64,000 nt of DNA. Source: Faecalibacterium sp. I4-1-79. Its GTDB lineage: Bacteria > Bacillota > Clostridia > Oscillospirales > Ruminococcaceae. Where the stretch lies: positions 1,550,001 through 1,614,000 of the forward strand of contig NZ_CP094467.1 in assembly GCF_023347235.1 (NCBI RefSeq). Reading direction: 5' to 3'. This document shows, piece by piece, positions 1-64,000 of this stretch (the stretch's first letter is position 1; each line of letters begins with the position of its first letter). The notes under the pieces are model-generated. The model was not told the origin of the DNA and made no database searches. It saw only the letters and a program-made list of their open reading frames with translations. A program made the position numbers and the translations under genes.

Positions 1-270
1 AAAGGCGGCCTGAACGTGGGGCGCACAGCCCTTCATCGCTTCCTGTGCACCGGCGGTCGAGTGGTCGGTTGCAGCACCGCCCGCCAGGCGCTGCTGAAAG
101 GCGGCGCTGTATTTGCCAATATCATGCAGCCACGCGGCGTATTCGGCCTCCTCTTTTGCACCAAAGGGTGCGGCAAAAGCTCCGGCAAGGCGCGCTGTGC
201 CGGAAAGATGTTCGTAGACGGTCTGGGTGCGGGTTCCGTCCTCGGAAATATGTGCAAGTGCTTTTTCCAT
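1..270 (-). CDS. cas3: CRISPR-associated Cas3 HD nuclease, N-terminal fragment (cut by window edge)
   Basis: Cas3 is the nuclease-helicase that degrades DNA bound by Cascade in type I CRISPR-Cas systems. Only the first 90 codons are here; the frame is open to base 1. The start ATG (268-270) has GGAGG at 278-282, seven bases away. The visible part is the HD domain. It shows an early EHL histidine near residue 20, the metal-binding HD pair in LHDIGKYSAAFQ near residues 48-59, and the DHSTAGA motif near residues 69-75, the order known from Cas3 HD domains. A promoter directly upstream makes it the first gene of its operon, as in type I-C loci, but the subtype cannot be fixed from 90 residues. 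A stand-alone Cas3'' HD protein is possible. The family call is confident; the gene is truncated by the window, not visibly broken. Confidence 0.85.
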   Translation of the reverse strand, partial: MEKALAHISEDGTRTQTVYEHLSGTARLAGAFAAPFGAKEEAEYAAWLHDIGKYSAAFQQRLAGGAATDHSTAGAQEAMKGCAPHVQAAF

Positions 271-294
271 GTTGAAGCCTCCGTTTCTGGGTCA

Positions 295-323
295 ACGATA
301 CAACGGCAGGGAATGCCTGTCAA
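295..323 (-). promoter_or_regulatory. sigma-A-type promoter of the cas3 operon
   Basis: On the minus strand a perfect TTGACA (318-323) is followed after exactly 17 bases by TATCGT (295-300). Transcription would begin near 288, just before the GGAGG of cas3, giving a very short leader. Confidence 0.7.
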
Positions 324-385
324 GAATTGGCAGAAAGTTCGGCGGCCTGCACAGCCCGGGCGGCGTTTATCCGGCAGAACGCCCA

Positions 386-437
386 TAAAAAAGCCGCCGC
401 ACTCTGCCCGGAAACTCCGGCGGCAGAATGCGGCGGC
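386..437 (-). terminator. Rho-independent terminator after the nth-glsB unit
   Basis: A near-perfect inverted repeat (393-408 against 422-437, one mismatch) is followed on the minus strand by a T run (386-392). It lies just past the glsB-like stop and upstream of the cas3 promoter, so it insulates the two transcripts. Confidence 0.8.
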
Positions 438-454
438 ATATTGTTACAAAAAAC

Positions 455-781
455 TTACTCAGAGATCTTCTGGCCGATCCAGATGCAGATGCAGGCGCCG
501 ACCACCGAGATGGCAAAGGAAGAAAAGCTGCCGGAGGCGTGGATGCCCAGCAGGCCGAACAAAAACTCGCCCACAAAGCTGCCCAGCACGCCCATCAGGA
601 TGTTGCGGCCCAGGGAAGTTTCCGTGCCCATAAAGCGCCCGGCCAGATATCCGGCCAGTGCACCCACCAGCACGCCCACAAAAAGGGAGGCCAGCACGCC
701 TACCAGCGTCAGCAGGCCGGTCAGACAGCCCACCAGTACGCACAGCAGGGCAACAATGAGCAAAATCGTTAAAGTGATCAT
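455..781 (-). CDS. GlsB/YeaQ/YmgE family small membrane protein
   Basis: A 108-residue, very hydrophobic protein of the GlsB/YeaQ/YmgE (transglycosylase-associated) family. Members are small inner-membrane proteins often induced by stress; their biochemical role is unknown. Three or four membrane segments are visible: two near residues 2-30, one over the glycine-rich GVLVGALAGYLAGR stretch near 36-50, and one at the C-terminus. The family signature appears as the G-rich GYLAGRFMG segment followed by NILMGVLGSFVGE. The start has an AAGGAGG site 9-10 bases upstream. It lies 20 bases downstream of nth on the same strand and ends before a terminator, so the two genes probably share a transcript. 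The family call is firm, the function open. Confidence 0.85.
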   Translation of the reverse strand: MITLTILLIVALLCVLVGCLTGLLTLVGVLASLFVGVLVGALAGYLAGRFMGTETSLGRNILMGVLGSFVGEFLFGLLGIHASGSFSSFAISVVGACICIWIGQKISE

Positions 782-801
782 AGTTTATACCTCCTTAAAA
801 A

Positions 802-1491
802 TTATGGCTCTGCCTGCTGCCCGGCGGCTTCGCGGGCAGTGCGGCAAATGTCTTTCAAACAGCATTTTTCGCATTCCGGCTTGCGGGCGTTGCACACCGC
901 ACGGCCGTGCATCACAAAGCGGTGGCAAAGGTCGCTGCCTTCCTCCGGCGGGATGATCTTCCACAAAGCCATCTCCACTTTTTGCGGCTCCTTGATGCCG
1001 TCCACAAGGCCGATCTTATTGCACAGCCGGATGCAGTGGGTGTCGGTAACGATGGCGGGCTTGCCGAACACATCCCCCATGATGAGGTTTGCGCTCTTGC
1101 GCCCTACACCGGGCAAAGCGAGCAACTCCTCAAAGGTATTGGGCACACGGCAGTTGTATTGATCCCGCAGCATCCGCATACAAGCCGAGATATCCCGCGC
1201 CTTGGAGTGTCCCAGTCCGCAGGGCTTGACAATGGCTTCGATGTCCTCCGGCTCGGCGGCAGCCAGTGCCGCTACGCTTGGGTATTTTGCAAACAACTCC
1301 TCCACCACAATGTTCACCCGGGCATCCGTGCACTGGGCGGCCAGCCGCACGCTGACCAGCAGCTGCCATGCGTGGTCGTAGTCCAAGGTGCAACCAGCAT
1401 CCGGGTATTCGGCCTTGAGACGCCGGATGACCTCCAGCGCCAGCGCTTTTTTTGCGGTAAGATCCTCCGGGGCTTTTTTTTGTACCGGCAT
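802..1491 (-). CDS. nth: endonuclease III (DNA glycosylase/AP lyase)
   Basis: Endonuclease III excises oxidised pyrimidines and nicks the abasic site in base-excision repair. The 229-residue protein has the helix-hairpin-helix LPGVGRKSA (about 126-134) with catalytic Lys132, the catalytic aspartate in VTDTH (Asp150), and a C-terminal 4Fe-4S loop of spacing C-x6-C-x2-C-x5-C (Cys200, 207, 210, 216). Length is slightly above the usual 210-215 because of a short N-terminal extension. The start is preceded by AAAGGAGG. A promoter lies upstream (1524-1552), divergent from that of rarA, so two genome-maintenance genes share this intergenic region. No residue expected for activity is missing. Confidence 0.96.
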   Translation of the reverse strand: MPVQKKAPEDLTAKKALALEVIRRLKAEYPDAGCTLDYDHAWQLLVSVRLAAQCTDARVNIVVEELFAKYPSVAALAAAEPEDIEAIVKPCGLGHSKARDISACMRMLRDQYNCRVPNTFEELLALPGVGRKSANLIMGDVFGKPAIVTDTHCIRLCNKIGLVDGIKEPQKVEMALWKIIPPEEGSDLCHRFVMHGRAVCNARKPECEKCCLKDICRTAREAAGQQAEP

Positions 1492-1523
1492 GGGACAAAC
1501 CTCCTTTGAAAGGGAATACCTGA

Positions 1524-1552
1524 ATCATACCATGTTTGACAGGATTTGTAAA
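1524..1552 (-). promoter_or_regulatory. promoter of nth
   Basis: On the minus strand TTTACA (1547-1552), a 17-base spacer and TATGAT (1524-1529) precede the AAAGGAGG and ATG of nth. Confidence 0.65.
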
Positions 1553-1594
1553 TGTTTGCAGGACATTATCTGAGAATGATTTTCAGAAAAGCCC

Positions 1595-1623
1595 TTGTCC
1601 TCCTTTTCTAAATGCGCTATACT
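1595..1623 (+). promoter_or_regulatory. promoter of rarA
   Basis: TTGTCC (1595-1600), a 17-base spacer and TATACT (1618-1623). Its position upstream of 1664 rules out the in-frame TTG at 1595 as the rarA start. Confidence 0.7.
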
Positions 1624-1663
1624 ATATAAAAAGTGCCTTGCGGGCAGGGAAGGAGAAACCACC

Positions 1664-2938
1664 ATGAATGAACCACTTGCGCAGCGCCTGCGTCCTAAAA
1701 CGCTGGCAGATGTGTGCGGGCAGCAGCATCTGCTGGCTCCGGGGCGGGTGTTCCGCCGCACCATCGAGAGCGGGCGCATCCCCAACATGATCTTTTACGG
1801 CCCCTCCGGCACCGGAAAGACCACGGTGGCACGCATTATTGCCGAGAACAGCGGCATGACCCTGCACAAGCTCAACGGCACCTCCTGCGGCACCGGGGAT
1901 ATCAAGGCGGTGCTCAAGGATATCGGCACGCTGGCAGCGGCGGGCGGCATACTGCTGTATCTGGACGAGATCCAGTACCTGAACAAAAAGCAGCAGCAGA
2001 GCCTTTTGGAATGTATCGAGGACGGCAGCGTCACCCTGATCGCCTCCACCACCGAGAACCCCTATTTCTACATCTATAACGCGCTGCTTTCCCGCTGCAC
2101 GGTGTTTGAGTTCAAGCCCCTTGCCGCAGCGGACGTGGAGCGCGGGGTGCGCAACGCCGTGCAGCGCCTTTCCGAAGGGGAGCAGGTGCCGGTGTGCATG
2201 GACGAGGACGCCTGCGCCTATCTGGCCGAAAGCGCCGGGGGCGATCTGCGCAAGGCACTGGGCTGTCTGGACTTTGCGGTCACGGCAGCGCCGGTGGAAA
2301 ACGGAGAAAAACGCATTACCTTAGATATGATCCGGCAGGTCACCCGCCGCACCGCCATGCGCTACGACCGGGAGGGCGACGACCGCTACGACATCGTGTC
2401 TGCCTACCAGAAGTCCATGCGCGGCTCCGACCCGGACGCGGCGCTGCACTATCTGGCACGCCTGCTGGAGGCGGGAGACCTGCCCTCTGCCTGCCGCCGC
2501 CTGATGGTGTGCGCCTGCGAGGATGTGGGGCTTGCCTATCCGCAGATCATCCCCATCGTCAAGGCGGCGGTGGATGCCGCCAACATGGTGGGTCTGCCGG
2601 AGGCGCGTCTGCCGCTTGCGGACGCAGTCATTCTGGTAGCTACTAGCCCCAAATCCAACAGCGCCCACGATGCCATCAACGCAGCCATTGCGGATGTGCA
2701 GGCCGGGCGCACCGGATCCATCCCGCGCCAGCTGCAAAACAAACACTTTGACGGCGAGGATGCACTGGTAAAGGGGCAGAACTACAAATACGCCCACAGC
2801 TACGCCAACCACTGGGTACAGCAGCAGTACCTGCCGGATGTGCTGAAGGATACCAAGTACTACACCTTTGGCGACAACAAGACCGAACAGGCCGCCCGGG
2901 CGTACTGGGCAAAGATCAAAGGGGAAGAAAACGTCTGA
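1664..2938 (+). CDS. rarA: replication-associated recombination protein A (AAA+ ATPase RarA/MgsA)
   Basis: RarA is a clamp-loader-like AAA+ ATPase that acts at stalled replication forks and interacts with single-strand binding protein. The 424-residue product has Walker A GPSGTGKT (about 46-53), Walker B LLYLDEIQ (about 98-104), a sensor-type STTENP motif near 150, and the C-terminal tetramerisation region. Its late KFDG-like stretch and HSYANHWVQQQYLP are typical of the MgsA family. The start at 1664 is chosen because AAGGAG lies just upstream and a promoter sits at 1595-1623, so the longer reading from 1595 would begin inside the promoter. A Fur-type regulator follows after 24 bases, probably on the same transcript. 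Nothing is unusual in length or motifs. Confidence 0.95.
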   Translation: MNEPLAQRLRPKTLADVCGQQHLLAPGRVFRRTIESGRIPNMIFYGPSGTGKTTVARIIAENSGMTLHKLNGTSCGTGDIKAVLKDIGTLAAAGGILLYLDEIQYLNKKQQQSLLECIEDGSVTLIASTTENPYFYIYNALLSRCTVFEFKPLAAADVERGVRNAVQRLSEGEQVPVCMDEDACAYLAESAGGDLRKALGCLDFAVTAAPVENGEKRITLDMIRQVTRRTAMRYDREGDDRYDIVSAYQKSMRGSDPDAALHYLARLLEAGDLPSACRRLMVCACEDVGLAYPQIIPIVKAAVDAANMVGLPEARLPLADAVILVATSPKSNSAHDAINAAIADVQAGRTGSIPRQLQNKHFDGEDALVKGQNYKYAHSYANHWVQQQYLPDVLKDTKYYTFGDNKTEQAARAYWAKIKGEENV

Positions 2939-2962
2939 ACCGTGTGAAAAAGGAGGATGGAT

Positions 2963-3367
2963 ATGCGTTATTCAAAACAGCGGGAGCTTGTCATGCAGAC
3001 AGTGGAGCAGCTGTGCGACCACCCGACTGCGGAGGAAATCTACGATAAAGCCGCGCAGGAGTGCCCGAATCTGAGCCTTGGCACTGTATACCGCAACCTG
3101 AACAGTCTGGTGGAAGCCGGGCGGGTGCGCCGGGTGTCCATTCCCGGCAAGGCCGACCGCTTTGACCACACTCTGCCGTGGCACAGCCATTTGTACTGCA
3201 CCGTCTGCGGCGGCGTGACCGATGCAGAGGTAGACGGAAAACAGGTGATGGAGCTGGTCAAAAACCAGAAGGGCAGGGTGCAGGACTGCGCCGTGGTGCT
3301 GCTGGGCGTGTGCGAAGAGTGCTGCCGCAGGCAGGATGCAGAGGCCGCAGCGGCCAAACAGGCATAA
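2963..3367 (+). CDS. Fur-family regulator, PerR-like
   Basis: A 134-residue metal-dependent repressor of the Fur family. The N-terminal winged helix (about 5-75) contains HPTAEEIYDKA and LSLGTVYRNLNSLVEAG, the recognition-helix signature. The C-terminal part carries the regulatory metal ligands in FDHTLPWHSHLYC and two CxxC pairs (CTVCG and CEEC) that form the structural zinc site. The arrangement Asp-His...His-x-His...Asp resembles peroxide-sensing PerR more than iron-sensing Fur, but this cannot be settled without comparison. Two ATGs compete. The one at 2957 abuts the GGAGG at 2952-2956; the one at 2963 has six-base spacing and is preferred. It follows rarA by 24 bases. Its last codons overlap the first copy of an 18-base direct repeat. 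Confidence 0.88.
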   Translation: MRYSKQRELVMQTVEQLCDHPTAEEIYDKAAQECPNLSLGTVYRNLNSLVEAGRVRRVSIPGKADRFDHTLPWHSHLYCTVCGGVTDAEVDGKQVMELVKNQKGRVQDCAVVLLGVCEECCRRQDAEAAAAKQA

Positions 3368-3406
3368 AATTTGCGTGTTTCCTCTTGCCCGCAGCGGCCA
3401 AACAGG
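3345..3406 (+). repeat. 18-bp direct repeat spanning the regulator 3' end and the miaB promoter
   Basis: CCGCAGCGGCCAAACAGG occurs twice, at 3345-3362 and at 3389-3406, offset by 44 bases. The first copy encodes the end of the Fur-type regulator; the second fills the -35/-10 spacer of the miaB promoter. Confidence 0.8.
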
Positions 3407-3413
3407 GTATACT
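3385..3413 (+). promoter_or_regulatory. promoter of miaB
   Basis: TTGCCC (3385-3390), a 17-base spacer and TATACT (3408-3413). The spacer consists of the second copy of the 18-base repeat. Confidence 0.65.
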
Positions 3414-3485
3414 AAAGAGTGTCTTTTATAGAATGGCAGAAAATAGAGTTTCGCCGCACGGGGCTACCCTGCCCGGCGGAGAAGG

Positions 3486-4877
3486 ATGGTTTGCTTGGAA
3501 TACATTAACTTTGAACATAATACCGTTGCCGCCGAGCTGGTGCGGCAGACCTACGACACCCCGCCGCTGGCCTTTGTGCACAGCTACGGCTGTCAGCAGA
3601 ACGTCAACGACGGCGAGCGCATCAAGGGCGTGCTGGTAGATATCGGCTACGGCCTGTGCGATAAGCCCGAGGATGCCGACCTGATCCTGTTCAACACTTG
3701 CGCTGTGCGTGAGCACGCCGAGCAGCGGGTGTTCGGCAACGTGGGCGCGCTGAAAGGGCTCAAGGAAAAAAAGCCCGGCCTCATCATCGGCCTGTGCGGC
3801 TGCATGGCCAACCAGAAGCATGTTGTGGAAAAGCTGCGCAAGAGCTACCCCTATGTGGATCTGGTGTTCGGAGTGGACGGCATCGACACCCTGCCGCAGC
3901 TGATTGCCCAGAAGCTGCAAAAGCATAAGAGGGTGCTGCTGGATCCCGCACAGCGTCCGGTCATCGTGGAGAACATCCCCATCCGGCGCGAGAGCGAGTT
4001 CCGCGCATGGCTGCCTATCATGTACGGCTGCGACAACTTCTGCACCTACTGCATTGTGCCCTATGTCCGCGGCCGCGAGAAGAGCCGCAAGCCCGGCGAT
4101 ATCCTTGCGGAGTTCCGCAGCCTTGTGGAAGCGGGCTATAAGGAGATCACCCTGCTGGGTCAGAACGTGAACAGCTACGGTAAGGGGCTGGAGGAGCAGA
4201 TCGATTTCTCCGACCTGCTCAACCTGCTGTGCACCGTGCCCGGCGATTATCACATCCGCTTTATGACCAGCCACCCCAAGGACGCCAGCCATAAGCTCAT
4301 TGATACCATCGCCGCCCAGCCGAAGCTGTGCAAGCACCTGCATCTGCCGGTGCAGTGTGGTTCCGACCGGCTTTTGCAGCAGATGAACCGCCACTATACG
4401 GTGGAGCAGTATCTGGAGCTCATCGACTACGCCCGCAAGACCGTGCCCGGCATCACTTTTTCCAGCGATATCATCGTGGGCTTCCCCGGCGAGACCGAGG
4501 AGGACTTTGTAAAAACGCTGGAACTGGTGCGCAAGGTGGGGTATATGCAGCTGTTCACCTTTATCTACTCCAAGCGTACCGGCACCAAGGCTGCCGAAAT
4601 GCCGGACCCCACCCCCCGCAAGGAAAAGACCGACCGCATGACCCGCCTGCTGGCTACGCAGGACGAGATCGCCATGGCGCTGGTCAAGGCGCAGGTAGGG
4701 CAGACTGTCCGGGTGCTGGTGGAAGGTTACGGCCGCAACGAGGGCACCCTTTCCGGCCGGCTGGACAACAACCTGACCGTGGAGTTTGCCGCCGACCCGG
4801 CACTGCTGGGCAGCTACGCGACCGTACATCTTACCGGTGCCCGCGCCACTGTGCTGCTGGGCGAAGTGGAAGCATAA
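3486..4877 (+). CDS. miaB: tRNA-2-methylthio-N6-dimethylallyladenosine synthase
   Basis: MiaB is a radical SAM enzyme that methylthiolates i6A37 in tRNAs reading UNN codons; it acts after MiaA, which is encoded 6 kb downstream. The 463-residue protein has an N-terminal UPF0004 domain with cluster cysteines in SYGCQQN, FNTCAVRE and GLCGCMA. The radical SAM CxxxCxxC follows in GCDNFCTYCIVP near residue 180, and a TRAM domain occupies the last ~65 residues. The start at 3486 is supported by the GGAGAAGG stretch directly upstream, although the spacing is short, so the exact first codon is uncertain. A promoter lies at 3385-3413. The next gene, ylbF, follows after 60 bases, an order also known around miaB in Bacillus. 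Confidence 0.95.
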   Translation: MVCLEYINFEHNTVAAELVRQTYDTPPLAFVHSYGCQQNVNDGERIKGVLVDIGYGLCDKPEDADLILFNTCAVREHAEQRVFGNVGALKGLKEKKPGLIIGLCGCMANQKHVVEKLRKSYPYVDLVFGVDGIDTLPQLIAQKLQKHKRVLLDPAQRPVIVENIPIRRESEFRAWLPIMYGCDNFCTYCIVPYVRGREKSRKPGDILAEFRSLVEAGYKEITLLGQNVNSYGKGLEEQIDFSDLLNLLCTVPGDYHIRFMTSHPKDASHKLIDTIAAQPKLCKHLHLPVQCGSDRLLQQMNRHYTVEQYLELIDYARKTVPGITFSSDIIVGFPGETEEDFVKTLELVRKVGYMQLFTFIYSKRTGTKAAEMPDPTPRKEKTDRMTRLLATQDEIAMALVKAQVGQTVRVLVEGYGRNEGTLSGRLDNNLTVEFAADPALLGSYATVHLTGARATVLLGEVEA

Positions 4878-4937
4878 AAACGTGATTCCGGGGCAAACTG
4901 CCCCAGAAAGAATAAAAACAACAAGGAGAACCCAATC

Positions 4938-5345
4938 ATGGATTGCATTGATCTTTTCAAGCGTGCCGCTATGGCACTGCAGACCGACCCCCGCTACGTC
5001 ATTCTGGATCAGGCCCGCAAGGCAAACGACAAGGATGAGGAGCTGCAGAACCTGATCGGCGAGTTCAATCTGGCCCGCATGGATCTGAACAATGAGATCG
5101 GCAAGAACGAGCGCGACGACGCCCGCATCGCTGAGCTGAACGAGAAGGTGAACAGCCTTTACGGTCAGATCATGGGCAACGAAGGTATGGTGGCATATAA
5201 CGAGGCCAAGCGCGAGTGCGAGAATCTGGTCAACTATATCGACGCCATCATCAACACCGCCATGAACGGCGGCGACCCCATGACCGTGCAGGAGCCTTCT
5301 GCCTCCTGCACCGGCAGCTGCTCCACCTGCGGCGGCTGCCACTAA
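4938..5345 (+). CDS. ylbF: YlbF/YmcA family protein with cysteine-rich tail
   Basis: A 135-residue mostly helical protein of the YlbF/YmcA family. In Bacillus subtilis YlbF, YmcA and YaaT form a complex that carries Fe-S clusters, affects RNase Y-dependent mRNA maturation and influences competence, biofilm and sporulation decisions. The helical domain covers about residues 1-110. The end has four cysteines spaced C-x3-C-x2-C-x2-C (SCTGSCSTCGGCH), a likely cluster or metal site. A consensus AAGGAG precedes the start. Its position between miaB and mutS matches the Bacillus ymcB-ymcA neighbourhood. A terminator follows at once, so it closes the miaB transcript. Whether it corresponds to YlbF or YmcA cannot be decided here. 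Confidence 0.85.
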   Translation: MDCIDLFKRAAMALQTDPRYVILDQARKANDKDEELQNLIGEFNLARMDLNNEIGKNERDDARIAELNEKVNSLYGQIMGNEGMVAYNEAKRECENLVNYIDAIINTAMNGGDPMTVQEPSASCTGSCSTCGGCH

Positions 5346-5361
5346 GCAGAGTTTTCATCGG

Positions 5362-5394
5362 AACGCGGCTGTGCAACACAGACCGCGTTTTGTT
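5362..5394 (+). terminator. terminator after ylbF
   Basis: AACGCGG-CTGTG pairs with CACAG-CCGCGTT (5362-5373 with 5377-5389, one bulged A, CAA loop), followed by TTTGTTT. It separates miaB-ylbF from mutS-mutL. Confidence 0.8.
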
Positions 5395-5457
5395 TGCACC
5401 GGCGGTTACAGCCCGCAAACCGGCTGACGGAACCATACAAGGGAAAGAGGAAAAACC

Positions 5458-8073
5458 ATGGCAGAGCTTTCGCCCATGATGCAGCAGTATCTTGAGATCA
5501 AAAACCAACATAAGGACGAAATTCTTTTTTACCGCATCGGCGATTTTTACGAGATGTTCTTCGACGATGCCGTCACGGCGTCCCGGGAGCTGGATCTTAC
5601 CCTTACCGGCAAGCAGTGCGGCCTTGCGGAGCGTGCCCCCATGTGCGGCGTGCCCTTCCACAGCTACGAGGGCTATGTGGCGCGCCTGATCGCTAAGGGC
5701 TATAAGGTGGCCATCTGCGAGCAGGTGGAGGACCCCGCCAAGGCGAAAGGGCTTGTCAAGCGGGACATCATCCGGGTGGTCACCCCCGGTACGGTCATTG
5801 AAAGCAGTATGCTGCAGGACGACCGCAATAACTACATTGCCAGCCTTTACCTCAAGGGTAAAAAGGCCGGCTTGTGCTTTGCGGACGTTTCCACCGGTAC
5901 GGCGCATATCACCGAGCTGACGGCAGATAAGATCGCCCCGGCGGTCATTACCGAGTTGTGCCGTTATCACCCCAGCGAGGTACTGCTGAACCCCGGTCTG
6001 CTGGACTGCCGCGAGGTGACCGCCTACATCAAAAAGAACATGAGCTGCTCGGTGGAACTGGTCGAGGACGAGCGCTATGCGCCGGGGCTGGTGGCTTCTG
6101 CGCTGGAAGAGCAGTTTGGCCGGGACTGGCCGCAGACCACCGGCATAGCCGCCGAGGGTCTTGTGCGCTTTGCCATGGCTGCGCTGCTGGAATACCTGCA
6201 CGATACCCAAATCAAGGGTGTGGAGCGGTTAAAGACCGTCATTACTTACAACGAAGCCCAGTTCATGCGGCTTTCGCCGGTCACCCGCGCAAACCTTGAG
6301 CTGACCGAGACCCTGCGCGGCCGCGAAAAGCGCGGCACCCTGCTGTGGGTGCTGGATAAGACCAGCACCGCCATGGGCAAGCGGATGCTGCGCAGCTGGA
6401 TCGAGCAGCCGCTTATTTCCAGCCAGCTCATCAACCATCGCCTGAACGCCGTGGAGGCGCTGGTGCGCCAGACCATGGTGCGCGGCGACTTGACCGAGGA
6501 ACTGCACTACATCGCGGATCTGGAGCGCCTGATGACCCGCACGGTGTACGGATCTGCCACCCCCAAGGAGATCTATACCCTTGCCCAGACTTGCGACCGT
6601 CTGCCCGGCCTGCGCAAGCAGGCGGAGGGCTGCAACTGCCCGGAGCTTGCTGAGCTGGCCGCAAGTATCGATCCGCTGGAGGATATCAAGGCGCGCATTT
6701 ACGCCGCAATAGACCCGGATGCCCCCTCCACCCTCAAGGATGGCGGCGTTATTGCCAAGGGCTACCACGCCGAGGTGGACGAGCTGCGCTCCATCCGCGA
6801 TAACACCAAGGGCGTTCTGGCACAGCTGGAAGCCCGTCTGCGGCAGGAGACCGGCATCCCCAAGCTGAAAATCGGCTATAACCATGTGTTTGGCTACTTT
6901 ATTGAGGTAAGCAACTCCTACAAGAACCTTGTGCCGGAGACCTACATCCGCAAGCAGACCCTCACCTCCGGCGAGCGTTACATCACACAGGAGCTGAAGG
7001 AGCTGGAAAGCAAGATCCTTGGCGCACACGAGCGGCTCATCTCGCTGGAACGCCGCCTGTTTGACGAACTGTTGGAAAGCATCGGTGCACAACTGGATCG
7101 TATCCAGCGCACCGCCAATGCCATTGCCCAGCTGGATGTACTGGCTGCTCTGGCGCAGGTCGCTGCGGAAAACAACTACTGCCGCCCCGTGGTGGACGAC
7201 AGCGATGTGCTGACCATCACCGAGGGACGTCACCCGGTGGTGGAGCAGGTGCTCAAGGGCAGTATGTTCGTGCCCAACGATACCACCCTCAACTGCACCA
7301 CCGACCGCTGCCTCATTATCACCGGCCCCAACATGGCGGGTAAATCCACCTACATGCGTCAGAATGCCCTCATTGCCCTGATGGCGCAGATCGGCTCCTT
7401 TGTGCCGGCAGCCAGCTGCCATGTGGGTGTGGTGGACGCCATCTTCACCCGCATCGGCGCCTCGGACGACCTTGCCGCAGGTCAGTCCACCTTTATGGTG
7501 GAGATGACCGAGGTAGCCGAAATTCTGAAAAACGCCACCGCCAAAAGCCTTGTGGTGCTGGACGAGATCGGTCGTGGCACCTCCACCTTTGACGGCATGA
7601 GCATTGCCCGCGCTGTGGTGGAGCATATCGCAGACCCTGCCAAGGGGCTGGGCTGCAAGACCCTGTTCGCCACCCATTACCACGAGCTGACCGAGCTGGA
7701 AGGCACCGTGGAGGGCGTAAAAAACTACAATATTGCGGTCAAAAAGCGCGGCGAGGACATTACCTTTCTGCGGCGCATCGTGCGCGGCCCCGCCGACGAC
7801 AGCTACGGCATCGAGGTGGCAAAGTTGGCCGGTTTGCCCGGCAGCGTGACCCGCCGCGCCCACGAGGTACTGCGCACGCTGGAAGCCTCTGCGCCCAAAA
7901 ACAAGGTGGAGCAGATGGATTTTGACGCCTTGCAGGAGTATAATTCCCCGGCAGTGCCCAGCGAAATGATGGAAAAGCTGGAAGCCGTGGATGTGGAAAC
8001 GCTTACTCCCATTGAAGCGCTGAACTTCTTGTACGAGCTGAAAAAGACCCTCAAGGGCAGCCTGAACGGCTGA
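5458..8073 (+). CDS. mutS: DNA mismatch repair protein MutS
   Basis: MutS recognises mismatches and small loops and recruits MutL. The 871-residue product is full length for MutS1. The mismatch-wedge Phe-x-Glu motif is in GDFYEMFFDDA near residue 32. The connector and lever/clamp domains follow, then the ATPase with Walker A GPNMAGKSTYMRQ (about 623), the signature loop with DDLAAGQSTFMVEM, and Walker B LDEIGRGTSTFDG. The C-terminal helix-turn-helix dimer region is present. The start has GGGAAAGAGG upstream. mutL follows after 34 bases, then miaA, a classic operon order. No lesion is seen. Confidence 0.98.
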   Translation: MAELSPMMQQYLEIKNQHKDEILFYRIGDFYEMFFDDAVTASRELDLTLTGKQCGLAERAPMCGVPFHSYEGYVARLIAKGYKVAICEQVEDPAKAKGLVKRDIIRVVTPGTVIESSMLQDDRNNYIASLYLKGKKAGLCFADVSTGTAHITELTADKIAPAVITELCRYHPSEVLLNPGLLDCREVTAYIKKNMSCSVELVEDERYAPGLVASALEEQFGRDWPQTTGIAAEGLVRFAMAALLEYLHDTQIKGVERLKTVITYNEAQFMRLSPVTRANLELTETLRGREKRGTLLWVLDKTSTAMGKRMLRSWIEQPLISSQLINHRLNAVEALVRQTMVRGDLTEELHYIADLERLMTRTVYGSATPKEIYTLAQTCDRLPGLRKQAEGCNCPELAELAASIDPLEDIKARIYAAIDPDAPSTLKDGGVIAKGYHAEVDELRSIRDNTKGVLAQLEARLRQETGIPKLKIGYNHVFGYFIEVSNSYKNLVPETYIRKQTLTSGERYITQELKELESKILGAHERLISLERRLFDELLESIGAQLDRIQRTANAIAQLDVLAALAQVAAENNYCRPVVDDSDVLTITEGRHPVVEQVLKGSMFVPNDTTLNCTTDRCLIITGPNMAGKSTYMRQNALIALMAQIGSFVPAASCHVGVVDAIFTRIGASDDLAAGQSTFMVEMTEVAEILKNATAKSLVVLDEIGRGTSTFDGMSIARAVVEHIADPAKGLGCKTLFATHYHELTELEGTVEGVKNYNIAVKKRGEDITFLRRIVRGPADDSYGIEVAKLAGLPGSVTRRAHEVLRTLEASAPKNKVEQMDFDALQEYNSPAVPSEMMEKLEAVDVETLTPIEALNFLYELKKTLKGSLNG

Positions 8074-8107
8074 CCGTAAAAATCAACCACAGGGGAGGGA
8101 AAAGACC

Positions 8108-10240
8108 ATGGCAGTCATCCATGTTCTGGATAAGCATACCGCTGAACTGATCGCCGCCGGTGAGGTGGTGGAGCGCCCTGCATCGGTGGTCAAGGAGCTT
8201 TTGGAAAACTCCATCGACGCCGGTGCAACGCAGGTCACCGTCAGCATTGAATCCGGCGGTGTAAAGCTGATCGAGATCAGCGATAACGGCACAGGCATTG
8301 ATGCCGAGTATATCCCGACAGCCTTCATCCGCCACGCCACCAGCAAAATTGAAAAGCCGGATGACCTGAACAGCATCCATACACTGGGCTTCCGCGGCGA
8401 GGCACTGGCCTCTATTGCCAGCGTAGCGCGGGTAGAGCTGCTCACCCGCACCGAGGTGGACGAGTTTGCCACCTGCTACCGCATCGCCGGCGGCGAGGAG
8501 CAGGGCAGGGAGCCTGCCGCCCGTGCTGTGGGCACCACCATCCGGGTGCAGGACCTGTTCTACAACACCCCCGCCCGCATGAAGTTCCTCAAAAAGGACT
8601 CCAGCGAGGGCACCTTTGTGGCAGATAACGTGGGTCATGTGGCGCTCAGCCACCCGGAGGTCAGTGTCAAGTTCATCCGAGAGGGCAAGTTGCAATACGT
8701 CACCCCCGGCGATGGCCAGCTGCGCAGCGCCGCCTACGCGGTGCTGGGGCGAGAGTTCAGCCGCGACCTCATCGAGGTGCACTTGGAGGAAGGGCTGTAC
8801 CGGGTCACCGGTCTGATCACCCCACCCAAGAGCTGCCGTGCCAGCCGTAGTATGCAGCATTTCTACATCAATGGCCGCTATGTGCGCAACCGCACCATCA
8901 TGGCGGGCATGGAAATGGCCTTCAAGGGTACTACCATGCAGGGCAAGTTCCCGGGCGGCATCCTGCTGCTGGAAATGCCCACCGACCTTGTGGACGTCAA
9001 TGTCCACCCTGCAAAGATCGAAGCTCGCTTTGCCCGGGAAAACGACGTGTTCGATGTCATTTATCATGCGGTCAAGCTGGCGCTGGCACAGCCCGGCACC
9101 GGGGAACGACGCTTCACCTTTGAAGCAGACGAAAAAGAGCAAACTGAAAAAGAAAACGATACTCAGAGTGAAAATACTGTAAAGAATAATCACTTTACAG
9201 GACTTTCCGCCGTCATTCCGGGGCAAGCGGCCCCCGGCACACTGCCTGCGCAGTATTGGCAGGCATCCGCGCCGCAGCGCTCCGCCGATGCACCGGTGAA
9301 AACCCCTGCTTTTACGGCAGATAACCCGCCGGTACAGTCCGCACAGCCTGCCCGCGCGGCGGCTGCGCCCTCGTGGCGGCAGTCTAGCCCCGCAGAGGAT
9401 ATTCTGGACCCGGTGGTCACCCTCCACAGCCCGGAAAAACTGGATGCAACCGAAGTCCAGCCCGCACCGCAGCCCTTCCGGGCAGCCGCTGCTGAGACAC
9501 AGCTGGATGTGCACCCGGAGACGGACGCCGCAGCCGACCCGCCGCTGGATCACATGGTGGCATGGAACACCATGCCCGCCGCCCCGGAGATCGAAGCCGC
9601 AACGGCGCCCTATCAGCCGGAGGAGTCCGCGCAGCCGGAACAGCTGGGCTTTGATGTGCCGCAGGGGGAAGAACCGCTGCGCTATGTGGGCGAAGTATTC
9701 CGTACCTATATTCTTGCCGAGCGGGGAGACGAGCTGTGTCTGATCGATAAGCACGCTGCCCACGAGCGTCAGCTGTACGAAAAGCTTGCCGCCAACTACG
9801 GCAATGTGCCCAGCCAGCTGCTGCTGCAGCCCGCCGCCATCGACCTTTCCGCAGAGGAAAAGCAGGCGCTGCTGGAAAACCAGCCCCTGCTGGAAAACGC
9901 CGGGCTGGACGTGGCCGACTTTGGCGGCAGCACCGTGCTGCTGCGCGCCGTGCCTGCGGACGTAGAACCGCAAAACGCCGAGGACCTGCTGGTAGAGATC
10001 GCCGACCGCTTGCTCAAGGGCAGCCGGGACGCGCTGAACGAGCACACCGAGTGGGTGCTGCACTCCATCTCCTGTCGCGCCGCCATCAAGGCAGGGGACA
10101 AGTCCTCTCCGCAGGAGCTGATGGCACTGGCCGAGAAGATCCTCTCCGGCGAGGTGCCGCCCTTCTGCCCCCATGGCCGTCCCTGCGTGCTCAAGCTTAC
10201 CCGAAAGGAGTTGGAAAAGCAGTTTGGACGCATCGTGTAA
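8108..10240 (+). CDS. mutL: DNA mismatch repair protein MutL
   Basis: MutL couples mismatch recognition to strand excision. The 710-residue protein has the GHKL ATPase at the N-terminus: IAAGEVVERPASVVKELLENS, the Bergerat motif DNGTGID, and the HATSKI/GFRGEAL motifs. A long Pro/Ala/Glu-rich linker (about 340-510) follows, then the C-terminal dimerisation domain. That domain carries the nicking-endonuclease motif in the form DKHAAHERQLYE (Asp547 on); the canonical form is DQHA-x2-E-x4-E, so Gln is replaced by Lys. It also has SCRAAI and the CPHGRP metal motif near the end. These residues suggest it nicks DNA itself, as in bacteria lacking MutH. It overlaps the likely start of miaA. Confidence 0.97.
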   Translation: MAVIHVLDKHTAELIAAGEVVERPASVVKELLENSIDAGATQVTVSIESGGVKLIEISDNGTGIDAEYIPTAFIRHATSKIEKPDDLNSIHTLGFRGEALASIASVARVELLTRTEVDEFATCYRIAGGEEQGREPAARAVGTTIRVQDLFYNTPARMKFLKKDSSEGTFVADNVGHVALSHPEVSVKFIREGKLQYVTPGDGQLRSAAYAVLGREFSRDLIEVHLEEGLYRVTGLITPPKSCRASRSMQHFYINGRYVRNRTIMAGMEMAFKGTTMQGKFPGGILLLEMPTDLVDVNVHPAKIEARFARENDVFDVIYHAVKLALAQPGTGERRFTFEADEKEQTEKENDTQSENTVKNNHFTGLSAVIPGQAAPGTLPAQYWQASAPQRSADAPVKTPAFTADNPPVQSAQPARAAAAPSWRQSSPAEDILDPVVTLHSPEKLDATEVQPAPQPFRAAAAETQLDVHPETDAAADPPLDHMVAWNTMPAAPEIEAATAPYQPEESAQPEQLGFDVPQGEEPLRYVGEVFRTYILAERGDELCLIDKHAAHERQLYEKLAANYGNVPSQLLLQPAAIDLSAEEKQALLENQPLLENAGLDVADFGGSTVLLRAVPADVEPQNAEDLLVEIADRLLKGSRDALNEHTEWVLHSISCRAAIKAGDKSSPQELMALAEKILSGEVPPFCPHGRPCVLKLTRKELEKQFGRIV

Positions 10241-11174
10241 TGCAAAACCTGCCGTGGTGGCTGTGGTAGGCCCCACCGCCACCGGCAAGACCGCGCTGGG
10301 CGTTGCGCTGGCGCAGCAGTTCTCCGGCGAGGTCATCAGTGCCGACTCCATGCAGATCTACAAAGGTCTGGATGTGGGCACCGCTAAGGTCACCCCGCAG
10401 GAGACCTGCGGCATTCCGCACCACGGCGTGGATATCCTCACCCCGGAAAAGACCTTCAGCGTGGCAGATTTTACCGCGCTGGCAGGGGAGTATATTCAGG
10501 ATATCACCGGCCGGGGGCATTTGCCGCTGCTGGTAGGCGGTACCGGCCTATATGTGCAGAGCCTTTTGTACGGCGTGCGTTTTACCGCCGAAAAAGCCCC
10601 GGACGGCCTGCGCGAGCAGCTGACCGCAGAGTTGGAAGCCATCGGCCCGGAGGCCATGTACGCAAAACTGCAAGCCGTGGACCCGGAAGCCGCCGCTACC
10701 ATCCACCCCAATAATAAGGTACGGGTGCTGCGGGCGCTGGAGCACTACCGCGCCACCGGCAAGCGTCTCAGCGAACAAAAGGCCGATTCGCTGCCGCCGG
10801 AGCGCCCCTACCGCAGCCTTGTGCTGGGACTGGACTTCCCGGAGCGTGCAGCGCTGTACCGCCGCATCGACCTGCGAGTGGATAAAATGCTGGAGGCCGG
10901 GCTTTTAGCCGAAGCGGAATACGTCTGGCGCAACCGCGAAACCTTCCGCACCGCCGCACAGGCCATCGGCTATAAAGAATTTTTCCCGTATTTCGAACAG
11001 ACCGCCGCGCTGGATGCCTGTACTGAAAAACTCAAACAGGCCTCCCGCAACTACGCCAAGCGCCAGCTGACATGGTTCCGCCACATGGACGGGGTCACAT
11101 GGCTGGACGCCGGAGCGGCAGACGTGCGGCAGACTGCCCTGCGTCTGACCCAAGACTTTTTATCGAAAGGATGA
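10224..11174 (+). CDS. miaA: tRNA dimethylallyltransferase
   Basis: MiaA transfers a dimethylallyl group to A37 of UNN-reading tRNAs, the substrate-forming step for MiaB. The P-loop GPTATGKT lies close to the N-terminus, followed by SADSMQIYKGLDVGTAK, the GGTGLYVQSLLYG motif and the late AIGYKEF segment typical of the family. The start is uncertain. An ATG at 10173 would overlap mutL by 68 bases and has no ribosome site. The TTG at 10224 has AGGAG at 10206-10210 and a shorter overlap; GTG at 10254 would give the most compact N-terminus. TTG 10224 is chosen here. It ends just inside the ribosome site of the next gene, so translation is probably coupled. Confidence 0.9.
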   Translation: MDASCNAKPAVVAVVGPTATGKTALGVALAQQFSGEVISADSMQIYKGLDVGTAKVTPQETCGIPHHGVDILTPEKTFSVADFTALAGEYIQDITGRGHLPLLVGGTGLYVQSLLYGVRFTAEKAPDGLREQLTAELEAIGPEAMYAKLQAVDPEAAATIHPNNKVRVLRALEHYRATGKRLSEQKADSLPPERPYRSLVLGLDFPERAALYRRIDLRVDKMLEAGLLAEAEYVWRNRETFRTAAQAIGYKEFFPYFEQTAALDACTEKLKQASRNYAKRQLTWFRHMDGVTWLDAGAADVRQTALRLTQDFLSKG

Positions 11175-11179
11175 TCCTT

Positions 11180-12493
11180 ATGCCGGAAACTCCTCAGGAA
11201 CCGCGCCACAAGCTCTCTGCGCTTACCACGCTGGCGGTCGTGCTGGCCACCTTTTTGCTGGCGGCGGCAGCGTATGTCTGCTGGCAGGCGGCGCACATCC
11301 TTTTCCCCCAGAACGTCTACGAAACGGCGCTGCCTATCACCATCTCCGATACCATTGAAGCGGACGGCGTGCTGCTGTTTGACGAAACCTGCATTTCCGG
11401 CAGCGGCAATCTGGGCTACCTTGTCTTGGACGGCGAGCGGGTGTCGGCAGGCACTGCCGTTGCAGAGCTGTACACCGATGCCAATCAGGCAGTGCTGCGC
11501 CAGCAGCTGACCCAGCTCACCAGCCAGATCGACCTGTTGCAGCGCTCCCAGAACACCGCAGCCACCCAGCTGGACGGCTTGCTCAAAGAGCGCTCCGGCG
11601 CACTGTACGATCTGCTGGATGCGCTGGACACCGACCGCTACAGCGATGTGGACAGCAGCGCCGATGCTTACCTGCTGGCGCAGAACAAGCTGTGGATCAC
11701 CACCGGCGATACCGCCGGCTTTGCGGATCAGATCGCGCTGCTTGCCCAGCAGGCACAGACCGTGCAGGGCCAGCTGGGCAACCCCACTCAGATCACCGCC
11801 CCCACCACCGGCTACTTTGTCCGGGCCGCCAGCAGCGGACGGCTGAATGCCGGTGCTGCGGACATTCTGGCACAGAGCCCGGAGCAGCTCAAGGCTTATC
11901 TGGACTCCGACCCCGAGATGCCGCTGGACGGCTGTGTAGGCAAGCTGGTAGCCGGGTTCAGCTGGCAGTACGCCGGGGTGTGCTCCGCAAAGCAGGCCGA
12001 AAAGCTGCTGGGCTCGGACGGTAAGCCCCTGCGCACGGCAGTGGAGATCAGCTTTCCCGGCCAGAGCGATGCCGCTCTGCGCGCCACCGTCACCGAGGTG
12101 ACCATTGACGCAGAAAAGGATATTGCCCGCTTTGTGCTGCGCTGCAACTCCATCAACGGCGATGTGCTGTGCCTCAACCACGCCCGCGCCCGTATCAGCA
12201 CCAGCGAGAGCACCGGTCTGCGGGTGCCTGCCGCAGCAGTGCACTACCTGAAAGAGGACGGCACCGAGGCTGAGACGCAGGGCGAAAACTATATCCCCGG
12301 CGTGTATGTCAAGTACGGCAACATCGCCCGCTTCTGCAAGATCGACCCCGTGGATGCCGACCATCCGCTGGTCACGGAAGAGGATTACATCCTTGTTTTG
12401 CCCAAGGGAACGGACGGTTCCGTCAGTCAGGTAAGGCTTTATGACGAAATAGTTGTCTCGGGACAAAATTTATATGACGGAAAACTTTTGTAG
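11180..12493 (+). CDS. HlyD-like membrane-anchored protein upstream of sepF
   Basis: A 437-residue protein with one N-terminal membrane segment (about residues 10-34) and a long extracytoplasmic part. It has the HlyD/biotinyl-lipoyl-like layout: a half-motif around GYLVLDGERVSAGTAVAELY, a coiled-coil stretch rich in Gln/Leu (about 105-150), a second half-motif ITAPTTGYFV, and a C-terminal beta domain. Such proteins occur upstream of sepF in many clostridia and are annotated as efflux adaptor-like, though no transporter is encoded nearby. A cell-envelope or division role is only inferred from position. The ATG at 11180 is preferred over 11171 because the GAAAGG element abuts the latter. The miaA stop overlaps this region. 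Confidence 0.75.
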   Translation: MPETPQEPRHKLSALTTLAVVLATFLLAAAAYVCWQAAHILFPQNVYETALPITISDTIEADGVLLFDETCISGSGNLGYLVLDGERVSAGTAVAELYTDANQAVLRQQLTQLTSQIDLLQRSQNTAATQLDGLLKERSGALYDLLDALDTDRYSDVDSSADAYLLAQNKLWITTGDTAGFADQIALLAQQAQTVQGQLGNPTQITAPTTGYFVRAASSGRLNAGAADILAQSPEQLKAYLDSDPEMPLDGCVGKLVAGFSWQYAGVCSAKQAEKLLGSDGKPLRTAVEISFPGQSDAALRATVTEVTIDAEKDIARFVLRCNSINGDVLCLNHARARISTSESTGLRVPAAAVHYLKEDGTEAETQGENYIPGVYVKYGNIARFCKIDPVDADHPLVTEEDYILVLPKGTDGSVSQVRLYDEIVVSGQNLYDGKLL

Positions 12494-12496
12494 TTA

Positions 12497-12525
12497 TTGA
12501 CATCTGCTGAAAAAAATCAGATAAT
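12497..12525 (+). promoter_or_regulatory. promoter of the sepF-ylmH-divIVA unit
   Basis: Perfect TTGACA (12497-12502), a 17-base spacer and GATAAT (12520-12525), starting three bases after the stop of the HlyD-like gene. Confidence 0.75.
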
Positions 12526-12602
12526 AGTAAAAGCTATTTGCATTCTTTTTGCAAAGAACGCCAGGCAGCCGGGCGCTGCCCGAATGAAAGGAGCAGATAA
12601 TT

Positions 12603-13070
12603 ATGTCTTTGCTGGATAGCATTAAAAAGGGTCTGATGGGCGAAGGGGACGAGTACGAGGATCAGTACATCGATGACGGCCCCCAGATGGTGAACAACAA
12701 CAACAGCGGCGTTGGCATCGGGATGGATGAAGAGACCGAAGAGCCTGCCGAGGGCACCAGCAAAAAGAACAAGGTGGTCAACATCCATGCTACCACCCAG
12801 CTCAAGGTGGTTCTGGTCAAGCCCGAGCGGTTCGAGGATGCCAGTACCATTGCCGACCATCTGAACAACAAGCGTACCGTGGTGCTGAATCTGGAGTCCA
12901 CCAACAAGGAGGTCTCCCGCCGTCTGGTAGACTTTTTGTCCGGCGTGGCCTATGCCAACAACGGCCAGATCAAGCGCGTAGCCAACAGCACCTTTATCAT
13001 TACCCCGTACAACGTGGATATCATGGGCGATCTGCTGGACGAGCTGGAGAACAATGGCGCATTCTATTGA
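12603..13070 (+). CDS. sepF: cell division protein SepF
   Basis: SepF binds FtsZ and the membrane and shapes the septal ring in Gram-positive bacteria. The 155-residue product has an amphipathic N-terminal helix (MSLLDSIKKGLMG) for membrane binding, an acidic Asn-rich linker (about 15-55), and the globular SepF domain. In that domain VVLVKPERFEDASTIADHL and RTVVLNLE...RRLVDFLSG match the family, ending with STFIITPYNVDI. AAAGGAG sits before the start. Its own promoter lies at 12497-12525. The downstream ylmH overlaps by 17 bases, the usual division-cluster order. FtsZ is not in this window. Confidence 0.96.
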   Translation: MSLLDSIKKGLMGEGDEYEDQYIDDGPQMVNNNNSGVGIGMDEETEEPAEGTSKKNKVVNIHATTQLKVVLVKPERFEDASTIADHLNNKRTVVLNLESTNKEVSRRLVDFLSGVAYANNGQIKRVANSTFIITPYNVDIMGDLLDELENNGAFY

Positions 13071-13872
13071 TCCGGCAGCCGGCGCGGTGCGGGGCTTTGT
13101 ACCCGCCCGCAACGATGAGGAACGCTACCTCATGCGGCATATCGAGGATCTTGCCGATGCGGCTTTTTCCCGCGGCATAGCCCGGTACTCCGCATTTCTC
13201 AGTGACCGGGAACAGGATCTTGCCCGGGCGGCACTGGGGCGTGCCGGTGTGCGGGACGGCTGGCGTTTTGACGGCGGATGGCCCGAGGCTGAGCGCCGGG
13301 TGCTCCGTCTGGAGCCAGAGTACAGCTACGGCGAGTGTCCGGTGCGCTGCGTACAGCTGCAATGCCGGGCACTGCCCGGTGCGGCGCTTCCAGCGCACAA
13401 GGACTATCTGGGCAGCCTGATGGGGCTTGCCCTCAAGCGCGAGGCGCTGGGGGATATCCTGTTGCCTGCCGATGCGCCGGGCACAGCCTATGTGTTCGCG
13501 CTGGAACCGGCGGCAAAGCTCATCTGCCGGGAGCTGTGTCAGGCGGGACGCACCGAGGTGTCCACCCGCCTGCTGGAACCGGACGAGATCCCGGCTTTCC
13601 CGGCACCGGAGCGGCAGCTGCTCACCGCTACTGTGTCCTCCCTGCGGCTGGACGCGGTGCTTTCTGCCATGCTGCACGTCAGCCGCGGCACCGCTGCGGA
13701 GCTGATCGAGGCGGGCAGGGTAGAGATCAACCATCTGCCGGTAGAAAAGCCCCATGCCCCCGTATACGAGCAGGATGTGTTCACTGTGCGCGGCAAAGGT
13801 CGCTTCCGGCTGACTGCATTGCCCGGGAAAAGTAAAAAAGATCGTTCGATCATTGAGTTCTTTCAATATTAA
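13054..13872 (+). CDS. ylmH: YlmH-type RNA-binding protein (S4 domain)
   Basis: A 272-residue protein of the YlmH family. It has an N-terminal alpha/beta region (about 1-170) and a C-terminal S4 RNA-binding domain, visible as LDAVLSAMLHVSRGTAAELIEAGRVEIN and VFTVRGKGRF. In Gram-positive division clusters ylmH lies between sepF and divIVA, as here. Work on relatives points to roles on the 50S subunit during ribosome rescue and an older link to division. The start overlaps sepF by 17 bases and uses GGAGAACAATGG; the overlap suggests translational coupling. Full length, no lesion. Confidence 0.88.
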   Translation: MAHSIDPAAGAVRGFVPARNDEERYLMRHIEDLADAAFSRGIARYSAFLSDREQDLARAALGRAGVRDGWRFDGGWPEAERRVLRLEPEYSYGECPVRCVQLQCRALPGAALPAHKDYLGSLMGLALKREALGDILLPADAPGTAYVFALEPAAKLICRELCQAGRTEVSTRLLEPDEIPAFPAPERQLLTATVSSLRLDAVLSAMLHVSRGTAAELIEAGRVEINHLPVEKPHAPVYEQDVFTVRGKGRFRLTALPGKSKKDRSIIEFFQY

Positions 13873-13893
13873 AAGCTATGGGAGGAAATGACT

Positions 13894-14733
13894 ATGCTGA
13901 CTCCGCAGGATGTCCGCTCTGTACAATTTGAAAAAAACCTCCGCGGCTACCGTACAGAGGACGTGGACCGTTTTCTGGACAAGGTCGAGGAGCAGCTGCA
14001 GCAGAACGATGCGCAGGCAGAGCAGCTGCGCAAGCAGATCGCTGATCTGACCGCAGAGAATCAGAAGCTCAAGGGCGAGCTGCAAAGCTTTGAGGCTGAC
14101 GGTGATATGCTCAAGAGCGCGCTGATCAACGCCCAGCGCATGGGCGAAAACGTGATCCGCGAAGCAAACCAGAAGGCCGAGGAGATCATCCACCGTGCAA
14201 ACCTGCGGGGCGATGATATCATCCGCGACGCCAACGAGCTGCTGCAAAAGGCAAGCGACCGCGCAGACGAGATCGAGAACGAGGCCAACGAGAAGCGTCT
14301 GGCTGAGGAGCGGGAGTACGACCGCGTCCGTCTGGAGGTCACCCGCTTCAAGGCGGATGTGCTCAATTTGTACCGCAGCCATGTGGAGTCTTTGAGCCGT
14401 CTGCCGGAGTTCCAGAAGGAAACCAAGGACGCTGAAAAGGACGCCCCCGCACAGGACGCAGAGCCTGCGCAGGAAGCTGCCGAAGAGCAGCCCGCCGCAC
14501 AGCCCGAGACTGCCCCCGCAGCCGATGCCGCAGCAGCCCCGGCACAGCAGCCTGCCGAGCCGACCGAAACCACCGAACCTGCCGCCCCTGCCGATGACGA
14601 CAAGGCGGCTGACAGCAGCGAGGATTTCTGGGCAAAGGACGAAAGCCAGCTCAAGCTGGACCCGCCTCCTGCTGATATGAAGCCGGACGAGCCGGACTAC
14701 GACGCTTTTCAGGGCGTAAAGTTCAGCGAGTAA
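13894..14733 (+). CDS. divIVA: DivIVA domain protein
   Basis: DivIVA binds negatively curved membranes at poles and septa through an N-terminal domain and polymerises by coiled coil. The N-terminus LTPQDVRSVQFEKNLRGY and TEDVDRFLDKVEEQL match the family. A long heptad-rich coiled coil follows (about 30-170). The last ~110 residues are Ala/Pro/Glu-rich and low in complexity, ending in an acidic DYDAFQGVKFSE. The total of 279 residues exceeds the ~165 of the Bacillus protein because of this tail. The start at 13894 is chosen since GGAGG (13881-13885) is nine bases upstream; an ATG at 13888 is too close. It ends the division cluster, 36 bases before ileS. Confidence 0.93.
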   Translation: MLTPQDVRSVQFEKNLRGYRTEDVDRFLDKVEEQLQQNDAQAEQLRKQIADLTAENQKLKGELQSFEADGDMLKSALINAQRMGENVIREANQKAEEIIHRANLRGDDIIRDANELLQKASDRADEIENEANEKRLAEEREYDRVRLEVTRFKADVLNLYRSHVESLSRLPEFQKETKDAEKDAPAQDAEPAQEAAEEQPAAQPETAPAADAAAAPAQQPAEPTETTEPAAPADDDKAADSSEDFWAKDESQLKLDPPPADMKPDEPDYDAFQGVKFSE

Positions 14734-14769
14734 GGCACCCAACGCAAAAATAGAGGAGAGTGTAAACCA

Positions 14770-17565
14770 TTGGCTAAGAACAAATCGCAGTACGACAGCA
14801 CGTTGAATCTGCCCAAGACCCTGTTTGAGATGCGCGCCGGTCTGCCCAAAAAGGAACCGGTCATGCTCAAGGATTGGGACGACAACGACCTGTACAACCA
14901 GCTCATGAAGCACAACGAGGGCAAGCCCCAGTTCATTCTGCACGACGGCCCTCCGTATGCAAACGGCAACATCCACATGGGCACCGCCCTGAACAAGATC
15001 ATCAAGGATATCATCATCCGCGAAAAGAACATGGAGGGCTATCAGGCTCCCTATGTGCCCGGTTTTGATACCCATGGCCTGCCCATTGAGCTGAAGGCTC
15101 TGTCCTCGGTGGGTGACAAAAAGAAGGACATCTCCAAGCTGGAGCTGCGCCAGATCTGTGAAAAGTTTGCCACCGAGCATATCGACATCATGAGCGACCA
15201 GTTCAAGCGTCTGGGCGTCATCGGTGACTTCGAGCACCCCTACCTGACCCTGAAGCCGGAGTTTGAGGCGCGTCAGATCGAGATCTTCGGCGAGATGGCC
15301 AAGAAGGGCTACATCTACAAGGGCCTCAAGCCCGTGTACTGGTGCCCGGACTGCCGCACCGCGCTGGCAGAAGCCGAGATCGAGTACGGCGAGGACGACT
15401 GCGATTCCATCTTTGTGCGCTTCCACGTTTCGCAGGACCCCAACGGTGTGCTGGCAAAGTACGGCATCCCCATGGATAAGACCTACTTCGTCATCTGGAC
15501 CACCACCACCTGGACCCTGCCCGCCAACGAGGCCATCTGCCTGAACGGTCAGTTCGAGTACTCCTTTGTCAAGATCGGCGAGGAGTACCACATCATGGCG
15601 ACCGATCGGGTCAAGAGCGTCATGGACGCCTGCCACATCGAGAACTACGAGATCGTGGGCGAGCCCGTTTCCGGCGCTGAGTTCGAGCTGATGCGCTATA
15701 ACCACGTCTACCTGCCCAAGGAGGGCTGGGTCATTCTGGGCGACCACGTCACACTGGAAAGCGGTTCCGGCTGCGTTCATACCGCAGGCGGTCACGGCGT
15801 GGACGACTTCAACGTCTGCCAGAAGTATCCGCAGGTGCCCATCACCGTGCCCGTGGATGACGGTGGCTATCTGACCGATCTGGCCGGCAAGTACGCCGGG
15901 CAGCGCGTGTGGGCAGCCAACAAGACCATTCTGGCCGACCTGACTGCCTCCGGCGCTGTGATGGGTCAGGTGCACATCAAGCATCAGTACCCCCACTGCT
16001 GGCGCTGCCATCATCCCATCATCTTCCGCGCCACCGAGCAGTGGTTCTGCTCTATTGCCAAGTTCCGCGAGGACGTGTACAAGGCCATTGATACCGTCAC
16101 ATGGATGCCGGATTGGGGTCACGACCGCATGACCGGCATGGTGCGCGACCGCAACGACTGGTGCATCAGCCGCCAGCGCACTTGGGGCGTGCCCATCCCC
16201 GCCTTCTACTGCAAGAAGTGCGGCACCTACCACATCACCGATGCTACCATCAAGGCTGTCAGCGCCCTGTTCCGCAAGGAAGGCTCTGACGCATGGTATA
16301 AGTACGATGCCGAGCAGATCATCCCCGCAGGCGAAGTGTGCGAAAAGTGCGGCGCTTCCGAGTGGGAGAAGGACACCGACATCATGGACGTCTGGTTCGA
16401 CTCCGGCTCCACCCACGCCGCCGTGCTGGACGAGCGTCCCGAGCTGCGTTTCCCCGCCGATATGTATATGGAAGGCGGCGACCAGTTCCGCGGCTGGTTC
16501 CAGTCCAGCCTGTTGACCAGCGTTGCAAGCAAGGGCTGCGCACCCTATAAGTCCGTGCTGTGCCACGGCTGGGTCGTGGACGAGCAGGGCAAGCAGATGC
16601 ACAAGAGCGCCGGCAACGGCGTGGAGCCCAGCGAGATCATCAAGGACTACGGCGCAGATATCATCCGTCTGTGGGTGGCTTCTTCCGACTACACCGTGGA
16701 CGTGCGCGCCGGTAAGAACATCTTCAAGCAGCTCAGCGAGGCTTACCGCAAGATCCGCAACACCGCCCGCTTCATTCTGGGCAATCTGGACGGCTTTGAC
16801 CCCAACACCGATTGTGTGGCAGACGACCAGCTGCAGGATATCGACCGCTGGGCACTGGCTGCGCTGGATGACCTGATCGTCAACACCAACGCAGGCTACG
16901 CTGTGTACGACTTCAACAAGGTCTACCATGCCGTGTATAACTTCTGCGTGGTGGCTATGTCCAACTTCTATCTGGACGTCACCAAGGATCGTCTGTACTG
17001 CACCAACGGCGCAGCCCGCAAGGCCGCCCAGACTACCATGTACAAGATCCTTGTTGCTTTGGATAAGATCATTGCCCCCATCCTGTGCTTCACCAGTCAG
17101 GAGATCTGGGACTTCATGCCCAAGACCGAGGGCATGAACAAGTATGTGGTGTTCGAGCAGATGCCCAAGGCTGGCCAGTATGCCGCCGACGATGCCTTCA
17201 AGGCAAAGTGGGCACAGCTCATCGCCGTGCGCGACGAGGTCAAGAAGGTGCTGGAGCAGGCCCGTGCGGAAAAGCTCATCGGCGCTTCTCTGGAAGCTTC
17301 CGTCACCCTGTACTGCAACGATGCCGTCTATGACCTGCTGAACAGCATCCCCATGGACGAGCTGGCCGACCTGATGATCGTCTCCCATGTGGAGCTGGTC
17401 AAGGGTGAGGGCGGCGCTGCCAGCGCTGTCGAGGGCTTGGGCGTTGCAGCTGCACACGCCACCGGCGACAAGTGCGAGCGCTGCTGGAAGTACTCTGCTT
17501 CCATCGGCAGCCACCCTGCACACCCCACTCTGTGCGCACGCTGCGCCAGCGTTGTGGAAGCATAA
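14770..17565 (+). CDS. ileS: isoleucyl-tRNA synthetase (TTG start)
   Basis: IleRS charges tRNA-Ile. The 931-residue protein has the class I HIGH-type motif PPYANGNIHMG (about 60-70), the CP1 editing domain with WTTTTWTLPAN, and the signature GWFQSSLLTS. The second catalytic loop reads KQMHKSAGNG (about 608-617), so the usual KMSKS is altered to QMHKS. The C-terminal zinc site has two CxxC pairs (CERC and CARC). The reading starts with TTG at 14770; no ATG lies nearby and GAGGAG is about 10 bases upstream. Only 36 bases separate it from divIVA, which leaves no room for a T-box leader, a common control of ileS in Firmicutes. A strong terminator follows. Confidence 0.96.
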   Translation: MAKNKSQYDSTLNLPKTLFEMRAGLPKKEPVMLKDWDDNDLYNQLMKHNEGKPQFILHDGPPYANGNIHMGTALNKIIKDIIIREKNMEGYQAPYVPGFDTHGLPIELKALSSVGDKKKDISKLELRQICEKFATEHIDIMSDQFKRLGVIGDFEHPYLTLKPEFEARQIEIFGEMAKKGYIYKGLKPVYWCPDCRTALAEAEIEYGEDDCDSIFVRFHVSQDPNGVLAKYGIPMDKTYFVIWTTTTWTLPANEAICLNGQFEYSFVKIGEEYHIMATDRVKSVMDACHIENYEIVGEPVSGAEFELMRYNHVYLPKEGWVILGDHVTLESGSGCVHTAGGHGVDDFNVCQKYPQVPITVPVDDGGYLTDLAGKYAGQRVWAANKTILADLTASGAVMGQVHIKHQYPHCWRCHHPIIFRATEQWFCSIAKFREDVYKAIDTVTWMPDWGHDRMTGMVRDRNDWCISRQRTWGVPIPAFYCKKCGTYHITDATIKAVSALFRKEGSDAWYKYDAEQIIPAGEVCEKCGASEWEKDTDIMDVWFDSGSTHAAVLDERPELRFPADMYMEGGDQFRGWFQSSLLTSVASKGCAPYKSVLCHGWVVDEQGKQMHKSAGNGVEPSEIIKDYGADIIRLWVASSDYTVDVRAGKNIFKQLSEAYRKIRNTARFILGNLDGFDPNTDCVADDQLQDIDRWALAALDDLIVNTNAGYAVYDFNKVYHAVYNFCVVAMSNFYLDVTKDRLYCTNGAARKAAQTTMYKILVALDKIIAPILCFTSQEIWDFMPKTEGMNKYVVFEQMPKAGQYAADDAFKAKWAQLIAVRDEVKKVLEQARAEKLIGASLEASVTLYCNDAVYDLLNSIPMDELADLMIVSHVELVKGEGGAASAVEGLGVAAAHATGDKCERCWKYSASIGSHPAHPTLCARCASVVEA

Positions 17566-17602
17566 GCGTCCCGCATAAATACAAATCTGTTTTGTAAAAG
17601 GG

Positions 17603-17636
17603 CGGCGCTCCCTTGACCGGGGAGCGCCGTTTTTTA
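17603..17636 (+). terminator. terminator after ileS
   Basis: A perfect 10-base stem (17603-17612 with 17620-17629), a 7-base loop, then TTTTTT. Confidence 0.9.
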
Positions 17637-17656
17637 TAGCAGAAACGAGGTAGCTA

Positions 17657-18136
17657 ATGGCATTTGTACTCTTCAATCTGGCGGCTGTGGCGGCACTGGT
17701 CGGCATCGACCAGCTGATCAAACTGTGGGCGGTGCAGGTTTTGCAGCCGGTAGGCGCTATGCCGCTCATCCCCCATGTGGTGGAGCTGCGGTTCGTGCTC
17801 AATCAGGGCATGGCCTTCAGCCTGCTCAGTGGCAAGCAGCTGTTCCTGATCATCGCCACAAGCGCGGCGCTGCTGGCGGTCGCCTACGGCCTGTTTTTCC
17901 GCAGCCGCGGCAAGCGTTTGCAGCAGGCAGCGCTGGTGCTGGTGCTGGGCGGCGGCATCGGCAACCTGATCGACCGTGTGCTCAACGGCGAGGTAGTGGA
18001 CTACATCAACCTGCTGTTCATGCGCTTTGCTGTGTTCAATTTTGCGGATATCTGTGTTTGCGTGGGCGTGGCACTGTGGGTGCTGGTGATCTTTCTGGAT
18101 GAGCTCCATGCCGATGATGTCGCCAAGGAGCAGTAA
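17657..18136 (+). CDS. lspA: lipoprotein signal peptidase (SPase II)
   Basis: LspA removes the signal peptide of diacylglyceryl-prolipoproteins in the membrane. The 159-residue protein has four membrane segments and the aspartyl dyad: one Asp in GGGIGNLIDRV (about residue 110) and one in FNFADI (about residue 130). The N-terminal VGIDQLIKLWAV motif is also typical. The start is the first ATG after the ileS terminator, with ACGAGG upstream. An RluA-type pseudouridine synthase follows after three bases, the frequent lspA-rluD pairing in Firmicutes. Nothing unusual. Confidence 0.95.
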   Translation: MAFVLFNLAAVAALVGIDQLIKLWAVQVLQPVGAMPLIPHVVELRFVLNQGMAFSLLSGKQLFLIIATSAALLAVAYGLFFRSRGKRLQQAALVLVLGGGIGNLIDRVLNGEVVDYINLLFMRFAVFNFADICVCVGVALWVLVIFLDELHADDVAKEQ

Positions 18137-18139
18137 ATC

Positions 18140-19072
18140 ATGGAACAGCGTGAATTTATCGTAGAGCAGGAGACTGCCGGGCAGCGCATCGACCGCTTTC
18201 TCAGCGGCGAGGACACCGGCCTGTCCCGCTCGGCGCTGCAAGCACTGGTGGCCGAGGGGCATGTGCAGTGCAACGGCAAAACCGTTGCCAAAAGCCTGAA
18301 GCTCAAGGCAGGGGACACCGTACTGCTGGAGATCCCGGACGCAAAGCCCATCGAGGCCGTGCCGCAGAATATCCCGCTGGACATCGTCTACGAGGACTCC
18401 CATCTGCTGGTGGTCAACAAGCCCAAGGGCATGGTGGTGCACCCCGCGCCCGGCAACCCGGACGGCACGCTGGTCAATGCCCTGCTGTGGCACTGCAAGG
18501 GCAGTCTTTCCGGTATTGGCGGCGAGATCCGCCCCGGCATCGTCCACCGCATTGATAAGGACACCAGCGGCCTGCTGGTGGTGGCAAAGGACGACGCCAC
18601 CCACATCGGGCTTTCCCAGCAGATGGCGGTGCACAGCGTAGAGCGCGCCTACCAGACGGTGGTCTACGGCGGCTTTACGCAGGACGAGGGCTTTGTGGAA
18701 GCAAACCTTGGCCGCAGCAAGACCGACCGCAAAAAAATGGCGGTCTACCCGGCCACCGAGCCCCACACCAAGTACGCCTACACCGGCTATAAGGTGCTGG
18801 AGCGGCTGGGCGAGTTCACCCTGCTGGAATGTCGCCTAAAGACCGGCCGCACCCATCAGATCCGCGTACACATGGCCTCCATCCACCATCCGGTGGCGGG
18901 AGATCCGGTGTACGGCCCTCACAACTGCATCACCAGCCTCCACGGTCAGTGCCTGCACGCCAAAACGCTGGGCTTTATCCACCCCATTACCGGGGAGCAG
19001 CTGCGGTTCGATTCCGAACTGCCGGACTACTTTACCCATTTTCTCGCAACTCTCAGGAGGAAAAACACATGA
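18140..19072 (+). CDS. RluA-family pseudouridine synthase (RluD type)
   Basis: A 310-residue enzyme that isomerises uridines in rRNA; the exact target is not decided by sequence alone. An N-terminal S4 RNA-binding domain (about 10-75) contains QRIDRFLSGEDTGLSRSALQALVAEG. The catalytic domain has the HRIDKDTSGLLVVAK motif with the nucleophilic Asp near residue 140, then GRTHQIRVHMA. The layout matches RluD. It follows lspA by three bases and overlaps the HAD gene by four (ATGA), so the three genes form one transcript. AGCAGTAAATC rather than a clean ribosome site precedes it, consistent with coupling. Confidence 0.9.
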   Translation: MEQREFIVEQETAGQRIDRFLSGEDTGLSRSALQALVAEGHVQCNGKTVAKSLKLKAGDTVLLEIPDAKPIEAVPQNIPLDIVYEDSHLLVVNKPKGMVVHPAPGNPDGTLVNALLWHCKGSLSGIGGEIRPGIVHRIDKDTSGLLVVAKDDATHIGLSQQMAVHSVERAYQTVVYGGFTQDEGFVEANLGRSKTDRKKMAVYPATEPHTKYAYTGYKVLERLGEFTLLECRLKTGRTHQIRVHMASIHHPVAGDPVYGPHNCITSLHGQCLHAKTLGFIHPITGEQLRFDSELPDYFTHFLATLRRKNT

Positions 19073-19896
19073 ACGATTCTCTGGCATCCACTCTGGTGCT
19101 CTGTGATCTGGATAACCTGCTGCTGGGCGAGGATGGCAATCTGACCCAAGTGGTGCGGGACGTTTTGCAGCTGTTCAGCAGCCGCGGCGGCAGACTGACT
19201 GTTTTTTCGCAGCGCTCTCCGCGTGCCGTGCGCTCCATTTTGGGCAGCGTGCGTCTGGCAGCGCCTGCGCTGGTGTGCGGCGGCACCATGGCTTACCACT
19301 ATGCCGATGGCAACCGGGTGCCCCTGTGCAGCTTTGCCCAGCAGCAGGAGCTTTTTGCCTGCCTGCCGGATACCCCTGGCGTGGGCGTTGCCGTGCAGAT
19401 GCAGGATGGCACCACCCGGGTGCTGCGCATGAGCAATGCGCTGGAGCGCCATCTGCGGCAGGAGTGGACCCCCTATCTGCTGGCAAACGCCGCTGATATC
19501 CACCCCGAGCAGGTGCTGCGGGTGCTGTTGTATCAGGACAGCAAGTCTGTGCCCCTGATCTCGCTGGCGGAAAAGGCCATTGGGGATCGTGTTGCCCTGC
19601 TGGGCGAACGTATCGCCCCGGACACCCTTGTCCTTACCCCTAAGCGCATCTCCGGCCGGGAAATGCTGGACACCGTCTGCACCATGGCGCAGGTGGGTGC
19701 AGAGCAGGTTCTGGTGCTGGCTGGCAGTCAGCCCATGCTGGAGCTGGTGCAGGCTGTAGAGCACAGCGCTGTTGCCGCCGATGCCCCGGCAGAGCTGCGC
19801 CTTGCCGCCAGGCAGATCACCCTGACGGATGCCGCCGGTGGCGCTGCCGTGGAGGTTTTGTACCGCATGGTGCGTGCTGCTGAAAAATCCGTGTAA
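19069..19896 (+). CDS. HAD-superfamily hydrolase, Cof-like (IIB)
   Basis: A 275-residue protein that looks like a Cof/type IIB HAD phosphatase: residues 8-18 (TLVLCDLDNLL) give the nucleophile block, with Asp-Leu-Asp in place of the usual D-x-D-G-T-L. A serine/threonine motif is at LTVFSQRSPRAV. The late lysine and GD motifs of the canonical family are weak: the C-terminal VLVLAGSQPMLELV lacks the usual GDGxND. It may therefore be a diverged or non-catalytic relative. AGGAGG lies at 19055-19060 and the start overlaps the preceding stop by ATGA. Substrate unknown. Confidence 0.65.
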   Translation: MNDSLASTLVLCDLDNLLLGEDGNLTQVVRDVLQLFSSRGGRLTVFSQRSPRAVRSILGSVRLAAPALVCGGTMAYHYADGNRVPLCSFAQQQELFACLPDTPGVGVAVQMQDGTTRVLRMSNALERHLRQEWTPYLLANAADIHPEQVLRVLLYQDSKSVPLISLAEKAIGDRVALLGERIAPDTLVLTPKRISGREMLDTVCTMAQVGAEQVLVLAGSQPMLELVQAVEHSAVAADAPAELRLAARQITLTDAAGGAAVEVLYRMVRAAEKSV

Positions 19897-19907
19897 AACT
19901 TATGCAA

Positions 19908-19945
19908 AGTCCTCTGTGAATTTTCCGCAGAGGGCTTTCTTTTTG
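19908..19945 (+). terminator. terminator after the lspA operon
   Basis: AGTCCTCTG (19908-19916) pairs with CAGAGGGCT (19928-19936) with one G-T pair, followed by a T-rich TTCTTTTT. Confidence 0.6.
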
Positions 19946-19977
19946 GCAAAAAATCAGGTAGAATGGGAGAAGAAACT

Positions 19978-20322
19978 ATGCCGGACAAAAAGCGCCGCGA
20001 AAGGCTGTTTCTGCTGCTGTGCCTTGCCGTCGCAGGGGCCTGCGCAGGGTTGGCATTTCGCTTCGCAGTGCCGTTGCGGTCGCAAAAGCCGCAGACACTG
20101 CCGGACACAAAGGAACTGGCAGCGTACACACAGGTGGAGCTGAACACAGCCGATGCGGATGCTTTGTGCACCCTGCCCGGTGTCGGCCCACGCAATGCTC
20201 AGGCTATACTGGACTACCGGGCGCAGTATGGCCCGTTTGCACAGGTGAAGGATGCCGCGCAGGTGCCGGGCATTACCCAAGCAATGGTGGATTCATGGGC
20301 AGGGCAGGCGTATGTCCGCTAG
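19978..20322 (+). CDS. ComEA-like helix-hairpin-helix protein
   Basis: A 114-residue protein with an N-terminal membrane anchor (about residues 8-30) and a C-terminal helix-hairpin-helix domain: VELNTADADALCTLPGVGPRNAQAILDYRAQYGPF. This is the arrangement of the DNA-uptake receptor ComEA, although the linker is short and comEC is not in this window. Two ATGs are possible; 19978 is preferred because GGGAGAAG lies seven bases before it, whereas 19963 precedes this element. It is followed by ppk1 after 53 bases. A role in DNA binding at the membrane is inferred, competence is not shown. Confidence 0.75.
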   Translation: MPDKKRRERLFLLLCLAVAGACAGLAFRFAVPLRSQKPQTLPDTKELAAYTQVELNTADADALCTLPGVGPRNAQAILDYRAQYGPFAQVKDAAQVPGITQAMVDSWAGQAYVR

Positions 20323-20375
20323 GGCGTAGCCCGCTTGCTGCCTTGGTCAAAGAGGAAATACGGAGATATATTGTT

Positions 20376-22769
20376 ATGAGTGACGAATCGATCTTTATCA
20401 ACCGCGAACTGAGCTGGCTGGATTTCAACCGCCGCGTTCTGGCGCTGGGCAAGGACAAGAACGTCCCGCTGGGCGAACGGATCAAGTTTCTGGCAATTTA
20501 CGGCTCCAATCTGGACGAGTTTTTCATGGTGCGCGTGGGCTCCTTGCAGGAGCGCGCAAACCTTGAGCAGAGCAAGACCAAAAAGGAAAAGCGGGAAAAC
20601 AAGACCAATATGACCGCCGCCGAGCAGCTGGCCGCCATTATGCCCAAAACGGCGCAGCTGCAAGAGGAATGCGATAAATTCTACGCAAAGGCGCTGGAAA
20701 ATCTGGCGGAGAACGGCTACCATAAGGTGGATTTCGACCACCTGACCAAGGAGGAAGAGCATCTCTGGAAAAAATACTTCCAGTCGGAGCTGTTCCCCAT
20801 CCTCAGCCCGCAGATCGTGGATAACCGCCATCCGTTTCCGTTTTTGCGCAATAAGGAGATCTATCTTGGTGTGCTTCTCAAGGAAAAGCATACGCAGGAG
20901 CAAAGTCTTGGCATCGTGCCTATCTCCAGCCAGATGGAGCGGATGCACTTTATCAAAAAGGACGGCGCTGTGCAGTTTGCACTCACCGAAGAGCTGGTGC
21001 TGCACTATGCGTCCAGCATCTTCGGCAAGGATTCTATTCAGGAAAAATGTCTGTTCCGGGTCACCCGCAACGCGGATATCGATGTAAAAGAGGGCATGAT
21101 GGATCACGATATTGATTATCGCGAGATCATGACCGAGCTGCTCCGACGCCGCCGCAAGCTGGCGGCTGTCCGTTTGCAGATCACCCCCGCCCCGGCACCG
21201 GAGGTGGAGCGGCTGCTGTGCAGCCGTCTGGAGCTGACCCGCAAGCGGGTGTTCTTGCAAAAGAGCCCGCTGGACCTGAGCTTCTTCTTCAAGCTTTCCG
21301 GCCGCATGGAGGCCGAGGGGCACCCGGCGCTGTTCTACACTCCCGCACGCCCCATGCTGCCGCCGCCGGATTATGATCTGGCCACTGAGGTGCAGAAGCA
21401 TGACGTGCTGCTCAGCTACCCGTACCAGTCCATCCGCCCCTTTATCGCCATGCTCAAAAAGGCCGCACAGGACCCGGACGTCATCTCTATCAAGATGACC
21501 CTCTACCGCATGGCGCGGGAGTCCCAGATCGTGCAGGCGCTGATGGAAGCAGCCGAAAACGGCAAGGAAGTGGTGGCGCTGGTAGAGCTGCGCGCCCGCT
21601 TTGACGAGCAGAACAACATCGACTGGTCCAAGCAGCTGGAAAGCGCCGGCTGCACCGTCATCTACGGCTTCGAGGATTATAAGGTGCACTCCAAGCTGAC
21701 CCTCATCACCCGCAAGGGCGCAGAGGGCTACTCCTATATCACCCAGATCGGTACCGGCAACTACAACGAAAAAACCAGCGAGCTGTATACCGATTATTCC
21801 TTCATCACCGCAGACGAGCGCATTGGTGAGGAAGCCTCCAAGGTGTTCCGCAATCTGGCCGTGCAGCAGCTCACTGAGGAAAGCGACAAGATGCTGGTGG
21901 CCCCACTGCGCTTCAAGAGCGTGCTGCTGGACGAGATGGATCACGTCATCGCTGCCGCCCGCATGGGTCGCCCGGCTTCCATGATCCTGAAAAATAACTC
22001 CATCAGCGACCGGGACATCATCCTGAAATTGCAGGAGGCCAGCTGCGCCGGGGTGCGCATTGATATGATCGTGCGCGGCATCTGCTGCGTGCGCGCAGAG
22101 GTGCCCGGCAAAACCGAGAACCTGCACATCCGCAGTCTGGTGGGACGGTATCTTGAGCATGGCCGTATTTACAGCTTCTTCGATGGCACCCATACCCGCA
22201 TTTATATTGCCTCCGGTGACTTCCTCACCCGCAATACCGAGTGCCGCGTGGAGGTGGGCGTCCGGGTGGAGGACCCCGTTCTGGTGCAAAAGCTCACCGA
22301 TATCCTTCAGCTGCAGCTGCGGGATAACGTCAACGCCCGGGTCATGGATGCCAGCGGCAGCTATCAGAAGGTAAAGCCCGCCGAGGGTGAGCCACTGGTC
22401 AACAGCCAGATGGGCATGTACGAGCTGCTGCGCAACGACTGGCAGCGCACCGAGCCGTGGAAGTGCACCACCCCTGCGCCTGAAGCAGAAAAACCGGCGG
22501 CAGTCTGTCAGGAAGTCACTGTGGAACAGCTGAAGCAGGAGCTACCCCATGTGTTCCAGCCTGCACCGGAAAAGGCCGAGAAGGCCGCCCCGGCGGCACA
22601 GCAGTCCGACCACTACGAGGCGCTGGAGCAGATGCTGAACAATAAGCCCCGCGCTGCGCAGCCCGCCCCCAAAGCTCCGGCTGCACCCCGCCCGGCTGTA
22701 AAGCCTGTTGTCATCGCACCCAAGAAAAAGAGCCTGCTGGAACGCATCGGGAGCTTTTTCCGGCGCTGA
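20376..22769 (+). CDS. ppk1: polyphosphate kinase 1
   Basis: PPK1 makes polyphosphate from ATP reversibly. The 797-residue protein shows the N-terminal INRELSWLDFNRRVL motif, the LDEFFMVRVG segment, and two phospholipase-D-like catalytic parts: KVHSKLTLI (the usual phospho-acceptor histidine region) and YLEHGRIYSF with IYIASGDFLTRN. The last ~90 residues are a Pro/Ala/Lys-rich extension ending in a basic KKKSLLERIGSFFRR, beyond the usual ~700-residue core. The start ATG at 20376 has CGGAGAT upstream. A strong terminator follows. It stands alone, away from the phosphate operon at 46 kb, so any Pho control is not visible. Confidence 0.95.
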   Translation: MSDESIFINRELSWLDFNRRVLALGKDKNVPLGERIKFLAIYGSNLDEFFMVRVGSLQERANLEQSKTKKEKRENKTNMTAAEQLAAIMPKTAQLQEECDKFYAKALENLAENGYHKVDFDHLTKEEEHLWKKYFQSELFPILSPQIVDNRHPFPFLRNKEIYLGVLLKEKHTQEQSLGIVPISSQMERMHFIKKDGAVQFALTEELVLHYASSIFGKDSIQEKCLFRVTRNADIDVKEGMMDHDIDYREIMTELLRRRRKLAAVRLQITPAPAPEVERLLCSRLELTRKRVFLQKSPLDLSFFFKLSGRMEAEGHPALFYTPARPMLPPPDYDLATEVQKHDVLLSYPYQSIRPFIAMLKKAAQDPDVISIKMTLYRMARESQIVQALMEAAENGKEVVALVELRARFDEQNNIDWSKQLESAGCTVIYGFEDYKVHSKLTLITRKGAEGYSYITQIGTGNYNEKTSELYTDYSFITADERIGEEASKVFRNLAVQQLTEESDKMLVAPLRFKSVLLDEMDHVIAAARMGRPASMILKNNSISDRDIILKLQEASCAGVRIDMIVRGICCVRAEVPGKTENLHIRSLVGRYLEHGRIYSFFDGTHTRIYIASGDFLTRNTECRVEVGVRVEDPVLVQKLTDILQLQLRDNVNARVMDASGSYQKVKPAEGEPLVNSQMGMYELLRNDWQRTEPWKCTTPAPEAEKPAAVCQEVTVEQLKQELPHVFQPAPEKAEKAAPAAQQSDHYEALEQMLNNKPRAAQPAPKAPAAPRPAVKPVVIAPKKKSLLERIGSFFRR

Positions 22770-22793
22770 TCTGTAAAATCATGTAAACCAAAA

Positions 22794-22838
22794 ACAGAGC
22801 TGCTGCGCAGAAATTTGTGCGGCGGCTCTGTTTTTTTG
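22794..22838 (+). terminator. terminator after ppk1
   Basis: A long stem with a few G-T pairs (22794-22807 with 22818-22831), followed by TTTTTTT. Confidence 0.85.
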
Positions 22839-22896
22839 TTTGTGTTCTCCTGCCTGCCGCTTGTGCATACACTTTTCAGGATAGGGGGGACAGCGT

Positions 22897-23427
22897 ATGC
22901 GGGCAAAACGGAGCGGACAGGCAGCAAAAATACGCAGACGGCGGTGGGGCGTTGTGGCGCTGGTGCTGGCAGGACTGGCACTCTGCCTGCTGGCTGCACT
23001 ACCGGTGCAGGCCGCGCGGAATACGAAAAAGTACTGTTTTCCGCTGGATACTGCGGTGTGGCGCATCTCGGATGCCTACGGCACGCGAACAGATCCCTTT
23101 ACCGGAAAGTCTGCACTTCATCAGGGCGTCGACCTTGCCTGTGCGGCGGGTACAGCGGTGCGGGCGGTGCAGGGCGGGGTAGTGACCGCAGCGGCATACA
23201 GCCCAAGCTACGGCAACCATCTGCGCATCCTGCACCCGGATGGCTGCGAGACCCGCTATGCGCACCTGCAATACCTCTACGTACGCCCGGGAGAGGTGGT
23301 ACAGGCCGGGCAGACGCTGGGCACAGTGGGGCAGACAGGGCGCGCCACCGGTGCGCACCTGCATCTGGAGCTGTGGCGGCAGGGCACTGCCTGCGACCCC
23401 GCCGCCCTGCTGGAGAATGCCCCATGA
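22897..23427 (+). CDS. M23 (LytM) metallopeptidase, SpoIVFA/SpoIIQ-like position
   Basis: A 176-residue protein with a basic N-terminus, one membrane segment (about 17-38) ending near an AQA-like site, and an extracytoplasmic M23 domain. Zinc ligands are visible: HQGVD (about residues 69-73) and HLHLE (about 152-156), with a further His in RYAHL. Unlike Bacillus SpoIVFA, whose LytM domain is degenerate, this one keeps the catalytic residues. The ATG follows a GGGGGG run. It overlaps the next gene, an M50 protease, by ATGA. That arrangement and the radical SAM genes downstream recall spoIVFA-spoIVFB; a separate role in cell-wall cutting is equally possible. Confidence 0.8.
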   Translation: MRAKRSGQAAKIRRRRWGVVALVLAGLALCLLAALPVQAARNTKKYCFPLDTAVWRISDAYGTRTDPFTGKSALHQGVDLACAAGTAVRAVQGGVVTAAAYSPSYGNHLRILHPDGCETRYAHLQYLYVRPGEVVQAGQTLGTVGQTGRATGAHLHLELWRQGTACDPAALLENAP

Positions 23428-23933
23428 ACCGGGTACGGGCCGGGAAGCTTATATTCCGGGACCCTGTGCTGCTGTGCGGCGTGGTATATCTGCTGCTCTA
23501 CTTTGATGCCAGCGGCTTTCTGCGTCTGGGGCTGCTGGCGGCTATTCTGCACGAGCTGGGGCACATTTTTGTCTACTGCATCCAGCAAAGGCATCTGCCG
23601 GTCATCGAGGTGACCATGACCGGCTTTTGTATGCACACAGCAGGGGAGAGGCTTTCCCCGCGCCAGTGGCTCGTGCTTGCCGCCGCCGGGCCTGCGGTCA
23701 ATTTTTTGCTTGCCGGGGTGTGGGCACTGCGCCTTTCACAGACCACTACCATCCGCGGCAGCGCGTTCTGGGCGGCGAATCTGCTGACGGGGCTGTTCAA
23801 TCTGCTGCCGGTGCCGCCGCTGGACGGTGCACAGATGGCAGCGTGTGCAGGGGCGCTGTGGCAGCAAAAACACGGAAAGTATGCACAAACCGCTGGAAAC
23901 GATTGCAAAACCGGCACATTTGGGGTAAAATAA
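23424..23933 (+). CDS. M50 site-2-type membrane metalloprotease, SpoIVFB-like
   Basis: A 169-residue multi-pass membrane protein. The zinc motif HELGH lies near residue 43 within a membrane segment (LLAAILHELGHIFVYC), and the second motif NLLPVPPLDG near residue 130 supplies the Asp ligand. An AAAGPAVNFLLAG segment lies between them. This is the pattern of SpoIVFB-type intramembrane proteases, but the protein lacks the C-terminal CBS domain of the Bacillus enzyme and is much shorter. The start overlaps the M23 gene by four bases. The pair resembles spoIVFAB, yet the substrate, pro-sigma-K in Bacillus, is unknown here. Confidence 0.82.
   Translation: MNRVRAGKLIFRDPVLLCGVVYLLLYFDASGFLRLGLLAAILHELGHIFVYCIQQRHLPVIEVTMTGFCMHTAGERLSPRQWLVLAAAGPAVNFLLAGVWALRLSQTTTIRGSAFWAANLLTGLFNLLPVPPLDGAQMAACAGALWQQKHGKYAQTAGNDCKTGTFGVK
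23903..23931 (+). promoter_or_regulatory. promoter of the radical SAM gene pair
   Basis: TTGCAA (23903-23908), a 17-base spacer and TAAAAT (23926-23931), placed over the last codons of the M50 gene. Confidence 0.7.
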
Positions 23934-23970
23934 AAAGAACGCAAAAAACGGATTGTTTATGGAGGACCCG

Positions 23971-25830
23971 ATGTTTGATCCCAAACTGAAAGAAGCGCTG
24001 GGACGGGTGCAGAAGCCCGGCCGCTATACCGGCGGCGAGCCCGGCAGTATCTATAAAGAAAAGGACAAGGTGGATGTGCGCTTTGCCTTCTGCTTCCCGG
24101 ATACCTACGAGGTGGGAATGTCCTTTCTGGGCGAAAAGATCCTGTACGAGCTGCTCAACAGCCACGAAAACTGGTGGTGTGAGCGCGCCTTTATGCCTTG
24201 GCTGGATATGAAGGCCGAGATGGAGCGCCTGCAGCTGCCGCTGTATACCATGGAGAGCAAAGACCCCCTCACGGCCTTTGATGCTGTGGGCTTTACCTTG
24301 CAGTACGAGCTTTCCTACACCAATATCCTTGCCATGCTGGACTTGGCAGGCATCCCGTTCTACTCCAAAGACCGTGATGACCGCTGGCCGCTGATCGTAG
24401 CGGGCGGCCCCTGCGCCTGCAATGCGGAGCCTATTGCGGATTTCTTTGATGTCATCCAGCTGGGTGAGGGCGAAAACCAGCTGCCCGCCATCTGCGCCGA
24501 GATCGAAAAGGCCAAAAAAGAGGGCATCTCCAAAAAGCAGCTGCTGCTCAACATTGCAAAGATCCCGGGCGTGTACATCCCGGCTTTCTACGATGTCACC
24601 TACCACGAGGACGGCAGAGTAAAGGCTATCACCCCCAACGAGCCGGGCATCCCCGCACGCATCACGAAGGCCATCATCAAGGATCTGAACCAGTTTGCCC
24701 CGCCCACCAACTTTGTGGTGCCCATGGTAGGTGCTATTCAGGATCGCGCCAGCATCGAGGTGCTGCGCGGCTGCGTGCGCGGCTGCCGGTTCTGTCAGGC
24801 GGGCTTCTTGTACCGCCCCATGCGCCAGCGCGATGCCAGTTTGCTGAACAAGGCAGCACAGGATCTGTGTGCCAACACCGGCTACGAGGAACTGAGCCTT
24901 TCCAGCCTTTCCACCTCTGACCACGGTCAGCTGGAAGAACTGCTGGACGATCTGAACGAGTGGGCACCCAAGGAGCACGTCAGCCTGTCGCTGCCCTCCC
25001 TGCGCGTGGACAACTTCTCTCAGAGCCTCATTGAAAAAACCACCAAGGTGCGCAAGAGCGGCCTGACCTTTGCTGCCGAGGCCGGTACCCAGCGCCTGCG
25101 CAATGTCATCAACAAAAACGTCACTTGGGACGAGATCGAAAAGACCTGTACCATCGCCTTTAACGCAGGCTATACCTCGGTCAAGCTCTACTTCATGATG
25201 GGTCTGCCCACCGAGACCATGGAGGATATCGAAGGCATTGCCGAGACTGCCCAGAAGGTGGTAGACCTCTACTATAAAAACACGAACCATGCCAAGGGAC
25301 GCGGCGTGCAGGTGACTATCAGCTGTGCCTGCTTTGTGCCCAAGCCCCACACCCCCTTCCAGTTCGTGCCCATGGATACCGCCGAGACCCTGCAGGCCAA
25401 GCAGAAGCACCTGCTGGAAAGCGTGCACAGCCGCAAGATCAAGGTGAACTACCACGACAGCACCACCAGCTTCCTTGAGGGTGTGTTCGCCAAGGGCGAC
25501 CGCCGCCTTGCCCCGGTCATCGTGGAGGCTTATAAGCGTGGCTGCTACTTCGATGGCTGGGAAGAGTGCTTCAAGTACGATACATGGATGCAGACCTTTG
25601 CGGATCTGGGCATCGACCCCGCCTTCTACTGCCAGCGCCCCATCGCACTGGACGAGGTGACCCCGTGGTCTCACATGGACTACGGCATCACCCACGAGTA
25701 TCTGGTGCGGGAGTACAACAAGGCTCTGGCCGCCCAGACCACCCCGCCCTGCAACCGTGCCTGCAACGCCTGCGGCGCGAACCATCTGTTAGGAGGTCCC
25801 TGCTTTGATTACAGTCAGAATCTCGTTTGA
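23971..25830 (+). CDS. radical SAM protein, TIGR03960 family
   Basis: A 619-residue protein of the B12-binding-type radical SAM group known as TIGR03960. The N-terminal half contains FCFPDTYEVGMSFLG and IVAGGPCACNAEPIADFFD, the cobalamin-binding-like fold. The CxxxCxxC cluster motif is in RGCVRGCRFCQAG near residue 270. The later part has AEAGTQRLRNVINKN and MMGLPTET. The C-terminal CNRACNACGAN adds cysteines. The function is unknown. It is fused to, or followed by, a DUF2344 partner in many clostridia and here overlaps it by 26 bases. The ATG at 23971 is chosen because GGAGG (23961-23965) is five bases before it. Confidence 0.85.
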   Translation: MFDPKLKEALGRVQKPGRYTGGEPGSIYKEKDKVDVRFAFCFPDTYEVGMSFLGEKILYELLNSHENWWCERAFMPWLDMKAEMERLQLPLYTMESKDPLTAFDAVGFTLQYELSYTNILAMLDLAGIPFYSKDRDDRWPLIVAGGPCACNAEPIADFFDVIQLGEGENQLPAICAEIEKAKKEGISKKQLLLNIAKIPGVYIPAFYDVTYHEDGRVKAITPNEPGIPARITKAIIKDLNQFAPPTNFVVPMVGAIQDRASIEVLRGCVRGCRFCQAGFLYRPMRQRDASLLNKAAQDLCANTGYEELSLSSLSTSDHGQLEELLDDLNEWAPKEHVSLSLPSLRVDNFSQSLIEKTTKVRKSGLTFAAEAGTQRLRNVINKNVTWDEIEKTCTIAFNAGYTSVKLYFMMGLPTETMEDIEGIAETAQKVVDLYYKNTNHAKGRGVQVTISCACFVPKPHTPFQFVPMDTAETLQAKQKHLLESVHSRKIKVNYHDSTTSFLEGVFAKGDRRLAPVIVEAYKRGCYFDGWEECFKYDTWMQTFADLGIDPAFYCQRPIALDEVTPWSHMDYGITHEYLVREYNKALAAQTTPPCNRACNACGANHLLGGPCFDYSQNLV

Positions 25831-26449
25831 AAAGAAAAATGAAGCCTCCTATATCTCCCTGCTGGATCTGCAGCGGGTGATGCAGCGGGTGCTCAAGCGC
25901 AGCGGTCTGCCGGTGTGGCATACGCTTGGCTTTAACCCCCATATCTACATGACCTTTGCCTGCCCGCTCTCGCTGGGACAGGAGAGCGAGTGCGAGTGCG
26001 TGGACGTTAAGACCGAGGCCGAAGCTCCGGATTTTGCCCAGTGGCAAACTGCGCTCAACGCCATTATGCCCGCCGGTATCCACGTTACCCGTGTGGCTCC
26101 GGTGGAGATGAAGGCGGACAGCATCGCCTTTGCCTGCTACCGCATCAGCTACCCGGCGGCTGCCGCTGCGGTGCTGGAGCAGTATAACGCGCTGGAGACA
26201 GCCCCTGTGGAAAAGCACAGCAAGCGCGGCAAAAAGATCGTGAACCTTAAAGAGCATATCCCGCAGCTTAGCTATACTGTATTGGGGGACACCGTGCAAC
26301 TGGAACTTTGCCTGCCCGCTGCGCAGGAACTGAACCTGAACCCCTCGCTGCTTACCGGTTTTCTGGAAGAAAAGTTCGGCCTGCCCGCCGCAAGTGCCAA
26401 CATTCTGCGCACCAAGTTTTTGACGGCAGACCGGCAGCTGTTTGTCTAA
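25805..26449 (+). CDS. DUF2344 (TIGR03936) radical SAM-associated protein, TTG start
   Basis: A 214-residue protein of the TIGR03936/DUF2344 family, whose members accompany TIGR03960 radical SAM proteins; the function is unknown. The N-terminus IRISFEKK-like segment and YISLLDLQRVMQRVLKRSGLP, followed by GFNPHIYMTFACPLSLG, match the family. The reading begins with TTG at 25805, with AGGAGG at 25792-25797 within the preceding gene. The overlap of 26 bases suggests tight coupling. rplS follows downstream from a separate promoter, as in the common clostridial order near ribosomal protein genes. Confidence 0.82.
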   Translation: MITVRISFEKKNEASYISLLDLQRVMQRVLKRSGLPVWHTLGFNPHIYMTFACPLSLGQESECECVDVKTEAEAPDFAQWQTALNAIMPAGIHVTRVAPVEMKADSIAFACYRISYPAAAAAVLEQYNALETAPVEKHSKRGKKIVNLKEHIPQLSYTVLGDTVQLELCLPAAQELNLNPSLLTGFLEEKFGLPAASANILRTKFLTADRQLFV

Positions 26450-26514
26450 AGCTGCGCAAAAGTCCGTCTATCAGGCAAAACAGAAAATTTTTGCAAGATT
26501 TTTCGCTAAATTGC

Positions 26515-26543
26515 TTGCATTCAAGCCGGTTTTGTGCTATCCT
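26515..26543 (+). promoter_or_regulatory. promoter of rplS
   Basis: TTGCAT (26515-26520), a 17-base spacer and TATCCT (26538-26543), directly before the structured leader. Confidence 0.7.
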
Positions 26544-26544
26544 A

Positions 26545-26645
26545 TTAGGGCGTTAGTGTCCGCTGAGACCACAGCGGGGTTAATGACAAGTATTTATCAT
26601 TAAACGGGCGGTCCTCTGGCGGCTATGCCGTGCATGAACGTCTAA
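26545..26645 (+). ncRNA. structured 5' leader of rplS (L19 leader type)
   Basis: The leader can close on itself: TTAG..CGTT (26545-26554) pairs with AACG.CTAA (26637-26645). Inside lie three hairpins: TCCGCTG/CAGCGGG (26559-26578), TTAATGA/TCATTAA (26580-26603) and CGGC/GCCG (26620-26630). A multibranch leader upstream of rplS is a known class in Firmicutes, thought to mediate autogenous control by L19. The match to that class rests on position and architecture, not on a covariance search. Confidence 0.65.
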
Positions 26646-26666
26646 AAACAAATGGAGGATTCAAAA

Positions 26667-27008
26667 ATGGACGCACTGAAGATTATTTCTGAAGGCAGCA
26701 TCAAGGCTGAAAAGCCTCAGTTCAACGTTGGCGATACCGTCCGCGTTGATGTTCGTATCAAGGACGGCGACCGTGAGCGCATTCAGGCCTTCGAGGGCAC
26801 TGTCATCGCTAAGAAGCACGGCGGCGTTGCAGAGACCTTCACCGTTCGCCGCGTGGCTTACGGTGTCGGCATCGAGCGTGTCTTCCCCGTCAACAGCCCC
26901 TTCGTTGAGAAGGTCACTGTTGTCCGCAAGGGCAAGGTTCGCCGCGCAAAGCTGTTCTATCTGCGTGGCCGTACGGGCAAGGCTGCCAAGGTCAAGAGCG
27001 ATATTTGA
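26667..27008 (+). CDS. rplS: 50S ribosomal protein L19
   Basis: L19 sits at the interface of the two ribosomal subunits. The 113-residue protein has the family core [24 protein letters not shown], the [18 protein letters not shown] motif and the basic tail [21 protein letters not shown] (26654-26658) lies eight bases before the ATG at 26667; the in-frame ATG at 26652 overlaps this site and is rejected. The gene is monocistronic, flanked by its own promoter and leader and by a strong terminator. Confidence 0.98.
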
Positions 27009-27032
27009 TCATCCCCGATTTGAAACCGGGAG

Positions 27033-27062
27033 AAAAGGGACAACTTGTTGTCCCTTTTTTCT
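27033..27062 (+). terminator. terminator after rplS
   Basis: An 11-base stem (27033-27043 with 27048-27058), a CTTG loop, and a T run. Confidence 0.9.
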
Positions 27063-27113
27063 TTTTCAAAGCCCGGGTGTATCATAAAATCAAGAAAGGC
27101 TGGTGGCTAAGCT

Positions 27114-27665
27114 ATGGAAAAACAGCAGCAGTCTGCCCCCGCAGTGCGCGGGCAGGGCATACTGGAATGGTACGAGGCGCTCATCTCCGCAGCGCTGGTG
27201 CTGGTACTGATCTTTTCGTTTTTCTTCCGCATCATTCAGGTGGATGGGCGTTCCATGGTGCCCACCCTGACCCACGGCGATAAGCTTATCGTCTGGGCGG
27301 CAGGCTACACCCCGCAGCGGGGCGATGTGGTCATCGTGGACAGCTACACCGTCTACGGTAAACCGCTGGTTAAACGGATCATCGCCAAGGGCGGCGACAC
27401 CATCAGCATCGACTACGACGCCGGTACGGTCACGGTGAACGGCGAGCTTTTGCAGGAGGACTACATTGCAGCCCCCACTTACTTGGGCTACGATGTGCAG
27501 TTTCCGTTCACGGTGCCTGAGGGCACTCTGTTTGTGATGGGGGACAACCGCAACGAATCGCTGGACAGCCGCTCCTCTTATGTCGGCTGCATTGACGAGC
27601 GTGATATTCTGGGCAAGGTACTGCTGTGCTTTATGCCCTTTACAGATTTTGGGGTGGTAAAATGA
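27114..27665 (+). CDS. lepB: signal peptidase I
   Basis: LepB cleaves signal peptides of secreted proteins at the outer face of the membrane. The 183-residue protein has one N-terminal membrane segment (about 21-39), the catalytic serine in GRSMVPTL (Ser47), the catalytic lysine in LVKRIIAKGGD (Lys87), and the late GDNRNESLDSR motif. It is short, as in Gram-positive enzymes with a single anchor. The ribosome site is weak. The stop overlaps the start of rbgA by ATGA, so lepB-rbgA-rnhB-yraN form one operon, the same order as in many Firmicutes. Confidence 0.95.
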   Translation: MEKQQQSAPAVRGQGILEWYEALISAALVLVLIFSFFFRIIQVDGRSMVPTLTHGDKLIVWAAGYTPQRGDVVIVDSYTVYGKPLVKRIIAKGGDTISIDYDAGTVTVNGELLQEDYIAAPTYLGYDVQFPFTVPEGTLFVMGDNRNESLDSRSSYVGCIDERDILGKVLLCFMPFTDFGVVK

Positions 27666-28585
27666 ACGAAATGGATACCCGGTTTGCAAACCAGTACAAT
27701 ATTCAGTGGTTCCCGGGCCACATGACCAAGACCCTGCGCATGATGGAGCAGGAGATCCAGCATGTTGATGCCAGCCTTGTGCTGCTGGACGCGCGCATCC
27801 CGCTTTCCAGCCTGAATCCGGAGATTGAGCGCATCACCGACCGCAAGCCCAAGCTCTATGCGCTGAACAAGGCCGACCTTGCCGACCCGGCAGTGACCGA
27901 GGAGTGGATCCGCTACTTCCACGCCGCAGATGCGGGCTGTGTGGCCATCAGCGCCAAGCAGAAGGGCGGCGCAAACGCCGTGAAGGTGGCTATTGAAAAG
28001 GAGCTTTCCGGTCTGCTGGAGCGCCGCCAGAACCGCGGCATGGGCGGTGCCAAAACGCAGGTAATGCTGTGCGGCATCCCCAATGTGGGCAAATCCACCT
28101 TTATCAACACCTTTGCAGGCTCTGCCCGCGCCAAGGCGGCAGACCGCCCCGGCGTGACCAAGGGCAAGCAGTGGGTCAGCACCGAAAAGTTCGACCTGCT
28201 GGATATGCCCGGCGTGCTGTGGAAAAAGTTCGATTCCAAGACCATCGCCTCTAATCTGGCCTTCATCGGCTCCATCAAGGACGACATTCTGGATGTGGAA
28301 GAGCTGGCCATGAACCTGCTGGACGAGGTGCGCCGCAACTATCCCGACCTTGTGGCACAGCGCTACAAGCTGGATGCCGAAACGCTGGCGCTGCCGCCCT
28401 ATGAGCTGCTGGAGGCCATCGGCCGCAAGCGTGGGTTGCTGGTGCGCGGCGGCGAGGTGAACACCGAGCGCTGCGCCATCATGCTGGTGGACGAGTTCCG
28501 CGCCTGCAAGTGGGGTCGCATCTCGCTGGAGCGCCCGCCGCAGCGGGACGATCTGGCCGACTTTGCCGGGGAGAACGAGGAATGA
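27662..28585 (+). CDS. rbgA: ribosome biogenesis GTPase RbgA/YlqF
   Basis: RbgA is a circularly permuted GTPase required for a late step of 50S assembly. The 307-residue product shows the permuted order: G4 motif NKAD (about residue 60) comes before the G1 P-loop [10 protein letters not shown] (about 140) and the G3 DMPG (about 180). The N-terminal QWFPGHMTK motif and the C-terminal [12 protein letters not shown] are typical. The start at 27662 overlaps lepB by four bases; the longer reading at 27626 is rejected because of this coupling. It overlaps rnhB in turn by four bases. Confidence 0.95.
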
Positions 28586-29229
28586 AGCGCCGCTCGGATG
28601 AAGAAATCTCGGCTCCGCTGTACGCCTTTGATGCCGAGGTGCGCAGCCAGTACGGCTGCTTTGCCGGTGTGGACGAGGCCGGGCGCGGCCCGCTTTGCGG
28701 TCCTGTGTGCGTAGCGGCCTGTATTCTGGACCCGGAAAACCCGGTGTACGGCATCAACGATTCCAAAAAGCTGACCGAGAAAAAGCGCGAAGCACTGTTT
28801 GACGAGATCTGCGAAAAAGCGCTGGCCTACCGCATCATCTTTGTGGGGCCGGAGGTCATCGACCGGGAAAACATCCTGAACGCCACCATGGGCGGGATGC
28901 AGCAGGCGGTGGAAGAGCTGGACATCGTGCCCAATCTGGTGCTGGTGGACGGCAACCGCACCCCCGCAGGCTTGCAGATCTCGGCACAGCCGGTGGTCAA
29001 GGGCGATGCAACCAGCGCCAGCATCGGCGCGGCCTCAGTGCTGGCCAAGGTCAGCCGTGACCGCTATATGCTGGAGCTGGACAAGCAGTACCCGCAATAT
29101 CAGCTGGCAAAGCACAAGGGCTACCCCACAAAGCTGCATTACGAGCTGATCGCGCAGTACGGCATCCAGCCGTTCTACCGCCGCAGCTTCCTTAAAAAGC
29201 AGGGCTACTGGCCGGAGAGCGGCAAATGA
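28582..29229 (+). CDS. rnhB: ribonuclease HII
   Basis: RNase HII removes single ribonucleotides and RNA primers from DNA. The 215-residue protein has the catalytic [12 protein letters not shown] block (Asp and Glu near residues 31-32), the [12 protein letters not shown] motif, the metal Asp in VLVDGN near 120, and [20 protein letters not shown]. It starts within the last codons of rbgA (ATGA overlap), and its stop overlaps the yraN start, so the operon is fully coupled. Nothing is missing. Confidence 0.96.
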
Positions 29230-29594
29230 ACCGCGCCGAGATCGGCCGCAGGGGAGAAGCTGCCGCTGCCCGCTGGTATCAGAAGCAGGGCGCGCAGCTG
29301 TTGGCACATAACTATCATACCCGCATGGGAGAGCTGGATCTTGTGCTGCGGGAGCCGGACGGCACCATCGTCATCTGCGAGGTAAAGACCCGCAGCCAAG
29401 GGATGCTGCAACGGCCCGCTGCCGCCGTAGACCCGGCCAAGCAGCACCGGCTGATCTGCGCTGCGCAAAAGTATTTGCAGCAGACCGGCCAAAGCGAAGA
29501 GCCGGTGCGTTTTGACGTTGCAGAGGTAGTTCCTCTTGACAGCGGGCGCTGGATGGTACATATTATAAAGGGTGCCTTTCTCTGCGAACCTTAG
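29226..29594 (+). CDS. YraN family (UPF0102) putative endonuclease
   Basis: A 122-residue protein of the YraN/UPF0102 family with a PD-(D/E)xK-type nuclease core. The N-terminus is [16 protein letters not shown]; the catalytic region is [12 protein letters not shown]...VICEVKTR, giving the Asp, Glu and Lys of the motif. The family is widespread next to rnhB, and its function is not established. It overlaps rnhB by ATGA. The promoter of thrC lies inside its 3' end. Confidence 0.88.
29536..29566 (+). promoter_or_regulatory. promoter of thrC inside yraN
   Basis: Perfect TTGACA (29536-29541) with TATTAT at 29561-29566 (19-base spacer) or CATATT at 29559-29564 (17-base spacer). Transcription would start near the end of yraN and give a leader of about 125 bases. 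Confidence 0.6.
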
Positions 29595-29622
29595 GCAGAA
29601 ACCGTGGCACCGGTGGGAAGTA

Positions 29623-29675
29623 TGCGGCAGAACGATGGTTTTGCCGTACAACCGGGAACGTGCCCGGCACGTTCC
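29623..29675 (+). promoter_or_regulatory. two hairpins in the thrC leader
   Basis: TGCGGCA (from 29623) pairs with TGCCGTA (ending near 29648). A second, near-perfect palindrome has arms GGAACGTGCC (29655-29664) and GGCACGTTCC (29666-29675). It ends seven bases before the AAAAGGAG of thrC, so it could act as an RNA hairpin or as a DNA operator. Confidence 0.5.
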
Positions 29676-29697
29676 GTGGCGAAAAGGAGCGATGACC

Positions 29698-31158
29698 ATG
29701 CAGTTTTTCAGTACCAGAGATCAGAACCGCAAAGTAACTTCTTCTCAGGCAATTGCACAGGGGCTGTCCGATGAGGGCGGTCTGTTTGTGCCGGCAAGTT
29801 TTCCGCAGGTGGATGTAAAAGCCCTGTGCGGGCTGGACTACCCCGCGCTGGCAGCCGCCGTTGTGCGGGAGTACCTGACCGATTACGACCCCGCTTTCCT
29901 GACCGAGGCCACCCGCAGCACCTACGGGGCTGCTTTTGGCGGCAAGGCAGGCTATCTTGCCCCGGTGGAAGGGAACACCTATGCTCTGGAGCTGTGGCAC
30001 GGCCCGACCTGTGCCTTTAAGGATTACGCCCTGCAGCTGATGCCCAAGCTGCTGGTGGAGGCCAAAAAGAACCTGGGCCGCACTGAAAAGACTCTGATCC
30101 TTGTGGCCACCAGCGGCGATACCGGCAAGGCTGCGCTGGACGGCTACCGTGATATCCCCGGTGTGGAGATCGCTGTGTTCTACCCCACCGGCGGCACCAG
30201 CGAGATCCAGCGTTTGCAGATGGCAACGCAGGAGGGCGCTAATGTTGCTGTTTACGCCGTGCGCGGCAACTTTGACGATGCCCAGACCGGCGTAAAGAAG
30301 GTGTTCGGCGATAAGGCCATCGCTGCCGAACTGGAAAAGCGCAACATCCGCCTTTCCAGCGCCAACTCCATCAACTGGGGCCGTCTTGTGCCGCAGATCG
30401 TCTACTATTTTGCCGCCTACGCCCAGCTGCTCAAGGCCGGCAAGATCACCTTTGGCGACGAGGTGGACTTCTGTGTGCCCACCGGCAACTTTGGCGATAT
30501 CCTCGCCGGTTATTACGCAAAGCAGATGGGTCTGCCCGTGGGCAAGCTGGTCTGCGCCTCCAACGAGAACAACGTGCTGACCGACTTCCTCACCACCGGT
30601 ACTTACACCGCAAAGCGGGAGTTCTTCAAGACCACCTCGCCCAGCATGGACATTCTGGTGTCCTCCAATCTGGAGCGCCTGCTGTACCATGTGACCGGCA
30701 GCGATGCCGAGGTGGCGGGCTTTATGCAGCAGCTGGCTGCCACCGGCAGTTACACCGTCCGTCCCGAGACGCTGGCAGCTATTCAGGAGACCTTCTCCTG
30801 CGGCTGGAGCAGCGAGGCCGAGGTGGCAGGGGAGATCCGTTCCCGCTACGAAAAGGACGGCTACCTGTGTGATACCCACACCGCCGTGGCCTTCCATGTG
30901 GCTGCACAGAAAAAGCGGCAGGGCGTGCCCATGGTGGTGCTTTCCACCGCATCGCCCTTCAAGTTCCCCCGCAGCGTGCTGAGTGCACTGGGCAAAACTG
31001 CCCCGGAAAACGATTTTGAAGCCATGCAGCAGCTGGAGGCTGCCACCGGCCACGCCGCACCGGCAAGCCTTGCCGCCCTGCGCAGCAAGCCGGAGCGCTT
31101 TGATACCGTCATTGCCCCGGCACAGATCGCCGAGGTGGCGCTGGGCTATCAGGCATAA
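29698..31158 (+). CDS. thrC: threonine synthase
   Basis: Threonine synthase converts O-phosphohomoserine to threonine with pyridoxal phosphate. The 486-residue protein begins with FFSTRDQNRKVTSSQAIAQG, has the lysine for the cofactor in GPTCAFKDYALQ (about residue 108), the phosphate-binding SGDTGKAAL, and the later VPTGNFGDILAGYYAKQMG. This is the shorter, bacterial class II form. The ATG at 29698 has AAAAGGAG eight bases upstream; the ATG at 29692 is too close. No other threonine gene is adjacent, and no T-box was recognised in the leader. Confidence 0.96.
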   Translation: MQFFSTRDQNRKVTSSQAIAQGLSDEGGLFVPASFPQVDVKALCGLDYPALAAAVVREYLTDYDPAFLTEATRSTYGAAFGGKAGYLAPVEGNTYALELWHGPTCAFKDYALQLMPKLLVEAKKNLGRTEKTLILVATSGDTGKAALDGYRDIPGVEIAVFYPTGGTSEIQRLQMATQEGANVAVYAVRGNFDDAQTGVKKVFGDKAIAAELEKRNIRLSSANSINWGRLVPQIVYYFAAYAQLLKAGKITFGDEVDFCVPTGNFGDILAGYYAKQMGLPVGKLVCASNENNVLTDFLTTGTYTAKREFFKTTSPSMDILVSSNLERLLYHVTGSDAEVAGFMQQLAATGSYTVRPETLAAIQETFSCGWSSEAEVAGEIRSRYEKDGYLCDTHTAVAFHVAAQKKRQGVPMVVLSTASPFKFPRSVLSALGKTAPENDFEAMQQLEAATGHAAPASLAALRSKPERFDTVIAPAQIAEVALGYQA

Positions 31159-31194
31159 GCTTCTGCGGACAGACAGAACAGGAGTAAACAGACT

Positions 31195-31878
31195 ATGGCA
31201 CTTTTTGTGCTTGGCGACCCCCATCTTTCTCTGGGCGCATCCAAGCCGATGGATATCTTTCCCGGCTGGAACGATTATGTGGACAGGCTGGAGAAAAACT
31301 GGCGCAAGCTCATCACCCCGCAGGACACCATCGTGCTGGCGGGGGATATCAGCTGGGCTATGCGCCTGACCGATACCCGCAAGGACTTTGCCTTTTTGCA
31401 GCAGCTGCCCGGGCAGAAGATCATCATGAAGGGCAACCACGATTACTGGTGGTCCACCGCCAACAAGATGAATGCCTACCTCAAGGCGGAGGGCTTCGAT
31501 ACCCTGCATATTCTGCACAACAATTCTTACAGCGTGGAAGGGTACGCCATCTGCGGCACCCGCGGCTGGCTGTTCGATGTGGGTGAGCCCCACGACGAAA
31601 AGGTGATGAACCGCGAGATCGGACGCCTGCGCATGAGCTTGCAGGCTGCGGAGCCCGGGCTGGAAAAGCTGGTGTTCCTGCACTATCCACCGGTCTACAC
31701 TGGTACCAGCGCCCCGGAGATCGTAGCCACCCTGAAGGAGTACGGCATCAAGACCTGCTTCTACGGGCATCTGCACGGCAATGCCATCCGGTTTGCCGTA
31801 CAGGGCGAGGTGGACGGCATCCGGTACAAGCTGGTAAGTGCCGACGGCCTGCGTTTTTGCCCCTACCGCATCAATTAA
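31195..31878 (+). CDS. metallophosphoesterase
   Basis: A 227-residue calcineurin-like phosphoesterase. All metal-binding blocks are visible: GDPHL near residue 8, GDISW near 49, GNHDYWW near 80, LHYPP near 165 and GHLHG near 190. There is no signal peptide, so it is cytoplasmic. The substrate is not predictable. A GGAG site precedes the start. It follows thrC by 36 bases and could share its transcript. Confidence 0.88.
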   Translation: MALFVLGDPHLSLGASKPMDIFPGWNDYVDRLEKNWRKLITPQDTIVLAGDISWAMRLTDTRKDFAFLQQLPGQKIIMKGNHDYWWSTANKMNAYLKAEGFDTLHILHNNSYSVEGYAICGTRGWLFDVGEPHDEKVMNREIGRLRMSLQAAEPGLEKLVFLHYPPVYTGTSAPEIVATLKEYGIKTCFYGHLHGNAIRFAVQGEVDGIRYKLVSADGLRFCPYRIN

Positions 31879-31943
31879 CGGCGGTATAAAAGGGCAAAAA
31901 CGACAAAATTTAAAAATTTGGTATGGCAATTGTGTCCAGAGCG

Positions 31944-31952
31944 TGCTATAAT
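31944..31952 (+). promoter_or_regulatory. extended -10 promoter of tig
   Basis: TGCTATAAT with TATAAT at 31947-31952. A -35 is weak (TGGCAA at 31924-31929, 17-base spacer), which is usual for extended -10 promoters. Confidence 0.6.
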
Positions 31953-31959
31953 AAGTTTT

Positions 31960-32080
31960 GACGCGATTGTTGCACCCAATTGAGCGCGCGCGTCCCCGCA
32001 TTCCGTGTGCATACAGCAAGGACGTGGTGCGCGGTTGCCCTGGGCAAAAACTTCCTGCCCTGAGCAATAGAATATTTGAG
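31960..32080 (+). ncRNA. structured leader of tig
   Basis: Between promoter and ribosome site lie about 120 bases with two clear hairpins. CGCGC..CGTCC (31985-31995) pairs with GGACG...GCGCG (32020-32033). A nested one pairs TTGC/GCAA (32035-32038 with 32064-32067) outside GGGCA/TGCCC (32042-32046 with 32056-32060). No known leader class was recognised. Confidence 0.45.
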
Positions 32081-32094
32081 TGGAGGATAAACAA

Positions 32095-33411
32095 ATGAAT
32101 CTCATCAAGTGTGAAAAGCTCGAGAAGAGCATGGCAGAACTGCAGTTCTCCATCGATGCAGAGGCCTTCAAGAAGGCTGTTGCCGATGTTTTCAAAAAAG
32201 AGGGCAAGAAGTACCCTGTGCAGGGCTTCCGCAAGGGCAAGGCTCCCAAGGCTCTGATCGAGAAGATGTACGGCGCAGACGTCTTTACCTACGACGCTAT
32301 CAACGAGCTGTTCCCGGAGGCTTTCGAGGCTGCCGCTAAGGAAGCTGGCGTGGAGCCCGTGGGCCGTCCTGAGGTCACCGTGGATTCTGCCAGCGAGGCA
32401 GAGGGCGCTACCCTGACCGTGAAGGTCGCCGTGAAGCCCGAAGTCAAGGTTGGCAGCTACAACGGTCTGACCGTGGAAAAGACTGTCCATACTGTTACCG
32501 ACGAGGCTGTGGACGCTGAGCTGAAGCGTGTGCAGGAGCGCAACGCCCGTGAGCTGACCCGTGAGGGCGCTGCTCAGAATGGCGATATCGCTGATATCGA
32601 CTTCGAGGGCTTTGTGGACGGCGTCGCATTCGAGGGCGGCAAGGCTGAGCACTACAACCTGACTCTGGGCAGCGGCAGCTTCATCCCCGGCTTTGAGGAG
32701 CAGGTCGTTGGCCACTCCGCCGGCGAGGAGTTCGACGTGAACGTCACCTTCCCCACCGAGTATCAGGCTGCTGAGCTGGCTGGCAAGGCTGCTGTCTTCA
32801 AGATCAAGCTGCATGAGGTCAAGTACAAGGAGCTGCCTGCTCTGGATGACGAGCTGGCAAAGGACTGCTCCGAGTACGACACTCTGGACGAGTTCAAGGC
32901 TTCCATCCGCAAGAACAATCAGGAGCAGCTGGACAAGCAGGACGATCTGGCTGTCGAGAATGCTCTGGTCGATCAGGTCATCGAAAGCATGGAAGGCGAG
33001 ATCCCTCAGGCTATGTACGATGTCCGCATGGACGAGATGGTCAACGACTTTGCTTTCCGTGTGGAGCAGCAGGGTCTGCGTCTGGAGGACTACCTGAAGT
33101 ATATGGGTCAGTCCATGGAGCAGTTCCGTGCCGCTTTCATGCCGCAGGCTGAGAAGCAGGTCAAGATCGGTCTGGCTTTGGAGGCTGTTGCTGCTGCTGA
33201 GCACATCGAGGCTTCCGAGGACGAGATCAATGCCGAGATCAAGCGCATTGCTGACCAGTACAAGATGGAAGAGGACAAGGTTCGTGAGCTGATCAACCTC
33301 GAGGATCTGAAGCAGGATCTGGCTCGCACCAAGGCCATCGACTTCATCAAGAGCCACGCTAACATCGTGGAGAAGCCCGCAGAGGCTGAGAAGGCTGCTG
33401 ACGCTGAGTAA
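32095..33411 (+). CDS. tig: trigger factor
   Basis: Trigger factor is the ribosome-bound chaperone and peptidyl-prolyl isomerase that meets nascent chains. The 438-residue protein has the N-terminal ribosome-binding domain with GFRKGKAP (about residues 44-51), the FKBP-like domain (about 155-240, including GDIADIDFEGFVDG and LGSGSFIPGFEEQVVGH), and the helical C-terminal arms. GGAGG lies nine bases before the ATG at 32095. clpP and clpX follow, a common order that links folding and degradation. Codon use is highly biased, as expected for an abundant protein. Confidence 0.97.
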   Translation: MNLIKCEKLEKSMAELQFSIDAEAFKKAVADVFKKEGKKYPVQGFRKGKAPKALIEKMYGADVFTYDAINELFPEAFEAAAKEAGVEPVGRPEVTVDSASEAEGATLTVKVAVKPEVKVGSYNGLTVEKTVHTVTDEAVDAELKRVQERNARELTREGAAQNGDIADIDFEGFVDGVAFEGGKAEHYNLTLGSGSFIPGFEEQVVGHSAGEEFDVNVTFPTEYQAAELAGKAAVFKIKLHEVKYKELPALDDELAKDCSEYDTLDEFKASIRKNNQEQLDKQDDLAVENALVDQVIESMEGEIPQAMYDVRMDEMVNDFAFRVEQQGLRLEDYLKYMGQSMEQFRAAFMPQAEKQVKIGLALEAVAAAEHIEASEDEINAEIKRIADQYKMEEDKVRELINLEDLKQDLARTKAIDFIKSHANIVEKPAEAEKAADAE

Positions 33412-33429
33412 TCAGTGCCGGGCCCTGTA

Positions 33430-33449
33430 AAGCGCCGCAGGCGTTTTAT
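33430..33449 (+). terminator. weak terminator after tig
   Basis: AAGCGCC-GCA-GGCGTTT forms a short stem with one G-T pair, followed by TTTTATC. Confidence 0.4.
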
Positions 33450-33460
33450 CAAAGGTTGTT

Positions 33461-33512
33461 AAAATTGACCGGTACGGCTGAACTTTACAGGGAACCCGTA
33501 TCGGTCAATTTT
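33461..33512 (+). repeat. 17-bp inverted repeat upstream of clpP
   Basis: Bases 33461-33477 pair with 33496-33512 along 17 positions with one G-T pair, leaving an 18-base loop. The flanks are AAAA and TTTT. It ends 37 bases before the clpP start and may serve as a terminator, an operator or a leader hairpin. Confidence 0.7.
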
Positions 33513-33549
33513 GCCAATAAACTTAAACCATTTTCAGGAGGCGAACTTT

Positions 33550-34146
33550 ATGAGTTTTGTTCCTTACGTTGTCGAGCAGTCGGCGCACGGAGAGCGTTCC
33601 TACGATATTTTCTCTCGTCTGCTGAACGATCGCATCATCGTGCTGAGCGAGGATGTCAACGATACCACCGCAAGCCTTGTGGTGGCGCAGCTGCTGTATC
33701 TGGAAGGGCAGGACCCGGATAAGGACATCAGCCTGTATATCAACAGCCCCGGCGGCTCCATCAGTGCCGGTATGGCCATCCACGACACCATGCAGTATAT
33801 CAAGTGCGATGTTTCCACCATCTGCATGGGCATGGCTGCCTCTATGGGCGCATTTCTGCTGGCAAGCGGCACCAAGGGCAAGCGCTTTGCGCTGCCCAAC
33901 GCCGAGATCATGATCCACCAGCCGCTGATCGGCGGTCAGGGCGGCGGCCTTTCCGGCCAGACCACGGATATCAAGATCCATGCCGAGCACATGGTCTATA
34001 TCCGCGATAAGATGAACCGGATGCTCAGCGAGTACACCGGCCAGCCGCTGGAAAAGATCCAGCAGGACACCGAGCGCGACAACTACCTTACCGCGCAGCA
34101 GGCAAAGGAATACGGCCTGATCGATGAGGTCATCGCCCACCGGTAA
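33550..34146 (+). CDS. clpP: ATP-dependent Clp protease proteolytic subunit
   Basis: ClpP forms the tetradecameric serine protease chamber. The 198-residue protein has the triad Ser98 (MGMAASMGA), His123 (AEIMIHQP) and Asp173 (QQDTERD), and the oligomerisation motif [18 protein letters not shown]. The short N-terminus FVPYVVEQ is the loop that contacts ClpX. GGAGGCG lies upstream of the ATG at 33550. The inverted repeat at 33461-33512 lies in front; no CtsR or CIRCE box was seen. clpX follows after 36 bases. Confidence 0.98.
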
Positions 34147-34182
34147 ACCGCTACAATCTATCCAGGATAAGGAAAAACAGCT

Positions 34183-35505
34183 ATGGCAAATAACAATTCC
34201 GGCAAAAACGAAAAGGATCTGGTTTGCAGCTTTTGCGGCAAGCATCAGGACGAAGTGGAGCGCATGATCATTGGCCCCGGGGTCAATATCTGCAGCGAGT
34301 GCATCGGTCTGTGCCACGATCTGCTCTCTGACAAGCCGGATCAGCCCAAAAGCGCCCGTCCGGCTCGCGGCAGCGCAAGCCGCGCCCATGTCCAGCCCGC
34401 TGCCGCAGATCTGGATATCAACATCATGACCCCGGCCGAGATCAAGGAAGGTCTGGATCAGTATGTCATCGGTCAGGACGAGGCAAAGCGTGTGCTGTCC
34501 GTTTCGGTCTACAACCACTATAAGCGCATCCTCAGCGGCAAGGGCGGCGACGTGGAGCTGCAAAAGTCCAACGTGCTGCTGCTGGGTCCCTCCGGCGTGG
34601 GCAAGACCCTGCTGGCGCAGACACTGGCCAAGATGCTGGGGGTGCCCTTCGCCATTGCGGATGCCACCACCCTTACCGAGGCCGGTTATGTGGGTGAGGA
34701 CGTGGAAAACATTCTGCTCAAGCTGATCCAGGCGGCAGATTTTGATGTGCAGAAGGCACAGATCGGCATCATCTACATTGATGAGATCGACAAGATCACC
34801 CGCAAGAGCGAAAACCCCTCCATCACCCGCGATGTGGGCGGCGAGGGCGTACAGCAGGCACTGCTGAAGATCTTGGAGGGCACTGTCAGCAACGTGCCGC
34901 CGCAGGGCGGCCGCAAGCACCCGCAGCAGGAGTTCATCCAGATCGACACCACCAACATCCTGTTCATCTGCGGCGGTGCCTTTGATGGTCTGGACAAGTA
35001 TATCCTGCGCCGCACCGATAAGTCCGCGCTGGGCTTCGGCAGCGCGCTGAAGGATAACTCCACCGAGGCGGAGCGTGCATTGCTGCGTAAGGTAGAGCCA
35101 CACGATCTGGTCAAGTTCGGTTTGATCCCGGAGCTGATCGGCCGTCTGCCGGTCATCACCGTGCTGGATGATCTGGACGAGGATGCACTGGTGCGCGTGC
35201 TCAAGGAGCCCCGCAACAGTCTGGTCAAGCAGTATAAGGAGCTGCTGGGCATGGATAACGTGGAGCTTACCTTCACGGACGAAGCCCTGCACGCCATTGC
35301 CCGCAAGACCATCGAGCGCAAGACCGGTGCCCGCGGTCTGCGCAGCGTGATGGAAAGCATCCTGCTGCCTATCATGTACGAGGTGCCCAGCGATGCCACC
35401 ATCATCCGCGTGACTGTGGATGAGGACACCGTGGAGGGCGGCGAAGCACATCTGGAATACGGCGCTGTGCGCAAACGCTATAAAAATCAGGCCGCTCTCA
35501 GCTGA
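34183..35505 (+). CDS. clpX: ATP-dependent Clp protease ATPase subunit ClpX
   Basis: ClpX unfolds substrates and feeds them to ClpP. The 440-residue protein has an N-terminal zinc-binding domain with two CxxC pairs (CSFCGKH and CSEC), the Walker A GPSGVGKT near residue 130, Walker [11 protein letters not shown] near 200, the pore-loop region with GYVGEDVE, and the sensor-2 ARGLRS. The IGF loop that docks on ClpP is represented by LGFGS. It is co-transcribed with clpP and ends before a strong terminator. Confidence 0.98.
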
Positions 35506-35542
35506 CGGCATCGCCGCACAGCAGGGGAGTGTACCCGCTTGC

Positions 35543-35590
35543 AAGGCCCTGTTTCAAAAGCTTTTTGCTTTTGACAGGGCTTTTTGCTTT
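35543..35590 (+). terminator. terminator after clpX
   Basis: The stem joins AAGGCCCTGTTTCAAAAGC (35543-35561) to its near-complement (35567-35584), with a T-rich loop and a TTTTT tail. Confidence 0.85.
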
Positions 35591-35597
35591 CAAATTC

Positions 35598-35626
35598 TTG
35601 TTTCTGACAGGAAAATGTACTATAAT
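35598..35626 (+). promoter_or_regulatory. promoter of the aminotransferase gene
   Basis: TTGTTT (35598-35603), a 17-base spacer and perfect TATAAT (35621-35626). Confidence 0.75.
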
Positions 35627-35731
35627 AGTAAAGTATGGATCGTGCGGCGTGTGTTCTCTGGCAGGGGCATACCGCAAAAGACGAGCCATAGAATCGGGTA
35701 ATAGGAAGTACTATAAAGGAGTGTGTTTTCA

Positions 35732-37012
35732 ATGGCAAATTATCACGAGATGGATCGCGCTGCGCTGACCGCTGAAAAGGCAGCGCTGGAACAGGCTTAT
35801 AAAGAGTTTCAGGCAAAGGGTCTGAAGCTGAACATGGCACGCGGTAAGCCCGGCCCCCACCAGATGGATCTGGCAATGGACCTGCTGAAGATGACCGACT
35901 ACACCACGGATGCAGGCACCGATGCCCGCAACTACGGCGAGCTGGAGGGTCTGAGCGAGGCACGCGCCCTGTTTGCAGATGTGTTCGGCGTAAAGCCCAA
36001 CGAGGTATTCGTGGGCGGCAACTCCAGCCTGCAGCTGATGTACAACCTCATCAACATCGGCTATGTGTTCGGCTTCCCGGAGTCTCCCTGCCCCTGGTCT
36101 CAGGTGGAGAAGCGCAAGTTCCTCTGCCCGGTGCCCGGCTATGACCGTCACTTTGCTATTACCGAGGAGTTCGGCTTTGAGCTCATCAGCGTGCCCATGA
36201 CCCCTAACGGCCCCGATATGGACGTTGTGGAAAAGCTGGTGGCTGAGGACGATACCATCAAGGGTATCTGGTGCGTGCCGCAGTACTCCAACCCCGATGG
36301 CTACACCTACAGCGATGAGACCATCGAGCGCTTTGCCAAGATGAAGACCGCCGCCCCGGATTTCAAGATCTTCTGGGATGAGGCCTACATCGTCCACCAC
36401 CTGACCGAGGAGATCATCGAGACCCCCGTTCTGCTGAATGTGAGCAAGAAGTACGGCACGCAGGATCGCGTGTTTATGTTCACTTCCACCAGCAAAATCA
36501 CCTTCCCGGGTGCCGGTGTTTCTGCCATTGCATGCAGCGACAACAGCATGAAGTATATGTGCAAGCGCTTTTCAGTGATGATCATCAGCTACGATAAGAT
36601 GAACCAGCTGCGCCATGTCCGCTTCCTGAAGAACAAGGAGGGCGTTCTGGCACACATGGCAAAGCACCGCCGCCGTCTGGTGCCCTGCTTCGATGCCGTC
36701 AAGACCGCCTTTGCCGCCAACCTCACCCCCTGCGGCGATATTGCCCACTGGACCAACCCCAAGGGCGGCTACTTCATCAGCCTGTATGTCATGCCCGGCT
36801 GCGCCAAGCGCGTGGCAGAACTGTGTAAGGATGCAGGTCTGGTGCTGACCGGTGCAGGCTCTGCTTATCCGTACCACAAGGACCCGCAGGATTCTCATCT
36901 GCGCATTGCCCCCACTTACCCCAGTCTGGACGAGGTGGAGACCGCTTCCGAGCTGCTGTGCGTCTGCGTGCGTCTGGCCGTTGTGGAAAAGCTGCTGGCT
37001 GATATGGCCTAA
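35732..37012 (+). CDS. aspartate aminotransferase-like enzyme (type Ic, PLP)
   Basis: A 426-residue fold-type I pyridoxal-phosphate enzyme. The N-terminus NMARGKPGPHQMDLAM and DARNYGELEGLSEARALFA match the group of aspartate aminotransferases known as type Ic. The cofactor-binding lysine is in TSTSKITFPGAG (about residue 257), after an aspartate in WDEAYIVHHL. The C-terminal GGYFISLYV and LRIAPTYPS carry the substrate arginine. It probably exchanges amino groups between aspartate/glutamate and their 2-oxo acids. The ATG at 35732 is preceded by AAAGGAG, and a strong promoter lies 100 bases upstream. The gene stands alone. Confidence 0.88.
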   Translation: MANYHEMDRAALTAEKAALEQAYKEFQAKGLKLNMARGKPGPHQMDLAMDLLKMTDYTTDAGTDARNYGELEGLSEARALFADVFGVKPNEVFVGGNSSLQLMYNLINIGYVFGFPESPCPWSQVEKRKFLCPVPGYDRHFAITEEFGFELISVPMTPNGPDMDVVEKLVAEDDTIKGIWCVPQYSNPDGYTYSDETIERFAKMKTAAPDFKIFWDEAYIVHHLTEEIIETPVLLNVSKKYGTQDRVFMFTSTSKITFPGAGVSAIACSDNSMKYMCKRFSVMIISYDKMNQLRHVRFLKNKEGVLAHMAKHRRRLVPCFDAVKTAFAANLTPCGDIAHWTNPKGGYFISLYVMPGCAKRVAELCKDAGLVLTGAGSAYPYHKDPQDSHLRIAPTYPSLDEVETASELLCVCVRLAVVEKLLADMA

Positions 37013-37034
37013 GGCTTGAAATAATTTGTATATT

Positions 37035-37075
37035 CTCCTCTGCGGGGCTCTTTGCAGGGCTGGCAGGGGAGTTTT
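37035..37075 (+). terminator. terminator after the aminotransferase gene
   Basis: CTCCTCTGC (37035-37043) pairs with GCAGGGGAG (37063-37071), one G-T pair, followed by TTTTATC. Confidence 0.6.
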
Positions 37076-37077
37076 AT

Positions 37078-37172
37078 CACAGAAAGGTCGGCACGACGGC
37101 TGCTCTGTGAGGAGAGGAACCGTCGGCAAAACTTGCGGTTCACAACAAAAACGGCTGCGGCTGCACAGCCGC
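37078..37172 (+). ncRNA. structured leader region of secDF
   Basis: Three successive hairpins lie between the terminator and the ribosome site: CACAGA/TCTGTG (37078-37109, with an inner GTCG/CGAC), AACC..GCAA/TTGC.GGTT (37118-37140) and GCGGCT/AGCCGC (37157-37172). No promoter was found between terminator and leader. Confidence 0.4.
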
Positions 37173-37194
37173 CGCTTTTGGAGGTTCCCGACTT

Positions 37195-39528
37195 ATGAAA
37201 ACAAAAGGCAAAGCATGGCAGCTGGTCGTTACCGCGCTGCTGATCGTTGTGTTTGTCTACACCGCCTTTTTTGGCGTGGCTGCAAAATACGGCGATGTGA
37301 CCACCACCTATATCAAGGGTGCAAAGGATATCCGCTTTGGTGTGGATATCAAGGGCGGCGTCAACGTCACCTTTGTGCCCTCGGATGGCTACGATGCAAC
37401 GGACGAGCAGCTGGATGCCGCCCGTCTGGTCATCGAGAACCGTCTGGTCGCGTTGAACGTGACCGACTACGAGCTATATGTGGACAACAACTCCGACAGC
37501 CTGATTCTGGAATTCCCGTGGCAGTCCGGCGAGACGGATTTTGACCCCGAGTCTGCCATTCAGGAGATCGGCACCACTGCCTACCTGACCTTCCGTGAGG
37601 GAGCCAGCAAGGACGGCGAGCTGATTTTGGACGGCTCCATGGTCGAAAGCGCCTCGGCGCAGTACGGCGCTGTGAGCAACGGCGGCAGCTCTGAGTATTA
37701 CGTTGCCCTTAAGTTCACCACCGAGGGTGCCAAGGCCTTTGGCGATGCTACCACCAAACTGGCCGCCGATAAGGGCAGCATCAGCATCTGGCTGGACGAC
37801 GAGAACGTGAGCACCGCCACCGTCAACACCGCCATTACCGATGGACAGGCTATCATCACCAGCTCGGCGTCCAATCCCTTTACGCAGGATGCCGTGGTCA
37901 AGATGGCACGCCAGATCAACTCCGGTGCACTGCCCTTTGCTTTGAGCGTGGACAGCTACTCCACCGTAAGCCCCAGTCTGGGCGAAAACAGCCTTGGCGC
38001 CATGGTGCTGGCCGGCCTGATCGCTTTTGCCCTCATCGTGGTGTTCATGACGGTGCTGTACCGTCTGCCGGGCTTTCTGGCCTGCATCGCGCTGGCCGGT
38101 CAGGTGGCGGCTACGCTGGCCTTTGTATCCGGCTATTTCCCGGTGTTTGAAAGCTTTACCCTGACCTTGCCCGGTATTGCAGGTATCATTCTGGCTATCG
38201 GTATGGGTGTGGATGCCAACGTTATCACCGCCGAGCGCATCAAGGAGGAGCTGAAAAACGGCAAATCTCTGGACGGCGCGCTGAAGAGCGGCTTTGCCCG
38301 CGGCCTGACCCCTATCATTGACGGCAACGTGACCATCGTCATCGTGGCCATTGTGCTCATGGGTGCCTTCGGCCCCTCGGATGGCCTGTTTGCCAAGGCA
38401 CTGCACTTTGTGTTCTTCGCCTTCGGACCCTCTACCGCAGGCACCATCTACGCCTTCGGCTATACGCTGCTTACCGGCGTGCTGCTGAACTTCGTGTTTG
38501 GCGTATTCGCTACCCGTGTCATGATCCGCGGCGCAGCTGCCATCAAGGCACTGCGCAATCCGTGGCTGTACGGTGCTGCAAAGCCCGGGCAGGAGAAGGC
38601 AGAAAAGAAGCCGGTGGATTTCGTATCCCTGCGCAAAAAGTTCCTGACCTTCTCCGCCTGCCTGATGGCAGTCATCCTGCTGTGCGCCGCAGTGTTCGGT
38701 GTGCATCTGGATACCGAGTTCACCGGCGGTGCTATGGTTACCCTGTCCTACGAGGGCAGCTTTGACCAAGCCGCTGTGCAAAAGACCGCTGCTGCTGCGC
38801 TGGAAAACACCGGTCTGACCCTGCAGACCGGCGAGAACGTAGCCACCGGCGACCAGACTTTAAAGATCTCCATGCCCGGCACCGAGACTGTGACCACCGA
38901 GCAGGTGGAGAACCTGCTGGATTCCTTGAATGAGAACTACCCGGATAACCAGTTTGCCCAGCTGTCCCTGAGCAATGTCAGCGCAGCCATGGGCACCAAG
39001 TTCCTGCAGAAGAGTCTGGTAGCTGTGGTGTTTGCACTGGTGCTCATTCTGTTGTATATCGCCCTGCGCTTCAAGAACATCGGCGGTCTGACCGGCGGTA
39101 TGATGGCAGTGCTGGCGCTGGTCAACGACCTGATGGTGGTGTTTGGCACCTTTGTGCTGCTGCGCACCGCACTGGACGGCAACTTTATCGCCGCCATGCT
39201 CACCATCCTCGGCTACTCCATTAACGATACCGTTGTGGTGTACGACCGTATCCGTGAGAACCGCGCTCTTATGGGCAAAAAGGGCAGCTTTGAGGAGCTG
39301 GTCAACCAGTCGGTCAACCAGTCTGCCCGCCGTACCCTGATCACCACCATCACCACCGTGATGGCACTGGGTGTGATGTGCATCGTGGCAAAGCTCTATG
39401 GTCTGGACAGCATCTTTACCTTTGCATTCCCCCTGATGATGGGTATGATCAGCGGTGTGTACACCTCTCTGTGCGTTTCCACCTCGGCATGGGTGCTGTG
39501 GAGCGAGCGCAGCAAAAAGAAAAACTGA
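37195..39528 (+). CDS. secDF: SecD-SecF fusion translocase subunit
   Basis: SecDF uses the proton gradient to assist Sec-dependent export. This single 777-residue polypeptide joins SecD and SecF. The first half has one N-terminal membrane helix, the large extracytoplasmic P1 domain with [13 protein letters not shown], and five further helices with [18 protein letters not shown]. The second half begins near residue 480 with another helix and [12 protein letters not shown], and ends with [19 protein letters not shown]. Twelve membrane segments are expected. The fusion is known in Firmicutes. GGAGG lies upstream of the ATG. nrdR follows after 16 bases. Confidence 0.96.
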
Positions 39529-39544
39529 GGCGGAGGAACAAACG

Positions 39545-40012
39545 ATGAAGTGCCCTTATTGCGGTGCGGAGGAATCCAAGGTGATCGACTCCCGCCCGAC
39601 TGAAGATAACGAGCGCATCCGCCGCCGCCGCGAGTGCCTGAACTGCCACATGCGTTTTACCACCTACGAGGTGGTGGAAACAGTGCCGCTGGTGGTCATC
39701 AAAAAGGATAACTCCCGCGAACCCTTTGACCGGCAGAAGCTGTTCAACGCCATGCTGCGCGCCTGTGCCAAGCGTCCTGTCAGCTACGAAACGCTGGAAC
39801 GTGCTGTCAGCAGCATCGAGCAGTCCCTGTTCAGTTCCTACGACCGCGAGATCCCCAGCGTGCGCATCGGCGAGCTGACCATGGAGGAACTGAAAAAGAT
39901 CGACGAGGTGGCCTATATCCGCTTTGCCTCGGTCTACCGCCAGTTTGCGGACGTGGAAAGCTTCCTTGACGAACTGAAAAAGCTTGTGGGCGACCGCAAG
40001 GAAAACCAGTAA
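39545..40012 (+). CDS. nrdR: transcriptional repressor NrdR
   Basis: NrdR represses ribonucleotide reductase genes in response to ATP/dATP. The 155-residue protein has the N-terminal zinc ribbon with two CxxC pairs ([15 protein letters not shown] and CLNCHMRF) and the ATP-cone domain (about 50-135) beginning [22 protein letters not shown] lies nine bases before the ATG. It is coupled to secDF by a short gap and followed by a perfect terminator. No ribonucleotide reductase gene or NrdR box was seen in this window. Confidence 0.96.
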
Positions 40013-40023
40013 ACTATAATTTA

Positions 40024-40065
40024 AGACCGAGAGATGCTTTTGGGTGTCTCTCGGTCTGTTTTTGT
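40024..40065 (+). terminator. terminator after nrdR
   Basis: AGACCGAGAGA (40024-40034) and TCTCTCGGTCT (40047-40057) form a perfect 11-base stem, followed by GTTTTTGTT. Confidence 0.9.
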
Positions 40066-40069
40066 TGTG

Positions 40070-40107
40070 AAAAAATTGCTTGTCGCGGCCCGTAGGACGC
40101 GACAAGC
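40070..40107 (-). terminator. second minus-strand hairpin terminator downstream of DUF421-DUF4363
   Basis: GCTTGTCGCG (40078-40087) and CGCGACAAGC (40098-40107) form a perfect stem. On the minus strand it is followed by AATTTTTT (40070-40077). It backs up the terminator at 40189-40224. Confidence 0.7.
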
Positions 40108-40188
40108 GTAAAAAATAAATATAGTCTTTCCGCTGATAATATCCAGAGCGTAAGCGGAGAATATTCAAAATGGTTATCTCCCCCCCCC

Positions 40189-40231
40189 AAAAAAAAGACA
40201 CTGCACGAAACACTGTGCAGTGTCCTTTTTT
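40189..40231 (-). terminator. bidirectional terminator after DUF4363, beside a C9-A8 tract
   Basis: GACACTGCAC (40197-40206) pairs with GTGCAGTGTC (40215-40224). A T run follows in both directions: A8 at 40189-40196 and T at 40225-40231. Beside it lies C9 (40180-40188). The remaining bases 40108-40179 hold nothing recognisable. Confidence 0.85.
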
Positions 40232-40238
40232 GTTCATC

Positions 40239-40607
40239 TTAAACCAGCCGTCGGGCAAGCCACTCCAGCCGCTCCACCTCTACCTGTGCGCGGCGCAGCT
40301 CGCCCAGCGCCTCCTCGGTGGCTTGCTGCTCAAGGTATCCGTCTGCCGCCCGCAGCGCGGCTTCCAGTTCCGTGTAGTCGGCCGTGCGCAGCAGATGGCT
40401 CATAGTTTCCCGCATGGTGTCGCACAGCTCTGCACCCTCGGCAAGTGCCTGCCGCGCGGTGGCAAAGTCCTTCTGCCGTACAGCCTCAAGAGCACAGTCC
40501 AAGTCAGCTGAGATGTCCTGTGCAAAGCCCTGCACCCGTCCGCTGCTGTAAAGAGATATCCCCAGCAGCGCCGCCACGATCAGGATACACGCATAGATCC
40601 GCTTCAT
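40239..40607 (-). CDS. DUF4363 family protein
   Basis: A 122-residue protein with an N-terminal signal anchor (about residues 4-20) and a helical extracytoplasmic domain rich in Ala, Leu and Glu. Members of DUF4363 regularly lie next to DUF421 genes in clostridia; their function is unknown. The ATG at 40605-40607 is preceded by GGAGG and lies inside the DUF421 stop (ATGA overlap), so a longer reading is unlikely. The pair diverges from the germinant-receptor-like operon, which hints at a spore or envelope role, but nothing in the sequence proves it. Confidence 0.75.
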   Translation of the reverse strand: MKRIYACILIVAALLGISLYSSGRVQGFAQDISADLDCALEAVRQKDFATARQALAEGAELCDTMRETMSHLLRTADYTELEAALRAADGYLEQQATEEALGELRRAQVEVERLEWLARRLV

Positions 40608-41296
40608 CGTTTTCCTCCCGGCTGACGGCCTTCCTTTTTCAGCAGAAAATAGTCCTCGGTCTCGTTGCCGATAAGCAGTAAAATCTCCTGTGGCAGCACC
40701 GTGTTTGCCGTGGCGGTGCGTTCCAGCCACGCACGGTCCTTGCCGCACCAGTGCAGATTATCCTCCAGCACCTGTCCGTCCAGCACAAAGGGAATGGTGG
40801 CCTGTGTCTGCTGTACTTTCAACTGTAAATCGGAGAGGGTGGCTGCTTCCTGCTCCGGGCGCAGCGCCGCCGACAGCGTGCCGTTTGTTTCAATGACAGC
40901 GTAGGATACCCTGCGCGGGTCAAAGATATCCTTGCCGCGCAGCGCCTCCATCAGGTCTGCGGTGGTCAGCCGCAGCATCCGCAAAGCGTTTTGATCGATC
41001 TTTCCGTCCAGAATCACCGTTTTGGGACGCCCGGAGAGAAAATTGAAGAACTTCTGGCTGCGGAAGCTCACCACTGAACCCAGCAGCTCCAGCGCCGCAA
41101 TAAGAAATAGCGGGATCAGACTGGCAGTGATGGGCACATCTTCTGATTCAATGGAGATGGATGCCAGATTGGAGATCAGGATGGTGGATACCAGCTCCTC
41201 CGGCTGCAATTCTCCCAGCTGGCGCTTGCCCATCAGCCGCATGGCAAACAAAACGCAGAGATACAAAATAATAGTGCGGCAAAGCAGCAGTTTCAT
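40604..41296 (-). CDS. DUF421 (YetF-type) membrane protein
   Basis: A 230-residue protein with three N-terminal membrane helices (about residues 4-22, 30-50 and 60-80) and a cytoplasmic DUF421 domain. The family motifs MRLMGKRQLGELQPEELV and GRPKTVILDGKIDQNAL are clear. DUF421 proteins such as YetF are linked to spore and envelope functions in Bacillus, but no activity is defined. The ATG at 41294-41296 has a GGAGGG upstream. It overlaps DUF4363 by four bases. The divergent gerA-type gene starts 76 bases away, so the two units may share regulatory sites. Confidence 0.88.
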   Translation of the reverse strand: MKLLLCRTIILYLCVLFAMRLMGKRQLGELQPEELVSTILISNLASISIESEDVPITASLIPLFLIAALELLGSVVSFRSQKFFNFLSGRPKTVILDGKIDQNALRMLRLTTADLMEALRGKDIFDPRRVSYAVIETNGTLSAALRPEQEAATLSDLQLKVQQTQATIPFVLDGQVLEDNLHWCGKDRAWLERTATANTVLPQEILLLIGNETEDYFLLKKEGRQPGGKR

Positions 41297-41372
41297 GCAC
41301 AAACCCTCCCGGTGCGGTGTGCGCGCGTATTCCGTTGCGGCAAAGCGGGTATACTGCACACACAAAGGAGTG

Positions 41373-42839
41373 ATGGATGTGCAGCAGCTTTCGCAAAGCC
41401 TTGCGGAAAACCTGTCCGCGCTTGATGCTAGGTTTGGCAAATCGGCAGATTATTATGCGAAGAAGATCGTTTTGTACGGCTGCCCGGGGTGCATCGTAAT
41501 GTTTGACGGCATGGCAAGCTTGGATTCGCTCTGGGAGCTGTTGCTGGACGCCGCCGGGCGGCAGTCTGCTTCTGTCCGCCTTACCGGTGCACAGGCCTAT
41601 GCGCATATCCTGCACGGCTCGGCGTTTCCGGCCGAGAGCACTCCGGTGCAGGATATGCCGCAGCTCGTAGCGCGGCTGACGGCGGGCATGGCGGTGCTGC
41701 TTTTAGAGGGCTGCAGCAGCGGTATCGTTTTTTCGGTACAGGGGCTCAAGTTCCGCTCCGTAGAAGAACCATCCGCCGAGGGCAACCTGCGCGGCAGCAG
41801 GGAAGGCTTTACCGACCTTCTGCGGGTGAACCTGAGCCTTCTGCGCCGCCTTGTCCGTACCGATACCCTTATGCAGGAGGCTGCACAGGCGCACACTTGC
41901 TGCAATACCGAGTACGCTCTTTGCTACTGCAAGGACCGTGCCGACCCCGCCATGGTGCGCCGGGTGCGCGCCATTTTGCAAAGCGCACGGCCGGAGCTGC
42001 TGCTGGATTCCAGCTATTTTGTACCGTGGCTGCTGCCCGGCAAGGCGCGGCTGTTCACCCCGGTGCACTACACCGAGCGCCCGGCGGTCGCTGCCGCAAA
42101 GCTCTGCGAGGGCAAGCTGGTAATTTTGGTCAACGGCAGCCCCTCAGCACTGGTGCTGCCCGCGCTGTTCAGCGAGCAGTTCGAATGTCTGGACGACTAT
42201 GCCTCTACAGCTGCCTTTTCCTCTTTTCTGCGGGTGCTGAAGTACGTTTCCTTTTATCTTACGGTGTTTTTGCCGGGGGTGTTTGTGTGCGTGGCGGTGT
42301 ATCTGCCGGAGCTGCTGCCCCCGCAGCTGCTGTATAAGATCGAAGCAGCCGAAAAGGCCACCCCGCTGCCCCTGTTTGCCGAGATGCTGCTGGTGATCCT
42401 GATCTTAGAGATCATCCGGGAGGCCGGGCTGCGGATGCCGCAGTCACTGGGGCACTCGGTCAGTCTGGTGTCGGCGCTCATCATTGGCGATGCCGCCATT
42501 GCCACCGGGCTCATGAGCACCCCGGTCATCTTTGTTGCAAGTATTACCGCCATTGCAGTCTTTGTCACCCCGGGCCTGTACGAGCCTGCCACCCTGCTGC
42601 GCATCGGCACGGTGCTGCTGGCGGGGCTTGCCGGACCGGTAGGGCTGGCAGCGGCGTTTTTCGGCTTTCTGCTCAGCATCGTCAGCACCGAAGCATTGGG
42701 TGTGCCGTATCTTGCGCCGCACCCCTTCCCGCAGCAGCCGTTCTCTGAGGACGGCGTTCTGCGCCGCAACTACCGACAGCTGTCCCGGCACGGGTTCAAT
42801 ATCTGGCAAAAACGGGAGAGGGGGAGAAAGCAGTCATGA
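41373..42839 (+). CDS. GerA-type spore germinant receptor subunit A
   Basis: A 488-residue protein of the GerAA/GerBA/SpoVAF family, which form germinant receptors in the inner spore membrane. A soluble N-terminal half (about 1-265) is followed by membrane helices. The most conserved block of the family is present: MPQSLGHSVSLVSALIIGDA (about 350) and then VIFVASITAIAVFVTPG. The length is normal. AAAGGAG lies only two bases before the ATG at 41373; the in-frame GTG at 41379 would give better spacing, so the first codon is uncertain. It overlaps the next gene by ATGA. The presence of an intact A subunit is notable for a lineage regarded as asporogenous. Confidence 0.87.
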   Translation: MDVQQLSQSLAENLSALDARFGKSADYYAKKIVLYGCPGCIVMFDGMASLDSLWELLLDAAGRQSASVRLTGAQAYAHILHGSAFPAESTPVQDMPQLVARLTAGMAVLLLEGCSSGIVFSVQGLKFRSVEEPSAEGNLRGSREGFTDLLRVNLSLLRRLVRTDTLMQEAAQAHTCCNTEYALCYCKDRADPAMVRRVRAILQSARPELLLDSSYFVPWLLPGKARLFTPVHYTERPAVAAAKLCEGKLVILVNGSPSALVLPALFSEQFECLDDYASTAAFSSFLRVLKYVSFYLTVFLPGVFVCVAVYLPELLPPQLLYKIEAAEKATPLPLFAEMLLVILILEIIREAGLRMPQSLGHSVSLVSALIIGDAAIATGLMSTPVIFVASITAIAVFVTPGLYEPATLLRIGTVLLAGLAGPVGLAAAFFGFLLSIVSTEALGVPYLAPHPFPQQPFSEDGVLRRNYRQLSRHGFNIWQKRERGRKQS

Positions 42840-43624
42840 AACAGCACACAGAACGTTTTACCCCGGCGGCGCTGACGCTCAGCGTGGTCACCACAGCACT
42901 GGCAGACGGCATCCCGCAGAGCGTCCCGGTGCGTCGGGCGCTGTGGCTGGGCGCAGTCAGCACGGTGTGCCTGTGCATTCTTTCGGCGCTGGCAGCAGCG
43001 GCGCTGCGGGATAAAGCACCCTCCTTGGCGGTACGGCTGGCACTGACAGCCGGCTTTTTTATGGGACTGGTGCACACCCTCGTGCAGGCACAAGGGCTGT
43101 GCACGGCAGAGTTTTCCTCCATGGCGCTGCTGGGCTTTCTGCCGCTGCTGCTCTGGGCGGGGTGGCGCATCCGTCCCGCAAGCTGGAATGCCTCGGCGCG
43201 GGTGCTGTGGTGGTTTGTAGCCGTGGGCGGCGTGGTCTGTCTGCTGGGGCTTGCCGGTCAACTGCACTGGTACCGGCTGTTCACCACGACACAGCCGGCC
43301 GCAGCAGGCTGTAGCGTGCCGGTCTACGCAGAATACTTTGCCGGAGCCCTTCTGTGCAGCGCCCGGTCGGCGCGCCGCACGGTCTGGTTGCCGGTATGGG
43401 GCTTTGCGGTGCAGGCGGCGGCTTTGATGGGCAGTGCTTTGCTGTTTGGCAGCGGCGCATACCCTCGGCTGGAGCTGCTGCGGGCGTGGAGCAGCGGAAG
43501 CTTTTCCCGCATGGATGCGCTGCTTTTGCTGCTGTGGCTGCTGTGTGCCGTCTACCGGGCGTCCATGCTGTGCACTGCCATCCGCTTGCTTTGGCAGCAG
43601 CCGGAAGCCGAGGTGCAGCCATGA
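42836..43624 (+). CDS. GerB-type membrane protein, shortened or diverged
   Basis: A 262-residue protein with about seven to eight membrane segments, at the place where germinant-receptor operons encode subunit B. Typical B subunits have about 360 residues and ten helices, so this one is short. The C-terminal part is most like the family: the LELLRAWSSGSFSRMDALLLLLW stretch is reminiscent of the conserved region around RIE in GerAB. The start overlaps gerA by ATGA and its stop overlaps the next start. The assignment rests on position, topology and this segment, so it is moderate. Confidence 0.6.
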   Translation: MKQHTERFTPAALTLSVVTTALADGIPQSVPVRRALWLGAVSTVCLCILSALAAAALRDKAPSLAVRLALTAGFFMGLVHTLVQAQGLCTAEFSSMALLGFLPLLLWAGWRIRPASWNASARVLWWFVAVGGVVCLLGLAGQLHWYRLFTTTQPAAAGCSVPVYAEYFAGALLCSARSARRTVWLPVWGFAVQAAALMGSALLFGSGAYPRLELLRAWSSGSFSRMDALLLLLWLLCAVYRASMLCTAIRLLWQQPEAEVQP

Positions 43625-44580
43625 GAAAACAGAAATCTTGCAAGCCGCTGCTGTATTTGCTGTTGACGGGGTGGTGCTTTTTGTTCCTGCGCTGCGAAAG
43701 CACCGAGAAAAGCATGGTGCGGGCGGTGTATCTGGCACAGACCGAACAGGGGTATCAGGCAGGGCTGCTCTATCAGGCACCGCAGGCCGCCGCCGATGCC
43801 GCCGATGCCTCTGCCGCATTGCAGTTTGTGCAGGCAGAGGGCCAAACGATGGAGCGGGCACTGGATGCGGCAGAGCAGGCACTGCCCCAAACCGCAAGCT
43901 ATCGCCTGTGTGATTACCTGCTGCTGCCAAAAGCGGAAGAGCCATTACTAACAGAGTACGAGCAGCTGGTGCTGCGGCGCGGCTGCGGACGCACGGCGGC
44001 AAGGCTGCTTTGCGCAGAAGGAGAGATAGACCACCTTGCCACACGGGCCGCCCTGCCGGATGCTCTGATGGCACAGCTAAAGGCTGCCGCGCCCACCGCG
44101 CCCCGTCTGTATCAGCACACAGAGCCGGGGCTTCTGCCTGTTCTCCGGTGGAGCGCGGAAGAGGTGACGATACAGGAGGGCGGCGTTCTGCATACCGTGG
44201 CGGCTAATATACCCTTGTCCCCGGAGCAGGCCGAGGTTTTCCGGCTGCTTGCCGGGCAGGGTGGCACCCGGCAGCTCTGGCTGGAAGGGGAGCGCATCGG
44301 CATCCGGCGCTGCACCGTTTCGGTCACCCTGCAAAAGGGGCAGGTGCTTGTGCGGCTGGACTGCCAACGTGCCGCCCACAGCCCATTGCCCACGCAGGCG
44401 CAGCAGCAACAGCTTGCGGCGCAGTGTGCCGCGCTTTTGCAAAGCTGCTGGCAGCAGGGCGTGGATGCGCTACACCTGCAGGCCCGGGCAACGCTGCGGG
44501 ATGGCAGCGGCGCAAACTTTGACCCAACAAAAAACGCCTGCCCGCAATGGCGGACAGACGTGCATTTCATGCTGTATTAA
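43621..44580 (+). CDS. GerC-type germinant receptor lipoprotein
   Basis: A 319-residue protein at the place of subunit C. A short basic N-terminus and a hydrophobic stretch (about 8-24) end in FLRC, a plausible lipobox-like site with Cys25, although arginine before the cysteine is unusual. The late segment CWQQGVDALHLQARATLRDG resembles the conserved GVDxFGxG-type end of GerAC proteins. It is somewhat shorter than the usual ~370 residues. It is coupled to the B gene by ATGA. Its stop shares the bases TTAA with the stop of the convergent phoR gene, with no terminator between them. Confidence 0.6.
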   Translation: MRKQKSCKPLLYLLLTGWCFLFLRCESTEKSMVRAVYLAQTEQGYQAGLLYQAPQAAADAADASAALQFVQAEGQTMERALDAAEQALPQTASYRLCDYLLLPKAEEPLLTEYEQLVLRRGCGRTAARLLCAEGEIDHLATRAALPDALMAQLKAAAPTAPRLYQHTEPGLLPVLRWSAEEVTIQEGGVLHTVAANIPLSPEQAEVFRLLAGQGGTRQLWLEGERIGIRRCTVSVTLQKGQVLVRLDCQRAAHSPLPTQAQQQQLAAQCAALLQSCWQQGVDALHLQARATLRDGSGANFDPTKNACPQWRTDVHFMLY

Positions 44581-45926
44581 GAGGCGGTAGGAAAGGTGAT
44601 CGTGATGGTGGTGCCAACGTCCACCTGACTTTCCAGCTTGATGCGGGCGTTGTGGATACGGGCAATGTGCTTGACGATGGCAAGCCCAAGCCCGGTGCCG
44701 CCGGTGGCCTTGCTGCGGCTCTTATCCACCCGGTAAAAGCGCTCGAACACGCTGGCCTGTGCTTCCCGCGGGATGCCGATGCCGTTATCCGTTACGGTCA
44801 GGGAGCAGTGCCCGTCCCGGCTGCAGGCGGTAATGATTTGCACCTTGCCGCCCGGGCGGTTGTAGCGGATGGCATTGTCGCACAGGTTCTGGCACAGTTC
44901 ATCCAGCAGCGCGCGGCTGCCAAGCACCGGGGCGCTCTCGCCCAAATAGGTCAGGGAGATATACGCACGGCGGGCGTTCAGTTTCTGGCGCTCCACGCAC
45001 TCCTTGACAACCTCCAAAAGGTCTACCGTTTCCATCACCGGGGCGTCTCCGGTCTCGCTTACGGTATCCAGCTTGGAAAGCTGCAAAATATCGTTGACCA
45101 GCTGGATCATGCGGGTGGCCTCGCTGTGGATCTTACGGCCGAAATCCGGCACATCCTCCGGCTTTGCAATGCCGGTCTCGATCAGCTCTGCGTAGCCGGA
45201 AATGCTGGTCAGCGGGGTCTTGAGCTCGTGGCTGACGTTGGCGGTAAACTCCTGCCGCATCTTCTCGTTGTTCTCCCGCAGAATGCGGTCAGAATGGATG
45301 CTTTCCGCAAAAGGAATCAGTTCCCGGTAGGGCACGTTTTCCTGAATGTGATCCAGATCCTCGGTCATGTTCAGCACCGGCTGCACCAGAGCTTTGGTCA
45401 ACAGGGCTGCCAGCACTGCAGCGGCCAGCATCAGCGCCACACAGCTCAGTACGATGGCAGGAATGGTGGCATCATAGATGGACCACACGGTCTCGGCGTC
45501 CTGTGCCACGCGCAGCACATCCCCGCCGGAAAGCCGGAGCGCATAATAATAGGTCTCGTAGCCCATGGTCTGGGAGTCGCGGATGTCCCGACCCTCGCCG
45601 TTTGCAATGGCATCGCGGATCTCCGGGCGGGTCAGATGGTTCTCCATGGGCTGGTCGGTGGCAGATTCAAACAGCACGCTGCCGTCCTGACTGATCAACG
45701 TCACGCGCAGATCATCGGTCACAAAGGAACTCAGCTGCGCGGGGTCTCCGGTCTGCTCGTACCCGGCGCGCACAAGGTCGGTCTCGCGCTCAAGCCCCGA
45801 CCATGCCTGCGCCGTAAAGGCCTTATGGAACACAAAAATGCACAGCGCTGCGGTGAATACAAGCCCCAGAAAGCCCATCAGGAACAACCGGTAGCTGATC
45901 TTTTCTTCCATGCTGCGCAGCTTCAT
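44577..45926 (-). CDS. phoR: sensor histidine kinase, PhoR-like
   Basis: A 449-residue membrane kinase. Two membrane segments (about 12-34 and 155-177) frame an extracytoplasmic sensor domain. Then come a HAMP-like linker, the phospho-acceptor His233 in NVSHELKTPLTS, the N box LCQNLCDNAIRYN, and the G boxes DNGIGIP and GGTGLGLAIVK. It resembles PhoR in the cytoplasmic part. It overlaps the regulator gene by ATGA. The operon also encodes a Na/phosphate cotransporter and has Pho-box-like repeats, which supports phosphate sensing; the ligand is otherwise unknown. Confidence 0.85.
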   Translation of the reverse strand: MKLRSMEEKISYRLFLMGFLGLVFTAALCIFVFHKAFTAQAWSGLERETDLVRAGYEQTGDPAQLSSFVTDDLRVTLISQDGSVLFESATDQPMENHLTRPEIRDAIANGEGRDIRDSQTMGYETYYYALRLSGGDVLRVAQDAETVWSIYDATIPAIVLSCVALMLAAAVLAALLTKALVQPVLNMTEDLDHIQENVPYRELIPFAESIHSDRILRENNEKMRQEFTANVSHELKTPLTSISGYAELIETGIAKPEDVPDFGRKIHSEATRMIQLVNDILQLSKLDTVSETGDAPVMETVDLLEVVKECVERQKLNARRAYISLTYLGESAPVLGSRALLDELCQNLCDNAIRYNRPGGKVQIITACSRDGHCSLTVTDNGIGIPREAQASVFERFYRVDKSRSKATGGTGLGLAIVKHIARIHNARIKLESQVDVGTTITITFPTAS

Positions 45927-46609
45927 TCTTCTTCGGCCTCCTCATCGGTCAGCTTGTAGCCTACCTTGCGCACGGTGCAGATGTAACGCCCCGCATCGCC
46001 CAGCTTTTTTCGCAGGGTGCGGATGTGCATATCCACGGTACGGCTCTCCACCGAGATATCGGTGCCCCACACCACCTGCAAAATGGTCTCGCGGGTCACC
46101 ACCAGACCGTTGTTTTCCAGTAGCAGCCGCAGCAGGCAGTATTCCTTGTAAGTCAGCTCCACAGGGGTGCTGTTCACTGTGACGCTGTGGCGGGCGTTGT
46201 TCAGCTGAATTTCATGGAACACCAGCACGTCCGGTCTTACCTCCGGGGCAGAGCGCCGCAGTGCCACACGCACCCGGCTGAGAAACTCCATAATGCCAAA
46301 GGGCTTTGCAATGTAATCATCCGCGCCGCAGTCCAGCCCGCGCACGGTGTCCAGTTCGCTGGATTTTGCAGTGACCATAATGATGGGCAGCTTGCGCAGG
46401 GAAGGGGTGTTGCGCAGCTTTTTCAGGATGGAAAAGCCGTCCTCGCCGGGCAGCATTACGTCTAAGATCACCAGCTCTGGCTCAGCGGCGCGCATGGCCT
46501 GCCAGAAGGGCTCTGCACTCTCAAAGCCCTGCACCTCGTAGCCGTTGGATTGCAGGGCGTACTGCTCCAGTTCGCGGATGGAAGCATCGTCCTCTACAAT
46601 ATAGATCAT
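45923..46609 (-). CDS. phoB: response regulator, PhoB-like (OmpR family)
   Basis: A 228-residue OmpR/PhoB-type regulator. The receiver has the acidic pair EDD (about 6-8), phospho-acceptor Asp50 in LVILDVMLPGEDGF, Thr in VTAK and Lys in AKPF. The C-terminal winged helix ends with SVESRTVDMHIRTLRKKLG and a YICTVRKVGYKL wing. It starts three bases after the cotransporter and is coupled to the kinase. It probably activates its own operon through the TTTACAT repeats at 48456-48512, which is inference from the repeats and gene order. Confidence 0.88.
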   Translation of the reverse strand: MIYIVEDDASIRELEQYALQSNGYEVQGFESAEPFWQAMRAAEPELVILDVMLPGEDGFSILKKLRNTPSLRKLPIIMVTAKSSELDTVRGLDCGADDYIAKPFGIMEFLSRVRVALRRSAPEVRPDVLVFHEIQLNNARHSVTVNSTPVELTYKEYCLLRLLLENNGLVVTRETILQVVWGTDISVESRTVDMHIRTLRKKLGDAGRYICTVRKVGYKLTDEEAEEE

Positions 46610-46612
46610 AAC

Positions 46613-48394
46613 TCAGTTCTCCTCAGCAGTCTGTCCGTCCGGGAACAGATACCGCTCACGGTAGCGGCCCAGACGGCGGTGGAATTCTTCACTTTCCTTT
46701 GTGTCGTTGCCGTGGCGCAGGTCATTCAGGTAAGCGTGGGTGTCAAAGCTGTCCTGTGCCACCTCGATCTGCGCAACTGCCACGTTGCTGCAATGGTCGC
46801 ACACACGCTCGTAGTTGGTCAGCAGATCGTCCAGCACAAAGCCGTACTCGATGGAGCAGCTGCCGGCCTGCAGGCGGGCAACGTGCCGCGCCTTGATGGC
46901 ACGCACCAGCTCGTTGACCACGGCCTCCAACGGCTCAACCTTAGAAGCAAGGTGCAGATCGCTCTTGCGGAAGGCATCGGTGGTGCGGCTCAGGGTATCC
47001 TGCACCGCATCCTCCAGCACCTGCAGCTCCTCCTGTGCATCCTTGGAGAAGTGGATTTCCTTCTGGTGCATCTCCTCGGCAGATTCCAGCAGGTTAACGG
47101 AATGGTCGCTGATACGCTCAAAATCACTGATAGTGTGCAGCAGGGTGTTCACGCTCTGGCTGTCGGTATGGTTCAGCTCCCGGCCGGACAGCTTGACCAG
47201 ATAAGTGCCCAGTGCGTCCTCGTACCGATCCACCCGGCACTCCTCATCCCGCACCTTCTGGGCAAGTTCATCGTTCCATTCGTGGGTCAGGCTCATGGCC
47301 TGCACCACGCCCACCCGGGCAAGCTCGGCCATTTCGGCAGTAGCGGCGCGGGCACGCTCCACAGCCACGGCGGGGGTGTTCAGCAGACGGTCATCCAGCA
47401 GAGCAAACTCCTCTTTTTCCGGGGAATCGGGAATGGTCAGGATGGCCAGCTTTTCCAGTCCGGTGGCAAAAGGCAGCAGAATGACGGTAGCCAGAATGTT
47501 GAATACCGAGTGCACGATTGCAATGCCCCAGGCCTCGATGGTGGTATTCACAAAGGCAAAGTGGCAGACGGCGTTGAGCCCATAGAATCCGAACAGGAAG
47601 ATGCTTACACCGATGATGTTGAAGTACAGGTGCACCATAGCGGCCCGGCGGGCGTTCTTATTCGCACCCACCGAGGACAGCAGTGCGGTCACACAGGTAC
47701 CGATGTTCTGCCCCATGATGATGGGGATGGCACTGCCATAGGTGATGACACCGGTGGCGCTCAGTGCCTGCAGGATGCCCACGCTGGCGCTGGAGCTCTG
47801 GATGATGCCGGTGACCAGTGCGCCCACCAGAACGCCCAGCAGGGGGTTGGAGAAGCGGGTGAACAGACTGGTGAACCATGCCTCGTTTTGCAGCGGCAGC
47901 ACCGCGTTGGACATGGTGGTCATGCCGGTCATCAGCACGGCAAAGCCGATAAGGATAGTGCCCACGCCTTTTTTCTTCTCACTCTTACACATATACAGCA
48001 AAATGCCGATAAATGCAAGCACCGGGCTGAAAGAAGTGGGCTTGAGCAGCTGGATGAACAGGCTGTCGCCCTGCAAACCGGAAAGACTCAAGATCCAGCT
48101 GGTCACGGTAGTGCCTACGTTGCTGCCCATGATCACGCCAATGGCCTGATGCAGCTCCATGATGCCACTGTTGACAAAACCCACCACCATAACGGTGGTA
48201 GCGCTGGAACTCTGGATGACGGCAGTCACACACAGACCCAGAAAAAAGCCCTTGAGGGGGTTATCGGTCAGTTTGCTGAGAATTTTTTGCAGCTGGCCGC
48301 CGGCCTGCTTTTCCAGTGCCTTGCCCATGATGTCCATACCGAACAAAAACAGGGCCAGACCTCCCAGCAGCGAAAAGACATTAAAAATGGTCAT
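46613..48394 (-). CDS. Na/Pi cotransporter family protein with PhoU-like domain
   Basis: A 593-residue protein. The membrane part has two copies of the Na/Pi cotransporter motif: QSSSATTVMV (about 65) and QSSSASVGIL (about 205), with the accompanying GxNxGTT-type GSNVGTTVT and GQNIGTCVT. The last ~220 residues form a helical PhoU-like domain with DFERISDHS and YERVCDHCSN. It likely imports phosphate with sodium. The ATG at 48394 is preferred over the GTG at 48409 because GAGG lies about nine bases before it. It is the first gene of an operon with phoB and phoR. Confidence 0.92.
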   Translation of the reverse strand: MTIFNVFSLLGGLALFLFGMDIMGKALEKQAGGQLQKILSKLTDNPLKGFFLGLCVTAVIQSSSATTVMVVGFVNSGIMELHQAIGVIMGSNVGTTVTSWILSLSGLQGDSLFIQLLKPTSFSPVLAFIGILLYMCKSEKKKGVGTILIGFAVLMTGMTTMSNAVLPLQNEAWFTSLFTRFSNPLLGVLVGALVTGIIQSSSASVGILQALSATGVITYGSAIPIIMGQNIGTCVTALLSSVGANKNARRAAMVHLYFNIIGVSIFLFGFYGLNAVCHFAFVNTTIEAWGIAIVHSVFNILATVILLPFATGLEKLAILTIPDSPEKEEFALLDDRLLNTPAVAVERARAATAEMAELARVGVVQAMSLTHEWNDELAQKVRDEECRVDRYEDALGTYLVKLSGRELNHTDSQSVNTLLHTISDFERISDHSVNLLESAEEMHQKEIHFSKDAQEELQVLEDAVQDTLSRTTDAFRKSDLHLASKVEPLEAVVNELVRAIKARHVARLQAGSCSIEYGFVLDDLLTNYERVCDHCSNVAVAQIEVAQDSFDTHAYLNDLRHGNDTKESEEFHRRLGRYRERYLFPDGQTAEEN

Positions 48395-48431
48395 AAGTGT
48401 TTTCCTCACTTTATCTTGACGTGTTTTTCTC

Positions 48432-48512
48432 CTGTGCTTTAAGTATAGAAAAATAATGTAAAATCTGAAATCGCCGGAATGTAAAACCCATGTAAAGTAA
48501 GAAAAATGTAAA
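48432..48512 (-). promoter_or_regulatory. Pho-box-like repeat array and promoter of the phosphate operon
   Basis: On the minus strand TTTACAT occurs four times, at 48506-48512, 48490-48496, 48479-48485 and 48456-48462. The two middle copies are 11 bases apart, the known Pho-box period. The last copy takes the place of the -35 of a promoter with TATACT at 48432-48437. This is the pattern of a PhoB/PhoP-activated promoter; the ATG of the cotransporter lies about 30 bases downstream of the expected start. Confidence 0.75.
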
Positions 48513-48580
48513 AATCCTGTGTACGGGCTGCGATGCAGCGTCGGTTTCCCGCCGTGGGTACAAAAACAGCGCCCCGGGCG

Positions 48581-48609
48581 TTGTATTTGCCGCCAAATTT
48601 TATTATAAT
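48581..48609 (+). promoter_or_regulatory. promoter of hprK
   Basis: TTGTAT (48581-48586), a 17-base spacer and perfect TATAAT (48604-48609), divergent from the phosphate operon. Confidence 0.75.
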
Positions 48610-48663
48610 AGAAATATGAGTGCCCGCAGCACAGCGCGGCAAAAGGATACAGGAGGAACCAGG

Positions 48664-49599
48664 ATGGGTACGTTCAATGTTTCGCTTAAAACGCTGACCG
48701 ACCGCGTCAGCATGGAAGTGGTATACACCCCCCGGGCGCTGGATGAGATCAGCGTGGAGATCGCCGAGGTCAACCGCCCGGGTCTGTTTCTGGCGGGCTA
48801 TTATGATTACTTTGATAAGCTCCGCTTGCAGATCATGGGTCTGGCAGAGATGAACTTTCTGTCCGGTCTGACGGCAGAAAAGCGCTATGAGGCACTGGAA
48901 CAGCTGTTCCGGCAGCAGCCCCCGGCGGTCATCGTCTGCCGCAGCGAGGAGCTGGCGCCCTTCCCGGAGATGCAGGAGCTGGCGCAGAAGCACGCGGTTG
49001 CCCTGCTGCGCTCCAACGAGACAACCTGCACCCTGATGGGCAGCCTGATCAGCGTGCTGAATCTGGAGCTTGCGCCCCGCATCACCCGGCACGGTGTGCT
49101 GGTGGAGGTGTATGGCGAGGGTATCCTGATCCTTGGCGACAGCGGCATCGGAAAAAGCGAGCTGGCCATCGAGCTGGTCAAGCGCGGCCATCGTCTGGTG
49201 GCAGATGACGCCGTGGAGCTGCGCAAGGTGTCCAACCGTCAGATCATGGGTACTGCCCCGGAGAACATCCGCCACTTCATTGAGCTGCGCGGCATCGGCA
49301 TCGTCAACGTGGCTCGTGTGTACGGCGTGGGTGCTGTCAAGCTGAGCGAAAGTCTGGATCTGGTGGTGCAGTTGGAGGCATGGGACCCCACCAAGAACTA
49401 CCAGCGCACCGGTCTGGAAAGTGAATACTACGACATTCTGGGCGTGAGCATTCCCAGCACCAGCATCCCGGTCTCTCCCGGCCGCAATCTGGCTGTGGTG
49501 CTGGAGACCGCAGCCATTAATAACCGCCAGAAGAAGATGGGCTACAACGCAGCCAAGGAGCTGCTGATCCGGCTGGGACTGGATGACAAAATGGACTGA
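48664..49599 (+). CDS. hprK: HPr kinase/phosphorylase
   Basis: HprK phosphorylates HPr on Ser46 in response to glycolytic intermediates, controlling carbon catabolite repression. The 311-residue protein has the N-terminal domain (about 1-130), the P-loop GDSGIGKSE (about 158-166), and the HprK signature RGIGIVNVARVYG (about 210). The C-terminal helix is present. AGGAGG lies eight bases before the ATG at 48664; the ATG at 48616 has no such site. murB, rapZ, whiA and dnaE follow closely in the same direction, a chain linking sugar metabolism and wall synthesis. Confidence 0.96.
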   Translation: MGTFNVSLKTLTDRVSMEVVYTPRALDEISVEIAEVNRPGLFLAGYYDYFDKLRLQIMGLAEMNFLSGLTAEKRYEALEQLFRQQPPAVIVCRSEELAPFPEMQELAQKHAVALLRSNETTCTLMGSLISVLNLELAPRITRHGVLVEVYGEGILILGDSGIGKSELAIELVKRGHRLVADDAVELRKVSNRQIMGTAPENIRHFIELRGIGIVNVARVYGVGAVKLSESLDLVVQLEAWDPTKNYQRTGLESEYYDILGVSIPSTSIPVSPGRNLAVVLETAAINNRQKKMGYNAAKELLIRLGLDDKMD

Positions 49600-49627
49600 A
49601 CCTCTCTATAAAAAGGAGCCTGACCCT

Positions 49628-50524
49628 ATGGAACAACTCAAGCAGCTGCTGACCGCAGCAGACATTGCTTATAAAGAAAATGAGCCGCTGGCGGCGCATT
49701 GTACCTTTAAAATCGGCGGCCCGGCGCGGCTGTTCGTGCAGCCGACAGACCGGGCACAGCTTTGCCGCGCCGTTGCCTTGTGCAAGGCGCAGGGCGTTCG
49801 GTATTATTTGCTGGGCAACGGCAGCAATATCCTGTTTGCCGACGAGGGCTACAATGGCGCAGTGCTGTCTATTTCCTCCATGCAGGACGCTGTGGAGGTG
49901 CACGGAACACAACTCACCGCCGGAGCGGGCGTGCGGCTCTCGGCGCTGTGCAAAACGGCGCTGGAACATGGCCTGACCGGGTTGGAATTCGCCTACGGCA
50001 TCCCCGGCACGGTGGGCGGCGCGGTCTACATGAACGCCGGTGCTTACGGCGGTGAGATGAAGGACGTGCTGACCACAGTGCAGTACCTTACCGCCGAAGG
50101 CGAAATAAAAGAGGCTGCGGCAGCAGAACTTGATCTGCGCTACCGCCACAGCATTTTTGAAGAAAACGGCGGCTGCATCCTCTCGGCGCAGTTTGCCCTG
50201 ACTCCGGGCGAGCCGGAAGCCATCCGCACCAAAATGGACGAACTGATGGCAAAGCGGCTGGACAAGCAGCCGCTGGATAAGCCCAGCGCCGGCAGCACTT
50301 TCAAGCGCCCGGTGGGTGCTTTTGCCGCTGCCCTCATTGACCAGTGCGGTCTGCGGGGCTACCGGCACGGCGGTGCCGCCGTCAGCGAGAAGCACTGCGG
50401 TTTTGTGGTAAATCTTGGCGGTGCCACCTGTGCCGATGTGCTGGCGCTGTGCGAGGAAGTACGCGCCATCGTAAAAGAAAAGACCGGCTATGATCTGGAA
50501 AAAGAGATCCGCGTAGTCCGCTGA
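49628..50524 (+). CDS. murB: UDP-N-acetylenolpyruvoylglucosamine reductase
   Basis: MurB reduces UDP-GlcNAc-enolpyruvate to UDP-MurNAc in peptidoglycan synthesis. The 298-residue protein has the FAD-binding domain with TFKIGGPARLFV and LGNGSNILFADEGYNG, GIPGTVGGAVYMNAGAYGGEM, and the late SAGSTFKRP carrying the catalytic serine. The C-terminal glutamate lies in the VVNLGGAT region and beyond. It lacks the extra loop of type I enzymes and so is type II, usual in Firmicutes. AAAAAGGAG lies 10 bases before the ATG at 49628. Confidence 0.96.
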   Translation: MEQLKQLLTAADIAYKENEPLAAHCTFKIGGPARLFVQPTDRAQLCRAVALCKAQGVRYYLLGNGSNILFADEGYNGAVLSISSMQDAVEVHGTQLTAGAGVRLSALCKTALEHGLTGLEFAYGIPGTVGGAVYMNAGAYGGEMKDVLTTVQYLTAEGEIKEAAAAELDLRYRHSIFEENGGCILSAQFALTPGEPEAIRTKMDELMAKRLDKQPLDKPSAGSTFKRPVGAFAAALIDQCGLRGYRHGGAAVSEKHCGFVVNLGGATCADVLALCEEVRAIVKEKTGYDLEKEIRVVR

Positions 50525-50555
50525 ACTGCGGGAATAGAGGGAGTGTGGAATACAG

Positions 50556-51419
50556 ATGGAGCTATTGATCGTCAGCGGACTTTCCGGTGCGGGAAAGTCT
50601 GTGGCTATGAATGCGCTGGAGGATATCGGATTTTTCTGCATCGATAACGTCCCGGCGGGGCTGCTGCCCAGCATTACGGCGTTTTCCAAGGCTGGCGACA
50701 ACCAGCTGGAGCGGGTGGCGCTTTCCATGGACGTGCGCGGCTGCCGCAGCAGGGAGCAAATTGAGACGGCCTTGCAGCAGCTGGACGAGCAGAAAACACC
50801 CTATAAGATCCTGTTTCTGGATGCACCGGACGATGTGCTGATGCGCCGTTACAGCGAGACCCGCCGCCGCCACCCCATCAGCATTGCAGAGGGCATCTCC
50901 ACCCGGGATGCCTTTTTGAAGGAGCGGCAGATCTTACAGCCTTTGAAAGACCGCGCAGACTATACCATCAACACCGGTCTGCTCTCTACCTCCCAGAATA
51001 AAGAGCGCATCTGCGATCTCTTTCTAAAAAACGGCGGGGCAAAAAATGCCATGCGGCTCACCGTCATGTCCTTCGGGTTCAAGTTTGGTCTGCCGCCGGA
51101 GGCCGATCTTGTGCTGGATGTGCGCTGCCTGCCAAACCCCTTCTATGTGCCGGAACTGAAGCACAAGACCGGACTGGATCAGGAAGTGGTGGATTTTGTC
51201 ATGAGTCATCACGAAGCACAGGAGCTGCTGCACCGGTACGAGAACTTTTTGCAGTACGCCCTGCCGCTTTATGTCAAGGAAGGCAAAAGCCAGCTGACCA
51301 TCGCGGTGGGCTGCACGGGCGGCAAGCACCGCTCCATCACATTCGCACGCAAGCTTGCGGAATACTGCACCTCTCTGGGCTACGAGCCCGGGGTGCAGCA
51401 CCGGGATGCCGTGCGCTGA
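50556..51419 (+). CDS. rapZ: RapZ/YvcJ nucleotide-binding protein
   Basis: A 287-residue P-loop protein. The family in Proteobacteria acts as RapZ on small RNAs for amino-sugar synthesis; in Bacillus YvcJ affects competence. The Walker A GLSGAGKS lies at residues 8-15, and the ID-like IDNVP follows. The C-terminal domain has the conserved GCTGGKHRSITFARKLAEY. It sits between murB and whiA. In many Firmicutes a yvcK gene lies between rapZ and whiA; here they are only 16 bases apart. Confidence 0.94.
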   Translation: MELLIVSGLSGAGKSVAMNALEDIGFFCIDNVPAGLLPSITAFSKAGDNQLERVALSMDVRGCRSREQIETALQQLDEQKTPYKILFLDAPDDVLMRRYSETRRRHPISIAEGISTRDAFLKERQILQPLKDRADYTINTGLLSTSQNKERICDLFLKNGGAKNAMRLTVMSFGFKFGLPPEADLVLDVRCLPNPFYVPELKHKTGLDQEVVDFVMSHHEAQELLHRYENFLQYALPLYVKEGKSQLTIAVGCTGGKHRSITFARKLAEYCTSLGYEPGVQHRDAVR

Positions 51420-51435
51420 AAACAGAGGAAATACT

Positions 51436-52368
51436 ATGAGTTTTGCATCCAGTGCGCGGGAGGAGATCGCGCAGCGCAGCCCCACCAAGGAATGCTGTGT
51501 GCGTGCAGCCGCCTATGGCATTGCCTGCTTTGCCAAATACTTTGATGCCTGCGGCCTTGTGCTGCAAACCGAGCAACCCCATACGGTGCAGCTGGCGCAG
51601 CAGCTGTTCGCCCGCTGCGGCATCCGGGGCGAGATATTGGAAAAGCCACGCGCCAGCGGTGTGCTGTACGAGTTCAATATCCGCGATGCGGAGCAGGTTG
51701 CCCGCCTGCACGAGCTGTTCGGCACCACCGGCAGGGAGACCAGCTTGCAGATCGACCCCGGGCTTATCCGCTGCCAGACCTGCGTCAGCGCCTATATCGC
51801 CATGGCCTTTTTGTGCAGCGGCACGGTCACCGACCCGCAAAAGGAATATAATCTGGAATTTCTCACCTCCCGGACGAACCTCGCCCGGGATTTTGAAGCG
51901 CTGCTGGCCGAGCACGAGTTTGCGCCCCACCGCACCCGCCGCAACGGCGTGAACCTGATCTACGTCAAGACCGGTGCCAATGTGGAGCGTTTGCTCCGCT
52001 TTATGGGCGCTGCGGATGCAGCAACACAGATCAGCGTACTCAAGGCGTTCAAGCAGGTGCGCAACCAGACCAACCGGCAGACCAACTGCGATACCGCAAA
52101 CCTTGGCAAAACCGCGCGGGCGAACGCCCAGACCCTGAAAGCCATCCGCTATTTGCAGGAGCAGCACGCACTGGAGACTTTGCCGGAGGTATTGCAGCAG
52201 GCAGCAGCCAAGCGCCTGCAATACCCGGATCTTTCGCTTACCGCGCTGTGTGGCTGCTTTGACCCGGCTGTGAGCAAATCTGGCTTATCGCACCGGATGA
52301 AAAAGCTGGAGGCACTGGCAGAGAATCTCCGCCAGCGCCAGCAGGAGGGACAGGAGGCAGTACAATGA
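51436..52368 (+). CDS. whiA: WhiA, DNA-binding protein of the sporulation/division regulator family
   Basis: A 310-residue protein with the N-terminal LAGLIDADG-like homing-endonuclease fold (no nuclease activity known) and a C-terminal helix-turn-helix. Family markers are VAFLCSGTVTDP-like AMAFLCSGTVTDPQKEY, the NRQTNCDTANLGKTARAN block near 235, and the late PAVSKSGLSHRMKKLEALA recognition helix. WhiA controls sporulation in Streptomyces and affects division and chromosome segregation in Bacillus. The start at 51436 has CAGAGGAA upstream. dnaE overlaps it by four bases, so the two are coupled. Confidence 0.95.
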   Translation: MSFASSAREEIAQRSPTKECCVRAAAYGIACFAKYFDACGLVLQTEQPHTVQLAQQLFARCGIRGEILEKPRASGVLYEFNIRDAEQVARLHELFGTTGRETSLQIDPGLIRCQTCVSAYIAMAFLCSGTVTDPQKEYNLEFLTSRTNLARDFEALLAEHEFAPHRTRRNGVNLIYVKTGANVERLLRFMGAADAATQISVLKAFKQVRNQTNRQTNCDTANLGKTARANAQTLKAIRYLQEQHALETLPEVLQQAAAKRLQYPDLSLTALCGCFDPAVSKSGLSHRMKKLEALAENLRQRQQEGQEAVQ

Positions 52369-55300
52369 GTGAACCCACCGCAAATACCCGTCCCTTTGCC
52401 CACCTGCATATCCATACGGAATACAGCCTACTGGACGGTGCTTGCCGCATCGACCAGCTGATGGAGCGGGTGAAGGAGTGTGGACAGACCGCCATTGCCT
52501 GCACCGACCACGGCGTGATGTACGGCTGCGTGCAGTTTTATAAAGCGGCCAAAAAGGCGGGCATCAAGCCCATCATCGGGTGCGAAGTCTATGTTGCCAC
52601 CCGTACCCGCTTTGATAAGGTAAATAAAATCGACGGCAACAACCACCTGATTCTGCTGTGCAAAAACGAGACCGGTTATAAGAACCTGATCAAAATGGTC
52701 TCTGCCGGTTTTGTGGAGGGCTTTTATTCCAAGCCCCGTGTGGATAAGCAGCTTTTGGAGCAATACCACGAGGGACTGATCTGCCTTTCGGCCTGTCTGG
52801 CGGGCGAGATCCCGCAGGCCATTCTGGCAGGGGACTATGAGCGCGCAAAGGCGACTGCGCTGTGGTACCGGGACCTGTTCGGTGCAGAGAATTACTACAT
52901 CGAATTGCAGGATCACGGCCTGAAGGAGGATACTACCGTTCTGCCGCAGCTTATCAAGCTTTCGCGCGAGACCGGCATCCCCATGGCAGCCACCAACGAC
53001 GCCCATTATCTGCGCAAAGAGGACGCCAAGATGCAGAGCATCCTGCTGTGCATCCAGACCGGCAAGACCATTCAGGATGCCGACCGCATGGAGTTCCAGA
53101 CCGATGAATTCTACGTCAAGACCACCGACGAGATGTACGAGCTGTTCTCCATGGTGCCGGAAGCCTGTGCCAATACGGCTAAGATCGCCGAGCAGTGCAA
53201 TTTTGACTTTGAGTTCGGCCACACCAAAATCCCTTATTACAAGGCCCCGGACGGCATGGACAATCAGGCCTACTTTGAAAAGCTCTGCTGGGACGGCTTG
53301 GAGCGCCGCTATGGCCCGGACGTGCCGCAGGCCAACATCGACCGCCTGAAATACGAGATCGGCGTGGTCAAGACGATGGGTTATACCAACTACTACCTCA
53401 TCGTGTGGGACTATATCAATTTTGCAAAAAGTCAGGGTATCCCGGTGGGGCCGGGACGCGGCTCCGGTGCGGGCAGTATTGCTGCCTACTGTGTGGGCAT
53501 CACGGATATCGACCCCATCCGCTATAATCTGATCTTCGAGCGCTTTTTGAACCCCGAGCGCGTCAGTATGCCGGATTTCGATGTGGACTTCTGCTACGAG
53601 CGCCGACAGGAGGTCATCGACTACGTCAACCGCAAATACGGTGCGGATCATGTGGCGCAGATCGTTACCTTTGGTACCATGGCCGCCCGCAATGCCATCC
53701 GGGATGTGGGGCGCGTGATGGGCATCCCGTACCAGCAGGTGGACGTGGTAGCAAAGCTTGTGCCCATGGAGCTGAAAATGACCCTCAAGCGGGCGTTGGA
53801 GGTTTCCAGCGAGCTGAAAAAGCTCTACGATACCGACCCGCAGGTGACCGAGCTCATCGACACCGCACTGAAGGTGGAGGGTATGCCCCGGCACGCCTCC
53901 ACCCATGCGGCGGGCGTGGTCATTACGCCGGAGCCGACGGATTATTATCTGCCGCTTGCCACCAACGACGGCCTGCCGGTGACCCAGTTCAATATGACCG
54001 AGATCGAAGAACTGGGTCTTTTGAAGATGGACTTTCTGGGTTTGCGCACCCTGACCGTCATCCGGGATGCGGAGGTTGCAGTGCAAAAGCAGCACCCGGA
54101 GTTCTCCATCCGTGATCTGGACTATGACGACCCGGATACCTATAAGATGTTGGGTCAGGGCGATACCGAGGGCGTGTTCCAGCTGGAATCCTCCGGCATG
54201 AAGCAGGTGCTTGTGGGCTTGCAGCCCCAGAACCTTGAAGATGTCATCGCTCTGATCAGCCTGTACCGCCCGGGCCCCATGGACTCCATTCCTACCTATC
54301 TGCGCAACCGGCACGAGCCGGACAAGATCAGCTACAAGACCCCGCAGCTGGCGCATATTCTGGATGTGACCAACGGCTGCATCGTCTATCAGGAGCAGGT
54401 CATGCAGATCTTCCGGGAGCTGGCAGGCTTCTCCTTCGGGCAGGCAGATAACGTCCGCCGCGCCATGAGCAAAAAGAAGCACGCCGTCATGGAAGCCGAG
54501 CGGGAACATTTTGTGCACGGCTGCACCGAGCCCGGTCACGAATGCCCGGGCTGTGTTGCCAATGGCATCCCGGAGCAGGTAGCAAACCAGATCTACGACG
54601 AAATGTCCAGCTTTGCGTCCTACGCCTTCAACAAGAGCCATGCGGCCTGCTACGCTTATGTGGCATTCCAGACGGCTTATCTCAAGTGCCATTACCCCAG
54701 CCAGTTCATGGCAGCACTGCTCACCAGCGTGCTGGATAATACGGATAAGGTCATTGAGTATTCCGGCGAGTGCGCTCGTCTGGGCATCAAGGTGCTGCCG
54801 CCGGACGTGAACATCTCTAACGGCGGCTTTACCGCCGATGATAACGGTCAGATCCGTTTTGGCCTGAACGCCGTGAAAAACGTAGGCCGCAACCTCATCG
54901 AGAACGCAGTCACCGAGCGTAAGGAAAAGCCCTACACAAGCCTTTATGATTTCTGCAAGCGGATGCACGGCAGCGAGCTGAACCGCCGCGCGGTGGAAAG
55001 CCTGATCAAAGCCGGTGCCTTTGACTGCTTTGGCTCTAACCGCCACAGCATGGTGGAAGCGGTAGAGGGCATTCTCAAGAGCATCGAGACCGACTCCCGC
55101 CGCAATCTGGAGGGGCAGCTGGATCTGTTCTCCGTAATGAGCGGGGAAGTGCAGCAAGGCCCGCAGGAGGATGCCTACGAGATCCGTCCCTTGGCAGAGT
55201 ACACTCCTGCCGAGCTGTTGCAACAGGAAAAAGAGGTCAGCGGCCTGTACCTGTCCGGCCATCCGCTGGACGCTTACCGGGAAAAATCTGCCCGCATCGG

Positions 55301-55874
55301 CTCCCACACCATCAAAGACCTCACCGGCGAGGATGCCCATGTGCAGGACGGCGAAAAGGTGCGCATTGTGTGTGCGGTGGTCAAAAACCGCATGATGACG
55401 ACCAAATCCAACAGCATGATGGCCTTTACCAGTGTGGAGGATCTGACCGGCACCATGGAGGTGATCGTGTTCCCCAAGGTGCTGGACAGGTTCCGGGATG
55501 CTATTCAGGAAAACGCTGTTGTGGTCATCGATGGTCGGCTTTCCGTGCGGGAGGATGAAGCCTCCAAACTGCTGGCAGACAGCATTCTGCCCATCGACAG
55601 CTACGACCCGACTCGCTTGGACAAAGGCCGCCCGGACCCTGTCAAAACAGCTGCCCGGCGGGTATTCATTCGTCTGCCGTCCCGCAGCTGCCCCCAGTAC
55701 GATAAAGTGGTGAACCTGCTGGAAATCTTTGACGGTGATATCCCGGTGATCCTGTATCTGGAGGACACCAAGCAGAAGCTGGCCGCACCGCGCCGGCTGT
55801 ACACTTCTGGGCATCCGCTCTTCTTCAAAGAACTGGAGCGGCTGCTGGGCGCAGAAAACATTGCAACAAAATGA
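52365..55874 (+). CDS. dnaE: DNA polymerase III subunit alpha
   Basis: DnaE is a replicative family C polymerase. The 1169-residue protein has the N-terminal PHP domain with FAHLHIHTEYSLLDG and CTDHGVMYG, the polymerase core with GPGRGSGAGS and the catalytic Asp pair in MPDFDVDFCYERR (about 400-412), and the Cys-rich DVRR-like SFGQADNVRRAMSKK. The helix-hairpin-helix and OB domains follow near the end. Firmicutes usually also have PolC; it is not in this window. The start overlaps whiA by ATGA. AGGAGG lies upstream. After the stop 160 bases pass before the next promoter. Confidence 0.97.
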   Translation: MSEPTANTRPFAHLHIHTEYSLLDGACRIDQLMERVKECGQTAIACTDHGVMYGCVQFYKAAKKAGIKPIIGCEVYVATRTRFDKVNKIDGNNHLILLCKNETGYKNLIKMVSAGFVEGFYSKPRVDKQLLEQYHEGLICLSACLAGEIPQAILAGDYERAKATALWYRDLFGAENYYIELQDHGLKEDTTVLPQLIKLSRETGIPMAATNDAHYLRKEDAKMQSILLCIQTGKTIQDADRMEFQTDEFYVKTTDEMYELFSMVPEACANTAKIAEQCNFDFEFGHTKIPYYKAPDGMDNQAYFEKLCWDGLERRYGPDVPQANIDRLKYEIGVVKTMGYTNYYLIVWDYINFAKSQGIPVGPGRGSGAGSIAAYCVGITDIDPIRYNLIFERFLNPERVSMPDFDVDFCYERRQEVIDYVNRKYGADHVAQIVTFGTMAARNAIRDVGRVMGIPYQQVDVVAKLVPMELKMTLKRALEVSSELKKLYDTDPQVTELIDTALKVEGMPRHASTHAAGVVITPEPTDYYLPLATNDGLPVTQFNMTEIEELGLLKMDFLGLRTLTVIRDAEVAVQKQHPEFSIRDLDYDDPDTYKMLGQGDTEGVFQLESSGMKQVLVGLQPQNLEDVIALISLYRPGPMDSIPTYLRNRHEPDKISYKTPQLAHILDVTNGCIVYQEQVMQIFRELAGFSFGQADNVRRAMSKKKHAVMEAEREHFVHGCTEPGHECPGCVANGIPEQVANQIYDEMSSFASYAFNKSHAACYAYVAFQTAYLKCHYPSQFMAALLTSVLDNTDKVIEYSGECARLGIKVLPPDVNISNGGFTADDNGQIRFGLNAVKNVGRNLIENAVTERKEKPYTSLYDFCKRMHGSELNRRAVESLIKAGAFDCFGSNRHSMVEAVEGILKSIETDSRRNLEGQLDLFSVMSGEVQQGPQEDAYEIRPLAEYTPAELLQQEKEVSGLYLSGHPLDAYREKSARIGSHTIKDLTGEDAHVQDGEKVRIVCAVVKNRMMTTKSNSMMAFTSVEDLTGTMEVIVFPKVLDRFRDAIQENAVVVIDGRLSVREDEASKLLADSILPIDSYDPTRLDKGRPDPVKTAARRVFIRLPSRSCPQYDKVVNLLEIFDGDIPVILYLEDTKQKLAAPRRLYTSGHPLFFKELERLLGAENIATK

Positions 55875-56003
55875 CATATTTGTGCACGAATGGCACCGCA
55901 TGGGACGATTTTAAATTTTCCAAGTGGCACAAAGCGCAAAAATAACACGATATATCGCTACTATTTTACACTGCATGGAATTGCATAAAGTCTCAAAACC
56001 CTA

Positions 56004-56033
56004 TTGAAATTTGTCTGGATGGTGTGCTATAAT
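56004..56033 (+). promoter_or_regulatory. promoter of pfkA
   Basis: TTGAAA (56004-56009) with an extended -10 TGCTATAAT (TATAAT at 56028-56033, 18-base spacer). Bases 55875-56003 before it are AT-rich and show nothing else recognisable. Confidence 0.75.
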
Positions 56034-56053
56034 CAATAAAGGCGAATCAAAGC

Positions 56054-56098
56054 TGTTGCAAAGCAACAAGCCTGTTTCGGGAAGAAAAGGTTACAGGC
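56054..56098 (+). promoter_or_regulatory. two hairpins in the pfkA leader
   Basis: TGTTGC-AAA-GCAACA (56054-56068) and GCCTGT/ACAGGC (56070-56075 with 56093-56098) lie in the ~105-base leader ahead of the ribosome site. Confidence 0.45.
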
Positions 56099-56146
56099 AA
56101 AAGGGTAAATGAAGAACTGAACTGTAAATTGGAGGGAATCTCTCGT

Positions 56147-57121
56147 ATGGAAAAGCAAATCAAAACGATTGGCGTGCTTACAAGCGGTGGTGATGCTCCC
56201 GGCATGAACGCTGCTGTGCGCGCTGTGGTACGCACCGGCCTGCATAAGGGCTTCCGTATGATCGGCATTCAGCGCGGCTATAACGGCCTGCTGAACGGCG
56301 AGTGCTTTGAAATGAACCTGCGCAGCGTTTCTAACATCATCTCTGCTGGCGGCACTATTCTGTATACGGCACGCTGCCTGGAGTTCAAGACCAAGGAAGG
56401 TCAGGATAAGGGCGCTGAAAAGTGCCGCGAGCTGGGCATTGATGCGCTGGTCGTTATCGGCGGCGACGGCTCCTACCGCGGTGCCCGTGCACTGGCACAC
56501 CGCGGCATCCCCATGATCGGCCTGCCCGGCACCATTGATAACGATATCGGCTGCACCGATTACACCATCGGCTACGATACCGCCATGAACACCGCGCTGG
56601 AAATGATCGATAAACTGCGCGACACCACCCAGAGCCACGACCGCTGCAGTGTGGTCGAGGTCATGGGCCGCAACGCCGGTTATATTGCGCTAAACGTTGC
56701 TATCGCCTCCGGCGCTATGGCTGTGCTGCTGCCCGAGAAGGAATTCGATATGCAGCGCGACATTCTGGATAAGATCGCCGAGACCCAAAAGACCGGCAAG
56801 CGTCACTTTATCATCATCGTGGCCGAGGGCGTGGGTCATGCACAGGAAATCGCCAACGAGATCCAGGCACGCACCGGTATCGATTCCCGCGCAACCATTC
56901 TGGGTCATGTGCAGCGCGGTGGTTCTCCCACCCTGCGCGACCGCGTGAATGCTTCTGCCATGGGCTATCAGGCAGTTTGCCTGCTGGAGCAGGGCAAGTA
57001 TAACCGCATCGTCGGCATGAAGGGCGAGAAGTTGGTGGACTACCCCGTGGACGAGGCTTTGGAAATGACCAAGAGCCTTGACCCCGTGCTGGTGGACGTG
57101 TGCAACACTATTTCCATCTGA
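56147..57121 (+). CDS. pfkA: 6-phosphofructokinase
   Basis: PfkA commits fructose-6-phosphate to glycolysis with ATP. The 324-residue protein has the ATP site GVLTSGGDAPGMNAAVRA, GGDGSYRGA with a glycine at the position that favours ATP, the catalytic PGTIDNDIGCTDYTIGYDTA (Asp near 127-129), MGRNAGYIAL and the HVQRGGSPTLRDR block near 250. GGAGG lies upstream of the ATG at 56147; the reading from 56129 is rejected. A structured leader and a strong terminator frame it. Codon bias is strong, as expected for a central metabolic enzyme. Confidence 0.97.
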   Translation: MEKQIKTIGVLTSGGDAPGMNAAVRAVVRTGLHKGFRMIGIQRGYNGLLNGECFEMNLRSVSNIISAGGTILYTARCLEFKTKEGQDKGAEKCRELGIDALVVIGGDGSYRGARALAHRGIPMIGLPGTIDNDIGCTDYTIGYDTAMNTALEMIDKLRDTTQSHDRCSVVEVMGRNAGYIALNVAIASGAMAVLLPEKEFDMQRDILDKIAETQKTGKRHFIIIVAEGVGHAQEIANEIQARTGIDSRATILGHVQRGGSPTLRDRVNASAMGYQAVCLLEQGKYNRIVGMKGEKLVDYPVDEALEMTKSLDPVLVDVCNTISI

Positions 57122-57141
57122 TCAATAACATCAAAGGCAAG

Positions 57142-57179
57142 AGCCATCCTCTCAGGGTTTCTGAGCGGATGGCTTTTTT
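57142..57179 (+). terminator. terminator after pfkA
   Basis: AGCCATCC/GGATGGCT (57142-57149 with 57167-57174) encloses CTCAG/CTGAG; a run of six T follows. Confidence 0.9.
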
Positions 57180-57233
57180 GCTGCCGATTTTTTCAGAGAT
57201 GACGTATTATAAGTAAAAACCAACAACTTTTTG

Positions 57234-57262
57234 TTTACAAACGCCTCCGATTCAGTTATACT
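57234..57262 (+). promoter_or_regulatory. promoter of the MmcQ/YjbR-GyrI gene pair
   Basis: TTTACA (57234-57239), a 17-base spacer and TATACT (57257-57262), followed by CGGAGG. Confidence 0.7.
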
Positions 57263-57283
57263 GAGAAAAACGGAGGTGCTGCC

Positions 57284-57667
57284 ATGAAATACAGCTGGAT
57301 CGACACGGAACTTCTGCAAAAGCCTGGCGTTACCAAAGACTTACAGGCAGAGTGGAACTGGATAAGGTATCACATCGGCGGCAAAATGTTTGCAGCCGTC
57401 TGTCTGGATGATGCCACGGGAAAGCCGGTGTATATCACCTGCAAGCTGGACCCCGCCGAGGGCGATTTTCTGCGCCGACAGTATGAGGATATCATTCCGG
57501 GCTACTATATGAATAAGGTGCATTGGAACTCCGTAAAAGCAGATGGAAACGTGCCGGATGCACTGCTGCGGGAGATGCTGGAAAAATCTTATCGGCTGGT
57601 GCTGGGCGGCTTTAGCAAAAAGAAACAGCGCGCGCTGCTGGAAGGAGAAAAGAAGGATGCCATTTGA
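57284..57667 (+). CDS. MmcQ/YjbR family protein
   Basis: A 127-residue protein of the MmcQ/YjbR family, small alpha/beta proteins with a CyaY-like fold sometimes described as DNA-binding. Family features are the early KPGVTKDLQAEWNWIRYHIGGKMFA segment, YITCKLDPAEGDFLRRQY, PGYYMNKVHWNSV and the late SYRLVLGGFSKKKQ. GGAGG lies seven bases before the ATG. The next gene starts ten bases before its stop. Function is unknown. Confidence 0.82.
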   Translation: MKYSWIDTELLQKPGVTKDLQAEWNWIRYHIGGKMFAAVCLDDATGKPVYITCKLDPAEGDFLRRQYEDIIPGYYMNKVHWNSVKADGNVPDALLREMLEKSYRLVLGGFSKKKQRALLEGEKKDAI

Positions 57668-58292
57668 CTACAAGAAAGAATATAAAGAGTTCTATCTCCC
57701 GCCGAAGAAACCGCAGATTCTCACCGTCCCTGCGATGAATTTTGTGGCGGTGCAGGGCAAAGGTGACCCCAACGACCCGGCAGGGGAATACAAGGCAGCG
57801 CTGGAGTTGCTATACGGCATTGCATTTACTATCAAAATGAGCTATAAGGGCAGCCATAAAATGGACGGCTATTTTGAATATGTCGTTCCGCCGCTGGAGG
57901 GACTGTGGCATCAGCCCGGTGCAGAGGGCGTGGATTTTTCCAACAAGGAGACCTTTATCTGGACCTCCATGATTCGTCTGCCGGAATTTGTCACTCGTGC
58001 CGAATTTGACTGGGCAGTGCAGGAAGCTACGGCCAAAAAGAAAAAGAACTTTTCTAAGGTGGAATTTTTCACCTACGATGAAGGCTTGTGCGTACAATGT
58101 ATGCACATCGGCTCCTATGACACCGAACCGGAGACCCTGCGGCAGCTGGATGCGTTTGCAGCGGAGCAGGGATATTGCCCGGATTTTTCAGACACGCGCT
58201 TCCATCACGAGATCTATCTGGGAGACCCGCGCCGCACCGCGCCGGAGAAGCTGAAGACCGTGCTGCGACATCCGATTCGCAGAATGAAATGA
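57657..58292 (+). CDS. GyrI-like small-molecule-binding domain protein
   Basis: A 211-residue protein of the GyrI-like family (SHS2 fold of the kind found in effector domains of AraC/MerR regulators), here without a DNA-binding domain. The core [21 protein letters not shown] and [13 protein letters not shown] are typical, as is the late [21 protein letters not shown]. Such proteins bind or hydrolyse small cyclic or aromatic compounds, but the ligand is unknown. AAGAAGG precedes the ATG at 57657, inside the MmcQ/YjbR gene. The pair form a small operon before guaA. Confidence 0.82.
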
Positions 58293-58333
58293 CAGAAAAC
58301 TTCACAAAAACTGTCGCTTTTTGTTGTGAGATG

Positions 58334-58342
58334 TGCTATACT
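58334..58342 (+). promoter_or_regulatory. extended -10 promoter of guaA
   Basis: TGCTATACT with TATACT at 58337-58342; no good -35 is visible. No purine riboswitch was recognised between it and the start. Confidence 0.55.
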
Positions 58343-58384
58343 AAAATTATCTGTAAAACACACTTAAAAATGGAGGAAAACATC

Positions 58385-59935
58385 ATGCAGCATGAAACTG
58401 TCATCGTGCTGGACTTTGGCGGACAGTACAATCAGCTGATTGCCCGCCGCGTCCGAGAAAATAATGTCTACTGCGAGATCTATTCCTATAAAACCGATCT
58501 TTCGGTCATCAAGGCCAAGAATCCCAAGGGCATTATCTTCACCGGCGGCCCCAACAGCGTTTATCTGGAGGATTCTCCCACCATCGACCCCGAGATCTTC
58601 AGCTGGGGCGTGCCTGTGCTGGGCATCTGCTACGGCAGCCAGCTGATGATGCACCTGCTGGGCGGTCATGTCTGCCGCGCTCCCGAGCGTGAGTACGGCA
58701 AGACCGAGGTGTTTGTGAACACCGAGAGCAAGCTGTTCACCGATGTGCAGCCTTCTACCATCTGCTGGATGAGCCACAATGACTACATCGAGCAGGCGGC
58801 TCCCGGCTTCCAGATCACTGCCCACACCGCAAACTGCCCTGTGGCAGCCGTTGAAAATGCCGAAAAGGGTCTGTACGCCGTACAGTTCCACCCGGAGGTG
58901 CTGCACACCGCCGAGGGCAAGAAGATGCTGCGCAACTTTGTGTACAACGTCTGCGGCTGCTCCGGCGACTGGAAGATGGATTCCTTTGTAGAGAACAACA
59001 TCAAGGCGCTGCGGGAGCGCATCGGCGAGGGCAAGGTGCTGTGCGCTCTGTCCGGCGGCGTGGATTCCTCCGTGCTGGCCGCTATGCTGGCTAAGGCCAT
59101 CGGCAAGCAGCTGACCTGTGTGTTCGTGGATCACGGCCTGCTGCGCAAGAACGAAAAGGAAGAGGTTTGCTCTGTCTTTGGCCCGGGCAACGCCAACGGC
59201 TTCGACATCAACTTCATCTGTGTGGATGCCCGCGACCGCTACTTCAGCAAGCTGAAGGGCGTCACCGAGCCGGAACGCAAGCGCAAGATCATCGGCGAAG
59301 AGTTCATCCGCGTGTTCGAGGAAGAAGCCAAGAAGATCGGCAAGGTAGACTTCCTTGCACAGGGCACCATCTACCCCGACGTGGTGGAGAGCGGTCTGGG
59401 CGGCGAGTCCACCGTGATCAAGAGCCACCACAATGTGGGCGGTCTGCCTGATACCGTGGACTTCAAGGAGCTGGTAGAGCCTCTGCGCAACCTGTTTAAG
59501 GACGAAGTCCGTCAAGCCGGCCGCGAGCTGGGTCTGCCCGAGTATCTGGTCAGCCGTCAGCCGTTCCCCGGCCCCGGTCTGGGCATCCGTATCATCGGCG
59601 AGGTGACCCCCGAGAAGGTCACTATCGTACAGGACGCTGACGCCATCTGGCGCGAGGAGATCGCCAAGGCCGGTCTGGATAAGGAGATCAGCCAGTATTA
59701 CGCAGCTTTGACTAATATGCACAGCGTTGGCGTTATGGGCGACGAGCGTACCTACGATTACGCCGTTGCGCTGCGTGCTGTGACCACCACCGACTTCATG
59801 ACTGCAGAAAGCTACGATATGCCGTGGGATGTTCTGGGCACTGTCACCAGCCGCATCGTCAACGAAGTCAAGCACGTCAATCGCGTGTTCTACGATTGCA
59901 CCGGTAAGCCGCCTGCAACGATTGAGCTCGAATAA
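58385..59935 (+). CDS. guaA: GMP synthase (glutamine-hydrolysing)
   Basis: GuaA converts XMP to GMP with glutamine and ATP. The 516-residue protein has the class I glutamine amidotransferase domain with the nucleophile in LGICYGSQ (about residue 79) and the catalytic HPE in QFHPEV. The ATP pyrophosphatase P-loop is SGGVDSS (about 222-228), and the dimerisation domain ends in KPPATIELE. Most GuaA proteins end in IEWE, so the last codons are slightly unusual. Since the 3' end of guaA is a known integration site in Firmicutes, these may have been supplied by the element that begins right after the stop. GGAGG lies before the ATG at 58385. Confidence 0.97.
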
Positions 59936-59992
59936 TGGAATACGAGAAAATAAAACGTGTCTACGACTGAAAAATGATGAATTTCGGAAGAA

Positions 59993-60192
59993 TGACATCA
60001 CTTTGACATCACCTGCGGCAAAAAGCACCTGCTGGACGCGCCGGGAAATGGTAGTACGGTTTATTATCGAAGAATAATTTGAAAGCCCCGGAAAGTAACG
60101 AGAAATCGAAACTTTCCGGGGCTTTTTTGACATCGTGACATCACAAAACGGGCCGTGACATCACCTGTTTTCGGCCTAGCCGAGTGACATCA
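59993..60192 (+). repeat. TGACATCA repeats beside the integrase (putative arm-type sites)
   Basis: TGACATCA occurs at 59993-60000, 60004-60011, 60136-60143, 60156-60163 and 60185-60192, and as TGACATCG at 60128-60135. All are in the same orientation. Two lie on the guaA side of the hairpin and four on the integrase side, the last inside the integrase gene. Tyrosine recombinases of this type bind such arm sites by their N-terminal domain. Confidence 0.7.
60082..60127 (+). terminator. terminator after guaA
   Basis: AAAGCCCCGGAAAGT (60082-60096) pairs perfectly with ACTTTCCGGGGCTTT (60111-60125), followed by more T. It could also stop the convergent integrase transcript, though the T tract is poorer in that direction. 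Confidence 0.85.
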
Positions 60193-61288
60193 AATCAGAG
60201 TCATCGTTGTTAGAAGTGGGGGAGCCGATGGCCTCCAGCTTCGACACAAGCTCCTGCTGCTTGTTAGGGTACAAATGGGCATAGGTCCGCATGACGACGG
60301 GAACAGTATCGCCGATTCGCTTGGCCACCAGAACAATAGAGTACCCAAGTTCGATACAGAGAGAAACGTGGCTGTGCCGAAGATCATGGACGCGAATGTC
60401 TGGCAGATAGGTTAGCTGGGTGCAGCGGGTCAGTTCCTTGTTGAGCGCTGTGCACGTCATGTAGAATACGCGGTCGTCCGGGGTCAGCCCGTAGAGCCGG
60501 GAACAGTAGGTGCGGAACTCTTCGGCCAACCAATGCGGAATAGGCACATTGCGGTTTCCGCCTTTCTTGCTGTTCTTAGTGGGGCCGAAGATGTCCTGCC
60601 CCTTTTTTCTGTGGTAGGTCTTGTAGATGCGCAACTGGTCATCATCGGTCAGGTCTTTGGGCAACAGCGCCAGCATCTCGCCCTCGCGGCATCCCGTCCA
60701 GAACAGAATATCAAATGCCAGAAGATAGGCCTCGTTGCGGAATTCTTTCCGCAAAAGCTCGTACTGGTCTTTCGTTATGATAAGCATTTCTCCGGCGACA
60801 GAGGAACCCATGTAGCCAGCAGCATCGCACGGATTGAAACGCAGGCCGTAGAATGTCTGGGCATAATTAAAGAGGGCGGTCAACTGTGCGTGGATGGTGT
60901 AGAGATATGTTTCCGAATATGGGAGGCCAGTGGCTTCGCCCATCTCTTTTACTCGCTGTTGCCAATCTCGAATATCAAGAGCGGTGATCTCATTCATTTT
61001 CCGGTTTCCGAGAAGCGGAACGATTTTGGTGTCAAAAACATTTCGCTTGGTGTCCATTGTGGTGTCGCGGACATGGTGCTCCCGGTCATTGAAGTACAGC
61101 TCCACAAAGCTGGCAAGAGTCATGTCACAGCTCTTGGCTTTTTGCAAATGGAATTCTCGCTCCCACTCTTGCGCTTCACGTTTGGTTTTGAAGCCGCGCT
61201 TACGCTTCTGCTTTCGTTTCCCGGTGAAATCAGCGTAGCGAAACTGGCAGTACCATGTGCCTGTTTTTTCGTCCTTATAGCAGGGCAT
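60176..61288 (-). CDS. int: tyrosine recombinase/integrase
   Basis: A 370-residue phage-type integrase. The N-terminal arm-binding domain (about 1-50) has the YCQFRYADFTGKRKQKRKRGF pattern; a SAM-like core-binding domain follows (about 55-150). The catalytic part shows Arg201 (TGCREGE), a lysine near 238, His301-x-x-Arg304 (HDLRHSH) and the nucleophile Tyr336 (RTYAHLY). All catalytic residues are present, so it is likely active. It is read toward guaA and its 3' end overlaps one TGACATCA repeat. The start at 61288 is preceded by AGGAGG. It defines the element as integrative. Confidence 0.95.
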   Translation of the reverse strand: MPCYKDEKTGTWYCQFRYADFTGKRKQKRKRGFKTKREAQEWEREFHLQKAKSCDMTLASFVELYFNDREHHVRDTTMDTKRNVFDTKIVPLLGNRKMNEITALDIRDWQQRVKEMGEATGLPYSETYLYTIHAQLTALFNYAQTFYGLRFNPCDAAGYMGSSVAGEMLIITKDQYELLRKEFRNEAYLLAFDILFWTGCREGEMLALLPKDLTDDDQLRIYKTYHRKKGQDIFGPTKNSKKGGNRNVPIPHWLAEEFRTYCSRLYGLTPDDRVFYMTCTALNKELTRCTQLTYLPDIRVHDLRHSHVSLCIELGYSIVLVAKRIGDTVPVVMRTYAHLYPNKQQELVSKLEAIGSPTSNNDDSDLMSLG

Positions 61289-61316
61289 TAGAATATACCT
61301 CCTGACGTGTTTAGAA

Positions 61317-61356
61317 ATCCCCGACCATTTTTATAATGGCCGGGGTCTTTTTTTAT
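61317..61356. terminator. hairpin between the integrase and DUF4236 genes
   Basis: CCCCGACCATT pairs with AATGGCCGGGG with one mismatch (61319-61343). The T run lies on the plus-strand side (TTTTTTT), but both neighbours are on the minus strand, where the tail ATTTCTAA is weaker. It probably acts in both directions and shields the integrase promoter. Confidence 0.55.
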
Positions 61357-62378
61357 TGGGGGAGAATAGATTTGAATTGCTCAACATTGTCTGCATTGCT
61401 GAGCAAGAAAAGAACATCCAACCCGGTATCGGAACTAATTCGCAACTTTCCAAATTCACAAATAAGACAAGGCATATTGTGTTTATAGCGCCTGTCTGGA
61501 GAGCCATCAGAATTTACATTAAGCCATGTGTTGCCGACTACTTTACTATCCGCAGGCAGATGCGCTTCATCGGTGACATAGTTAGTAGAATCAACTTCAA
61601 ATGACACTTCAGCAATATCGTAGGCACTAATATTTTTGTTGTGAATATAGAATATCTTGTCAGGAAAAATATAGAACGATTCTCGCTGATTTAATGCCAC
61701 GGAGAATACGGGAACATTTGTCCGAAGATAGTAGGGAAGATTAGGCATTCCGAGTACCTTTTCCTCAGAAATGGTTTTCTCTGCGCCGCCATGCTCTCTT
61801 GCGTTACTATTGGTATATGTTTCAGGCACATAGTAAACGGTATCGCAAGCAAATAATTTTCGCCATGCAGTGTACCATTCTTCATAGGCCGCGCGCTGTT
61901 CGTCGGTGAAATCATATTCCAACTTTACAGGTGCGACGTAATGAACATAGAAAAATACGGCAAAAGAAAAAATGGTAAGGAAGAGCCGTTGGGGAGTGTG
62001 AAGAACAATAAAGGCGAGTAAACCAATGGAGCCAATTATGAGAGAGGCTTTATTGAGAAAACGTGTTCGACGAATCTTCTTCATAAGGGCCTTGAAATCA
62101 GAATCTTTATAGTTCTCACGGTCAACAGACTGAATAACTTCGGTATCAATATAAGGGGATTCTTTTGCTGTGTTTCGTCGTGCAGATTTATGCAGGGATT
62201 CCTCTGTCGAGTAACTCAATCCGGTTCCGGGGATGGACGCTGTTTGTCTGATTTTTCCGTTGGCCGTTTTGGTGATTCGGTATCCGGGAACGCCCCACGA
62301 ATACCCAATTCCGCTTCCTGAAATATTGATGCGGAAGCCGCCGCCAAGACGAATACTTTTTCTGTATCTGAATCCCAT
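61353..62378 (-). CDS. DUF4236 domain membrane protein
   Basis: A 341-residue protein beginning with a DUF4236 domain: MGFRYRKSIRLGGGFRINISGSGIGYSWG and ASIPGTGLSYS are its hallmarks. Two membrane helices follow (about residues 110-150), then a soluble region with a PH-like or beta-rich appearance. DUF4236 proteins are found on mobile elements and in chromosomes; the function is unknown. The start at 62376-62378 has a GGTTGTGAGG upstream. Its codon use is less GC-rich than that of the host genes. It may belong to the cargo of the element. Confidence 0.8.
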   Translation of the reverse strand: MGFRYRKSIRLGGGFRINISGSGIGYSWGVPGYRITKTANGKIRQTASIPGTGLSYSTEESLHKSARRNTAKESPYIDTEVIQSVDRENYKDSDFKALMKKIRRTRFLNKASLIIGSIGLLAFIVLHTPQRLFLTIFSFAVFFYVHYVAPVKLEYDFTDEQRAAYEEWYTAWRKLFACDTVYYVPETYTNSNAREHGGAEKTISEEKVLGMPNLPYYLRTNVPVFSVALNQRESFYIFPDKIFYIHNKNISAYDIAEVSFEVDSTNYVTDEAHLPADSKVVGNTWLNVNSDGSPDRRYKHNMPCLICEFGKLRISSDTGLDVLFLLSNADNVEQFKSILPQ

Positions 62379-62492
62379 AACCTCACAACCCTTTCTGTTA
62401 TTTATTCACGGATTTCGGTAGATGGCTGGAATCTGCTTGTAAGCTGTCTTACTCTTTCCAATGGCGTGCTTGCGCCGGGAAGGAGTGAGAAG

Positions 62493-62624
62493 ATGCCTGC
62501 ATCGGATGAGCGCTCCAGACATGGAAATGTGCTTGATGATGTTCTTCGGGAAGAAATCAAGGATTTAACCCCGGAACAGGTCAAGCGGGTGCTTGAGTAC
62601 ATCGAAACGCTGAAACAGCAGTAA
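62493..62624 (+). CDS. 43-residue ORF resembling the tail of an HTH regulator
   Basis: A short reading frame with AAGGAG seven bases before the ATG and a terminator directly after it. Its end, LTPEQVKRVLEYIETLKQQ, is like the C-terminal tail of many XRE regulators, including the end LTDDEMRKVIEYVRFVKFLRE of the repressor on the other strand. It could be a real small protein or the remnant of a regulator gene. The 114 bases before it hold no recognisable promoter. Confidence 0.5.
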   Translation: MPASDERSRHGNVLDDVLREEIKDLTPEQVKRVLEYIETLKQQ

Positions 62625-62640
62625 CGAGCACCGATGGCGC

Positions 62641-62672
62641 GGACAGGCCCTCTTTGGGAGCCTGTCCTTTTT
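62641..62672 (+). terminator. terminator after the 43-residue ORF
   Basis: GGACAGGC (62641-62648) pairs with GCCTGTCC (62660-62667), followed by TTTTTGTT. Confidence 0.85.
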
Positions 62673-62673
62673 G

Positions 62674-62997
62674 TTATTCGCGCAGGAATTTGACGAAGCG
62701 GACGTACTCTATTACCTTTCGCATTTCATCATCTGTCAGATCGTGCGTGGAGTCCATGAGCCGCCTCTGCAAAGCGGAAAGATTCGACTCCGGGAAATCT
62801 ACCTCCCCCCGGAGATAGGCTTCAGACACGCCATAGCGGGCGGCAATAGTGGCGATGTCCGAAGCGGTAGGAACAGATTTTCCCGCTTGCCAGCTCGCAA
62901 CAAGGGTTCTGCTTTTCCCGCACAGGCGCGACATAAAAGCGCCCGATGAACCGTAATGTTCCATCAAATCGACAATGCGTTGGACAGTAATCGTCAT
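62674..62997 (-). CDS. XRE-type helix-turn-helix repressor
   Basis: A 107-residue protein (125 if a GTG at 63051 is used). The N-terminal HTH (about 1-65) reads MTITVQRIVDLMEHYGSSG with SRLCGKSRTLVASWQAGKSVPTASDIATIAARYGVSEAYLRG, the pattern of Cro/CI-like repressors. The C-terminal tail has LTDDEMRKVIEYV. The AAAAGG before the ATG at 62997 is very close, so the first codon is uncertain. Three palindromes lie directly upstream (63043-63124) and a divergent gene follows, a typical immunity-type switch. It probably keeps the element silent. Confidence 0.8.
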   Translation of the reverse strand: MTITVQRIVDLMEHYGSSGAFMSRLCGKSRTLVASWQAGKSVPTASDIATIAARYGVSEAYLRGEVDFPESNLSALQRRLMDSTHDLTDDEMRKVIEYVRFVKFLRE

Positions 62998-63042
62998 CCT
63001 TTTTACCAGCTTTCTTTCTGAAATCTTGTGTAATACGCTGAA

Positions 63043-63124
63043 ATCCAACACTTGTTGGATTTGCGGTCTTGTCGTCTAACAGGTGTTGGATTATTATATA
63101 ATCACAGTCAAACATTTGTTGGAC
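63043..63124. promoter_or_regulatory. three palindromic operators for the element repressor
   Basis: ATCCAACA-CT-TGTTGGAT (63043-63060), GTCTAACA-GG-TGTTGGAT (63074-63091) and GTCAAACA-TT-TGTTGGAC (63107-63124) share a dyad of consensus RTCnAACA-NN-TGTTGGAY. Their centres are 31 and 33 bases apart, close to three helical turns, so bound dimers would face the same side. The middle one lies in the spacer of the rightward promoter. Confidence 0.85.
63069..63097 (+). promoter_or_regulatory. rightward promoter inside the operator array
   Basis: TTGTCG (63069-63074), a 17-base spacer filled by the middle operator, and TATTAT (63092-63097). An alternative TATAAT lies at 63097-63102. Confidence 0.6.
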
Positions 63125-63154
63125 TGCATGAGCAACAACGGAGGTCGAAAAAAT

Positions 63155-63394
63155 ATGAAAATGGTAACGTACAAAGTGCTCAGCAAAGCAATGCGGGAGC
63201 TGACAGGGCAAGTCGCAGAGCTGGATGAAGCCATTGAAATCCGCTTGGTGTTTGGCGAAAAAGTTAAAATCACCATTTCGATGGACTGGGCAACAATGGA
63301 TGCAGCACGGGCCGCAGAACTCGCTGAGCATCTGGCAAAGGCAGCGGAGCTCGTGAACAACTTCAAGTACGCTGGTTATACGATTGTTAGATAA
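63155..63394 (+). CDS. uncharacterised 79-residue element protein
   Basis: A short protein without a family that I recognise. It is mixed in charge, begins MKMVTYKVLSKAMRELTG, and has a long helical stretch rich in Ala and Glu near the C-terminus (DAARAAELAEHLAKAAELV). There is no signal peptide or membrane segment. GGAGG (63140-63144) is ten bases before the ATG at 63155; an in-frame ATG at 63128 lies before this site. It is the first gene under the repressor-controlled promoter, where excision or conjugation regulators often sit. Confidence 0.65.
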   Translation: MKMVTYKVLSKAMRELTGQVAELDEAIEIRLVFGEKVKITISMDWATMDAARAAELAEHLAKAAELVNNFKYAGYTIVR

Positions 63395-63405
63395 GGGGAA
63401 TGGCC

Positions 63406-63993
63406 ATGAAGTATTCAGACATCAACAAGATGTTCACGACAGAGGTGAACAAGTATTTGGAGCAGGGGTATCGCTTCAACACCGCAAGCATGAATGGGAG
63501 TCAAGGTGAACTGGCCAAGGTCGATTTGACCAACGGAACTGAAATCATCCGCATTGTGGCCCGCACTTTTTCCAAGGAGTGGGATAAGCAGGGCGTCGAG
63601 CTGTTCGTTGGCCGCGTGGCCGAGAAAGAGGGCATTCGGCCAGATGTGGCCTATTGCGTCAACACGATTTGGAACGGACGCTTGGAACAAGTCAGCAGCC
63701 AGCGGTTCTACGAGGTGAGCGGCTACGGAGATTCCGACAAGTTCTATGGGACGGAAGCGGACGCCGAAGCGGTCAGCAAAGTCCGTATGAGCCGCTATGC
63801 GCAGAGGCCGAGCCGCAAGGCTGAGGACATGACCAACGCTGAAACCATCAAAATTGCGGTGCGGTTCATTCGCCGGAAGCTTGGCATCAAGAATGTGGAC
63901 AAGAAGCGCATTGAAGTGTTCCGCACGCCTGACCATCGGCACATCATCAATTATCGCGGCAAAGCATATCAGCTAAACAACAAGGAGGTTTGA
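63406..63993 (+). CDS. uncharacterised 195-residue element protein
   Basis: A soluble protein that I do not recognise. It has charged helices, a Cys in DVAYCVNTIWNGRL, and a basic stretch (about 130-165, RPSRKAED...RRKLGIKNVDKKR) that could contact nucleic acid. AAGGGG lies seven bases before the ATG at 63406; the ATG at 63400 is too near. It follows the 79-residue gene by 11 bases in the same operon. A further gene begins directly after it. Confidence 0.65.
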   Translation: MKYSDINKMFTTEVNKYLEQGYRFNTASMNGSQGELAKVDLTNGTEIIRIVARTFSKEWDKQGVELFVGRVAEKEGIRPDVAYCVNTIWNGRLEQVSSQRFYEVSGYGDSDKFYGTEADAEAVSKVRMSRYAQRPSRKAEDMTNAETIKIAVRFIRRKLGIKNVDKKRIEVFRTPDHRHIINYRGKAYQLNNKEV

Positions 63994-63995
63994 CT

Positions 63996-64000
63996 ATGTA
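63996..64000 (+). CDS. start of a further element gene, cut by the window edge
   Basis: An ATG at 63996-63998 lies seven bases after AAGGAGG (63982-63988). Only its first codons are inside the window, so nothing can be said about the product. Confidence 0.5.

Follow-up and report, generated by a model that had tools for sequence, protein, structure and literature searches.

The window analyzed here, a 64,000-nucleotide stretch of a complete Faecalibacterium genome, carries a gerA–gerB–gerC trio that is a germinant-receptor operon. All three genes lie on the forward strand and are coupled by two ATGA overlaps, one between gerA and the gerB-like gene and the other between the gerB-like and gerC-like genes. 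The original prediction of three coupled genes is borne out, as the coordinates and both overlaps were found again. The features at the locus are as follows.

40239..40607, reverse strand: gene for a DUF4363 protein, forming a pair with the yetF-like gene (PF14276, 2.5e-08)
40604..41296, reverse strand: yetF-like (DUF421) gene, divergent from gerA (PF04239, 3.1e-30)
41327..41356, forward strand: forespore-type (sigma F/G-like) promoter pattern, -35 GTATT, 15-nt spacer, -10 GGGTATACTG
41373..42839, forward strand: gerA, germinant receptor A subunit, start ATG 41373 or GTG 41379
42836..43624, forward strand: gerB-like gene, truncated B subunit, modeled as about TM1–TM8 of an APC/LeuT fold and without the C-terminal helices
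43621..44580, forward strand: gerC-like gene, C subunit without a lipobox, predicted N-terminal helix at residues 8–25

In several relatives gerA opens with ATG-CAG-CAG, and the true start in the window may therefore be GTG 41379. The yetF-like gene adjoins gerA in the window, and it does so in each of the 27 distinct Faecalibacterium relatives that could be tested and at 10 of 14 loci from other genera; the DUF4363 gene is found at the same position in 25 of the 27. In Bacillus subtilis, YetF is reported to be required for normal GR-dependent germination (PMC11841064).

Seven duplicate copies of loci were dropped before rows were counted. The row sets for the promoter and the gerA start also lack L008, whose contig begins at gerA, and L009, which was left out for no good reason. 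Loci L006 and L107 are near-identical, and the start is probably mis-set in the GerB of L108 (232 aa) and the GerC of L115.

An intact A subunit with a shortened B and a C without a lipobox

The GerA subunit is intact, as predicted, matching PF03323 over its full length (4.4e-114, 382 bits, profile positions 3–461 of 466) and the germination protein of PDB entry 6o59 with an E-value of 2.1e-24. It is 98% identical to GerA of F. prausnitzii APC923/51-1, and the guess that the DNA came from a Faecalibacterium relative was therefore right. GerA occurs as a single copy in each of 28 Faecalibacterium species, with no internal stop codon in any of the 28 matches, and the source genome has no GerA-family match besides the operon gene.

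The GerB-like protein is indeed shortened, with 262 aa compared with 290–358 aa in 12 rows from other genera, and it lacks the C-terminal extension found in 10 of those 12. Its predicted model (pLDDT 80) has the APC-superfamily fold of a B subunit, with VIA-align Z-scores of about 16 to AdiC residues 5–309 and about 15 to LeuT residues 4–371. Against the AdiC/ApcT structures in rows 3, 10, and 11 of the comparison, Z is 15.9–16.2 over 253–255 aligned residues, above the value of 13 that is the caution level for helical proteins. The alignments end at 308–309 in the AdiC rows and at about 371 in most LeuT rows, end points that correspond to TM1–TM8; in a few rows (3gi8, 3gi9, 3mpn, and 7lql) they end later. 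The B subunit of a GerA-type receptor has ten transmembrane helices, of which the modeled window protein has about the first eight. Foldseek gave it no match at E ≤0.001 (best E 0.21, probability 0.97), and PF03845, matched by 9 of the 25 members of the GerB alignment with relatives, does not match the window protein.

For the GerC-like protein (predicted model pLDDT 83.9), the only significant Foldseek match is 3n54, B. subtilis GerBC, at 6e-10. VIA alignment with GerBC gives Z 11.3 and an rmsd of 3.7 over 215 residues, the next row scoring 6.7; the model has the GerBC fold of a C subunit. PF25198 is matched by three of nine Faecalibacterium GerC members and not by the window protein. Sequence-only tests failed for both the GerB-like and the GerC-like protein: neither reaches the cut-off of any Pfam or NCBIfam family, and searching PDB sequences with profiles returned nothing convincing for either. 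The homology of both rests on folds, relatives, and synteny.

The GerC-like protein had also been described as a lipoprotein; its GerC identity is supported by the fold match and the lipoprotein assignment is rejected. FLRC stands where the lipobox is expected, with Arg preceding Cys, and a lipobox is absent from the end of the signal helix in all 19 of the Faecalibacterium GerC rows that were inspected. The sole pattern match, MAGC at residue 11 of the L091 protein, comes before the helix. Among GerC proteins of other genera, a lipobox is present in 6 of 11 by pattern and 8 of 11 by eye. At the locus itself, the scope of this count, gerC is missing in 9 of 29 rows. These nine are one clade of the GerA tree, made up of nine species in which gerB directly precedes spoIVB.

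Selection and a forespore-type promoter pattern

The comparison of dN/dS across relatives that had been proposed indicates purifying selection on all three genes, strongest on gerA. Simple pairwise Nei–Gojobori estimates were made for the window against nine chosen relatives; six are distant, with dS mostly near or above 1, and their ratios are not relied on. In the three closest pairs, dN/dS is 0.034–0.056 for gerA, 0.165–0.236 for gerB, and 0.193–0.209 for gerC, compared with 0.036–0.057 for a neighboring kinase. The values for gerB and gerC are about 3–7 times that of gerA.

The full promoter pattern has two matches on the two strands of the window, one of them the site at 41327..41356. Of 27 Faecalibacterium rows, 21 have it upstream of gerA (a mean of 0.04 in shuffles) and none has it on the reverse strand, counts that overstate independence since the rows are related. 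The strict sigma-G form is found upstream of gerA in 15 of the 27. The window site is outside this strict pattern and fits only the sigma-F form, the -35 element of which was widened after the alignment had been inspected. Over 204 kb of the genome the strict sigma-G pattern has a single match, which lies elsewhere than at gerA (expected number 2.2), and in other genera the promoter pattern occurs in 1 of 14 rows, with two on the reverse strand. The pattern suggests that gerA may be expressed from a putative sigma F/G promoter. The open reading frames had been read as arguing against simple decay, and simple decay is rejected because purifying selection, 28 GerA matches free of stops, and the conserved promoter pattern all speak against it.

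Sporulation genes in the genome, genus, and family

The operon had been thought to lie in a lineage that does not sporulate. At the level of genes this premise fails: most of the genes tested are present, and the alpha/beta SASP is absent. Profile searches of the source genome find Spo0A, SpoIIAA and SpoIIAB, SigF, SpoIIGA, SigE, SigG, SigK, SpoIVA, SpoIVB, SpoVAC/AD/AE, GPR, and a SpoIIE-like protein, a set that includes the Spo0A, sporulation sigma factors, SpoIVA, and SpoVA of endospore formers. Spo0A, SpoIVA, SpoIVB, SpoIIAB, SpoVAD, SigG, and GPR are above their curated cut-offs; SigE, SpoVAE, and SpoVAC are just below, SigK is below, and SigF, SpoIIAA, and SpoIIGA are far below. The gene search recommended in the original prediction thus recovered spo0A, sigF/G/E/K, and spoVA, with spoIIE weak; the SpoIIE cut-off (TIGR02865) is reached by no genome, and two give weak fragments only. 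Below-cut-off matches to SpoIIIAA and SpoIIIAD occur in relatives, and an NCBIfam scan of a second Spo0A_C protein was empty at E 1e-5.

Across Faecalibacterium, SpoIVA is found in 28 of 28 genomes and SpoVAD and GPR in 25 each. The canonical alpha/beta SASP (PF00269) is found in none of the 28 and in 90 of 118 family genomes (eight of the 28 family genomes without it were identified by elimination). GerA and SpoIVA are both present in 108 of the 118 and both absent in seven, with SpoIVA only in two and GerA only in one. This co-occurrence (Fisher p 5e-9, overstated in independence because the genomes are related to one another) indicates that within the family the losses of gerA and SpoIVA go together.

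A relic that is slowly eroding after the sporulation programme was lost, with gerC going, gerB shortened, and the rest lingering, would account for the relaxed gerB and gerC relative to gerA, the clade lacking gerC at the locus, the absent SASP, and the divergence of SigF, SpoIIGA, and SpoIIE. Such a history seems decidedly improbable given the low gerA dN/dS and lack of stops, a promoter pattern retained over deep divergence, the retention of SpoIVA, SpoVAD, and GPR, and a genus-wide uniformity that would hardly be expected of a relic.

SpoVAF is a GerA-family protein, as is the A subunit here, and could suggest an accessory ion channel in place of a primary germinant receptor. SpoVAF is reported to form an ion channel with FigP (PMC11841064). 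The gerA locus, however, is outside the spoVA operon, at 1.59 Mb on the contig that has SpoVAD at 217 kb (about 1.37 Mb apart), its partners are an APC-fold GerB and a GerBC-fold GerC, and no other GerA-family match turned up in the genome. An accessory channel of this type is very improbable.

A probable streamlined receptor and a possible dormant stage

The favored reading, given a probability of about 0.7, is that the operon encodes a GerA-type germinant receptor, streamlined and inherited vertically, that is still part of a forespore programme. Its link to sporulation is supported at the gene level. The genes would be made in a forespore-like compartment under sigma F/G, judging from the promoter pattern. 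By analogy with known receptors, whose folds are seen here, GerA would form an oligomeric cation channel in the membrane, with a small nutrient bound by GerB in an APC-type pocket. GerC would be kept at the outer face by a helix that is not cleaved, in place of a lipid anchor, and one clade lacks its gene at the locus. Once open, the channel would trigger SpoVA, for which the AC, AD, and AE genes are in the source genome.

The proposal of a repurposed receptor, in which GerA and GerB would serve vegetative cells as a nutrient-gated channel or as a sensor with no connection to spores, is unlikely. Joint loss with SpoIVA across 118 genomes, the forespore-type promoter pattern before gerA, spoIVB directly behind gerB in the nine-row clade, and the other sporulation genes kept all disfavor it, while the truncated GerB, a GerC without a lipobox or missing at the locus, the missing alpha/beta SASP, and the described phenotype would suit it.

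The description of Faecalibacterium as non-spore-forming does stand in the literature (PMC6295017), and a review lists F. prausnitzii in passing among spore-formers (PMC8953710). The literature searched, in partial text, yielded no report of observed Faecalibacterium spores and no statement about a germinant receptor in the genus; absence from print is not claimed for the latter. Faecalibacterium can account for up to 15% of the bacteria in the human gut and is extremely oxygen-sensitive (PMC6295017), and this sensitivity together with the non-spore-forming description makes its travel from host to host a puzzle.

Several observations count against the streamlined forespore receptor. The A, B, and C subunits of studied receptors are all called essential (PMC13170314), though gerC is gone from nine loci and GerB is without its last helices. 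The non-spore-forming description, the missing SASPs, the low-scoring SigF, SpoIIAA, and SpoIIGA, and the weak SpoIIE also weigh against it, as do the raised gerB and gerC dN/dS, the GerB Foldseek result, and the promoter caveats.

The Bacillus GerA-type receptors (GerAA/AB/AC, GerBA/BB/BC, and GerIA/IB/IC) share the A-B-C operon, full-length GerA, APC-fold B, GerBC-fold C, and forespore-type promoter pattern. The Faecalibacterium system differs: its B subunit ends after about eight helices, its C subunit has no lipobox and nine species lack it at the locus, each genome of the genus has a single GerA gene, and the literature searched gave no report of spores. Candidatus Arthromitus likewise has a single gerABC operon in a reduced sporulation gene set, but its two SASP genes and observed spores (PMC3533761) contrast with the lack of a PF00269 match in Faecalibacterium. 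Gut former-spore-formers are also Firmicutes without reported spores; germination-stage genes are reported absent from them (PMC8340488), whereas Faecalibacterium keeps the receptor, SpoVA, and GPR.

Cryptic sporulation, one of the original suggestions, gains a gene-level link from the sporulation genes kept and loses ground with the missing alpha/beta SASPs. Retention of the receptor and these genes suggests a spore-like stage that was overlooked or is blocked late. More tentatively, and less likely than not, Faecalibacterium and its close relatives may have an unrecognized developmental programme leading to a cell that lies dormant without canonical SASPs. A minimal Ger channel would wake it, built from GerA and a GerB of eight helices and, in some species, lacking GerC. 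The conserved germination receptor, forespore-type promoter, and sporulation sigma factors make a hidden dormant stage directly testable, and the streamlined receptor is a natural experiment on which portions of GerB and GerC a receptor can do without.

The operon and its conservation

The ger operon is real and conserved, and it is most likely a functional, streamlined germinant receptor within a retained forespore programme. The host genome is one contig of 3,227,950 bases (99.87% complete), of which the window covers bases 1550001–1614000. As the original prediction had it, three genes are coupled there by ATGA overlaps:

41373–42839, + strand, gerA, germinant receptor A subunit
42836–43624, + strand, gerB-like, short B subunit
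43621–44580, + strand, gerC-like, C subunit

Because gerA begins with ATG-CAG-CAG in several relatives among the aligned loci, its true start in the window may be the GTG at 41379, which is preceded by AAAGGAG. Convergent to gerC, positions 44577–48409 hold a PhoR/PhoB-like two-component pair and a PhoU-domain Na/Pi cotransporter, and the stop codons of gerC and the kinase overlap.

GerA is single-copy in 28/28 Faecalibacterium species, with zero stops within the match, and is found in 109 of the 118 family genomes. All nine named relatives found belong to Faecalibacterium; the closest of them in GerA are F. prausnitzii APC923/51-1 (98% identity) and ATCC 27768 (97%). A divergent yetF-like gene (DUF421; 40604–41296, − strand) adjoins gerA in 27/27 testable distinct Faecalibacterium relatives and at 10 of 14 other-genus loci, with nrdR beyond it at 8 of the 14. 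Given this shared neighborhood, vertical inheritance is the simplest account of the locus. In B. subtilis, loss of YetF makes germinant-receptor-dependent germination defective (PMC11841064).

In pairwise comparisons with the three closest species, dN/dS is 0.034, 0.056, and 0.052 for gerA; 0.236, 0.165, and 0.211 for gerB; and 0.193, 0.207, and 0.209 for gerC (neighboring kinase, 0.036–0.057). All three genes are thus under constraint, gerA more than the other two, which upholds the earlier argument from open frames against simple decay.

Subunits of an apparently minimal receptor

The window GerA matches PF03323 (E 4.4e-114) over nearly the entire profile and is similar to the solved chain 6o59 in a PDB comparison, in keeping with an intact A subunit. 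The GerB-like protein has no Pfam match of its own, and 9 of the 25 members of its alignment with relatives match Spore_permease. Its model (pLDDT 80) finds no Foldseek match at E 0.001 or better, with APC transporters ranking first (best E 0.21). In structure alignments, nearly the full model length is placed on AdiC residues 5–309 (Z about 16) and LeuT 4–371 (Z about 15) at rmsd 3.2–3.5, a span corresponding to TM1–TM8. The human cation-chloride cotransporter NKCC1 ties (Z 16.4), and for 3gi8, 3gi9, 3mpn, and 7lql, the alignment runs to later target residues than in the other rows.

The protein is indeed shortened, as first proposed: it lacks the C-terminal extension found in 10/12 other-genus rows. 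Of the 29 Faecalibacterium rows, 28 have a GerB of 260–292 aa (the 29th, of doubtful start, has 232 aa); in the 12 rows from other genera, the length is 290–358 aa. GerB is also short (290–291 aa) at two other-genus loci, L114 and L118, which the GerA tree places on a separate branch; shortening may therefore have had more than one origin.

The GerC-like protein of the window likewise has no Pfam match; Spore_GerAC_N is matched by 3/9 Faecalibacterium members and by 14/24 in a wider set. The sole significant PDB Foldseek match of its model (pLDDT 83.9) is GerBC, 3n54 (E 6e-10), which realigns at Z 11.3 across 215 residues (next row, Z 6.7). Its description as a lipoprotein does not hold, as a lipobox at the helix end occurs in 0/19 Faecalibacterium GerC rows; in other genera, it is present in 6/11 by pattern and 8/11 by eye. 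No gerC was found at the ger locus itself in nine Faecalibacterium rows, which form one clade in the GerA tree (100/99).

Known germinant receptors are described as nutrient-gated ion channels, with a pore made of A, a B subunit that binds the germinant, and a C subunit on the outer face (PMC11841064, PMC13170314). The folds of the window proteins agree with this plan. Two departures from known receptors make the operon look like a minimal version: B lacks the last helices, and C either has no lipid anchor or is absent from the locus. Such a receptor may open SpoVA within a real spore, and a dormant cell of Faecalibacterium may exist.

A forespore-type promoter pattern

Aligned gerA upstream regions share a conserved pair, GnATn and GGGCATACTG. 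They were searched with patterns based on the B. subtilis sigma-F consensus and on the sigma-G consensus. The promoters are predicted from pattern, in rows that are phylogenetically related and hence not independent. The sigma-F-type pattern, whose −35 was widened after the alignment had been inspected, occurs in 21/27 Faecalibacterium rows against 0.04 expected from shuffles (reverse strand, 0) and in 1/14 rows from other genera (reverse strand, 2). The sigma-G pattern is found in 15/27 Faecalibacterium rows (reverse strand, 1; shuffle mean, 0.18) and 2/14 others; the window's own gerA upstream site does not match it. The sigma-F-type match at 41327–41356 is one of two across the 64-kb window. 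The other full forespore-type match lies at 4872.

Sporulation genes of the lineage

Across the 118 family genomes, GerA and SpoIVA occur together in 108 and are both missing from 7, with SpoIVA alone in 2 and GerA alone in 1 (Fisher p 5e-9, indicative because the genomes are related). GerA is kept in 21 of 28 family genomes without SASP, eight of the 28 having been identified by elimination. A spoIVB homologue directly follows gerA–gerB in the nine Faecalibacterium rows that have no gerC at the locus (L084, L087, L088, L090, L093, L099, L103, L104, and L105). The HMM check of L105, one of the nine, gave SpoIVB over cut-off and then a SpoIIIAA match below it; L084 has a SpoIIIAD match downstream, below cut-off.

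In this genome, Spo0A, SpoIVA, SpoIVB, SpoIIAB, SpoVAD, SigG, and GPR exceed their curated HMM cut-offs; SigE, SpoVAE, and SpoVAC fall just below, SigK below, and SigF, SpoIIAA, and SpoIIGA far below. Among the 28 Faecalibacterium genomes, SpoIVA is present in all, and SpoVAD and the SASP protease GPR in 25 each. SigG matches strongly (E 1.5e-100 or lower) in 27, one with an internal stop, and none of these matches exceeds the TIGR02850 cut-off. SpoIIE has a match in all 28, none over cut-off and two as weak fragments only. Alpha/beta SASP (PF00269) is found in 0/28, and in 90 of the 118 family genomes (28 without). With many sporulation genes kept and alpha/beta SASP missing, the gene content is far from poor, yet nonstandard.

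F. prausnitzii is described as non-spore-forming (PMC6295017) and, in passing, is placed among spore-formers (PMC8953710); the Ruminococcaceae are called a spore-forming family (PMC4890681). Former spore-formers are reported to lack germination genes (PMC8340488), unlike Faecalibacterium. According to PMC3533761, genomes of apparent non-spore-formers can hold Spo0A and many sporulation genes, suitable sporulation conditions perhaps being still undiscovered, and B. selenitireducens, which lost sporulation, has zero SASP genes. Caution is warranted since PMC7924749 has the group containing Faecalibacterium keeping the spoIIIA operon and lacking SpoIID.

Two further observations come from the loci L079 and L082. 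In L079, a GPR-like protease match (11391–11978) starts ~0.9 kb past spoVAE in the spoVA region. L082 encodes a second Spo0A_C-domain protein at 9098–9844 (27.9 bits; cut-off 25); no NCBIfam family matched it at E 1e-5.
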